Shown here piece by piece: positions 1-37,322 of a stretch of DNA of 37,322 nucleotides. Below the pieces are notes generated by a model that made no database searches, was not told the origin of the DNA, and saw only the letters and a program-made list of their open reading frames with translations. This stretch comes from Bacteroidales bacterium (lineage in GTDB: Bacteria; Bacteroidota; Bacteroidia; Bacteroidales; UBA7960). Position numbers and translations under genes: made by a program. Every line of letters starts with the position of its first letter. Position 1 is the first letter of the stretch. The stretch spans positions 1 to 37,322 of the forward strand of contig PWKN01000016.1 in assembly GCA_003559735.1 (NCBI GenBank), given 5' to 3'.

Positions 1-26
1 GTAATTTCGCTTGAAAAAATTATATG

Positions 27-34
27 TACATTTG
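27..34 (+). promoter_or_regulatory. Putative -7 box of the cysteine desulfurase gene
   Basis: TACATTTG matches the Bacteroidota -7 consensus TAnnTTTG and lies 45 bases before the ATG at 80. No convincing -33 TTG is seen at the usual distance, and the window edge limits the view. It argues against the in-frame TTG at 11, which would sit upstream of this box. Confidence 0.35.
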
Positions 35-79
35 TTTGTATCCTGTTTCAACAGACTCATAATTCATGTATATATATTT

Positions 80-1216
80 ATGGAGCGGCAATTGGTTTAT
101 CTTGACAATGCGGCAAGCACACCCGTTGATGAAGCTGTACAGGAGGCTATGTCGGCATGTCAGCGGCATATCTTCGGCAATCCTTCTTCAGTGCACGAAC
201 ATGGCCGCAGGGCCCGTGTAGAAGTAGAACAGGCCAGGCGCACCGTGGCGCAATGCTTTAATGTGGCACCCTCTGAGATATTTTTTACCAGCGGGGGCAC
301 CGAAGCCAACAATGCGATCTTATGGGGACTTGCCCGTGACCTGGGATACAGGCATTTTATCACCAGCCGGCTGGAGCACCCCGCGGTGCTGAACCCCCTC
401 ACTGCCATGCAGCAACATTTGTCTGTCGATGTCAGCTATGTGGATATTGATCAAAAAGGACATGTCGACACAGCACACCTGGAGCGTTTGCTGGCAACAT
501 ATCCAAAAGCGGTGGTCAGCCTGATGCATGCCAACAATGAGATTGGCAATTTATTGCCGGTAAAGGAGGTGGCAAAGCTTTGCAGAAAATACCAGGCGGT
601 GTTCCATTCTGATACCGTGCAGACTGCCGGGAAACTGAAAACAGACATTCGACGGTCAGGGATCGATTGTGCTGCGGCATCCGCACATAAATTTCATGGT
701 CCCAAAGGTGTGGGTTGTATGGTGGTGCTCAGGGAACAGTTTTTCAAACCTTTTATAAGGGGAGGCACACAGGAACGGAGCATGCGGGCTGGTACCGAGA
801 ATGTTTGCGGCATCACCGGAATGGCCAGGGCATTGGAAGTGGCACATCAACGTATGACACAGGACCAGGAGCACATTGCATCATTGAAAAAAGCATGCAT
901 TCAGCTGCTGCGTGCACATATCCCGGGTGTAACCTTCAATGGCGATGCTGAAGGGAGCTCACTGCATACCATTCTGAACCTGACTCTGCCTGCCGGGGTT
1001 GACGCTGAAATGTTGCTGCCGGGTTTGGATATTGAAGGAATATGTGTCTCATCAGGAAGTGCTTGCGGATCGGGAAGCAGTAAGGGGTCGCAGGTACTTG
1101 AGGCACTGGGCGTTGATCCCGGGCTGCCCTCTGTGCGGCTCTCCTTCAGTAAATACAACACATTAAAGGAGGTAGATCGGCTGGTCGCCGTACTCCGGAA
1201 AATTTGCCTGAAATAA
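80..1216 (+). CDS. Cysteine desulfurase (IscS/NifS type, class V aminotransferase)
   Basis: This PLP enzyme takes sulfur from L-cysteine, leaving alanine and an enzyme persulfide used for Fe-S clusters and tRNA thiolation. The product is 378 aa, normal for the family. The N-terminus VYLDNAASTP is typical; SAHKFHGPKG carries the PLP lysine (K204), and SSGSACGSGS carries the persulfide cysteine (C329) on the long active-site loop of the group I (IscS/NifS) class. The ATG at 80 is chosen because homology begins a few residues later and a -7 promoter box lies at 27-34; an in-frame TTG at 11 would add 23 unmatched residues. No iscU, iscR or suf gene follows, so the partner scaffold must be elsewhere. 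NifS, IscS and MnmA-partner roles cannot be separated from sequence alone. Confidence 0.93.
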   Translation: MERQLVYLDNAASTPVDEAVQEAMSACQRHIFGNPSSVHEHGRRARVEVEQARRTVAQCFNVAPSEIFFTSGGTEANNAILWGLARDLGYRHFITSRLEHPAVLNPLTAMQQHLSVDVSYVDIDQKGHVDTAHLERLLATYPKAVVSLMHANNEIGNLLPVKEVAKLCRKYQAVFHSDTVQTAGKLKTDIRRSGIDCAAASAHKFHGPKGVGCMVVLREQFFKPFIRGGTQERSMRAGTENVCGITGMARALEVAHQRMTQDQEHIASLKKACIQLLRAHIPGVTFNGDAEGSSLHTILNLTLPAGVDAEMLLPGLDIEGICVSSGSACGSGSSKGSQVLEALGVDPGLPSVRLSFSKYNTLKEVDRLVAVLRKICLK

Positions 1217-1258
1217 CGCGGGTCTGAAGAGAAAGCGTCCGCATAAAAAAAATTCCTG

Positions 1259-1266
1259 TATATTTG
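1259..1266 (+). promoter_or_regulatory. -7 box of the small basic protein gene
   Basis: TATATTTG is a perfect TAnnTTTG match. Transcription would start near 1273, downstream of the ATG at 1268. The first usable in-frame start is then the ATG at 1304, which decides the start of the next gene. Confidence 0.5.
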
Positions 1267-1303
1267 AATGCCAGAATTCTCCACTGACCAAAAACACAAT
1301 CTC

Positions 1304-1558
1304 ATGGCTGCAAAAAAATCAGGGTTAAAAAAGTCTGGATACAACAGGAAGAAAAAAGGGATCAAATACAGGAAGCTTGGGTTTAAGCTGACCACCGGGC
1401 AGAAGAAAGCACTGGATCATTACTGCAAAACAAACAATATCACGCCCATACGGTTTATAAAATCGCTGGTCAATGACCACGTGTCGAGGTATCGGGAACA
1501 ATCTCCACGACAATCGTATGTTACAAAAAACCAGCTAACCCTTTTTGACCAGGATTGA
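1304..1558 (+). CDS. Small basic ribbon-helix-helix-like protein with a C-terminal sliding-clamp-like motif
   Basis: The protein is 84 aa. Residues 1-25 are very lysine/arginine rich. Residues 26-63 (FKLTTGQKKALDHYC, then NNITPIRFIKSLVNDHV) have the strand-helix-turn-helix pattern of ribbon-helix-helix proteins. The extreme C-terminus, NQLTLFDQD, contains Q77-L-T-L-F81, matching the QLxLF motif by which many proteins bind the DNA polymerase III beta clamp. The start at 1304 is preferred over 1268 because a perfect -7 box ends at 1266. The gene converges with mutS2, with 16 bases between stop codons. The fold and clamp binding are inferences; I do not recognise a named family. Function is unknown, possibly DNA-associated. 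Confidence 0.7.
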   Translation: MAAKKSGLKKSGYNRKKKGIKYRKLGFKLTTGQKKALDHYCKTNNITPIRFIKSLVNDHVSRYREQSPRQSYVTKNQLTLFDQD

Positions 1559-1574
1559 ATGGTTGTTTTGCCGG

Positions 1575-4034
1575 TCATTTTCCGAAATCGACAACCGTTA
1601 TGCCAGCGCCCCCCCTGTCGGGATGTTCATCCCGAAAACGCCTTACATGTGGTATTTCTTTTAAAAAACTGCGAATTGCCGGACGCAACACACCGTCTCC
1701 CTTACCGTGCAGTATCCTGATCTGGGGGACCCCCAGCAGGTAGGCATCGTCAATATGTGTTTGCACTTTTTGAAGGGCTTCGTCAACACGGTCGCTGCGC
1801 AGGTCGATATCAGGCCGGAACGCTGCAGCCCTGGCATGGATATCGAACGGCACTGATGATGAAGAAGAACGTGTACCAGTTGTCCGGATGCTTTTTTTTC
1901 TTGTTTTTTCCAGCTCGTCAACAGCAATCCGAAGCTGTATGCTTCCAAAAAGCACCAGCGCAACACTGCCTGTTATCTGTGCAACCTCTCCAGGGGTCTC
2001 CTGTCCTTTAACCCTTACAATGTCTCCTGTCTTTACCGGGGTTGGATCAATATCATCATCAGGCTGCTTCAGTTTCCTTTTCTTCTTCCTTGCTTTTTTT
2101 TCTCCTGGATCAGCCTGTGGCATCTGATCCAGCTGTTCATTCATACTTGTCGAGAATTCAGATAGTTTTTTGCGCGCCTCCCTGGTCTTTTCCCTGCCCG
2201 CCTGTGCCTCCCTGATCTCCCTGATGGTGTTTTCGATCATCTTGTTGGCGCCTGAGAGGATCTCTTTTGCTTCCTTCCGGGCTTCCATAAGAATTTCATT
2301 TTTTCGATTGTGCAGCTCATCGCGAAGCTGTTCATACTTGTCGATCAGCTCTGACAGGAAATCACCGGTACGCCGCAGTTCTATATCTTTGGTTTCCAGT
2401 TCGGATTTCTTTACCTCAAGATCCTGAAGCTGCACATCAAAGTCAAGATCCTGGTCGCCTGCCAATGCTCCGGCTTTGGCAATAATGGGATCAGGCAGAC
2501 CGATCGACCGGGCAATCTCAAAGGCAAAGCTGCTGCCCGGATTGCCGGTCTTCAACTTAAACAGGGGTTTCATCCGTTTGCTGTCGAAAAGCATGGAACC
2601 GTTGAGCATGCCCGGATATTTGCCCGCCATCAGCTTCAAATTGGCATAATGTGTGGTGACCACGCCCATGGCCTTTTTTTCGTGCAGCTGTTCCAGTATT
2701 GCCTCTGCGATCGCCCCCCCGATTCGGGGTTCAGTGCCGGCGCCAAATTCGTCAATAAGGAACAATGTACGCTGATGGGCCTGCTCCAGCAGGGTCTTCA
2801 TGTTAAGTAAGTGAGAACTGTAAGTACTCAGGTCATTTTCAAGCGATTGTTCATCCCCGATATCGATAAACAGGTGGTGAAAGATACCCGCCCCCGAATA
2901 ACTGTCCACCGGAACCAGCAACCCACACTGCAGCATGTATTGGATCAGTCCGCAAGTCTTCAGGCAAACAGATTTCCCTCCGGCATTCGGACCGGAGATG
3001 ATCAGGATGCGGTTTTTGTCATTCAGCTCCAGGGTCATCGGGACCACCTGTTTCTGCTGTTTTTTGTACGAGAGGTACAGCAGCGGGTGCCTTGCATTTA
3101 CCCATGCCAGCCTCGGTTCGTCAGAAATGTGTGGCATGGATGCATCCATCTCCAGCGCAAGTCTGGCTTTGGCACGGGTGGCATCCACGTGTCCCAGCAT
3201 CTCGTATCCTTTCTCCAGGTCATCAAGCATGGGGCGCAACACATCTGCAAAAGCCTTCAGCAACCTGATGACTTCCTGGCGCTCTTCGCCCTCCAGCTCC
3301 CTGATGCGGTTATTCAGTTCGAATACCTCTTCAGGCTCCAGATAAGCCGTTTGGCCGGTTGCAGAATAGTCATGAACAAAACCACGCAGTCTGCGTTTGT
3401 TTGCCACTCCCAGGGGGATCACCTGGCGTCCGTTCCTTAAGGTTAGCTCCGTATCCTGTGCTATCCAGCCCTCCGCTTTTGCCTCATTAAGAATGCTGTT
3501 GATGCGATGAAGCGCTTTTTTTTCAAGCTGCTGCTTTTCATCACGTATGCTTTTCAGCTCCGGAGATGCGCTGCTCCTCACCAGACCATTTTCGTCAACC
3601 AGGGAATCGATCTGCCGGGGGAGGCCAGGATCGATCTCAACACCATCAATGAGACGTGCCAGGTAAGGGTATTCAGGATCGCCGTCATCGCCTTTTCGTG
3701 AAAGAAAGCCAGTCACCCCGGTCATGGTTTCTACTGACAGTTTCAGATCCAGCAGTATGTCGGCAGTGGCATAGGTGCCGGCCGGACGCAGGTGGGTCAG
3801 TACTTCTGTCAGGTCATAATAGTGCGATCCGGGGAATTGCTTGCCAGACAGGATAATCTGACGAAACTCCTCAGCCTGGCTCACCAGGCAAACAATCCGG
3901 TCTTTGCAGGTTTCAAAACGTATCCGGTCAACCTGTTTTTGTCCCAGGCTACTGTAGCAAAGGTCGAGAAGCATTTCACGAATGCGGTCGAAATCCGCCT
4001 TTTCAGGAAAGCTTGCAGAATACCTGTCGTTCAT
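1575..4034 (-). CDS. mutS2: MutS2 family ATPase with Smr endonuclease domain
   Basis: The product is 819 aa, near the usual 780-830 for MutS2. It has the MutS-type core and lever region, then the ABC-type ATPase with Walker A GPNAGGKS (348-355) and Walker B FLIDEFGAGTEP (D428-E429). A long charged coiled coil (about 500-630) follows, then a KOW-like segment and a C-terminal Smr domain with the DLRSDR motif and HGKGDGVLR (H776). It lacks the mismatch-recognition N-terminal domain of MutS1. Family roles include suppression of homologous recombination by acting on branched DNA and, in some bacteria, rescue of collided ribosomes. The ATG at 4034 is the only good start and has a -7 box 23 bases upstream. 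The gene stands alone and converges with the small basic protein gene. Confidence 0.95.
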   Translation of the reverse strand: MNDRYSASFPEKADFDRIREMLLDLCYSSLGQKQVDRIRFETCKDRIVCLVSQAEEFRQIILSGKQFPGSHYYDLTEVLTHLRPAGTYATADILLDLKLSVETMTGVTGFLSRKGDDGDPEYPYLARLIDGVEIDPGLPRQIDSLVDENGLVRSSASPELKSIRDEKQQLEKKALHRINSILNEAKAEGWIAQDTELTLRNGRQVIPLGVANKRRLRGFVHDYSATGQTAYLEPEEVFELNNRIRELEGEERQEVIRLLKAFADVLRPMLDDLEKGYEMLGHVDATRAKARLALEMDASMPHISDEPRLAWVNARHPLLYLSYKKQQKQVVPMTLELNDKNRILIISGPNAGGKSVCLKTCGLIQYMLQCGLLVPVDSYSGAGIFHHLFIDIGDEQSLENDLSTYSSHLLNMKTLLEQAHQRTLFLIDEFGAGTEPRIGGAIAEAILEQLHEKKAMGVVTTHYANLKLMAGKYPGMLNGSMLFDSKRMKPLFKLKTGNPGSSFAFEIARSIGLPDPIIAKAGALAGDQDLDFDVQLQDLEVKKSELETKDIELRRTGDFLSELIDKYEQLRDELHNRKNEILMEARKEAKEILSGANKMIENTIREIREAQAGREKTREARKKLSEFSTSMNEQLDQMPQADPGEKKARKKKRKLKQPDDDIDPTPVKTGDIVRVKGQETPGEVAQITGSVALVLFGSIQLRIAVDELEKTRKKSIRTTGTRSSSSSVPFDIHARAAAFRPDIDLRSDRVDEALQKVQTHIDDAYLLGVPQIRILHGKGDGVLRPAIRSFLKEIPHVRRFRDEHPDRGGAGITVVDFGK

Positions 4035-4056
4035 AGTTATTGGATCATTGGTGCTG

Positions 4057-4064
4057 CAAAATTA
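4057..4064 (-). promoter_or_regulatory. Putative -7 box of mutS2
   Basis: On the minus strand this reads TAATTTTG, a match to TAnnTTTG, 23 bases before the mutS2 start. A TTTG upstream is only 12 bases away, too close for a normal -33 box, so only the -7 element is supported. Confidence 0.4.
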
Positions 4065-4138
4065 ATAAAGCCTGTTCAAATAAAAGCGGTCAGGTGGGCA
4101 TATGCCTTATAAAGTGAAACATGTAAAAGGTATTATAC

Positions 4139-4152
4139 GTACATTAATGTAC
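4139..4152. promoter_or_regulatory. 14-base perfect palindrome, possible operator
   Basis: GTACATTAATGTAC is a perfect palindrome in the 206-base divergent spacer between mutS2 and the sensor kinase gene, about 90 bases before the kinase start. The symmetry suits a dimeric regulator. No TAnnTTTG box was found for the kinase gene, so its promoter may be an activator-dependent type. Function is inferred. Confidence 0.35.
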
Positions 4153-4240
4153 CGGCATTTATTGTCTTTAACGCATAAAAAGCAAACAAAAGACTCTATC
4201 TTATTGTTGATCATAAATTCCGGACAGAGAATAAAACACC

Positions 4241-7200
4241 ATGGGTGTCATAAAATATATCGCCATAACAAACCTGGTATTGGTTTTTCTTGCCTTGCTG
4301 CCTGCTCATCTGGCAGCAGAACATCACCATGTTGGCCTGGACCATGCTTTTTTTCAGCGGTTGACGGCCGAAGACGGATTGTCGCAGGGTACGGTACATG
4401 ATATCATACAAGACAATGAAGGCTTTATCTGGTTTGCCACCAACGATGGACTGAACCGCTATGATGGTTACCAGTTTGTTGTTTTCCGCCACAAGCCCGG
4501 AAATGAAAAGACCATCAGCTCCAACATTGTCAAATCCCTTTTGCCGGGACCCGAAGGAAAGCTATGGGTGGGGACTGTCCGCGGACTCAATTCGCTGAAT
4601 CCTGAGAATGGACGCGTCAAACGGTGGAACCATACCTCGCCACTTGCTAATGCAGATGTGGTGTCCATGTCATTTGACCGTGATTCTGTGCTGTGGATCG
4701 CTTCCGGTAACAACGGACTGATCTCTCTCGATCCCGCAACCGGAGAATCCACCAATTATACCCACAAGCCAGGGAAACAGCGATCACTGCTTTCTGATAA
4801 TGTCCGAATGGTATTTGCAGATTCAACCAACAGGATCTGGATATCAACCATCCTGGGTGGATTGCAGTTTTTGGATCGCGAAACAGGCTTGTTTGAATCC
4901 ATTGGCGAAAACATCAGCGTAAATCCTGATTTAGACAATCCCAGCGTGGAGAAAATGATAGAAAGTGAGCCAGGCAAAATATGGTTCATTAGTCTGGGGG
5001 GCGGACTCGCATGTATTGATACTGAGACCATGACGTTGGAGAAGCACCCGGGGGCTGCTTCTCCTGTTCGAAATCCGTACTCCTTTGTTGATTTCAGGAT
5101 GAAAGATGATGGCGTCTTCTGGATAGCCAACATCTTTGGTTCCGGATTGCTCAGATATGATATCAGTACGGGCGATGCAACGGTTTTTCCTGTCGGGCAG
5201 GGGAGGACACAGTTATTGATGCATAGTTTCCTTTCTGTATTTATTGACAGGGATGGCAATTTGTGGGCTGGTTCCAACGGGAGGGGCGTCAATATGCTTC
5301 CCGCAGAAAAAAGACCTTTCATATCCATTTCCGACTCAGGGGAGGCCGATATCCCCATTCCTTTTTTAAGCATACGTGGCATTCTTGCCGCGGAAGATGG
5401 CAGGCATGTGCTTGTATCGGGCTATTACGGTTTTGTAAGAGTGGATCTGCTTAACCAGAAAGCTGAAATACTGCCGGATGATGGCCTGATAATCTATGCG
5501 CTATTGCGGGATGTCAATGACAGCGATGTAGTGTGGTTGGGAACCGAAGGTGGTGGTCCTGGCCGGTTATGTTTAAAAGGCGGCATCATAACCAGGATAA
5601 ATGCCGTTAAGACCATCAGCGAACACAAGGATGAGGAAGATGCAATAGCTGGTTTGTTGGCATACAGGTTGTTACAGACAGAAGACGGACTGTTGTACGT
5701 CGGCACCGATATTGGCCTGAACATCTATGATCCGGCTGAGCAAACATTCAGGTTTTACAGCCATGATCCGGATGATGCCAGCAGTCTTCCAGGCGGACAT
5801 ATTATAAGCCTTTACAAGGATAAAAGCGGGACAATTTGGGTTGGTTCAACGGCTGGTGGACTGGCACGATATGACCCTGCAGAAGGCAATTTTACCCGTT
5901 TTTCTGCTGGAGATAAAAAGCAGGGCTCTATGCTGACAAACAGGGTGCATGCCTTTTTGGAGGACAGTCATGGCGATTTCTGGATCGGTACGGATATGGG
6001 TCTGCACCGAATGAACAGAGATGAAGGTACTTTTGAGGCATTCCTCGAGTCAGATGGCTTGCCGAATAATGTGGTTTATGGCATCCTCGAAGACCAACAG
6101 GGCAACCTCTGGCTGAGCACCAACTTTGGCCTCTCAGCATATGATCAGCAGACAAACAGTTTTCGTAACTTTTCAAAACTGGATGGATTGCCCGGTAATG
6201 AGTTCAATACCGGTGCATATCATCAAAAAGATCCATCACGGCTGTTTTTTGGGGGTGTTGACGGACTGGTTGCATTTGATCCCTCCATGATAACACCCAG
6301 CAGGTGGAAACCCCGTCCGGTGATCACCCGGATCAGTTATTACGGTCAGGATAAAACATACAGAAGCGATTTTTCAAACCAAAAAACCATTGACTGGGAT
6401 ACGGACATACAAATGCTGACCATTGACTACGCATCATTGAACTTTGCCGGGCGGGACAAATCCGATTATGCCTATCAGATAGATGGAATCACGGAACATT
6501 TGATAGAGGTTGGTGATCAGCGGCAGATTACGTTAACACGGCCAACACCCGGCACATACAATTTCAGCATCTATGCGACCAATAGTGAGGGTGTGTGGGG
6601 AACAGAACCGCTTTTTTTCCAAATGGTTGTGAAACCAACTTTCTATGAGACCCTTTTCTTCAGGGTATTGATGGCAGTGGTTATTCTGGTTGTGGTGATC
6701 TCTGTCTTTATCATCCGTCTTCGGTACATCAGCCGGCAAAAAAGGAGACTTTCAAAGCTTGTCAAACGACAAACCATTGCACTCCAAACATCAAACAAAG
6801 CCCTCAAGGAATCAAACAAGACAAAAGATATGTTCTTTTCCATTATTGCACATGATTTGAAAAACCCGTTCAACGCATTGCTGGGTTTCTCGTCAATGTT
6901 GCGGGAAGACTGGGATACACTGCCTGAAAGCAAGAAGAAGCAATATGTGCAAACCATACATGATACATCAGAGAGAACCTATCAATTGCTGCTGAACCTG
7001 CTCGACTGGTCATTGCTGCAGAAAGAGACCAACACAATGAAACCAGGCCGGCATAATCCGGAAGAGCTCATTAAAAGGGCAACGCCATATTTATCGGCAC
7101 AGTGTGAAATGAAGCAGATCTCACTGAACATAGAGGTGCCTGATGAGGATTTGTATGTTTGGGCTGATGCCGATATGGTAACCACGGTTATACGCAACCT

Positions 7201-7507
7201 TGTCTCAAATGCAATAAAATACAGTCATAATGGGGGTGAGGTTTCAATCAGTATTTCGCAGTCAAAAGACGACATGGTGAAAATCAGTGTTCGCGACCAG
7301 GGAGTGGGGATACCCCCGGATGTACTGCCAGTCATTTTTGATCAGAAGAGTATCAGGAGCACGCCAGGCACAAAAAACGAGCAGGGTACCGGTCTGGGCC
7401 TTATGCTTTGTGCTGAATTTGTCAGGAGAAACGGCGGACAGATATGGGCTGAAAGCGATGAAGGGAACGGGTCGGTCTTTGGTTTTACTTTGCCCGCCGT
7501 TCAGTGA
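4241..7507 (+). CDS. Periplasmic propeller sensor histidine kinase (reg_prop/Y_Y_Y/HisKA/HATPase)
   Basis: The protein is 1088 aa. A signal peptide or anchor (1-27) is followed by about 14 two-component propeller repeats (roughly 35-690), with motifs such as GFIWFATNDGLNRYD, GKLWVGTVRGLN and GDFWIGTDMGLHR. A Y_Y_Y Ig-like domain (about 715-800) and a single membrane helix (806-830) come next. The cytoplasmic part has an H-box with phospho-accepting H871 (SIIAHDLKNP), an N-box with N990 (NLVSNAIKYS), a G1 box DQGVGIPP and a G2 box GTGLGLM. Unlike classical Bacteroides hybrid systems it ends after the ATPase domain, with no receiver or AraC domain, so it must signal to a separate regulator, none of which is adjacent. 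The ligand is unknown; in the family these propellers often sense glycans. A terminator follows at once. Confidence 0.93.
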   Translation: MGVIKYIAITNLVLVFLALLPAHLAAEHHHVGLDHAFFQRLTAEDGLSQGTVHDIIQDNEGFIWFATNDGLNRYDGYQFVVFRHKPGNEKTISSNIVKSLLPGPEGKLWVGTVRGLNSLNPENGRVKRWNHTSPLANADVVSMSFDRDSVLWIASGNNGLISLDPATGESTNYTHKPGKQRSLLSDNVRMVFADSTNRIWISTILGGLQFLDRETGLFESIGENISVNPDLDNPSVEKMIESEPGKIWFISLGGGLACIDTETMTLEKHPGAASPVRNPYSFVDFRMKDDGVFWIANIFGSGLLRYDISTGDATVFPVGQGRTQLLMHSFLSVFIDRDGNLWAGSNGRGVNMLPAEKRPFISISDSGEADIPIPFLSIRGILAAEDGRHVLVSGYYGFVRVDLLNQKAEILPDDGLIIYALLRDVNDSDVVWLGTEGGGPGRLCLKGGIITRINAVKTISEHKDEEDAIAGLLAYRLLQTEDGLLYVGTDIGLNIYDPAEQTFRFYSHDPDDASSLPGGHIISLYKDKSGTIWVGSTAGGLARYDPAEGNFTRFSAGDKKQGSMLTNRVHAFLEDSHGDFWIGTDMGLHRMNRDEGTFEAFLESDGLPNNVVYGILEDQQGNLWLSTNFGLSAYDQQTNSFRNFSKLDGLPGNEFNTGAYHQKDPSRLFFGGVDGLVAFDPSMITPSRWKPRPVITRISYYGQDKTYRSDFSNQKTIDWDTDIQMLTIDYASLNFAGRDKSDYAYQIDGITEHLIEVGDQRQITLTRPTPGTYNFSIYATNSEGVWGTEPLFFQMVVKPTFYETLFFRVLMAVVILVVVISVFIIRLRYISRQKRRLSKLVKRQTIALQTSNKALKESNKTKDMFFSIIAHDLKNPFNALLGFSSMLREDWDTLPESKKKQYVQTIHDTSERTYQLLLNLLDWSLLQKETNTMKPGRHNPEELIKRATPYLSAQCEMKQISLNIEVPDEDLYVWADADMVTTVIRNLVSNAIKYSHNGGEVSISISQSKDDMVKISVRDQGVGIPPDVLPVIFDQKSIRSTPGTKNEQGTGLGLMLCAEFVRRNGGQIWAESDEGNGSVFGFTLPAVQ

Positions 7508-7528
7508 ACCATCTAACCTGTAAAAAAC

Positions 7529-7566
7529 AAAATGCCTGTAAATCAAAACGATTACAGGCATTTTTT
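7529..7566. terminator. Intrinsic terminator, usable from both strands
   Basis: AAAATGCCTGTAA and its complement TTACAGGCATTTT form a strong stem, with one bulged A and an AT/C extension around an AAAA loop. The plus strand ends in a T tract (7561-7566) for the kinase gene. The minus strand continues as TTTTGTTTTTTA, a T-rich tail for the tRNA transcript arriving from the other side. Confidence 0.85.
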
Positions 7567-7567
7567 G

Positions 7568-7641
7568 TAGCGGGGACGGGAGTTGAACCCGTGACCTTCG
7601 GGTTATGAATCCGACGCTCTAACCACCTGAGCTACCCCGCC
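7568..7641 (-). tRNA. tRNA-Met (CAT), elongator type
   Basis: The 74-nt minus-strand sequence folds into a complete cloverleaf: 7-bp acceptor stem (1-72 is a G-U pair), D arm GCTC/GAGC, anticodon loop TTCATAA, variable loop AGGTC, and T arm ACGGG/CCCGT with loop TTCAACT. The discriminator is A and no CCA is encoded. Pair 11-24 is C-G, and the initiator-type three G-C pairs next to the anticodon loop are absent, pointing to elongator Met. A minor tRNA-Ile with a lysidine-modified CAT anticodon is a less likely alternative. The innermost anticodon-stem position (31-39) is an A-C mismatch. Confidence 0.95.
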
Positions 7642-7654
7642 GCATAAGGTGGTG

Positions 7655-7683
7655 CAAAATTATAAAACTATTTGTAATTGCAA
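7655..7683 (-). promoter_or_regulatory. Promoter of tRNA-Met
   Basis: Read on the minus strand this is TTG, 18 bases, then TAATTTTG, matching the Bacteroidota -33/-7 arrangement. The -7 box ends 13 bases before the mature tRNA 5' end, so the 5' leader would be only a few bases long. Confidence 0.6.
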
Positions 7684-7764
7684 GGCCATTTCTTTTGTTT
7701 TTTTATTCACCACCCCGGAGCAGGTAATGTCCGCCTCCCCCCTCCATCAATGACATTGAACGGC

Positions 7765-8673
7765 TCACCTGTTCCTGCGGCGGCGAATGCCCTGCATCTG
7801 TGTCATAAGCAATCCGCCGATGACGATGAACATTCCCATGATCCGTCCCGGGTCAATCGCTTCCTTCAGGAATACGAACGAAGTTACGGCGGTCACCACG
7901 GGAATCAGGTTTGCAAAAATGGCTGTTCGTGCGATCCCGATTGCGCGCACACCCGATGTGTAAAACATAAAGGCCAGAGTTGATCCGAAAACGGCAAGGG
8001 CTGCCAGCGACGCGATCACTTCCAATGATGGCCGGATATTGAAAAAATCTTTAAGGTCGGTCAGCAGAAACACCGGCAAGAAAAACAATGTCCCCAGAAA
8101 ATTCTGCACCAGGATGATGGTAAAGGAAGAATACCTTGCTGCAAGCTTCTTAAGAAATATTACGTTAACAAGGGCAGAAAAGACAGCAAAAAACAACCAA
8201 AATAGTCCGACGGGCGAAGCGGTGAGCCGGAACCCGGCATCCATTACCATCACCAGCACGCCCATGAATGAAACAATGAACCCGGCAATATTGATCAATG
8301 TTACCTTTTCCCTGAAAGCAACATAACCCAGGATTGGCGAAAATACAGGTATGGTGGCAATAATTACGGCAGCTACCGTTGGTGATACGTGGTATACCCC
8401 AAAGTTTTCTCCGATGAAGTAGAAAAAAGGAGAAAACAGTGACAACAGCACAAAGGCTTTGTAGTCTTCGCGGTTAACCCGCTCGCCAAGCTTCCTGAAC
8501 CTGAAAATGATTGCCATCAGGGCAGACGACAATGCGAGCCTGATCAGCATTACCGTGATGGGCTGATATGCAGTGAAAGCAATTTTCGTCCAGACGTATG
8601 ACAAGCCCCAGAAAAGTACTGCCAGGCTTACCAATGCATATATGTACAGTTTGCTGTGTCGAAGTACGTTCAT
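7765..8673 (-). CDS. EamA/DMT-family transporter
   Basis: A 302-aa inner-membrane protein with about ten hydrophobic helices arranged as two EamA repeats, starting with LAVLFWGLSYVWTKIAF and ending in a second repeat with LAALAVFGSTLAFMFYTSGV. The length is typical of drug/metabolite exporters. The reading frame extends upstream to 8868, but the added 65 residues are polar and unlike the family; the ATG at 8673 is followed directly by the first helix and preceded by a GGGGG stretch and a -7 box. A short basic C-terminus (RRRR) fits a cytoplasmic tail. The substrate cannot be told from sequence. It is divergent from the START-like gene. Confidence 0.88.
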   Translation of the reverse strand: MNVLRHSKLYIYALVSLAVLFWGLSYVWTKIAFTAYQPITVMLIRLALSSALMAIIFRFRKLGERVNREDYKAFVLLSLFSPFFYFIGENFGVYHVSPTVAAVIIATIPVFSPILGYVAFREKVTLINIAGFIVSFMGVLVMVMDAGFRLTASPVGLFWLFFAVFSALVNVIFLKKLAARYSSFTIILVQNFLGTLFFLPVFLLTDLKDFFNIRPSLEVIASLAALAVFGSTLAFMFYTSGVRAIGIARTAIFANLIPVVTAVTSFVFLKEAIDPGRIMGMFIVIGGLLMTQMQGIRRRRNR

Positions 8674-8688
8674 ATTGATCCCCCGTTG

Positions 8689-8696
8689 CAAAAATA
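8689..8696 (-). promoter_or_regulatory. Putative -7 box of the EamA transporter gene
   Basis: The minus strand reads TATTTTTG, a TAnnTTTG match 15 bases before the ATG at 8673. It supports the shorter gene start. No clear -33 TTG was seen. The rest of the 272-base spacer up to 8945 shows no other feature. Confidence 0.35.
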
Positions 8697-8945
8697 GTCT
8701 GTTCATCTGATCATTTTTTGTTTTTTTTTGCGCTGACATAATCCAGCCTGTTATCGGGTAGAACAAGGGCATATGATCATGATCCGTTCTTTCTTGTTCC
8801 ATAAACTTGTGGTTTGCTTCTGTTTTACTTGAAAAATCCATCACAATGCCATAATGATTGCTGAACATATATATGATTTTTCGGTTTGCAGGGTGGTTGC
8901 AATATTTTTTGTATATTGCGGAATGGATGATTAACAGACATCGTC

Positions 8946-9338
8946 ATGAGCGTTCTTAGAAAATTTACCCTCGAATACGGGTTTGCCACAACCCCAAAAC
9001 TGTTGTATACAGCGATCAGCACACCTGAGGGTTTATCGCGGTGGTTTGCCGATATGGTAGTGACAGAGGATGATGTGTTTTGCTTCAAGTGGGAAGGATC
9101 AGAACAAAAAGCACGACTGATTGACTGCAAGGAGAATGAATTTGTTCATTTTCAGTGGATTGATGAGTTTGGCCAGGATGATGACACGCCATTCATTGAG
9201 ATGCGTATTCACAATGAACCGGTATCTTCAGAGCTGGCATTGATCATTACTGATTATGCGGAGGACTCAGATCTTGATTTTAACAAGCGTTTATGGGACA
9301 GCCAGGTGAGAAAACTTCAGCGGTTGTTCAATGCATGA
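8946..9338 (+). CDS. START-like/SRPBCC-fold domain protein
   Basis: A 130-aa soluble protein. The N-terminus RKFTLEYGFATTPKLLYTAISTPEGLSRWFADMV has the strand plus helix with a PxxLYxAIxTPEGLxxWFAD pattern of the AHSA1/START-like superfamily, and a long amphipathic C-terminal helix (KRLWDSQVRKLQRLFNA) closes the fold. Members make a deep cavity for hydrophobic ligands or act as co-chaperones. This short form is widespread in Bacteroidota, and its specific function is not known to me. It is a single gene between divergent and convergent neighbours, with 15 bases separating its stop from that of the aminotransferase gene. Confidence 0.83.
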   Translation: MSVLRKFTLEYGFATTPKLLYTAISTPEGLSRWFADMVVTEDDVFCFKWEGSEQKARLIDCKENEFVHFQWIDEFGQDDDTPFIEMRIHNEPVSSELALIITDYAEDSDLDFNKRLWDSQVRKLQRLFNA

Positions 9339-9353
9339 GCGCGAAACGTTTTT

Positions 9354-10832
9354 TCAGGGCTGTGGCAGAATGAACCAGTCTTTTATCTTTACTGAATAAT
9401 CACCCGGAGCGTTTTTGTGCAGATATTCGTTCTTTCGCGGCAAGTATGTGTATGCTTGTTCCCACAGTTTGTAGTTTTTCTGTATCTCCTTCAATGCGTG
9501 CACGATGAAGTGCATTTCATCGTTTGTCATTGTTGGATGGATGGATATTCTGACCCATCCCGGCTTATCAGACAGGTCGCCGGTGTTGATCTTGCTGGTA
9601 ATCTGTTTTGACAGGTCATAATCGACATTGAGCAGATAATGCCCATATGTTCCCGCACAGGCACATCCCCCCCGTGCCTGTATGCCAAACCTGTCGCTGA
9701 GCAGCTTAACCACCAGGTTGTAGTGGATGTTGCTGTAATAGAATGATACGATCCCCAGCCGTTGTTCAACATTATCAGCCATAATCTGCACATCAGGGAT
9801 GCTCCGTATTCCAGGCAGCAATATGTCCAGCAACTCCTCTTCCCTTCGCCGTATGTTGTCAGTGCCCATCTGGTTTTTCAGGTCTATGCACAAAGCGGTA
9901 CGGATTGCCTGCATAAACCCTGGTGTTCCACCATCTTCGCGGGCTTCAATGTCATCAATGTATTTATACTCACCCCATGGATTTGTCCAGTCAACCGTTC
10001 CGCCACCCGGGTTGTCAGGGATTTTGCTGTTGTAAAATGAAGAATCAAAGATCAGCACCCCCGGACCACCTGGTCCACCTAAAAACTTATGTGGCGAAAA
10101 CAACACAGCATCCAGCTTTTTCAACGGGTCTTCCGGATGCATATCTATGTCTGCATAAGGTGCCGATGCTGCATAATCTGCAATGCATACGCCACCGTGT
10201 TCGTGCATGATCCGGGCCAGTTCATGGATGGGGGTTTCAATGCCGGTTACATTGCTGCACGCAGTAAATGATCCGATCTTTAACTTGCGGCTGCTGAATT
10301 TCTCCAGTTCCCTGCGCAGCTCACTGGTGTTGACCAGCATATCAGGGCCAGGCATCAGCTGAACCACGTCTGCGATGGTCTCATACCATGATGTGTGGTT
10401 GCTGTGGTGCTCCATATGGGAAATAAATACCACAGGCCGTTCTCCGTCCTTCAAACATGGCCTTTGTGCCAGCTCACCACAAACGCGGAGTCCCAGCATT
10501 CGCTGAAACTTGTTGACAACCGTGGTCATTCCGGTTCCTGCCGTGATGATCACATCATCTTTGCTGGCGTTCACGTGTGCCTTGATCAGACGGTGGGCTT
10601 GCTGATAGGCAATGGTCATCAAGGTACCCGTTTCGCTTGCCTCGGTGTGTGTGTTGGCAACAAACGGACCAAAACGTTCTGTAATCACCCGCTCAATTGG
10701 CCTGTACAACCGTCCGCTTGCAATCCAGTCGGCGTAAACGATCCGTTGTGTTCCATACGGACTCTCATATGTCTGGTCTATCCCGATGATCTCCCGCCTG
10801 AAGGGCTCAAAATATTTTTCCAGGGAAGTCAT
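9354..10832 (-). CDS. Class V aminotransferase, cysteine desulfurase-like
   Basis: A 492-aa PLP-dependent protein, longer than the roughly 405 aa of SufS. It has NTHTEASETGTLMT near residue 60 (a class V substrate/PLP region), ITAGTGMTTVVNKF (phosphate-binding turn), HMEHHSNHTSW, FSPHKFLGGPGGPG with the PLP lysine K249, and RGGCACAGTYGHYLL, which places a Cys pair where SufS-type enzymes carry the persulfide cysteine. Cysteine desulfurase or selenocysteine-lyase-like activity is plausible but unproven; the family also includes epimerases and kynureninase-like enzymes. It is a single gene with a good promoter at 10848-10876 and no Fe-S genes beside it. Confidence 0.85.
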   Translation of the reverse strand: MTSLEKYFEPFRREIIGIDQTYESPYGTQRIVYADWIASGRLYRPIERVITERFGPFVANTHTEASETGTLMTIAYQQAHRLIKAHVNASKDDVIITAGTGMTTVVNKFQRMLGLRVCGELAQRPCLKDGERPVVFISHMEHHSNHTSWYETIADVVQLMPGPDMLVNTSELRRELEKFSSRKLKIGSFTACSNVTGIETPIHELARIMHEHGGVCIADYAASAPYADIDMHPEDPLKKLDAVLFSPHKFLGGPGGPGVLIFDSSFYNSKIPDNPGGGTVDWTNPWGEYKYIDDIEAREDGGTPGFMQAIRTALCIDLKNQMGTDNIRRREEELLDILLPGIRSIPDVQIMADNVEQRLGIVSFYYSNIHYNLVVKLLSDRFGIQARGGCACAGTYGHYLLNVDYDLSKQITSKINTGDLSDKPGWVRISIHPTMTNDEMHFIVHALKEIQKNYKLWEQAYTYLPRKNEYLHKNAPGDYSVKIKDWFILPQP

Positions 10833-10847
10833 AAAGAACTATTTGCG

Positions 10848-10876
10848 CAAATATACATGTTTTTTTTCATGCCAAA
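10848..10876 (-). promoter_or_regulatory. Promoter of the class V aminotransferase gene
   Basis: The minus strand reads TTTG, 17 bases, then TATATTTG, giving both the -33 and -7 boxes. The downstream half of the -7 box is part of a 14-base perfect palindrome, TATTTGCGCAAATA (10840-10853), so a symmetric regulator could cover the transcription start. Confidence 0.55.
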
Positions 10877-11199
10877 TGATGGTGGGTTTTTATGTCGTGT
10901 CAGCCGGATGAGCAACGCAATGCTGGAAGAAATGCTTCGAAACTCAAAGCAAATCCGTACTTTTGAGGCCAGGGTAAACAATGCAATTGTTCATTTGTTT
11001 AAAATAGTACCTGTATCACAGATGCACATCAATCAGTTGGAGCGAGGCGAGGAAACCCGCAGGGATAGCATTCTTTTTCAAGGCTTTCGCAACGAAGTTT
11101 TCAATTTGTCAATAATGCACTGCATATACAGGTGTTGTTTGGAATAGTTTTTGCGCAATTTAGGTGATGAGCTGCAGTCACATATAAAACCAACGTGTT
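10856..11199. other. Intergenic region with no convincing gene
   Basis: This 344-base divergent spacer holds a TAnnTTTG match (TACTTTTG, 10958-10965, plus strand), which could serve the barrel-fusion gene with a leader of about 235 bases. A 79-codon plus-strand frame from 10908 to 11147 is open, but it has no recognisable motif and overlaps the putative promoter, so I do not call it a gene. No RNA structure was recognised. Confidence 0.4.
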
Positions 11200-14100
11200 A
11201 TGTACATACAACGTATCAAAGGTTTCATAACAAGCTTGCTTGTGCTTATTGTGATACTGATTATGGTCCCTTCAGAGGGATTTGGCCAGTATTTTGGTCG
11301 TAATAAGCCAAGCTATCAACGCTTCGACTTCAAAATGCATCAGACTCCGCACTTCGATATATATCATTATTTTGAAGATGATTCTGTTGTGCAGGCAGTA
11401 GCCAACATGTATGAGAAGTGGTATCTACGGCATCAGAAAATTTTTCTTGACACCTTTGATACCAGGAATCCCATACTGGTGTATGCCAATCATCCTGATT
11501 TTCAGCAAACGACTGCCATTGGTGGCATGATCGGTATTGGTACGCTCGGTGTTACTGAGGCGCTTAAGAACAGAGTTGTCTCACCAATCCTGGAAACCAA
11601 TGCACAGACAGACCATGTGATCGGGCACGAGCTGGTGCACGTTTTTCAATTTCGGGCAATGTTCATTGATGATTCCCTCTCACTGAATTCCATCAGGAAC
11701 CTCCCGCTCTGGCTTGTGGAGGGAATGGCTGAATATTTTTCAGTTGGCAGTGTGGATGCCCATACGTCAATGATTATGCGTGATGCCATTCACCAGGACA
11801 AGTTTCCGACACTTCGCGACATGTCGCGTGGTTATGAATACAATCCGTATCGGTACGGACATGCATTTGTGGCCTTTTTTGGGCGTACCTGGGGTGATTC
11901 CCTTATTGCACCTTTGTTTTCAGAAACGGCAAAGTTTGGCTATGAACGGGCCATTGAAAGGGTGGTGGGTCTCGGTCAGCGAACCATATCCAATTTATGG
12001 AAAACGGCTACTGAAACCCATTATTCTGCGTTTCTGAACGACACAACCATGCATTTCCCGACCGGCAGTAAAATATTATCGCCCGATAATTCCGGCTCAC
12101 TCAACATCAGCCCATCCATTAGTCCGGACGGAACAAAGGTGGCATTCTTTTCAGAGCGCGATTTGTTGTCAATCGATCTGTTTCTGGCTGATGCAAAGAC
12201 AGGCGATATCTTACGAAAACTGGCCAGTGCCACACGTTCGGGCGATATTGACGGGTACAATTTTTTTGAGTCAATGGGTACCTGGTCGCCTGACGGGAAA
12301 AAGTTTATCCACGTAGCGGTAAAGCAGGGCAGGAACCAGATCGTCATCGTAGATGTCGACCGTCCGCGGCGCACCCGCGAAATCAGTGTCCCGGGCGTGC
12401 CATCACTCAATAATCCGGCATGGTCGCCGGATGGCAAATACCTCGTGTTCAACGGACTGGTTGATGGGCGATCGGACCTCTTCCGTTTTGACCTGCAGAC
12501 AAAAGAAGTTACCCGTCTTACAAACGACAGATATTCATACATCCACGCCTCCTTTTCGCCCGATGGGAGATACCTGGCATTTTCAACCGACCGGCCGCAA
12601 ACAGCACAAAAGGGTGATAAGCTGAACCTGCATATGAACCTGGCGATCATGGACCTTGAAGATCCTGACCGTCCCATAAAAGTGCTGGATGTGTTTCCCG
12701 GTGCCGAAAACATCAATCCGGTGTACACTCCGGAGCAGGATGCCATCTACTTTCTGACCAACAGGGACGGATTTCGTAACCTGTACCTGGTTGAACCGGA
12801 ACAGGGTGATGTGTACCGTCTGACCAATTATTATACCGGTATCAGCGGCATCACCCATATGACACCCGCCATCAGTGTTGCCCGCGAAACAGGCGAAGTG
12901 GTCTACAGTCATTACCAGGAAGGTGCCTACTCTGTTTATCGTGCCCATCCCGACGAATTTGAACGATTGAAAGCAGACCCCATGGAGCTGGATATGCGCG
13001 CTGCTACCCTTCCTCCGCTTGATCCGCCCCTGCCCACCATCGTCGATGCCAGTCTGCAGGTGGAGCCGATGGAACCCATTCTGCCAGAAGATGCATTTGA
13101 AGAGAAGCCGTATGACGGACGATTTGGACTGACATTTGTTGGCAGCTCTGGTGTCGGTGTGGCAACAAACCGTTTCGGGACAGGAGTGGCAGGGGGCGTG
13201 AGCCTTATGTTCAGTGATATTCTCGGCGACAACCAATTGTTCACCACACTGGCAGTCAATGGAGAGATATATGATTTTGGTGCCATGGTGGGGTATCTCA
13301 ATCAAAAGCACCGGATCAACTGGGGGGGGACAATCTCACATATTCCCTATCCGTTCAGCATGCTCCGTTTTACACAGGATACGTTGATGACAGATGAGGG
13401 ACCGGTAAGGGTAGACAACCTGCAGTTGCTTACACAGCGTACCTTTGAAGACCAGATCAGTGCCTTTGCCTTTTATCCCATTTCTACCACACGCCGCATA
13501 GAGGCCGGTGCCAGTCTGTCATTTTACTATTTCCGCATTGATGCGATCAATAATTACTACTACCAGGGGTTCAGGGTGGGAGAAGAGCGTGAGCGACTGA
13601 GTGCACCCGACGGATTTAACCTGCAGCGCGTGAACATTGCCTATGTCGGCGACAATTCATACTTCGGAATGGCATCGCCAATGGCCGGACACCGTTACAG
13701 GCTGAGTGGCGAACGGATGTTTGGTGAGGTAAACATGTATAACGTAACGGCCGACTATCGTCGGTACATCAGGGCACACCCGTTTACCTTCGCCATGCGC
13801 GGAATTCACTATGGCCGGTATGGCGACGATGCCGATACGGGACGACTTTTCTATCCGCTCTATCTCGGCTATCCGGGCTTTGTGAGGGGATATGATTATT
13901 CTACCCTGCGGCAGATCGAGTCTACATTTGATGGTGGCTTCGGTTTTGAACAATTGCTGGGGAGCAAGGTGTTGCTTGGCGGACTGGAAGTGCGGGTGCC
14001 GTTTACCGGACCTGAACAGCTGGCTCTGATATCGAGTGGTTTCTTCTTTACCGAACTTGCGTTGTTTCTTGACGCTGGCGTGGCGTGGACAGGTGATACC

Positions 14101-14286
14101 AGGATAACCCTCGACAGATCAAAAGGGCTGCAACCAGGATACCGTTACCCGGTATTCAGCACGGGGGCTTCCCTTCGTTTCAACCTCTTTGGAGCCCTGA
14201 TACTCGAACCATACCTTGCATTTCCCTTCCATACGCGTGGTATCCAGGAAGGTGTATGGGGACTGAACTTCCTGCCGGGATGGTAA
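11200..14286 (+). CDS. Peptidase-MA-like/beta-propeller/Omp85-like barrel fusion
   Basis: A 1028-aa envelope protein with a signal peptide (1-29). Residues about 40-285 look like a gluzincin peptidase of the MA-like type: H143-E-L-V-H147 followed by WLVEGMAEYFS, which supplies the third ligand glutamate. Residues about 300-590 carry PD40/TolB-like propeller repeats (SISPDGTKVAFFS, WSPDGKKFIHVAV, WSPDGKYLVFNG, FSPDGRYLAFSTD). From about 640 onward come alternating beta strands, ending in a pattern with V895-R-G-Y898, resembling the VRGY/F loop of Omp85 barrels. The protein therefore appears to be a surface or periplasmic zinc peptidase tethered to a barrel. The barrel call rests on strand pattern and this motif. 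It converges with the next gene, 4 bases apart. The substrate is unknown. Confidence 0.82.
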   Translation: MYIQRIKGFITSLLVLIVILIMVPSEGFGQYFGRNKPSYQRFDFKMHQTPHFDIYHYFEDDSVVQAVANMYEKWYLRHQKIFLDTFDTRNPILVYANHPDFQQTTAIGGMIGIGTLGVTEALKNRVVSPILETNAQTDHVIGHELVHVFQFRAMFIDDSLSLNSIRNLPLWLVEGMAEYFSVGSVDAHTSMIMRDAIHQDKFPTLRDMSRGYEYNPYRYGHAFVAFFGRTWGDSLIAPLFSETAKFGYERAIERVVGLGQRTISNLWKTATETHYSAFLNDTTMHFPTGSKILSPDNSGSLNISPSISPDGTKVAFFSERDLLSIDLFLADAKTGDILRKLASATRSGDIDGYNFFESMGTWSPDGKKFIHVAVKQGRNQIVIVDVDRPRRTREISVPGVPSLNNPAWSPDGKYLVFNGLVDGRSDLFRFDLQTKEVTRLTNDRYSYIHASFSPDGRYLAFSTDRPQTAQKGDKLNLHMNLAIMDLEDPDRPIKVLDVFPGAENINPVYTPEQDAIYFLTNRDGFRNLYLVEPEQGDVYRLTNYYTGISGITHMTPAISVARETGEVVYSHYQEGAYSVYRAHPDEFERLKADPMELDMRAATLPPLDPPLPTIVDASLQVEPMEPILPEDAFEEKPYDGRFGLTFVGSSGVGVATNRFGTGVAGGVSLMFSDILGDNQLFTTLAVNGEIYDFGAMVGYLNQKHRINWGGTISHIPYPFSMLRFTQDTLMTDEGPVRVDNLQLLTQRTFEDQISAFAFYPISTTRRIEAGASLSFYYFRIDAINNYYYQGFRVGEERERLSAPDGFNLQRVNIAYVGDNSYFGMASPMAGHRYRLSGERMFGEVNMYNVTADYRRYIRAHPFTFAMRGIHYGRYGDDADTGRLFYPLYLGYPGFVRGYDYSTLRQIESTFDGGFGFEQLLGSKVLLGGLEVRVPFTGPEQLALISSGFFFTELALFLDAGVAWTGDTRITLDRSKGLQPGYRYPVFSTGASLRFNLFGALILEPYLAFPFHTRGIQEGVWGLNFLPGW

Positions 14287-14290
14287 TGTT

Positions 14291-16372
14291 CTAAAAGCGC
14301 AATCGCACCTGCACCTTTAGCTCTGTGCGTGTATTGCCCTCAATAAGGTCAAGTCCGCTGCCAACAGAATCCCTGTTCGCATACCAGGTTTGTGCCAGGC
14401 GCGCATACAGGTCAACCTGCCGGTGTACCCTGTATCTGGCAAGGAGGTATGTGCGCGACCCTTTATCAGAATAGAAGGGGAAAGAAAATGCATACAACAC
14501 ATCGTGTTCATAGGCATATATCCTTGAATCAAAACCACAGGTGCCGAACAGGGCATAACGGATGGTGAGGGCGATCGGACTGCCAGGATTGCGGTAGAGG
14601 ATGTCGGTATAGAGCAGGTATCCTTTCTGTTTCGTTTCTCCGTGATGATACCGCATCACTTCAAGCCTGTTTCGCATCGATAGCGATGGGGTGAATGGAA
14701 AACCAACATGCAGCCTGTATTGTGTCCTGTTGGCTTGCAGGGTGTGCCGTATCATTGCCGGTTCGTTTGTATTCAGGGGTTTGGATTTGCGGCGATAACG
14801 GGCGATAAGTTCCACATTGCGTGCCGGACGGTAGTGGATGTTCAACAGGTAGTCGCTGCCCTGTCCGGGCATGTGGACCCGGTACTTCATCCAGGGAAAA
14901 CGGAAGTGATCGGCAAAAAAACTGAGCCTTAACCGTGGTGATGGCCGAATGGCCAACCCCACATAAAGACCTTCCTCATTCTGCACCCTGGTGTTCTCCC
15001 CAAAGGCGGCCGATAATGGTGCCTGGTAGGCTTTATCGTAACGGCGGTGTGCCATGGACAGGGAAACCATCGGATGCAGTCCGACCATCAGTCCGTTGAG
15101 AAAAGCCATACGTCCGTTTCCGCTCAAGGCTGTTTCCCCGAAAAAGCTGACATTCCGTGCAAGGTAATTGTAGTCGATGCTGACGCAGGCGGACTGGTTG
15201 CTGCTGAAGTCAAACTGATTGTAAAATGAAAGATTGCGCCGGAAGTCTGCTTCAAGTTTCATTTTGCATACAGTCAGGCCAATTGCGGCCTGCGCTCCCT
15301 GATATGTAACATTCCCTCCAATGATCGTTTCTCTCACCGCATTTTTCCCTTCCAGTTCGCCCGGAGTACGATGAAGTCCGGATTGCCGCAGGCTGCTGAT
15401 CACCGGGACCCCGTCCTGGGTTTCGTCAGACTGTGCGATGGTGGCATCGCGCCGCTTGCCCGAATAGAATGTGGTGATCTCAAATTGTCCCACCGCGACG
15501 GTGGCACCCAGTCCGCGCATAAAATTATTTTCGTCGACAGCCGTGTATTGCCGCAGTCCCTGCCCGTTTTTTTTTATCCCAATGGCCTCACTGCTTTTAC
15601 CGAATGTCAGCCCCGTCCACAAACACAGTCCCTGACCGAACTGCACCTGGAAGTCGCCTGCCGAGAATGCCTTTAACCTGCCAAGGTCACGCAGGTGAAG
15701 GTGGGCAGAATAAAAATCAAAGCCCTTGGGTTGTGACCCGCGGAAAAACTCTTCACCCGGGTCTTTTTCCGCGGTAAATCCAAGGCTGATATTCCGGTAA
15801 TACGTATACCTGTAGCGGGTGTATAGTCTGTACGGACTTCCCGCATAACGGGTGTCCGGTTTCTCCTCATCGTCCCCTGGTCCGGCAGGGGAGAAGCCTT
15901 TTTGCTCTTCCAGCAACCGTTGGTAGCGCATAAAAAACACATTTTCCCCGTCACTGAACAGGTTTTCCAGGCGAAAATGGCGGGTGTCGTCCCTCGTGTC
16001 AACCGTCACAAAGGGCAGAACCGACCGGATGGTCTGCAGGTCAAAGGCCTCTATTGTTTGCAGTTCGTATATGCTGACCAGCCGTCCGTGATCCCCTATG
16101 TGTTGAAGCAGGTTATGGATCTGGATCTCGTTGAGCATGAATAATTGTCTGAGGTCTGCCCTGGTTGCACTGTTCAGGTTCACAGGGTGTGCATGCAGCC
16201 ACTCCAGCTGTTCCGACAGTGACGCATGATCCGTTTCCATTCCATCAGTCTCCTCCAGCAGGCTCTCAATATGATGCAGCAGCAATTCCTCGCTGTCGTC
16301 CTGCGCAACAGACTGAAAGACGATCCCGGATAGCAGCAATGCCAGCAAGATGCTTGTGTTGTTCCATCCCAT
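14291..16372 (-). CDS. Helix-hairpin-helix protein with a predicted outer-membrane barrel
   Basis: The product is 693 aa from the ATG at 16372, where a clean signal peptide begins (MGWNNTSILLALLLSGI, cleaved after SVAQ). Upstream in-frame ATGs at 16426 and 16486 would bury it. After an acidic helical segment, residues about 65-125 hold tandem ComEA-like helix-hairpin-helix motifs (HPVNLNSATRADLRQLFML, then RLVSIYELQTIEAFDLQTI). The rest is rich in alternating aromatic strands (LRLSFFADHFRF, YRLHVGFPF) and ends in VQVRLRF with a terminal Phe, typical of outer-membrane barrels. Helix-hairpin-helix elements usually bind DNA, which is odd for a periplasm-exposed domain. It follows the PorV/PorQ-like gene on the same strand, 213 bases away, and is probably functionally linked. 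Role unknown. Confidence 0.82.
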   Translation of the reverse strand: MGWNNTSILLALLLSGIVFQSVAQDDSEELLLHHIESLLEETDGMETDHASLSEQLEWLHAHPVNLNSATRADLRQLFMLNEIQIHNLLQHIGDHGRLVSIYELQTIEAFDLQTIRSVLPFVTVDTRDDTRHFRLENLFSDGENVFFMRYQRLLEEQKGFSPAGPGDDEEKPDTRYAGSPYRLYTRYRYTYYRNISLGFTAEKDPGEEFFRGSQPKGFDFYSAHLHLRDLGRLKAFSAGDFQVQFGQGLCLWTGLTFGKSSEAIGIKKNGQGLRQYTAVDENNFMRGLGATVAVGQFEITTFYSGKRRDATIAQSDETQDGVPVISSLRQSGLHRTPGELEGKNAVRETIIGGNVTYQGAQAAIGLTVCKMKLEADFRRNLSFYNQFDFSSNQSACVSIDYNYLARNVSFFGETALSGNGRMAFLNGLMVGLHPMVSLSMAHRRYDKAYQAPLSAAFGENTRVQNEEGLYVGLAIRPSPRLRLSFFADHFRFPWMKYRVHMPGQGSDYLLNIHYRPARNVELIARYRRKSKPLNTNEPAMIRHTLQANRTQYRLHVGFPFTPSLSMRNRLEVMRYHHGETKQKGYLLYTDILYRNPGSPIALTIRYALFGTCGFDSRIYAYEHDVLYAFSFPFYSDKGSRTYLLARYRVHRQVDLYARLAQTWYANRDSVGSGLDLIEGNTRTELKVQVRLRF

Positions 16373-16585
16373 TGTGCTGGTCCCATTTCTGGTGGAATAA
16401 GTGAAATATGATGTGCCGATGGTCATATTGTCTGCTGTATTGGGAGTCCTGTAAACCAGCGGTATCGTTTCAGGTGCCTGAAACACCAGTCTGAATGATT
16501 TGTGCGTGTCATTCAGTTCAGATGCAAGGCATCGGGAACCGCCGCAGGATTTGCATATCTTTGTTTTCCTCAGAAATGGAGCAGC

Positions 16586-17437
16586 TTAATGTCTGCGCCT
16601 GTTAAAATGGTACACAACACCCGCCTGGGGAGAATACCCCAGTATGTAATGGTATGATGTTGCAATATCGATTTGCCATTGACCGGTACGGAGTCCGAAC
16701 CCAAACGTATTTTGTACCGGGTTGGTGCTGATGCCTGCACGGACAAACATCTCCCCACGGAAATTGTATTCCAGTCCTGCCCTGGCTGTCAGGTCGTGAT
16801 GGATCTCTTTTTCTGCTTCAACGCAGAGCAGCAGGTAATCAGAAAAGGTGTATGCCAGTCCGGTGCGTATAATTGTGGGGATCCTTTCTGCCCTGTTCAG
16901 GTACCCGTATCTCACTATGACTGTCCGCATAGGATTAAACAGGTGCACCCCGATATGGAGATCTGGGATCACTTCACAGATCAGTCCCATTTCTGCGACC
17001 AGAGTTCCCTTTTTTGCATATCCGTCACCCAGGGCAACATATAGGTGGTTCAGTTTGATGCCGGCCGACAGTTTATCACCAAACTGCCGTGCATAGGATA
17101 ATCCGGCGGTTCTCTCGTGGTAAAGGTGGTTGCCAAAGTGGGTGAGGGCGAATCCAAAGGTGCCTGTGGATGCAGGGATAAGGCAGGCAATTGCTGCCAT
17201 CGACATCTCCGCTGCCATGAACCGGTTTTCGGTATGAAGTGCGACCGCCGGCTGCTCCAGTTTTGCGGTGCCGGCCTGGTTATTCGTGATGGCCCACAGG
17301 TCGAATAGTGCAGCCGAGGCATTTGCCATTCCCGCTGTCCGCGCCCCGGCTGTCACGCTGCCTGCCTGCGCATCCGGCAAACAGGCCGGGGACAGAAAAA
17401 AAATAATGAGCAGATGGGAGTGGCGCACGAACAACAT
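16586..17437 (-). CDS. PorV/PorQ-like outer-membrane barrel protein
   Basis: A 283-aa protein with a signal peptide (1-25). The mature start GARTAGMANASAALFDLWAI, followed by TNNQAG, is the typical opening of PorV/PorQ/FadL-related Bacteroidota barrels (GARxxGMGxASVAL, NNxAGLA). Strands such as GLSYARQF, GIKLNHLYVALGDGYAKKG and VRAGISTNPVQNTFGFGL, and a C-terminus near VVYHF, fit a 12-14 strand barrel. It is shorter than PorV (about 380 aa) and PorQ (about 340 aa), so assignment to T9SS is uncertain. It could be a general lipid or solute channel, or a shuttle partner of the downstream helix-hairpin-helix protein. Confidence 0.78.
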   Translation of the reverse strand: MLFVRHSHLLIIFFLSPACLPDAQAGSVTAGARTAGMANASAALFDLWAITNNQAGTAKLEQPAVALHTENRFMAAEMSMAAIACLIPASTGTFGFALTHFGNHLYHERTAGLSYARQFGDKLSAGIKLNHLYVALGDGYAKKGTLVAEMGLICEVIPDLHIGVHLFNPMRTVIVRYGYLNRAERIPTIIRTGLAYTFSDYLLLCVEAEKEIHHDLTARAGLEYNFRGEMFVRAGISTNPVQNTFGFGLRTGQWQIDIATSYHYILGYSPQAGVVYHFNRRRH

Positions 17438-17519
17438 AAGCCGCTGTTTTTTTGCGCCAAAATAAAAATAATAAAGAAGAAATAAGAGTAATTAAATAAA
17501 TAAAAAAGCAACCGGTCTT

Positions 17520-17546
17520 AAAAAACCACCAGATGGCATATGTGGT
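17520..17546 (-). terminator. Weak intrinsic terminator after purE
   Basis: On the minus strand ACCAC and GTGGT form a 5-bp stem with a 12-base loop, followed by six T. It lies just downstream of the purE stop codon. The short stem makes it modest. Confidence 0.45.
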
Positions 17547-17558
17547 ATTTTATGCTGG

Positions 17559-18071
17559 TCACCCCACCCTGAAGCGAAACTGAGCATTTTTCAGTTCTTC
17601 ATTGGCTTTCACCACTTTTGTTTTCAGGTCTTTTTTGAATTGGACGAGCCGTTCGTGGATAGTGCTGTCTGATTGTGCCAGAATTTGCGTGGCGAGGATG
17701 GCAGCATTTCTTGCACCGTCAAGTGCCACAGTGGCAACGGGTATACCTGATGGCATCTGCAGGATCGACAGGATGCTGTCCCAACCATCGATGGATAATG
17801 ATGAGCGGACCGGGACACCGATCACCGGAAGAGTTGTTCCTGCCGCCACCACACCGGGCAGGTGTGCTGCTCCGCCGGCGCCTGCAATGATCACCCTTAT
17901 TCCCCGGTCACGGGCACTTTCAGAGAATTCCATCACGCGCTCCGGAGTACGGTGCGCCGACAATGCATTGATCTCAAATGGGATCTCCATCTCATCGAAG
18001 AATTTTGCAGCCTGTTCCATAACGGGCATATCTGTCGTGCTGCCCATAATAATGCTTACCAAAGGTTTCAT
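17559..18071 (-). CDS. purE: 5-(carboxyamino)imidazole ribonucleotide mutase
   Basis: PurE converts N5-CAIR to CAIR in purine synthesis. The product is 170 aa (family about 160-175). Motifs are IIMGSTTDMPVMEQA at the N-terminus (substrate loop, with T where S is commoner), NALSAHRTPERV with the catalytic histidine, and IAGAGGAAHLPGVVAA, followed by GVPVRSSLSIDGWDSILS and MPSGIPVATVALDGARNAA. The ATG at 18071 starts directly at MKPLVSIIMGS; an upstream in-frame start at 18107 would add 12 unmatched residues. No purK is adjacent. The nearest good -7 box is about 210 bases upstream, so the mRNA may have a long leader, in which I recognise no known riboswitch. Confidence 0.96.
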   Translation of the reverse strand: MKPLVSIIMGSTTDMPVMEQAAKFFDEMEIPFEINALSAHRTPERVMEFSESARDRGIRVIIAGAGGAAHLPGVVAAGTTLPVIGVPVRSSLSIDGWDSILSILQMPSGIPVATVALDGARNAAILATQILAQSDSTIHERLVQFKKDLKTKVVKANEELKNAQFRFRVG

Positions 18072-18278
18072 TTTTCTTATTTGTTTAGCGTTAACAATAG
18101 AGCCCACCGGTTCCTGTTAATTTCCGGTCATTATCTGCCTGTACTCCATATGAGTAAACCCCGGTGTTGCATTGCTGTCTTTTTTGCCTGCATCCTGAAA
18201 TCCCCTTCATTAGATCCGGTGACGTGCAGGGATTCATTAGGGCACGGGGCCAGACTATGACTGGTGTCGGAATTGCAA

Positions 18279-18286
18279 CAAAAATA
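18279..18286 (-). promoter_or_regulatory. Putative -7 box upstream of purE
   Basis: The minus strand reads TATTTTTG, matching TAnnTTTG. It lies in the 288-base spacer between purE and the divergent cytochrome c peroxidase gene and would give purE a leader of about 200 bases. No -33 box was checked convincingly, and nothing else was recognised in this spacer. Confidence 0.25.
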
Positions 18287-18359
18287 ACTGATTTTTTTTT
18301 ATCCTTGAGGTTGGACATAATTTATTATTTTAGCATATCCAAACAAAATCATTCAGGTT

Positions 18360-19445
18360 ATGAAATACTTATTACGCAAATCACGCTTGTTTTTGTTGTT
18401 TTCCGTATTTGGATGTGCGGCGTTGTTGGTCGCAATGGTGCTTTCACACTGTACCGCTCCCGAACAGCCAGTCAGGCTGACCAGTCTGCAGGAAGAGGCC
18501 TTGTCATTTACAAGCCCGCTGCCCGCTGATGCGTTCGAGGAGGGGATGCCCCGGTCTGAGGCACTCATTGACCTCGGACGGATGTTGTTTTATGAACCGA
18601 GGTTATCGAAAAGCGGACTGATCAGTTGCAACAGCTGTCACAATATGTCCACTTTCGGTGTCGACCAGTTGCCTGTTTCTGTCGGACATCAATGGCAGAA
18701 AGGTGTGCGGAATGCCCCTACGGTACTCAATGCAGCATTGCACGCCACCCAGTTTTGGGATGGCCGCGAGCCCGATGTTGAATCACAAGCCCTGATGCCG
18801 ATCCTCGATCCGGTAGAGATGGCTTCCAGCAGAGAGCACGTGATCGGTGTGCTGGCATCGATACCCGGATATGTTGAACGGTTTGCCGCTGCTTTTCCCG
18901 GTGAGGAAGAACCACTCACCTATGAGCATGTGGGTGTGGCCATAGGCGCATTCGAGCGCATCCTGCTTACACCTTCCCGTTTTGATGATTACCTGAAGGG
19001 CGATGATGCAGCCCTTACCGAAGAAGAAAAGCAAGGGTTGCGCGTGTTCATTGATGTGGGTTGCCATTCCTGTCACGCTGGTGCAGCCATGGGGGGCAAT
19101 GCGTTTTCAGTGTTCGAGACACCTGCCGAAAGGGAGTCGGGCAAAAGCGATCCGGGACGTTTCGACATTACCGGCAATCCAATGCACAAACATTCGTTCA
19201 AGGTGCCGTCGTTGCTGAATATTGCCGAAACATTTCCCTATCTGCACGATGGCAGTGTGTGGTCGCTCAGCGAGACTGTTGATATAGTGGCAAGGGATAT
19301 GTTGGCACGTGATCTTACCAATGAAGAGAATGCGCTCATTGTCACTTTTCTCAAGGCACTTACCGGCGAAATTCCGGCATATGCCCTTAAGCTGCCCGTG
19401 TTGCCATCTTCAACCCCCGACACCCCTTTGCCTCAGTTTGACTGA
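18360..19445 (+). CDS. Di-haem cytochrome c peroxidase (CCP/MauG family)
   Basis: A 361-aa periplasmic enzyme expected to reduce hydrogen peroxide with electrons from small cytochromes. It has an N-terminal hydrophobic export segment, then two c-type haem sites, C90-N-S-C93-H94 and C235-H-S-C238-H239. Conserved family segments are GRMLFYEPRLSKSG, VRNAPTVLNAALHATQFWDG, EMASS, and FKVPSLLNIAETFPYLHDGS near the C-terminus. The export segment ends in LSHC at residue 31; this cysteine might be lipidated, but H before it is unusual for a lipobox. The protein implies c-type cytochrome maturation and exposure to oxygen or peroxide. It is a single gene, divergent from purE. Confidence 0.94.
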   Translation: MKYLLRKSRLFLLFSVFGCAALLVAMVLSHCTAPEQPVRLTSLQEEALSFTSPLPADAFEEGMPRSEALIDLGRMLFYEPRLSKSGLISCNSCHNMSTFGVDQLPVSVGHQWQKGVRNAPTVLNAALHATQFWDGREPDVESQALMPILDPVEMASSREHVIGVLASIPGYVERFAAAFPGEEEPLTYEHVGVAIGAFERILLTPSRFDDYLKGDDAALTEEEKQGLRVFIDVGCHSCHAGAAMGGNAFSVFETPAERESGKSDPGRFDITGNPMHKHSFKVPSLLNIAETFPYLHDGSVWSLSETVDIVARDMLARDLTNEENALIVTFLKALTGEIPAYALKLPVLPSSTPDTPLPQFD

Positions 19446-19539
19446 TGTGCCGGTAAAAAAGCAGGGCTTTGGCAGACAATGAACCATACGCACAAAAGCC
19501 ACAAATGCCGACTTCAATGCTTCTTTTGAGTAATGCCGG

Positions 19540-20634
19540 TTAATGATAGATGGTATGCAATACGGTTTCGCCTACGGCTTTTAACGTATACGGGTCGATC
19601 ACATCCATATTGTCGGCGGTGGTATGCCATTCGGGAAAGAACCCGTGCGGGGTGGTGTTATCCTGGTGAATGATATTGATGGTAGGTATGTTGCGTATCT
19701 TGTTGATATAGTAATGGTCGTCGGTGATGAAACTGCCATCCTGGTTTTGGAACAGTTGACCATATCCCAGCTTCCTGGCATTTTCCCATACCTTTCTTAC
19801 GATATCGGGAGCATACAGCATTGAATATCCTTCTCTTTTGAATGTTGCCCCACCGGCTCCCACCATGTCGAGCAGTATGCCGTAATGTGCATTATAATCG
19901 GGACGATGCGGGTTTCTTGCCCAGTACTGGGATCCAAGTGCCCAGTTGTCTCCGTCGGGCAGGTCGGAGAAACGGTGGTTGCCATAATCTTCAGCATCAA
20001 ATAAGATGATGTCAATCCCTCTCCCCGGCGTATTTTTGCTGAGCAGACGGGCCACTTCCAGCAGCACGCCAACGCCGCTGGCACCATCATTGGCTCCGTC
20101 AATGGGGGTATAATGCTTTTCCGGATCCGGATCATAATCGGCATACGGACGGCTGTCCCAATGGGCACACAAAAGGATCCGGCGCCGTAATTCAGGCTGG
20201 AACACACCGATGATGTTCCGTATGTTCAGGATGGTGCCATTATAAGCCCTTACCCTTGTTTCCTGGACATACACCGTATCGGCAAAGCGCTCCATGGTTT
20301 CTGTCAGCCATATCGCTGCCTCCTGGTGGGCATTGCTGTTCGGCACACGCGGACCAAATGCCACCTGCCTGTCAACAAAATAATAGGCTGAGTCGGCATT
20401 GAACACCGGCACCTCAATGGCAGGTGCGGCGACCTGGTTGTCTGCCTCCTCCCCGCTATTATCGCGTGTTGTACTGTTGCATCCCGTCATCCCAAAAGAG
20501 CCGGCCAGGATTGCCAGTACCAGGAAGAGTGTCCCGGCCAGGAGCCTGTTGTTCAAAAAACTCCTCAGGATATCGGGGTGCTCCCCGAACACCTTCTTAA
20601 ACAAGAGGTCGTTTTTAGGATCTAAATACTTCAT
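19540..20634 (-). CDS. M28 peptidase/glutaminyl cyclase-like lipoprotein with an Rpn-type N-terminal leader
   Basis: The product is 364 aa. From residue 75 it is an M28 zinc hydrolase of the glutaminyl-cyclotransferase-like subgroup with metal ligands in LCAHWDSRPYAD, DGANDGASGVGVLLE, LFDAEDYG, GILLDMVGAGG and EWHTTADN. Residues 28-52 form a normal lipoprotein signal (NNRLLAGTLFLVL up to the lipobox MTGC, C52). Ahead of it, residues 1-27 (MKYLDPKNDLLFKKVFGEHP and what follows) match the N-terminus of Rpn/PD-(D/E)XK nuclease-transposase proteins, which has no business in a lipoprotein. A TTG at 20556 preceded by AGGAG would give an ordinary 25-residue signal peptide, so either start may be used. 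A -7 box at 20649-20656 would serve the ATG at 20634. Confidence 0.88.
   Translation of the reverse strand: MKYLDPKNDLLFKKVFGEHPDILRSFLNNRLLAGTLFLVLAILAGSFGMTGCNSTTRDNSGEEADNQVAAPAIEVPVFNADSAYYFVDRQVAFGPRVPNSNAHQEAAIWLTETMERFADTVYVQETRVRAYNGTILNIRNIIGVFQPELRRRILLCAHWDSRPYADYDPDPEKHYTPIDGANDGASGVGVLLEVARLLSKNTPGRGIDIILFDAEDYGNHRFSDLPDGDNWALGSQYWARNPHRPDYNAHYGILLDMVGAGGATFKREGYSMLYAPDIVRKVWENARKLGYGQLFQNQDGSFITDDHYYINKIRNIPTINIIHQDNTTPHGFFPEWHTTADNMDVIDPYTLKAVGETVLHTIYH
20557..20634 (-). pseudogene. 5' remnant of an Rpn-family nuclease/transposase gene fused to the M28 gene
   Basis: These 26 codons encode the conserved opening of Rpn-type proteins (YLDPKNDLLFKKVFGEHPDI). They are fused in frame to the M28 lipoprotein gene, and nothing of the remaining Rpn gene is present downstream. 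The recognition is from memory of the family consensus; a profile search would settle it. Confidence 0.7.
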
Positions 20635-20648
20635 CGTGAATGTTTATA

Positions 20649-20656
20649 CAAAAATA
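20649..20656 (-). promoter_or_regulatory. Putative -7 box of the Rpn-M28 fusion gene
   Basis: The minus strand reads TATTTTTG, 15 bases before the ATG at 20634. It probably came with the Rpn 5' segment. No -33 TTG lies at the normal distance. Confidence 0.35.
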
Positions 20657-20761
20657 AACAATTTTCTCTATCTTCATCCGGCTCAACTCCCTTTCATCTG
20701 GTCAAACTGGCCGTATCAATAAAAAAATTATACTTAGTGTCTGTCTCTAATGTCCGGTTTC

Positions 20762-20835
20762 TGCGTTATGCTTGTTTTGAAAACAGGTTTTTACAAGAGT
20801 AAACTCCTTGGTTTTCAAAACTGCGCAAGCCTTGA
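20762..20835. repeat. Imperfect inverted repeat, possible MITE or insertion-sequence remnant
   Basis: GTTTTGAAAAC (20773-20783) and GTTTTCAAAAC (20811-20821) form an 11-bp perfect stem, each arm being itself nearly palindromic, with weaker similarity continuing outward (GCTT and AAGC). It lies between mgtE and the Rpn-M28 fusion. No T tract follows on either strand, so it is a poor terminator. The flanking TGTCTGTCTCTAATGTCCGG (20738-20757) resembles ends of some Bacteroidota insertion sequences, from memory only. The rest of the 282-base spacer is featureless. Confidence 0.4.
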
Positions 20836-20916
20836 CCCCGAACATTATGGTTCAGGCACCTGATTTTGTGGACAGGTACTGCTTAGGGCCAGTATAAGGG
20901 GCGTTGAGAATGCAGG

Positions 20917-22302
20917 TTAGAAGAACAGCAATACGGCTACGCCAAAATAAATAAGCAACCCGGTAATATCGACAAGGGTGGTGATGGCCGGACTGGCGGC
21001 AACAGCGGGGTCACCTCCCAGGCGCTTGACGATCAGGGGCAGGGCAGCGCCGATCATTGTGGCGGTGATCACCTGTAAACTAAGGGCAAGCGCTATGCCG
21101 AATGCCAGGAAATAAAGGCTATATTGTTCGGGAATAGCCATTCCCCACGACAGAAAAAGGATTTTGCCGAAAGCGATTATGCCGAGTACCACGGATAACA
21201 TCAGCGCGATGCGTGCTTCTTTGAACAGGATCATGAACCAGTCCCTCAGACTGATCTGACCCAGTGCAATGGCCCGGATCACCACGGTAGCAGCCTGGGA
21301 GCCCACATTACCACCTGAGTCGGCCACCATAGGCATGTACAGTGCCAGGATGATGAGGGCTGACATGGCTTCTTCAAAACGATGGATGATCATGCCCGAT
21401 ATTACCCCGATGATCGCCAGGGACGCCACCCAGGTGATGCGCTTGCGAAAGTGCAGGAGCACCCCCGTCTCCGGATAATCCAGTCCGTCGTCATCAGGCA
21501 GGATCCCCATGAACTTCTCCATATCTTCGGTCTGCTCAGCCTGGATCACTTCAATGGCATCATCGTGCCTTACAATGCCGGCAAGCTGACCATATTTGTT
21601 GATCACCGGAATGGCCACCAGGTCGTATTTTTCGATCCGGGCCGCTACCGTTTCCCTGTCCTCATCCACCTCTGCCCTGGCAAAATCCTTATACACAATG
21701 TCCCAGATTGATGCATCAGGGTCGGCCATGATCAGGTCTTTCAGGGTGGTGAATCCGTGCAGTTTCATATCGTTATCGACCACATACACATAATAGATCA
21801 TCTTCCTCGACGGGGCATCCCTGCGCACTTTTTCAATTGCCTGGGAAGCGGTCATGTCGCCCATGATCGTAGCAAAATCGGTACTCATAATACCCCCGGC
21901 GGTTTCAGGTTCATATGAACTCAGCCTGATAACGTTTTCGCGGGTTTTTTTATCGAGATACGGCAGCAGCTTGAGCTGGTCCTCCCTGTCGAGTTCCTGG
22001 TAAAGGTCTGCACGCAGGTCAGATGCCATATAGAGGAATATGCTGGCAAAGTTTTTCGGCCCCAGCTTTTTATAGAGCTCTTCCTGCAATTCAAGGTCAA
22101 AGTCAGAAACTATGATCCCTTGTTCTTCCGAAGAAAAAAAGCCAAGCACTTCTATCAGGTCAGGCAGATCAAGATCCCTGAGTACCTCCACGATATCGAC
22201 AACGGGCATTTTCTTAAGAATGGCAACCAGTGCCTCCCATTCCTTCGACGCTACCAGTCCCTCGATGACCATGTTTTTCTGAGTGGTTTCTGCTGTAAGC
22301 AT
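20917..22302 (-). CDS. mgtE: MgtE family magnesium transporter
   Basis: A 461-aa inner-membrane Mg2+ channel. The order is the classical one: an N-terminal superhelical domain (about 1-130, with LPDLIEVLGFFSSEEQ), a CBS pair (about 135-255, opening ETAGGIMSTDFATI), a plug helix, then five membrane helices from about 285. These contain GGNVGSQAATVVIRAIALGQ, which lines the pore, and the C-terminal SPAITTLVDITGLLIYF with the selectivity aspartate. The start is fixed by an exceptionally strong Shine-Dalgarno (AAAGGAGGG) 5-7 bases before the ATG. Expression is controlled by the M-box riboswitch and terminator just upstream, so transport should rise when cell magnesium is low. Confidence 0.97.
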   Translation of the reverse strand: MLTAETTQKNMVIEGLVASKEWEALVAILKKMPVVDIVEVLRDLDLPDLIEVLGFFSSEEQGIIVSDFDLELQEELYKKLGPKNFASIFLYMASDLRADLYQELDREDQLKLLPYLDKKTRENVIRLSSYEPETAGGIMSTDFATIMGDMTASQAIEKVRRDAPSRKMIYYVYVVDNDMKLHGFTTLKDLIMADPDASIWDIVYKDFARAEVDEDRETVAARIEKYDLVAIPVINKYGQLAGIVRHDDAIEVIQAEQTEDMEKFMGILPDDDGLDYPETGVLLHFRKRITWVASLAIIGVISGMIIHRFEEAMSALIILALYMPMVADSGGNVGSQAATVVIRAIALGQISLRDWFMILFKEARIALMLSVVLGIIAFGKILFLSWGMAIPEQYSLYFLAFGIALALSLQVITATMIGAALPLIVKRLGGDPAVAASPAITTLVDITGLLIYFGVAVLLFF

Positions 22303-22306
22303 GGCT

Positions 22307-22315
22307 CCCTCCTTT
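22307..22315 (-). promoter_or_regulatory. Strong Shine-Dalgarno of mgtE
   Basis: The minus strand reads AAAGGAGGG ahead of the mgtE ATG. Such a full anti-16S match is uncommon in this phylum and is not seen before most other genes in the window. Confidence 0.75.
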
Positions 22316-22363
22316 CTGTTGGTGATGGTATATGCCCGGTGAAAACCGTATGCGGGGTAAGGC

Positions 22364-22408
22364 TACAAAAAAACCCTTCCGGAGAATTTTTTGGAAGGGG
22401 GCTTTGTA
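22364..22408 (-). terminator. Riboswitch-controlled intrinsic terminator of the mgtE leader
   Basis: On the minus strand CCCTTCC and GGAAGGG (22393-22399 and 22374-22380) form a 7-bp GC-rich stem with a 12-base loop, followed by seven T. An outer TTACAAA/TTTGTA pairing may add stability. The left arm contains CCCCTT, complementary to AAGGGG in the 3' strand of the M-box closing stem, giving a simple terminator/antiterminator switch. It lies 62 bases before the mgtE start. Confidence 0.9.
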
Positions 22409-22414
22409 ACATAC

Positions 22415-22446
22415 CGGGGATGTGCTGTCACATAGACGTATCCCCG
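22415..22446 (-). promoter_or_regulatory. Linker hairpin between M-box aptamer and terminator
   Basis: CGGGGAT pairs with ATCCCCG, with an inner TGTG/CACA stem. It sits between the aptamer and the terminator and may separate the two folds or pause the polymerase. Its role is inferred. Confidence 0.5.
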
Positions 22447-22452
22447 TTGTTC

Positions 22453-22610
22453 TGCCCCTTGTTGAGTTTTAGCTCTGGATGACTTATCCCCCTCAGGGGA
22501 AGCTACCTTGGGCAATGCCTTAATCCGACAATGCCTGTTCTACCCATTGGCGTCTGTAGACATTTTTGGGCAGCAGCCTGTGTTCACCCAGTAGCCTCAC
22601 CTAACAGGCA
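22453..22610 (-). promoter_or_regulatory. M-box (ykoK) magnesium riboswitch
   Basis: Read on the minus strand, the conserved M-box blocks occur in order: TGTTAGGTGAGGCT, then GCTGCTGCCCAAAAATGTC, then AGACGCCAATGGGT, then ATTAAGGCATTG, and finally GAGCTAAAACTC. The closing stem pairs TGCC/GGCA and TGTT/AACA. The length (158 nt) and block spacing agree with the known magnesium-sensing class, and it lies directly before mgtE, its classical target. The family binds Mg2+ and terminates transcription when magnesium is plentiful. Confidence 0.95.
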
Positions 22611-22650
22611 ATACCACTGTCTGGTTAACAATGCTGATCTTTTCAGACCA

Positions 22651-22658
22651 CAAAGATA
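22651..22658 (-). promoter_or_regulatory. Promoter (-7 box) of the mgtE leader
   Basis: The minus strand reads TATCTTTG, matching TAnnTTTG, about 40 bases before the first conserved M-box block. Transcription from here gives a leader of about 340 nt containing the whole riboswitch. A -33 box is not clear. Confidence 0.55.
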
Positions 22659-22716
22659 AACAATTTTTGACAGGAAACGATGAAAAAGCATACCTTTTCC
22701 AAACAGCCAAATATCA

Positions 22717-22744
22717 TTGACTGGTGCAGGTAAGTACCAGTCAA
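22717..22744. promoter_or_regulatory. 9-bp inverted repeat in the argS promoter region
   Basis: TTGACTGGT and ACCAGTCAA are perfect complements separated by 10 bases, ending 6 bases before the argS -7 box. The position suits an operator overlapping the promoter. It could act on argS alone; the mgtE promoter is about 60 bases away on the other strand. Confidence 0.4.
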
Positions 22745-22750
22745 AATGTG

Positions 22751-22758
22751 TACCTTTG
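22751..22758 (+). promoter_or_regulatory. -7 box of argS
   Basis: TACCTTTG matches TAnnTTTG, 21 bases before the argS ATG at 22780. It excludes the upstream in-frame start at 22717. No -33 TTG lies at the expected spacing. Confidence 0.55.
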
Positions 22759-22779
22759 CCGCGAAAAAACCAGGATACG

Positions 22780-24660
22780 ATGATCGAAAAGAAAATTGCC
22801 ATTGCAGTAGCAGAAACAGTTGCGGAGGTATGCGGACAAACTGTTGACCATCGCGACATCATTTTGCAGAAAACCAGGAAGGATGTGGAAGGTGACCTTA
22901 CATTGGTTGTATTCCCGTTTGTAAAGGCATTCAGGCAATCGCCCGAACAGGTTGCCGGCATACTGGGTAAGGCATTGCTGGAGAAAGTGGACGATGTGGA
23001 GCACTACACTGTGGTGAAAGGCTTTCTCAACCTGATACTTGCAGACCGTTACTGGTCCGGATTTCTTTACAATGCAGTCGACCAGTCGGCCGTCGAAAAA
23101 GAGACCACCCAGCATCAGGATCGTGATTCAGGTCATCGTCAGGAACGTGATCCCGCCCAGCATCAGGAAACTGGTCCGGGAAAACATCAGGATCATGACC
23201 CCGCCCGGCATCCGGTCATCGTTGAGTACAGCAGTCCGAATACGAACAAGCCGTTGCATCTCGGACACGTACGCAATAACCTGTTGGGCTATTCCGTGGC
23301 CTGTTTGCTTGAAGCTGCGGGTAAGAAGGTGATCAGGGCAAACCTTGTCAACGACAGGGGCATACACATCTGCAAATCGATGCTTGCCTGGCTCAAATAT
23401 GGCAAGGGGGTGACACCTGAAACCAGTGGAAAGAAGGGAGACAAGCTGGTGGGCGACTTTTATGTAAAATTTGAAAGTGAACTGCGAAAGCAGGCAGGAG
23501 AGATAATGGAAGGGAAGGGCGTTTCAGAAGAGGAGGCCCGTAATGGGGCACCGTTGATGCAGGAAGCCCGGGATCTTCTGCGCCGCTGGGAACAACGCGA
23601 TCCGGGGGTGGTGGAAGTATGGAAGAAGATGAATGGCTGGGTATACGAAGGGTTTGATGCCACCTACAAACGCATGGGTGTCCGTTTTGACAAAATGTAT
23701 TACGAGTCCGACACCTACCTGACCGGCAGGGAGATCGTTCTTGAAGGATTGAGGGATGGGGCGTTGTATCAGAGAGAAGATGGCAGTGTATGGGCTGACC
23801 TGGGCAGGTATAAGATGGATGGGAAGCTGCTGCTGCGTGCAGATGGTACATCGGTATATATGACGCAGGACATAGGTACCGCGCAGCTTCGTTACGAAGA
23901 GTTTGCCCCGGGACAAATGATATATGTGGTGGGCAATGAGCAGGACCATCACTTTAAAGTGCTGAAACTCATTTTGCAACTGCTTGGAAAACCCTATGCA
24001 GACAACATCCACCATCTCAGTTACGGGATGGTGGAGCTGCCCGACGGCCGCATGAAGTCGCGCGAAGGCACGGTGGTGGATGCCGACGACCTGATGGATG
24101 AAATGGTAGCCACTGCCCGCAGAACCACTGAAGAGCTTGGGAAAACACACGATTTTTCAGAAGAGGATAAAGAAGCACTGTACCATACCATTGGCATGGG
24201 TGCGTTGAAATACTTCATCTTAAGGGTTGATCCAAGAAAGAACATGTTGTTCAACCCCGAAGAATCCATCGACATCAATGGCAATACCGGACCATTCATT
24301 CAATACAGTTATGCCCGTATCTGCTCGGTACTCCGCAAAGCAGGCGAACCTCGTCTGCAGGAGGCATTCCGGATGGATGAAAGCATCCGGATGAATAAAA
24401 AAGAAAAGCAGTTGCTGAAAACCCTGTATGATTATGATCAGGTGCTGGCAGAAGCCGCCAGCGAGATGAGTCCCGCAAAAATGGCAAACTATATGTATGA
24501 AGTAGCCAGGGAGTTCAACCAGTTCTACCACGATCACTCCATCCTGAATGAGCCCGACCGGTCCACCAGCAATTTCCGCCTTAGTTTGTCACAACTTACC
24601 GCGCACGTGATCAAAACCGGCATGGCCCTGCTCGGCATAGAGGTCCCAGTGCGCATGTAG
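22780..24660 (+). CDS. argS: Arginyl-tRNA synthetase with a His-rich repeat insertion
   Basis: This class I synthetase charges tRNA-Arg. The product is 626 aa, somewhat longer than the roughly 595 aa common in the phylum. It has an N-terminal Add-1 domain (1-105), the HIGH signature as H160-L-G-H163, the KMSK-equivalent GRMKSREGTVVD, and the anticodon-binding C-terminus ending LLGIEVPVRM. The extra length lies at about 105-145, where a hydrophilic repeat built on His-Gln-Asp/Glu is inserted before the catalytic domain (VIVEYSSPNTNKPLHLGH). The insertion is in frame and the rest is intact, so the enzyme is probably active. The ATG at 22780 follows a -7 promoter box. It is divergent from mgtE. 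Confidence 0.97.
   Translation: MIEKKIAIAVAETVAEVCGQTVDHRDIILQKTRKDVEGDLTLVVFPFVKAFRQSPEQVAGILGKALLEKVDDVEHYTVVKGFLNLILADRYWSGFLYNAVDQSAVEKETTQHQDRDSGHRQERDPAQHQETGPGKHQDHDPARHPVIVEYSSPNTNKPLHLGHVRNNLLGYSVACLLEAAGKKVIRANLVNDRGIHICKSMLAWLKYGKGVTPETSGKKGDKLVGDFYVKFESELRKQAGEIMEGKGVSEEEARNGAPLMQEARDLLRRWEQRDPGVVEVWKKMNGWVYEGFDATYKRMGVRFDKMYYESDTYLTGREIVLEGLRDGALYQREDGSVWADLGRYKMDGKLLLRADGTSVYMTQDIGTAQLRYEEFAPGQMIYVVGNEQDHHFKVLKLILQLLGKPYADNIHHLSYGMVELPDGRMKSREGTVVDADDLMDEMVATARRTTEELGKTHDFSEEDKEALYHTIGMGALKYFILRVDPRKNMLFNPEESIDINGNTGPFIQYSYARICSVLRKAGEPRLQEAFRMDESIRMNKKEKQLLKTLYDYDQVLAEAASEMSPAKMANYMYEVAREFNQFYHDHSILNEPDRSTSNFRLSLSQLTAHVIKTGMALLGIEVPVRM
23113..23214 (+). repeat. Degenerate tandem repeat inside argS
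   Basis: Four successive units begin CATCAGGA or CATCGTCAGGA: 23113-23133, 23134-23160, 23161-23184 and 23185-23208 (21, 27, 24 and 24 bases), then a partial CATCCGG. All lengths are multiples of three, so the frame is kept. They encode H-Q-D/E-rich decapeptide-like units in the linker between the N-terminal and catalytic domains. Confidence 0.75.
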
Positions 24661-24719
24661 GTTCCCGACCCGTCCGGTGCGCAATGCATTTCGGCATAGA
24701 GTTCCCTTTGCGCCCGTAG
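24632..24719 (+). repeat. Imperfect direct duplication of the argS 3' end
   Basis: The last 29 bases of argS (24632-24660, beginning TCGGCATAGAG and ending in the stop TAG) recur at 24691-24719 with 24 of 29 identities, including the TAG. The second copy is outside the gene. Confidence 0.6.
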
Positions 24720-25230
24720 TATACTGATCAGGCTTGCACCCAATACATTTGTTTACAAAAAAATAATGCACCATAACGGCATACGGTCATTTATGGTAAT
24801 TGGCTTTCTGTGTAGGTTCCTTTTGGGGTGGTTTTTTTTATTTAAATAACAAATGTTTATTATTTATATAAAAAAGACACAAATAAGACAATATTATATA
24901 TATTTGCATGGACTAATAAGTAAATAAAACAAACAAAAAACAAATATCATCCTGGGTTAGTGTGGGTTATTGGCAGGGAAGGCTTTTAGGGGTTTCTGGC
25001 TTGCTACTGGCATGCGTTGCATGGGTTAGCGTCAATCCTGTATAGCAGATTCCTGTCCTGGATAAATAATCGCACGCATATTGCATTTACTCAACATAAT
25101 TGATTTCAGGGCAATCAAACTTATCATTACCCTGATTATCACAGATCACTGGCGCACCTGAAAAGAGTGACATCATGGCGCGTTTGCTTGTGGTGAGCCT
25201 GCAGGTATTGTTTGTGCGAAAAGAACCTAT
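24720..25230. other. Long intergenic region before the two-component system
   Basis: No gene was recognised in these 511 bases. It includes TAnnTTTG matches at 24744-24751 (TACATTTG) and 24899-24906 (TATATTTG), the latter inside a very AT-rich tract (24830-24950), and a 7-bp hairpin ACCATAA/TTATGGT (24770-24797). If transcription of the kinase gene begins near 24913, its leader is about 320 nt. I recognise no known RNA family in it. Confidence 0.4.
24899..24906 (+). promoter_or_regulatory. Putative -7 box of the NarL-type kinase gene
   Basis: TATATTTG followed by GCAT matches TAnnTTTG; the identical TATATTTGCAT also occurs at 30549-30559 before the second T9SS gene. It lies 325 bases before the kinase start. 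Confidence 0.35.
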
Positions 25231-26289
25231 ATGGAAGAGCAAGTCTTGTTGGTTATTGAGTCTGGCGTAACGTTGCGAAAAGAGATCATATCAGTATCCC
25301 GCACCTGGCAGTGCAGGGTCATTGAAACGTGTTCATGCCTGCAAAAAACAGAGACCATCATCGAAAGGTGGAAGCCTTCAGTGATCATCGCGGACAACAA
25401 AATCAAAAATTTTGATATACGATTGTTGATTGAAAACATTAGAAAAGATCCCTGTTACTGTCCTTTTGTTATTGTGAATTCCGGCTCCCAGTGCAAGGAT
25501 GTAATTGAAAACCTGTTAAATACTGATGCTGTTTATTTTGTTGATAAACAATCCATAAAAGCAGTCCTAACGGGGATTTTGGCAATCATACAGGGGCATC
25601 ATGTAACAAAATGCGGGTTTCAACCGGTGCACAGGGATATTGCAGGCGAAATGATGCTCAGTAATGCCATGCTGGAGAGTGAAAAGCGTGAAAGGATGCA
25701 TATAGCAAATGATTTACACGATCATATCGGACAGATGCTACTGGTGGTGAAACTTCGTTTGGAAAAATGCATGAAATCGATGAATGTACCCTCGGCAAAT
25801 AATGATCTGCAGGAGGTGTATGACTTGTTGACAGCATCAATGAAAGAGCTTAGTGCTGTGAGCCGGCGGATGGTGGCAGGATTTAGTAAAAAGCAGCCAT
25901 TCAGGGAAGCCCTGCGTGATCTGATTGACTCAATTTGTGGCAATAATACACTGAAGGTTAGGTTTATTGACGATCATGTCCCAGAAAAAATGAACATAGA
26001 AGCAAAGACCAACCTGTATCATATTATCCAGGAAGCATTGTCCAATACAGTGAAACATGCGCAAGCAATGGAGATACATATTTCTCTGTTAATACGCAAT
26101 GAACAGCTCCGGCTTGTTATTTTTGATAACGGAATAGGTGTTGACCTGGAATGCATTTCAATAAAAACAGGTTTTCGGACCATGAAATACAGGGTAACCC
26201 TGTTGGATGGAGAGATCAGGTTTGACAGCAAACCAGGCAGGTACTTCAAGGTGGATATCCGTATCCCCGTCGATAGAGTGCTGGAATAA
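25231..26289 (+). CDS. NarL-type histidine kinase with an N-terminal receiver-like domain
   Basis: A 352-aa soluble protein without membrane helices. Residues 1-125 have the alternating pattern of a receiver domain (VLLVIES, VIIAD with D55, PFVIVNS, AVYFVDK), but the usual acidic pair after strand 1 is replaced by IES, so it is probably degenerate. The kinase part is of the HisKA_3 type: ERMHIANDLHDHIGQML with H163, then an HATPase with IIQEALSNTVKHA (N-box) and IFDNGIGVD (G1). The G2 region is reduced to TGFRTMKYRV, matching the GLxxMRERV helix only loosely. The partner is almost certainly the LuxR-type regulator 149 bases downstream. The signal must be cytoplasmic or arrive by way of another protein. 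Confidence 0.9.
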   Translation: MEEQVLLVIESGVTLRKEIISVSRTWQCRVIETCSCLQKTETIIERWKPSVIIADNKIKNFDIRLLIENIRKDPCYCPFVIVNSGSQCKDVIENLLNTDAVYFVDKQSIKAVLTGILAIIQGHHVTKCGFQPVHRDIAGEMMLSNAMLESEKRERMHIANDLHDHIGQMLLVVKLRLEKCMKSMNVPSANNDLQEVYDLLTASMKELSAVSRRMVAGFSKKQPFREALRDLIDSICGNNTLKVRFIDDHVPEKMNIEAKTNLYHIIQEALSNTVKHAQAMEIHISLLIRNEQLRLVIFDNGIGVDLECISIKTGFRTMKYRVTLLDGEIRFDSKPGRYFKVDIRIPVDRVLE

Positions 26290-26438
26290 CGAATATCGCA
26301 GGTGGTCTTCATTTCTGACCTGAACGGTAATAAATAAGTATAAATACGTATTAATTCCTCGCAGTATTACGGTTTTTCTTTATTGCAGAAAACGGCCAGA
26401 ACCTCCATATTTGCCGTTGTAATTTCAATTTATATGTT

Positions 26439-27098
26439 ATGGACAAAATCAGTTTGTTATTGGCAGATGACCACAGTCTTGTCCGCCATGGTATGCGTGA
26501 ATTGTTATCGAATGAAAAGGTCATTGGCGATATCATTGAAGCAAAAAACGGTCATGAAGCAGTGATGATGTTCCGGAGCCACTTGCCTGATGTAGTTGTG
26601 ATGGATTATGAGATGCCAAATTTTGATGGAATTTATGCAACCCGTCAAATAAAAGAGGAACAGCCCGAAACACCCGTTCTGCTTGTTTCTGCTCACTCAT
26701 CGCTTGTACATATAATGGAAGGGATCCAGGCAGGAGTCAGCGGGTTCATTCCAAAGGCAGCTCCTGCCGAAGAACTGGTTAGTGCCATCATAGAACTTGC
26801 ATCGGGGGGAACATGGTTTAAAGGGGAAGTTGCCGAGCTTATTGCTCCCGGGTTGATCAATGACTCCGTAAATGGTAATATCAGGGGTAAAACCCGTAAC
26901 AAAGGTCTGAGTCAAAGAGAAAAAGAGGTTTTAAAGCTTTTTGCGGTTGGTAAGAATGCAGAGGAAATTGCAAATGAGCTGTCTATCAGCAAACGTACAG
27001 TTGACGTGCATAAATCAAATATTTTCCAGAAAATAAAAGTGAAGAATATAGCGGGCCTGGTCTGTTATGCCATAAAGAACAACATGGTTAAGTTTTGA
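26439..27098 (+). CDS. LuxR/NarL-type response regulator
   Basis: A 219-aa DNA-binding regulator. The receiver domain (1-120) has the acidic pair D10-D11, phospho-acceptor D56 (VVVMDYEMP), the switch Ser in LLVSAHSS and the lysine in FIPKAAP. The C-terminal GerE/LuxR helix-turn-helix (about 150-215) opens GLSQREKEVLKLFAVGKNAE and contains ANELSISKRTVDVHKSNIF. All catalytic positions are present. It is cotranscribed with, or at least paired to, the kinase upstream. Its targets are unknown; the secreted-protein genes that follow on the same strand are natural candidates by position only. Confidence 0.94.
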   Translation: MDKISLLLADDHSLVRHGMRELLSNEKVIGDIIEAKNGHEAVMMFRSHLPDVVVMDYEMPNFDGIYATRQIKEEQPETPVLLVSAHSSLVHIMEGIQAGVSGFIPKAAPAEELVSAIIELASGGTWFKGEVAELIAPGLINDSVNGNIRGKTRNKGLSQREKEVLKLFAVGKNAEEIANELSISKRTVDVHKSNIFQKIKVKNIAGLVCYAIKNNMVKF

Positions 27099-27236
27099 AA
27101 CAGAGATAACCAGACTGTCATGCATCATGGTTGGAAGTGGAAAAGGTTTGATGTGTCAAAATGGGTTATCGGCCTGGACCTCAGATAACTTAAAGCAATG
27201 TGTAAGTGCCTGGTTACCATCAAAAAAATGAATCAC

Positions 27237-27953
27237 ATGAAAATACTGCATAAACTATTCATCGGTTTGATGATTACGTTTCTTGTCATAGCTGCAGGAC
27301 TTGTCCTTGCTGATAATCCGCCTCCGCCACCGGGAGGTGGAAATATTTTTGTGCTTCGCTTTTTTCTCCAGGGCTTTTATGCAGGAGATGAAACGATGCG
27401 AAAAGCACAATGGTTCGATGGAGAAGAACTCAGGGATCGTTTTGCGGCAGATTATGTTGAACAGTACATATTGCAACTGCACACACCTGGTCATTACGGG
27501 GAAACTGAAGGAGAAAACCGGTTTTATGCCATCACTGCCTTTGTGAATGAGGCTGGGTTCTCCGTGGTGAATTTACCCACGGAGGGTTCATACTATTTGG
27601 CCATCAAAACAAGGAATCACCTGGAAACGGTTACCGCAGTTCCGGTGAACCTGGCTTCCAATAGCAGCTATGACTTTACTACCTCTGCAGAACAGGGTTA
27701 TGGTGCCAACCTGGTAAAGCTCGGAGCAGGGGCATTTGGGCTGTACGCAGGAGATGTCAATCAGGATGGCTATATAGATGGTTTGGATTTAACGCCCATA
27801 ATACTTGAGCTTAGATCCCATACCAAGGGGTATGTTGCTGAAGATATTACAGGTGATGGATATTTGGATGGCCATGATCTGACACTTGTTGTTTTGAACT
27901 TACGGAAGGGAATTGAAAGATCCACTCCTGCATACAGTAAAAGCTGCAGATAA
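27237..27953 (+). CDS. Secreted protein with a C-terminal dockerin-like calcium-binding pair
   Basis: The product is 238 aa from the ATG at 27237, which begins a clean signal peptide (MKILHKLFIGLMITFLVIAA, cleaved near LADN); in-frame ATGs at 27198 and 27228 would only lengthen it. After PPPPPGGG comes a beta-rich domain (about 35-165) of a type common in Bacteroidota secreted proteins (FVLRFFLQGFYAGDETMRKA, YYLAIKTRNHLETVTAVPVN, YDFTTSAEQGYGANLVKLG). Residues 173-225 hold two EF-hand-like loops, DVNQDGYIDGLDL and DITGDGYLDGHDL, spaced as in type I dockerins. There is no T9SS sorting domain. It could dock to a cohesin-like partner; the next gene encodes a possible one. Confidence 0.83.
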   Translation: MKILHKLFIGLMITFLVIAAGLVLADNPPPPPGGGNIFVLRFFLQGFYAGDETMRKAQWFDGEELRDRFAADYVEQYILQLHTPGHYGETEGENRFYAITAFVNEAGFSVVNLPTEGSYYLAIKTRNHLETVTAVPVNLASNSSYDFTTSAEQGYGANLVKLGAGAFGLYAGDVNQDGYIDGLDLTPIILELRSHTKGYVAEDITGDGYLDGHDLTLVVLNLRKGIERSTPAYSKSCR

Positions 27954-28006
27954 TTGCCGTCGAAATCATAATCATTCAATATAGTCAGGCATCATAACCA
28001 AAACCG

Positions 28007-30397
28007 ATGAAAAATGCATGCATTATGCCGGCAATCATCCTGGTATCAGTATTGCAGGGATTGACCCAAACATACAACTACCAGGTGAAAACCGATGGCT
28101 TCATCCAATTTGATGAAACCAGAATAGATTGGGATCTGCACATCAGGAAAGGAGTGGGGAGCAATGATTTTGCATTGTGGAAAATACAAATCAGGTGGGA
28201 TTTTGACCCGCTGATAATGAACTTTGGGGCTTTTGCTGATGACGGATTTGCCATTGAGGCCGGAACTGAAATGACCCAAAACAGTAATTTCTTCAAAGAT
28301 GTTGATTGTACTGTTATTAATAACCAGCAATTTCAATGGGCAGTTACCGGTCCGCCTGACAAAAATGAAAGAATGACCATCATCACCGATGAATGGATCC
28401 GTGTGGCTACCTTCACTGCCCGGCTGCAAAAAGATGGGGAGGCTCATCACTTTGCCAGCCTGGTTCCTGCATTTGCATTTCAGACGTCAGGTGCTCAAAT
28501 TATCGTAGAACGGGCAAACACTACTGCAGAAACGTACAATGGATCTGGTGCCACTGTGGTTACCCGTGATGCCACTTTCCCTGGACCTGGTATAACCATT
28601 AGCGACCGTCAGTTGGCGGGATATTGGTTTACAGGTGAGGGTGACTGGTCAACCACCGGAAACTGGAATCAATCTTTAAAGAATGAGTTTCCCGGGTATG
28701 ATCAACTGGTTCCAGGTGAAAATGCCAGTGTGGTGATCAATGGAAATGTGACCATTTACAATGGTGCCGTCACCCTCTCTGCCGCTGGTGAAGGCAGGGG
28801 AGGGCAACTGACCGTGATGTCAGGGCCAGTTTTGTCACCGCCAATGATGCCTGCCAACGATGTAGGAATGACCGAAGCCAGTGCAGCCAAAAACAAAATC
28901 CACAGATACCCTGAGAGAGCTGGTGGTATTGACAAAAACAATTTGGGCGCCTCCCTCACCATTGCCCCCGGTGCTGCATTAACCGTCGACAAACTCTTCA
29001 ACGACCACGACGATGGAGCGGATGGAATTATGCTTCAGTCACCTGCAGGTCACGGTGCAGCCGGCTCGCTGATCCACAGCAATACCGGGGTGCCAGCTTC
29101 TGTGCAGCGCTACATTGCACGTCATTCGGGTGCAGATGTGGATGGTTGGCACCTGCTTTCTGCTCCGGTGAGTGGGCAGGATATCAAACCTGAGTTTTTC
29201 CCTTCCTCAACGGAAGGAGCCGGGTATCATGCTGTAGACTTTTACCGCTGGAACGAAGCCAACAGCACCTGGCTGAACATTAAGGATGCAGGAAATGCCT
29301 TTGCGCACACTCAATTTCAGGTGGGTCATGGCTACCTCATGGCCTATGGGGTGCCTGCTGCTAAGGACACATGGGGTGACCGGACACATACTTTCGCCGG
29401 TCCCGCGAATGTGGAAGCGCGTGAACTTTCCAATTTAAGTTTAGCCTCAGAAGGAACCTATGCCGGCTGGCATTTGCTGGGCAATCCATTTGCCAGTGCG
29501 CTAAAGTGGAATGATGCCAGCGGCTGGAATCTTAATAATGCCGGCAGCCCCCACGTGTGGGATGACACTGCGAATGATTACAAAGAGATTACCGGTGCTG
29601 ACGTCATCCCGGCCATGAACGGGCTGATGATCAAAGTGACCGGTGCCACCAACGCAATCACATTGAATCCGGATAACCGGGTGCACAGCGGCCAGGCCTG
29701 GTATAAACAACAGGAGCGGGACGATCGCATCCGTCTGCTGGCGCGGGATCCTTCGATAAACAGTGCCAAGGGCAGTACGGTCATCTTCCGGGAAGATGCC
29801 CAAAAAGGAATGGATCGATACGACTCATATATGATATCCGGATTTGGGCCTGTTTTCTTCAGCCGGGTGGAACAGGCGCGACTGTCCGTAAACGCATTGC
29901 CAGAGTATTACGATGGCCTGACGATTCCTTTCGGTTTCGACCGCAACCCGGTTTCACAGGGTACGGAATTCTCCATCGAACTGGAATCGAAACTAAGGGA
30001 ACTTGATGATAAGGGCTATGAACTTTACCTGCAGGACCTCAAACTGGATGTGATGCACAACCTGAGCGAAAAACGGGTATATGAATTTACCTGGCAACCG
30101 GAAGATGATATCAACCGGTTCCTGCTTCACCTGGCCAAAACACCTGTAAGTACGGATGAGCCTGGCAATGACCACGCAACGCCTGGTAATGCGTGGACAT
30201 ACAATAACAACCTCTATCTGTTCTGTGCAGAAGAGGGGACTACCGTATCGCTGTTCGATATCAGCGGATGCGAACTGATGAAATACCACTCCGTGAAAGG
30301 TGAACAGGTGATACACCTTAACCTGCCGGCAGGGATTTATATGGTGCGTATGATCAATAACAACAATACCAAAACAATTAAAGTGACACTAAATTAA
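28007..30397 (+). CDS. T9SS-sorted surface protein, cohesin-like N-terminal region
   Basis: A 796-aa protein with a short signal peptide (1-20). Residues about 22-190 resemble cohesin-like beta-sandwich modules of Bacteroidota proteins (IDWDLHIRKGVGSNDFALWK, then VATFTARL and AFAFQTSG); this is tentative. The middle has an unidentified glycan-layer-like beta region (ADGWHLLSAPV-type blocks: VDGWHLLSAPVSGQD, WHLLGNPFASALKWND). Residues about 727-796 are a type A T9SS sorting domain (LYLFCAEEGTTVSLFDISG, HLNLPAGIYMVRMI, TKTIKVTLN), which directs passage over the outer membrane and attachment to the surface. It lies 53 bases after the dockerin-like gene and is followed by a strong terminator. 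Paralogues lie at 30579 and 34480. Confidence 0.87.
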   Translation: MKNACIMPAIILVSVLQGLTQTYNYQVKTDGFIQFDETRIDWDLHIRKGVGSNDFALWKIQIRWDFDPLIMNFGAFADDGFAIEAGTEMTQNSNFFKDVDCTVINNQQFQWAVTGPPDKNERMTIITDEWIRVATFTARLQKDGEAHHFASLVPAFAFQTSGAQIIVERANTTAETYNGSGATVVTRDATFPGPGITISDRQLAGYWFTGEGDWSTTGNWNQSLKNEFPGYDQLVPGENASVVINGNVTIYNGAVTLSAAGEGRGGQLTVMSGPVLSPPMMPANDVGMTEASAAKNKIHRYPERAGGIDKNNLGASLTIAPGAALTVDKLFNDHDDGADGIMLQSPAGHGAAGSLIHSNTGVPASVQRYIARHSGADVDGWHLLSAPVSGQDIKPEFFPSSTEGAGYHAVDFYRWNEANSTWLNIKDAGNAFAHTQFQVGHGYLMAYGVPAAKDTWGDRTHTFAGPANVEARELSNLSLASEGTYAGWHLLGNPFASALKWNDASGWNLNNAGSPHVWDDTANDYKEITGADVIPAMNGLMIKVTGATNAITLNPDNRVHSGQAWYKQQERDDRIRLLARDPSINSAKGSTVIFREDAQKGMDRYDSYMISGFGPVFFSRVEQARLSVNALPEYYDGLTIPFGFDRNPVSQGTEFSIELESKLRELDDKGYELYLQDLKLDVMHNLSEKRVYEFTWQPEDDINRFLLHLAKTPVSTDEPGNDHATPGNAWTYNNNLYLFCAEEGTTVSLFDISGCELMKYHSVKGEQVIHLNLPAGIYMVRMINNNNTKTIKVTLN

Positions 30398-30414
30398 TAG
30401 TTGCAACCTGCAAC

Positions 30415-30445
30415 AAAAAAACCCGGGACAGGCCCGGGTTTTTTT
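30415..30445 (+). terminator. Strong intrinsic terminator
   Basis: ACCCGGG and CCCGGGT form a perfect GC-rich stem with a 5-base loop, flanked by seven A and seven T. It lies 18 bases after the first T9SS gene and ends the presumed transcript from the two-component genes. A small TTGCA/TGCAA hairpin precedes it. Confidence 0.93.
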
Positions 30446-30548
30446 ATGTCCACGCAACAAACCAGTGGATTGAATACCGTTTAGCGACCAAAAACAACCA
30501 ATCAATACATTTTTATGTCTTATCGTCATATAATAAAAATAAAAACAA

Positions 30549-30556
30549 TATATTTG
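30549..30556 (+). promoter_or_regulatory. -7 box of the second T9SS gene
   Basis: TATATTTG is a perfect TAnnTTTG match, 23 bases before the ATG at 30579 and downstream of the terminator at 30415-30445. It probably drives the group of four genes that follows. Confidence 0.55.
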
Positions 30557-30578
30557 CATATAAATAACACGTAAATTT

Positions 30579-32252
30579 ATGCAAATAATAATTAGGTTGT
30601 TTTTGGCGGGACTGTTTTTTTGGGTTGCATCCTCTGTGTCACTATGCGGACAAACAGGTGGGATGATCGTTAAAGATGCATCAATCAATACCCTAAACAA
30701 CACCTGGTGGGTCATCGGCGGTTTTGAACCATTCATGGTAAAGGGGCAAAACAATGCTGCCATTGCGTTTTGCCATCTGCTTATAACCAACAATGCCTCA
30801 CTCCATATAGATAGCCAGACAGCCATTTGCGTGAACGGTCAACTTGAAAATCCTGGCGGGATTGACAACCTGGTGCTGAGATCTGACCATAAGGGTACAG
30901 CTTCACTGATACACCATAACCAGGGCGTACATGGTACGCTGCAGCGGTTTATCAGCCCTGTTGCCGATTGGTATGCAAGCAATTCCTCAGACTGGCATAT
31001 GATCAGTTCGCCGGTCTGCTCGCAAACACTCAGTGCCATTGTTCCTGAACAGGGTAACGGAACCGGTCTGTATGATCTCTATTCCTGGTATGAACCTGAC
31101 CGGATGTGGGTAAACTATAAACAAACAGGAACCTTTGCCGACCTTAACGATGGTTTATGCTTCAATACCGCACAGGGTTACCTGGTAGCCTATAAGGAAG
31201 AACAACTCTTTTCGTTCATTGGAGAAATTAATGCGATTAGTGTGGCTTTCAACGACCTTTCCTATTCCACGCCTGAAGCATACGGGGGATGGCACCTGCT
31301 GGGAAACCCGTTTGCCGCTGCAATTGACTGGAATAATGAACATTGGTACCGTAATGGGGTCAACTATGAGGTGCACGTGTGGGACAGGGAAAAAGGGAAC
31401 TACCTCTTCAATGCAAATGGAGCCGGTAACTTCGATGGCATCATCAGGGCAAACCAAGGGATGTTCGTTAAAGTTACGAGTCCGGCAAAAAATGCCAGCC
31501 TGACCATTCCCGCGGCAGCGAGAATGCATACACCATACACAGCTACTGGTAACAATAAATCGCTGCCTGGAAATACATTGGAACTGCTGGTGAAATCAGA
31601 AAACAGTACCCATCAGGATGCTGTCTTTTTGCGAATAGTCGATGATGCGGACAGTACCTTCGATCCCCGGTATGATGCACATAAACTCCATGGCTCTGCC
31701 GCCGCACCCGAAATCCTTGTGCATAAAGATCTGCGTCGCCTGAGCATAAAAAGTCTGACAATTAAGGGAAACAACAGATCTGTATCCGTTCTTTTCAAAC
31801 CGGGAAGTGCAACAAATTATATCCTTACGGCCAACGGTACGGAGCATGTCGATGCTTCATACGATCTGCTGCTGACAGACCTCTTTACGGGAAATGTCAC
31901 CAATCTGCGCCAACAACCAACCTATGCCTTTGAATCATGTAATACAAATGACCCGGAGCGTTTCCTGCTCTCTTTTGTTCAGACCGATACCGCTACCTGC
32001 CAGGAAGAACCTGGCACGGATGCCGAAATCCTGATCCATAGCCATCAGCAAACCATATTTGTCTCATTGCCCGGCGGACAAACGGGGTGGGTTGTTGTAT
32101 ACGGACCAGCCGGACAGGCTCTCCGGAGGGTGCCACTGCCATACGACGGTCCGCATAAGATCAATACCGGTCTCCCTCCGGGTGTATATGTCGTCTCTGT
32201 AAATGCAGGTAACCTGCACAAAAACCAGAAAGTGATGATCACCATACCTTAA
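30579..32252 (+). CDS. T9SS-sorted surface protein, paralogue of the preceding one
   Basis: A 557-aa protein with a signal peptide (1-24, ending in SLCGQ). It shares with the 28007 gene product the blocks TLQRFIS, SDWHMISSPV, YSWYEPDRMWVNY, GYLVAYKE, GGWHLLGNPFAAAIDWNNE and NDPERFLLSFV, but lacks the cohesin-like N-terminal part. The C-terminus from about 490 is a type A sorting domain (IFVSLPGGQTGWVVVYGPAG, INTGLPPGVYVVSV, KVMITIP). It should be exported by T9SS and attached to the surface. It has its own promoter. The substrate or ligand of the core repeat is unknown. The 199-base gap after it has no recognisable terminator. Confidence 0.86.
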   Translation: MQIIIRLFLAGLFFWVASSVSLCGQTGGMIVKDASINTLNNTWWVIGGFEPFMVKGQNNAAIAFCHLLITNNASLHIDSQTAICVNGQLENPGGIDNLVLRSDHKGTASLIHHNQGVHGTLQRFISPVADWYASNSSDWHMISSPVCSQTLSAIVPEQGNGTGLYDLYSWYEPDRMWVNYKQTGTFADLNDGLCFNTAQGYLVAYKEEQLFSFIGEINAISVAFNDLSYSTPEAYGGWHLLGNPFAAAIDWNNEHWYRNGVNYEVHVWDREKGNYLFNANGAGNFDGIIRANQGMFVKVTSPAKNASLTIPAAARMHTPYTATGNNKSLPGNTLELLVKSENSTHQDAVFLRIVDDADSTFDPRYDAHKLHGSAAAPEILVHKDLRRLSIKSLTIKGNNRSVSVLFKPGSATNYILTANGTEHVDASYDLLLTDLFTGNVTNLRQQPTYAFESCNTNDPERFLLSFVQTDTATCQEEPGTDAEILIHSHQQTIFVSLPGGQTGWVVVYGPAGQALRRVPLPYDGPHKINTGLPPGVYVVSVNAGNLHKNQKVMITIP

Positions 32253-32451
32253 AATGCGAATATGTTGCGCAATACCTCGACTCTTTGCTGATGGGAAAAC
32301 CGTCAGACTAACAGGGATCATTTCAACAAACAATGGTACCGGTGCAGTATGTCTGCCGGCCGCTTCCCGGGAACATACCCGGCTTCAGGGCAATAGCGAC
32401 CGGTTAAGGATGATGACAAATCGATCAAATGATTATTAAAACAACTATGCA

Positions 32452-33339
32452 ATGCAACAAATAACGAAAGCAACAGTACCTCTGCTCGCTGTGTTCATTT
32501 CCTTTGCCCTGGCAGCACAAAACGTTGCCATCAGCATTGATGGCAGTGAGCCTGATGAATCAGCAATACTTGACCTGCAATCAAACACAAAAGGGTTTCT
32601 TGCTCCCAGGATGACACAGGAGGACCGGCTGCAAATTCCATACCCGGCAACGGGTCTGCTGGTCTACCAGGTTGGTCACGATAACGGCTTCTATTACTTT
32701 GATGGGGATGGATGGACTATGTTGAATGTGGCGGACAATTCCGTTCACTATGTGACAGATGTTGATGGCAACGTTTATCCGGTAGTCCGTATCGGAGCAC
32801 AACACTGGATGGCCGAAAACCTGAGGGTTACCCATTTTCGCAATGGCGACCCCATACCCCACGTGGGTGAAAACTACCAGTGGTCAATTCTGTCGTCGCC
32901 TGCCGTAACAGCCTATAATGACATGGCCTGTGTCTATGCGCCGGTATTCGGAATGTTGTACAATAGCTTCGCAGTAAACGACACGCGGGGAATCTGTCCG
33001 GATGGATGGACAATACCCGATGCCGCCAAATGGCAACAACTCGCCGACTGGATTAATAATGAGGGTGACGGTGGGTCAATGAAAACTGTCCCGTTGTGGC
33101 ATCCGCCCAACACCAATGCAACCAACAGCACCGGGTTCTCTGCACTGCCAGCAGGATACCGCGATGAAAACGGACAATACCTGATGCTGTATGCTGCTGG
33201 ACTCTTTTGGATGGCACAGGATGAACCATCACCAGAGATGCCGGCAACGTGGCTGACAAATACATCGGGAACCCTCTATAATGACAACAGGCCGGCAAGA
33301 GAGGGTTTGTCTGTCAGATGTGTACTGGTTGAAAAATAA
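32452..33339 (+). CDS. Secreted FISUMP-domain protein
   Basis: The product is 295 aa with a signal peptide (1-22, ending in ALAAQ). Residues 25-90 form the tail-fibre-like head often found before such domains (SAILDLQSNTKGFLAPRMT, TGLLVYQV, GFYYFDGDGW). Residues about 97-295 are a FISUMP domain (Fibrobacter succinogenes major paralogous domain): DVDGNVYPVVRIGAQHWMAE, NLRVTHFRNGD, GICPDGWTIPDAAKWQQL, GFSALPAGYRDENG, GLSVRCV. The family is common and often multicopy in Bacteroidota surfaces, and its function is not established. There is no sorting domain. It is the tandem neighbour and paralogue of the next gene. Confidence 0.9.
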   Translation: MQQITKATVPLLAVFISFALAAQNVAISIDGSEPDESAILDLQSNTKGFLAPRMTQEDRLQIPYPATGLLVYQVGHDNGFYYFDGDGWTMLNVADNSVHYVTDVDGNVYPVVRIGAQHWMAENLRVTHFRNGDPIPHVGENYQWSILSSPAVTAYNDMACVYAPVFGMLYNSFAVNDTRGICPDGWTIPDAAKWQQLADWINNEGDGGSMKTVPLWHPPNTNATNSTGFSALPAGYRDENGQYLMLYAAGLFWMAQDEPSPEMPATWLTNTSGTLYNDNRPAREGLSVRCVLVEK

Positions 33340-33438
33340 TCCAAAAACCCCTGACGAATAAATGTCCGGCGTTGTCAGGACCACGCACGTAAGATATAGG
33401 CTCTTGCTTTACCACTAAATCAAAAAACCATGCTCTGT

Positions 33439-34362
33439 ATGAACAAAACAATCAAAATGCTATTCGTGGGATGGCTGATGTGGCTGACGTCAGCCTCCAC
33501 GGCACAGACGGTCATTGTTACGGATGATCCGGATTATACCACGGGAATGCCCTCAGCAGTGCTCGACATAAAAAGTGAGTCGGGCGGCGTGCTGATTCCA
33601 AGAATGGATATGGCCGCGCGCAACAGCATATCAGAACCGGCTGCCGGACTGCTGATCTTTCAAACCGATGAGGACCCGGGCTTCTACTACAACGCAGGAT
33701 GCCAGCAATCACCACTTTGGGTCAGGATGGCAGCAAAAGAGACCGGGGTGGCTATGACCCATACCAACATGGTACGGGACATCGACGGCAACAATTATCC
33801 AACGATCCAACTGGGAAACAATGAATGGATGACCGAAAACCTCCGGGTAACCCATTTTCGCGACGGTTCGCCGGTACCGGAACCGGCAGCGGGCCATTGG
33901 CCCGCAAATGAAGAGGCTGCACGTGCATGGTACGATAACCTTGAAGCACATTCGATGCGATTCGGTGCGCTTTATAACTGGAATGCTGCTACACACCCCG
34001 CCGGAATTTGTCCGCCGGGATGGACAATCCCCGAAGAACAACACTGGAACGATCTGGCTGCGGTTCTCGGTGGACATGAGGAGGCGGGGGAAGCACTGCG
34101 GGCTGCGATCTTCTGGGACACTCCTGTGGAAGCAACCAACAGTTCGCAATTTTCTGCACTGCCTGGTGGCTACCGGAATGAAGATAATGAACAGTTTGCA
34201 GGAATGAGAACATACGGTGGTTGGTGGTCGGCTACACCTGCGGGCGACAACGGGGCCGTTGCCTCCGTGCTGAAAGCTGCGAACGGATTGATTATCGAAA
34301 CAGTGAGCCGGCATCGTGGATTGTCAATACGTTGTATGAAAGTAAATGACCATAACCCCTGA
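33439..34362 (+). CDS. Secreted FISUMP-domain protein, tandem paralogue
   Basis: The product is 307 aa from the ATG at 33439, which opens a clean signal peptide (MNKTIKMLFVGWLMWLTSAS, then TAQ); the ATG at 33430 would add three residues. The layout equals that of the preceding gene: a head (SAVLDIKSESGGVLIPRMDM, GLLIFQTDEDPGFYY) followed by FISUMP (DIDGNNYPTIQLGNNEWMTE, NLRVTHFRDGS, GICPPGWTIPEEQHWNDL, FSALPGGYRNEDN, GLSIRCMKV). The two genes are a duplication that has diverged clearly. Weak CCTGAC/GTCAGG dyad symmetry lies in the 99-base gap upstream, without a T tract. Confidence 0.9.
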   Translation: MNKTIKMLFVGWLMWLTSASTAQTVIVTDDPDYTTGMPSAVLDIKSESGGVLIPRMDMAARNSISEPAAGLLIFQTDEDPGFYYNAGCQQSPLWVRMAAKETGVAMTHTNMVRDIDGNNYPTIQLGNNEWMTENLRVTHFRDGSPVPEPAAGHWPANEEAARAWYDNLEAHSMRFGALYNWNAATHPAGICPPGWTIPEEQHWNDLAAVLGGHEEAGEALRAAIFWDTPVEATNSSQFSALPGGYRNEDNEQFAGMRTYGGWWSATPAGDNGAVASVLKAANGLIIETVSRHRGLSIRCMKVNDHNP

Positions 34363-34479
34363 AAACCGGGGATGGCCCTTTCGAAAAGAACTGCCTGTGA
34401 CCATTTGAGGTATTTTGCCCCGGGCAGAACTGCAAGCATACGGTTATGCGACCTTTATGAAAAACCAATATTGCATCCC

Positions 34480-35994
34480 ATGACAACAACCAGACCTTTG
34501 CTATACGCCCTCCTTTGGCTGCTGCCACATATGTCCGGCGCCCAGCAACTGCAGACCGGTGCACATATGACAATCCCTGAAGGATCTGCAGTATATGTTA
34601 ATGGCAATGTTCACATCCAGGAATCGTTCTCTGTGAGCGGAACATTATTTCTCACCGGAAACCTGACCGATCATTCAGGTATGAATGCAGTGGGCGGACG
34701 GGTGGTTTTCGGCGGACAAGGTGGTGTGCAGGTGATCAGCGGGGAGGCTTCAACCTGCCTCGATCATATGGAGATCCTCCCGGGTGCGTCAGTACACATA
34801 GACGCGCAAAAACGGCTTACGGTACATGGCCTGCTGACGAATCACAACGGACCAGATGGATTGTTGCTGGGATCCGCTGCTGGATCAACGGCTTCACTTA
34901 TCCATTATTCGGATCAGGTATATGCATCGGTACAACGATACGTGCCCGGAAGTGAAGACATTATGTATTTGTTGTCATCACCTGTTTTGGAGCAGCCCAT
35001 CAAAACAGAATTCTGCTCTGGCGACGATTTGTTTTTTAGATGGTTCGAAGAAGCCCAAACATGGGTAAACATAGATCAAGAGTTTATCTATCCCACTTTT
35101 ACTATAGCAAATGATGGAGCAGATTATTTTTTAACTGGACACGCATATATGGTGAGATACAAGGTAACAGATCCTGATGAGCATATCAGGGTGTTCAGTG
35201 GACTGCTACACCAGGGGACGATCAGCTACACGCTGAGCAGAAAAGCCATACACCTTGACCAGTACCCTGGGTACAATATGATGGGGAACCCGTATCCGTC
35301 AGCCATCGACTGGAGCGCATCAGAGGGATGGGGAGGGAAAGAGCATCTCGAAAACGATGCCCCGATACACTACAAGAGTGCGTGGATATGGAATAACGAC
35401 ATTAAGAATTTTGCGGTGATAAATCCAGCTGCAAAAACTGCCGGCCATAATGAAACACCACCATATATCCCTGCCATGCAGGGATTCTGGGTGCAGGCAG
35501 CTCCCGGGACCGACAATGAGGTGATCACAATGGACGACAGGGTCAGGGTGCACAGCGATATCCCGTGGCATAAAGAAGATGTGTCTGACAGCCTGCCTGG
35601 CAGTGTAATGTCAATCGTTGTCACAGCCATCGATAAGCCCTGGCGTGATGAGGTGCTGGTAGAATTTGACCACCCTCTTGACGGGGGCGCTTCAAAAATG
35701 TTCTCCCCCTGGCCCGGTTCACCCCAACTGTATGTTCTGCATAATGAACAACCATACAGCATCAGGTTTGTAAGGAATATGGATGAACCCACAACGATAC
35801 AGTTGGGATTTACTGCCGGAACATACGGAGAATTCAGCCTGTCAGCATCCCACGGCAAACAGGTTGCCAGGAAAATAGTTATCGAAGACAAAAAATCGGG
35901 AAAAACGATAACACTGCCGCATGAAGAACCTTACCCGTTCACCGGTGGTCCGGATGATGACCCGCAACGCTTTACCATCCACCTCATCCGGTAA
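34480..35994 (+). CDS. Secreted paralogue of the T9SS proteins lacking the sorting domain
   Basis: The product is 504 aa from the ATG at 34480, where a signal peptide begins (MTTTRPLLYALLWLLPHMSG, then AQQ); the frame is open back to 34372, but the extra residues are not signal-like. The core matches the 28007 and 30579 products (ASVQRYVPG, MYLLSSPVLEQPIKTEF, AQTWVNIDQE, GYNMMGNPYPSAIDWSASE, PYIPAMQGFWVQA). It ends at DDPQRFTIHLIR, the point where the others (NRFLLHLA, ERFLLSFV) pass into linker and sorting domain. It may therefore be secreted to the periplasm or lost from the surface pathway. The abgT-like gene converges 23 bases later. Confidence 0.84.
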   Translation: MTTTRPLLYALLWLLPHMSGAQQLQTGAHMTIPEGSAVYVNGNVHIQESFSVSGTLFLTGNLTDHSGMNAVGGRVVFGGQGGVQVISGEASTCLDHMEILPGASVHIDAQKRLTVHGLLTNHNGPDGLLLGSAAGSTASLIHYSDQVYASVQRYVPGSEDIMYLLSSPVLEQPIKTEFCSGDDLFFRWFEEAQTWVNIDQEFIYPTFTIANDGADYFLTGHAYMVRYKVTDPDEHIRVFSGLLHQGTISYTLSRKAIHLDQYPGYNMMGNPYPSAIDWSASEGWGGKEHLENDAPIHYKSAWIWNNDIKNFAVINPAAKTAGHNETPPYIPAMQGFWVQAAPGTDNEVITMDDRVRVHSDIPWHKEDVSDSLPGSVMSIVVTAIDKPWRDEVLVEFDHPLDGGASKMFSPWPGSPQLYVLHNEQPYSIRFVRNMDEPTTIQLGFTAGTYGEFSLSASHGKQVARKIVIEDKKSGKTITLPHEEPYPFTGGPDDDPQRFTIHLIR

Positions 35995-36017
35995 GCAACG
36001 ATCCCAGTAAAATGCGA

Positions 36018-37322
36018 TCAGTTGATGTATATCGGTCCGTCAGGTCCGAGTGGGATCCCCAGCCATACCCACAGCATTAGTGCGGCAATCCAGACAATGG
36101 CCAGGATCACTGTATAGGGAAGCATGGTAGAGATGATCGTACCAATGCCATAGCGTTCATCGTACTTTTGTGCAAATGTGACAATCAGGGCAAAATAACT
36201 CATCATAGGTGTTACCAGGTTGGTCAGACTGTCGCCAATGCGGAAGGCTGCCTGTGTGATCCCCGGATGATAGGCATTGTCCAGCAACATAAGCATTGGG
36301 ATGAATACGGGTGCTATGATGGCCCATTTTGCAGAAGCACTGCCCATGAACAGGTTGATAAAAGCAGACAGCACTACAAAGGAAGCGATCAACACCGGAC
36401 CGGTAAAACCAATGTCGCGCAAACCGGCAGCACCCTTGATGGCTATGACCAGTCCGAGGTTCGACTCGTTAAAGAAGTAGACAAACTGTGCCGCAAAAAA
36501 CACCAGCACAATATACCCCCCCATGCCACTCATCGACTTGATGATATGTTTCATCATGTCTTTGTCGTTGCGTATGGTTCCTACAATCTTCCCATATACC
36601 AGGGCGGGGAAGAAGAAAAACAGCATTATTCCGATGATGATCCCGTCAAAGAATGGTGAATGCAACACTGAGCCGGTCTCCGGATTCCTGAAAATCCCGT
36701 TGACAGGGACTACCGTAAAAGCCAGCACTGCGATGACGAAAATTGCGGTGATCCCCGCCCACTTCAGTCCCTTTTTTTCTGCTTCGGTGAGTTGTTCGAT
36801 GGCAAACCGTTCGGCAGTGCCTCCATACTTGCCAAGCCGGGGCTCTACGATCCTTTCGGTAACATATACACCAACAAACAACACCACGAAACTGGATGCG
36901 ATCATAAAATAATAGTTTACCGCGGGATTAACCACCATATCGGGGATGATGAGCTGTGCAGCCGAGGTGGAGATCCCTGCCAGTATGGGATCGATCGATC
37001 CAATGAAAAAGTTGGCACCAAAGCCGCCGCTCACGCCGCAGAAGGCGGCTGCCAGACCGGCCATTGGATGGCGGCCAATGCCATGAAAGATCATCGCGCC
37101 CAGAGGGATAAGTATCACATAACCCGCCTCCACTGCCAGTCCGGATATGATGCCGGCAAGCACCACTGCACCGGTGATGAGCTTTGGCGGGGCACCCAGC
37201 ACCAGTGCACGGATCATGATGTTAAACAAACCGGTGCCTTCTGCCAAACCGATGCCCACCATCACCACAAGAACATAGCCAAGTGGGGGAAACCTCAGGA
37301 AGTTATCAAGGATGTTGGTATA
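36018..37322 (-). CDS. AbgT family transporter, 5' end outside the window
   Basis: About 434 residues of an AbgT-type inner-membrane protein are visible, in frame to the right edge (reading ILDNFLRFPPLGYVLVVMVG), so the N-terminal part lies outside. Family blocks include GIGLAEGTGLFN, AGYVILIPLGAMIF, GRHPMAGLAAAFCGVSGGFG, NFFIGSIDPIL, GSASAKWAIIAPVFIPMLML and SLTNLVTPMMSYFALI. Members import p-aminobenzoyl-glutamate or export sulfonamide-like antimetabolites by proton exchange; the substrate here is not certain. It converges with the preceding gene and has no visible neighbours on its own strand. Confidence 0.92.
   Translation of the reverse strand, partial: YTNILDNFLRFPPLGYVLVVMVGIGLAEGTGLFNIMIRALVLGAPPKLITGAVVLAGIISGLAVEAGYVILIPLGAMIFHGIGRHPMAGLAAAFCGVSGGFGANFFIGSIDPILAGISTSAAQLIIPDMVVNPAVNYYFMIASSFVVLFVGVYVTERIVEPRLGKYGGTAERFAIEQLTEAEKKGLKWAGITAIFVIAVLAFTVVPVNGIFRNPETGSVLHSPFFDGIIIGIMLFFFFPALVYGKIVGTIRNDKDMMKHIIKSMSGMGGYIVLVFFAAQFVYFFNESNLGLVIAIKGAAGLRDIGFTGPVLIASFVVLSAFINLFMGSASAKWAIIAPVFIPMLMLLDNAYHPGITQAAFRIGDSLTNLVTPMMSYFALIVTFAQKYDERYGIGTIISTMLPYTVILAIVWIAALMLWVWLGIPLGPDGPIYIN

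Follow-up and report, generated by a model that had tools for sequence, protein, structure and literature searches.

A predicted M-box magnesium riboswitch with a Bacteroidota-type promoter in the leader of a Bacteroidales mgtE gene

Results

The window analyzed here is the whole 37,322-nucleotide stretch of contig PWKN01000016.1 from a Bacteroidales bacterium; its relevant features are collected in Table 1. An Rfam scan of the window returned an M-box as the sole riboswitch match, and a genome-wide RF00380 scan found only this one M-box in the 3.66-Mb host genome. The next gene downstream on the same strand is mgtE, placing the M-box in the 5′ leader of a gene that encodes a Mg2+ transporter, with the divergent argS on the opposite side. 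The identity of mgtE, already proposed in a sequence-only reading of this DNA, was confirmed by a match to the TIGR00400 equivalog (330.9 bits versus a cut-off of 232.75) and by the presence, in order, of MgtE_N (PF03448), a CBS pair (PF00571), and the transmembrane MgtE domain (PF01769). Elsewhere in the window, the type IX secretion (T9SS) sorting-domain protein and the PorV/PorQ-like protein are consistent with Bacteroidota.

Table 1. Features of the M-box/mgtE leader and of the surrounding window
Feature	Position	Strand	Basis or remark
PorV/PorQ-like protein	16586-17437	-	match below its NCBIfam cut-off
T9SS sorting-domain protein	28007-30397	+	consistent with Bacteroidota
tRNA gene	7568-7641	-	RF00005, 67.8 bits
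argS, divergent gene	likely ATG 22780	+	opposite side of the M-box/mgtE leader
-7 promoter element TATCTTTG (TAnnTTTG), Bacteroidota type	22651-22658	-	read from sequence
Complete M-box (ykoK) aptamer (168 nt) of the Mg2+ riboswitch	22448-22615	-	RF00380 covariance model
P1 3′ strand AAGGGGC, common to aptamer closing stem and antiterminator	22454-22460	-	sequence, covariance model alignment
Linker hairpin CGGGGAT...ATCCCCG, inside antiterminator	22415-22446	-	sequence, RNAfold
CCCCTT, partner of AAGGGG, overlapping terminator left arm	22400-22395	-	sequence
Intrinsic terminator CCCTTCC/GGAAGGG	22399-22393/22380-22374	-	read from sequence
Terminator U tract, seven T	22367-22373	-	sequence
Near-perfect Shine-Dalgarno AGAAAGGAGG before mgtE	22308-22317	-	sequence
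mgtE, 461-aa Mg2+ transporter	20917-22302, ATG at 22302	-	TIGR00400

The covariance model matched the minus strand over its full length (model positions 1 to 169; 146.9 bits, gathering cut-off 44, E = 1.4e-33). The core blocks GTTAGGTGAGGCT, CCAATGGGT, AACAGG, CGGATTAAGGC, and GCTAAAACTC all occur in order, and their pairing is conserved according to the model alignment and pair counts; the earlier description of a complete, ordered set of M-box blocks thus agrees with the alignment, and its coordinates hold. Across 28 distinct Bacteroidota aptamers and 49 consensus pairs, 97.6% of pair cells were standard, a figure favored by design because the structure was taken from the same alignment; the safer measure is the number of pairs with compensatory changes on both sides, which was 15 of 49, distributed over six of the eight helices. 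None of 500 shuffles reached these pairing values, and pairing fell to 35 to 43% when partners were offset by one to three columns. On this sequence evidence, the element is an M-box (ykoK) riboswitch, and we infer that it responds to Mg2+ in its host.

Downstream of the aptamer, a linker hairpin and then a terminator with seven T can be read directly in the minus-strand sequence, as had been noted. The same reading had also proposed that AAGGGG in the closing stem and CCCCTT in the terminator left arm pair in a mutually exclusive manner. The complement is present, and it is conserved in relatives, but in the window alone it lies within chance expectation: 56 of 400 dinucleotide shuffles matched a 6-bp complement, so that by itself it proves little, and the pairing draws its support from relatives, in which its position is conserved. 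RNAfold favored a shifted register, GGGGC (22458-22454) with GCCCC (22402-22398), which is compatible with a 5-bp terminator remnant. Predicted minimum free energies were −94.2 kcal/mol with the terminator forced, −90.4 kcal/mol with the antiterminator forced, and −96.4 kcal/mol unconstrained; such models ignore Mg2+-dependent tertiary contacts, and the computed energies do not separate the switch states.

The expression platform was examined in leaders from the window's own family (f1) and from another family of the same order (f93). AAGGGGC was present in all f1 and f93 leaders examined. All 23 complete leaders, that is, those extending far enough past the aptamer, carry downstream of it a hairpin followed by six or more U residues, and in 22 of these the left arm contains CCCCTT facing the invariant AAGGGG; the exception (L017) reads CTCCCTT and needs one G-U pair. 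Longer complements of 8 to 10 Watson-Crick pairs occur in members of genus g172 and of f93 (L005, L011, L021, L027, L028, and L048), where they were reached by only 0 to 8 of 400 shuffles. The leaders are mutually related, and these counts are therefore not independent trials. Platform and promoter are conserved across three f1 genera and across f93.

TAnnTTTG is the consensus of the Bacteroidota −7 promoter element. The claim that such a promoter precedes the M-box held in the window and extended to its relatives: the motif occurs in the 75 nt preceding the aptamer in all 26 leaders with enough sequence, versus 2.65 expected from dinucleotide shuffles. No clear −33 box was seen by eye upstream of TATCTTTG. 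Ahead of the coding region, the AAAGGAGG core of the Shine-Dalgarno site precedes the ATG in all tested g1 and g173 leaders and in three of four g172 leaders; it was not found before the ATG in leaders of f93, f200, or f192. Bacteroidota generally use Shine-Dalgarno sites rarely. In the host genome, AAAGGAGG followed by 3 to 9 nucleotides and ATG occurs 40 times, compared with 8 for the reversed pattern.

Bacteroidota genome samples drawn at several taxonomic levels were scanned for M-boxes. Matches were found in 2 of 395 genomes of the phylum sample (one being the window's own), 5 of 395 of the class sample, and 5 of 198 of the order sample; these samples overlap, and the stricter filters of the larger runs lose weak matches. 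Within the window's own family, 22 of 47 genomes in three of eight genera are carriers. Other carriers belong to f93 (G477 and G586), f200 (one of three genomes), f192 (8 of 24), and f38, a family of another class, with four matches among 197 genomes of that class. The scan controls, Bacillus subtilis and Lactococcus lactis, matched as expected. G409, G412, and G405 each gave a second, partial M-box match (L024 to L026); all three run up to a contig end or stop no more than 5 bases short of it and were set aside as probable fragments. M-boxes in Bacteroidota are thus rare and patchy, confined to a few scattered families, and the impression that one is unusual in this phylum was borne out by a carrier rate of about 0.5 to 2.5% of sampled genomes.

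In a maximum likelihood tree of MgtE (89 rows), the M-box-associated proteins of f1 and f93 formed one clade (support 99/99), joined by the f200 protein (81/97) and nested among Bacteroidota MgtE proteins without M-boxes. The simplest reading of this tree suggests that the switch was acquired a single time, by an mgtE native to Bacteroidota; because of the nesting, cotransfer of the M-box with a foreign mgtE in these three families is not favored. The clade includes one unlabelled row (L038), for which M-box loss was considered and rejected because the contig begins inside mgtE. The f192 M-boxes represented in the tree (L113 to L115) are a separate association: the MgtE they precede is divergent and shares about 30% identity with that of the window. 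The host genome also encodes a second MgtE (G000:C188:15523-16824, L110) in another clade; it has no M-box, since the genome holds only one. When the M-box DNA was placed in a tree with five plasmid-borne M-boxes, long branches joined and no donor was resolved, the sequence being too short and the sampling too sparse to name one.

The relatives with 79 to 86% identical MgtE are metagenome-assembled genomes (MAGs) of Bacteroidales or Bacteroidia bacteria labeled CSSed, B1Sed, T3Sed, and GEM2; we take the last label to denote a soda lake as well. CSSed10, B1Sed10, and T3Sed10 are samples of a soda-lake sediment study, which reports low calcium and magnesium in such lakes (PMC6146748). The labels belong to the nearest named MAG relatives rather than to the window's genome itself, and they point to a habitat described as low in Mg2+ (PMC6146748).

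Leaders outside f1 and f93 differ in their platforms. An intrinsic terminator was not found, partly by eye, in the f200 leader (L112) or the f192 leaders (L113 to L115 and L129 to L133). These M-boxes also precede mgtE. Base-composition windows showed a stretch richer in C than in G some 50 to 90 nt past the aptamer in L112 to L115, strongest in L112 and L113. Our guess is that control in f192 and f200 may operate through Rho-dependent termination or translation. The occurrence of terminator-bearing (f1 and f93) and terminator-less (f192 and f200) leaders in one phylum makes the evolution of the platform open to comparison.

The f38 M-boxes precede a different operon. In G208, G995, and G989, which together with G1004 carry the four f38 loci (L116:2400-7317 and L134 to L136), the M-box is followed by a terminator-like hairpin, an OprB porin, a double-domain ABC permease, and an ABC ATPase that contains AAA_assoc_C wherever the gene is complete. 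G1004 has the M-box with its hairpin and the permease plus ATPase but lacks the porin, so that the permease comes first. The four genomes are 92 to 100% complete. None has a TIGR00400 match above the cut-off (three have weak partial matches over about 80 to 105 model positions), and no CorA match was found in any of them; the search covered mgtE and CorA, and these genomes may still encode an ordinary Mg2+ transporter such as MgtA or NrmT. Members of the permease family are common among other bacteria, and the best NCBIfam match is a nitrate permease, below the cut-off. If the M-box senses Mg2+ in f38, the OprB-ABC operon is a candidate Mg2+ importer. We raise only tentatively, and as somewhat doubtful, the idea that Bacteroidota M-boxes point here to an unrecognized uptake route, with the ABC system an importer that Mg2+ starvation would turn on. 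Where M-boxes occur in rare lineages, they can flag unknown Mg2+ transporters, perhaps as in f38.

Discussion

We consider it very likely (probability of roughly 0.9) that the window contains a canonical M-box controlling mgtE by transcription attenuation, with Mg2+ turning expression off. RNA polymerase would start at the Bacteroidota-type promoter and transcribe the aptamer first. At high cytosolic Mg2+, ion binding would compact the aptamer and hold AAGGGGC in P1, leaving the terminator left arm free; the terminator would then form and transcription would end before mgtE. At low Mg2+, P1 would open, AAGGGGC and the left arm would pair as an antiterminator around the linker hairpin, and the resulting read-through would allow mgtE to be transcribed and translated. 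For the M-box class, Mg2+ is known to favor the aptamer, free the terminator, and lower expression (PMC4072509); the anatomy of the window leader fits this published attenuation scheme, and the layout conserved in relatives supports Mg2+-OFF attenuation of the same kind here.

No result obtained here speaks against this reading, with which three alternatives were compared. The strongest of them, although improbable, is that control is exerted mainly by Rho-dependent termination or at translation, the hairpin and T tract marking the end of a short RNA. The pe20 M-box of Mycobacterium tuberculosis acts by such a route (PMC12810186), the f192 and f200 M-boxes lack an intrinsic terminator and show a C-rich stretch in those examined, and the window mgtE has a strong Shine-Dalgarno site. 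Nevertheless, every complete f1 and f93 leader keeps a terminator with at least six U, the complementary left arm is preserved in nearly all of them, and no pairing that masks the mgtE Shine-Dalgarno site stood out by eye. Even less probable is a degenerate or recently transferred M-box whose regulation has been lost: although the class is rare in this phylum and may have originated outside Bacteroidota, the high full-length score, the compensatory changes in most helices, and the retention of platform and promoter across genera and families argue against decay. The least probable is that the aptamer now senses a different divalent ion, for example Mn2+. M-box aptamers have been crystallized with manganese (to judge from a title cited in PMC4072509), but the gene that follows encodes an MgtE equivalog and the conserved blocks fit the family consensus.

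The switch class itself is already known, and the phylum, though rare for M-boxes, has a precedent. A metagenome survey published in 2007 lists one ykoK element under Bacteroidetes/Chlorobi in its Table 2, going by the column order in the legend (PMC2211319), so that a Bacteroidota M-box is not a first. That element shares with the window its class and broad taxonomic group, but it is a single metagenome fragment; one of the survey's two ykoK elements, which may or may not be this one, lies upstream of mgtE (PMC2211319). The sequence-only reading described the class as known mainly from Firmicutes and Actinobacteria. Nramp-related NrmT transporters in Clostridia and Deltaproteobacteria are linked to M-boxes of the same aptamer class (PMC4072509), whereas the window's M-box would control MgtE. 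The pe20 M-box likewise shares the aptamer class, but its platform is translational and is coupled to termination by Rho (PMC12810186). The intrinsic terminator sets the window apart, leaving pe20 as a possible analogue of the f192 and f200 M-boxes only. A further close counterpart is the mgtE/ykoK M-box of Bacillus subtilis, which has the same aptamer class (RF00380), target gene family, and attenuator logic, with the P1 3′ strand common to the antiterminator. The window differs from it in phylum, in its TAnnTTTG promoter, in its conserved AAGGGGC/GCCCCTT module, and in its MgtE, which is of the Bacteroidota type and shares about 31% identity with one from Bacillus velezensis. In this locus, a thoroughly studied Mg2+ switch is coupled to a Bacteroidota promoter and sits ahead of a gene native to the phylum.
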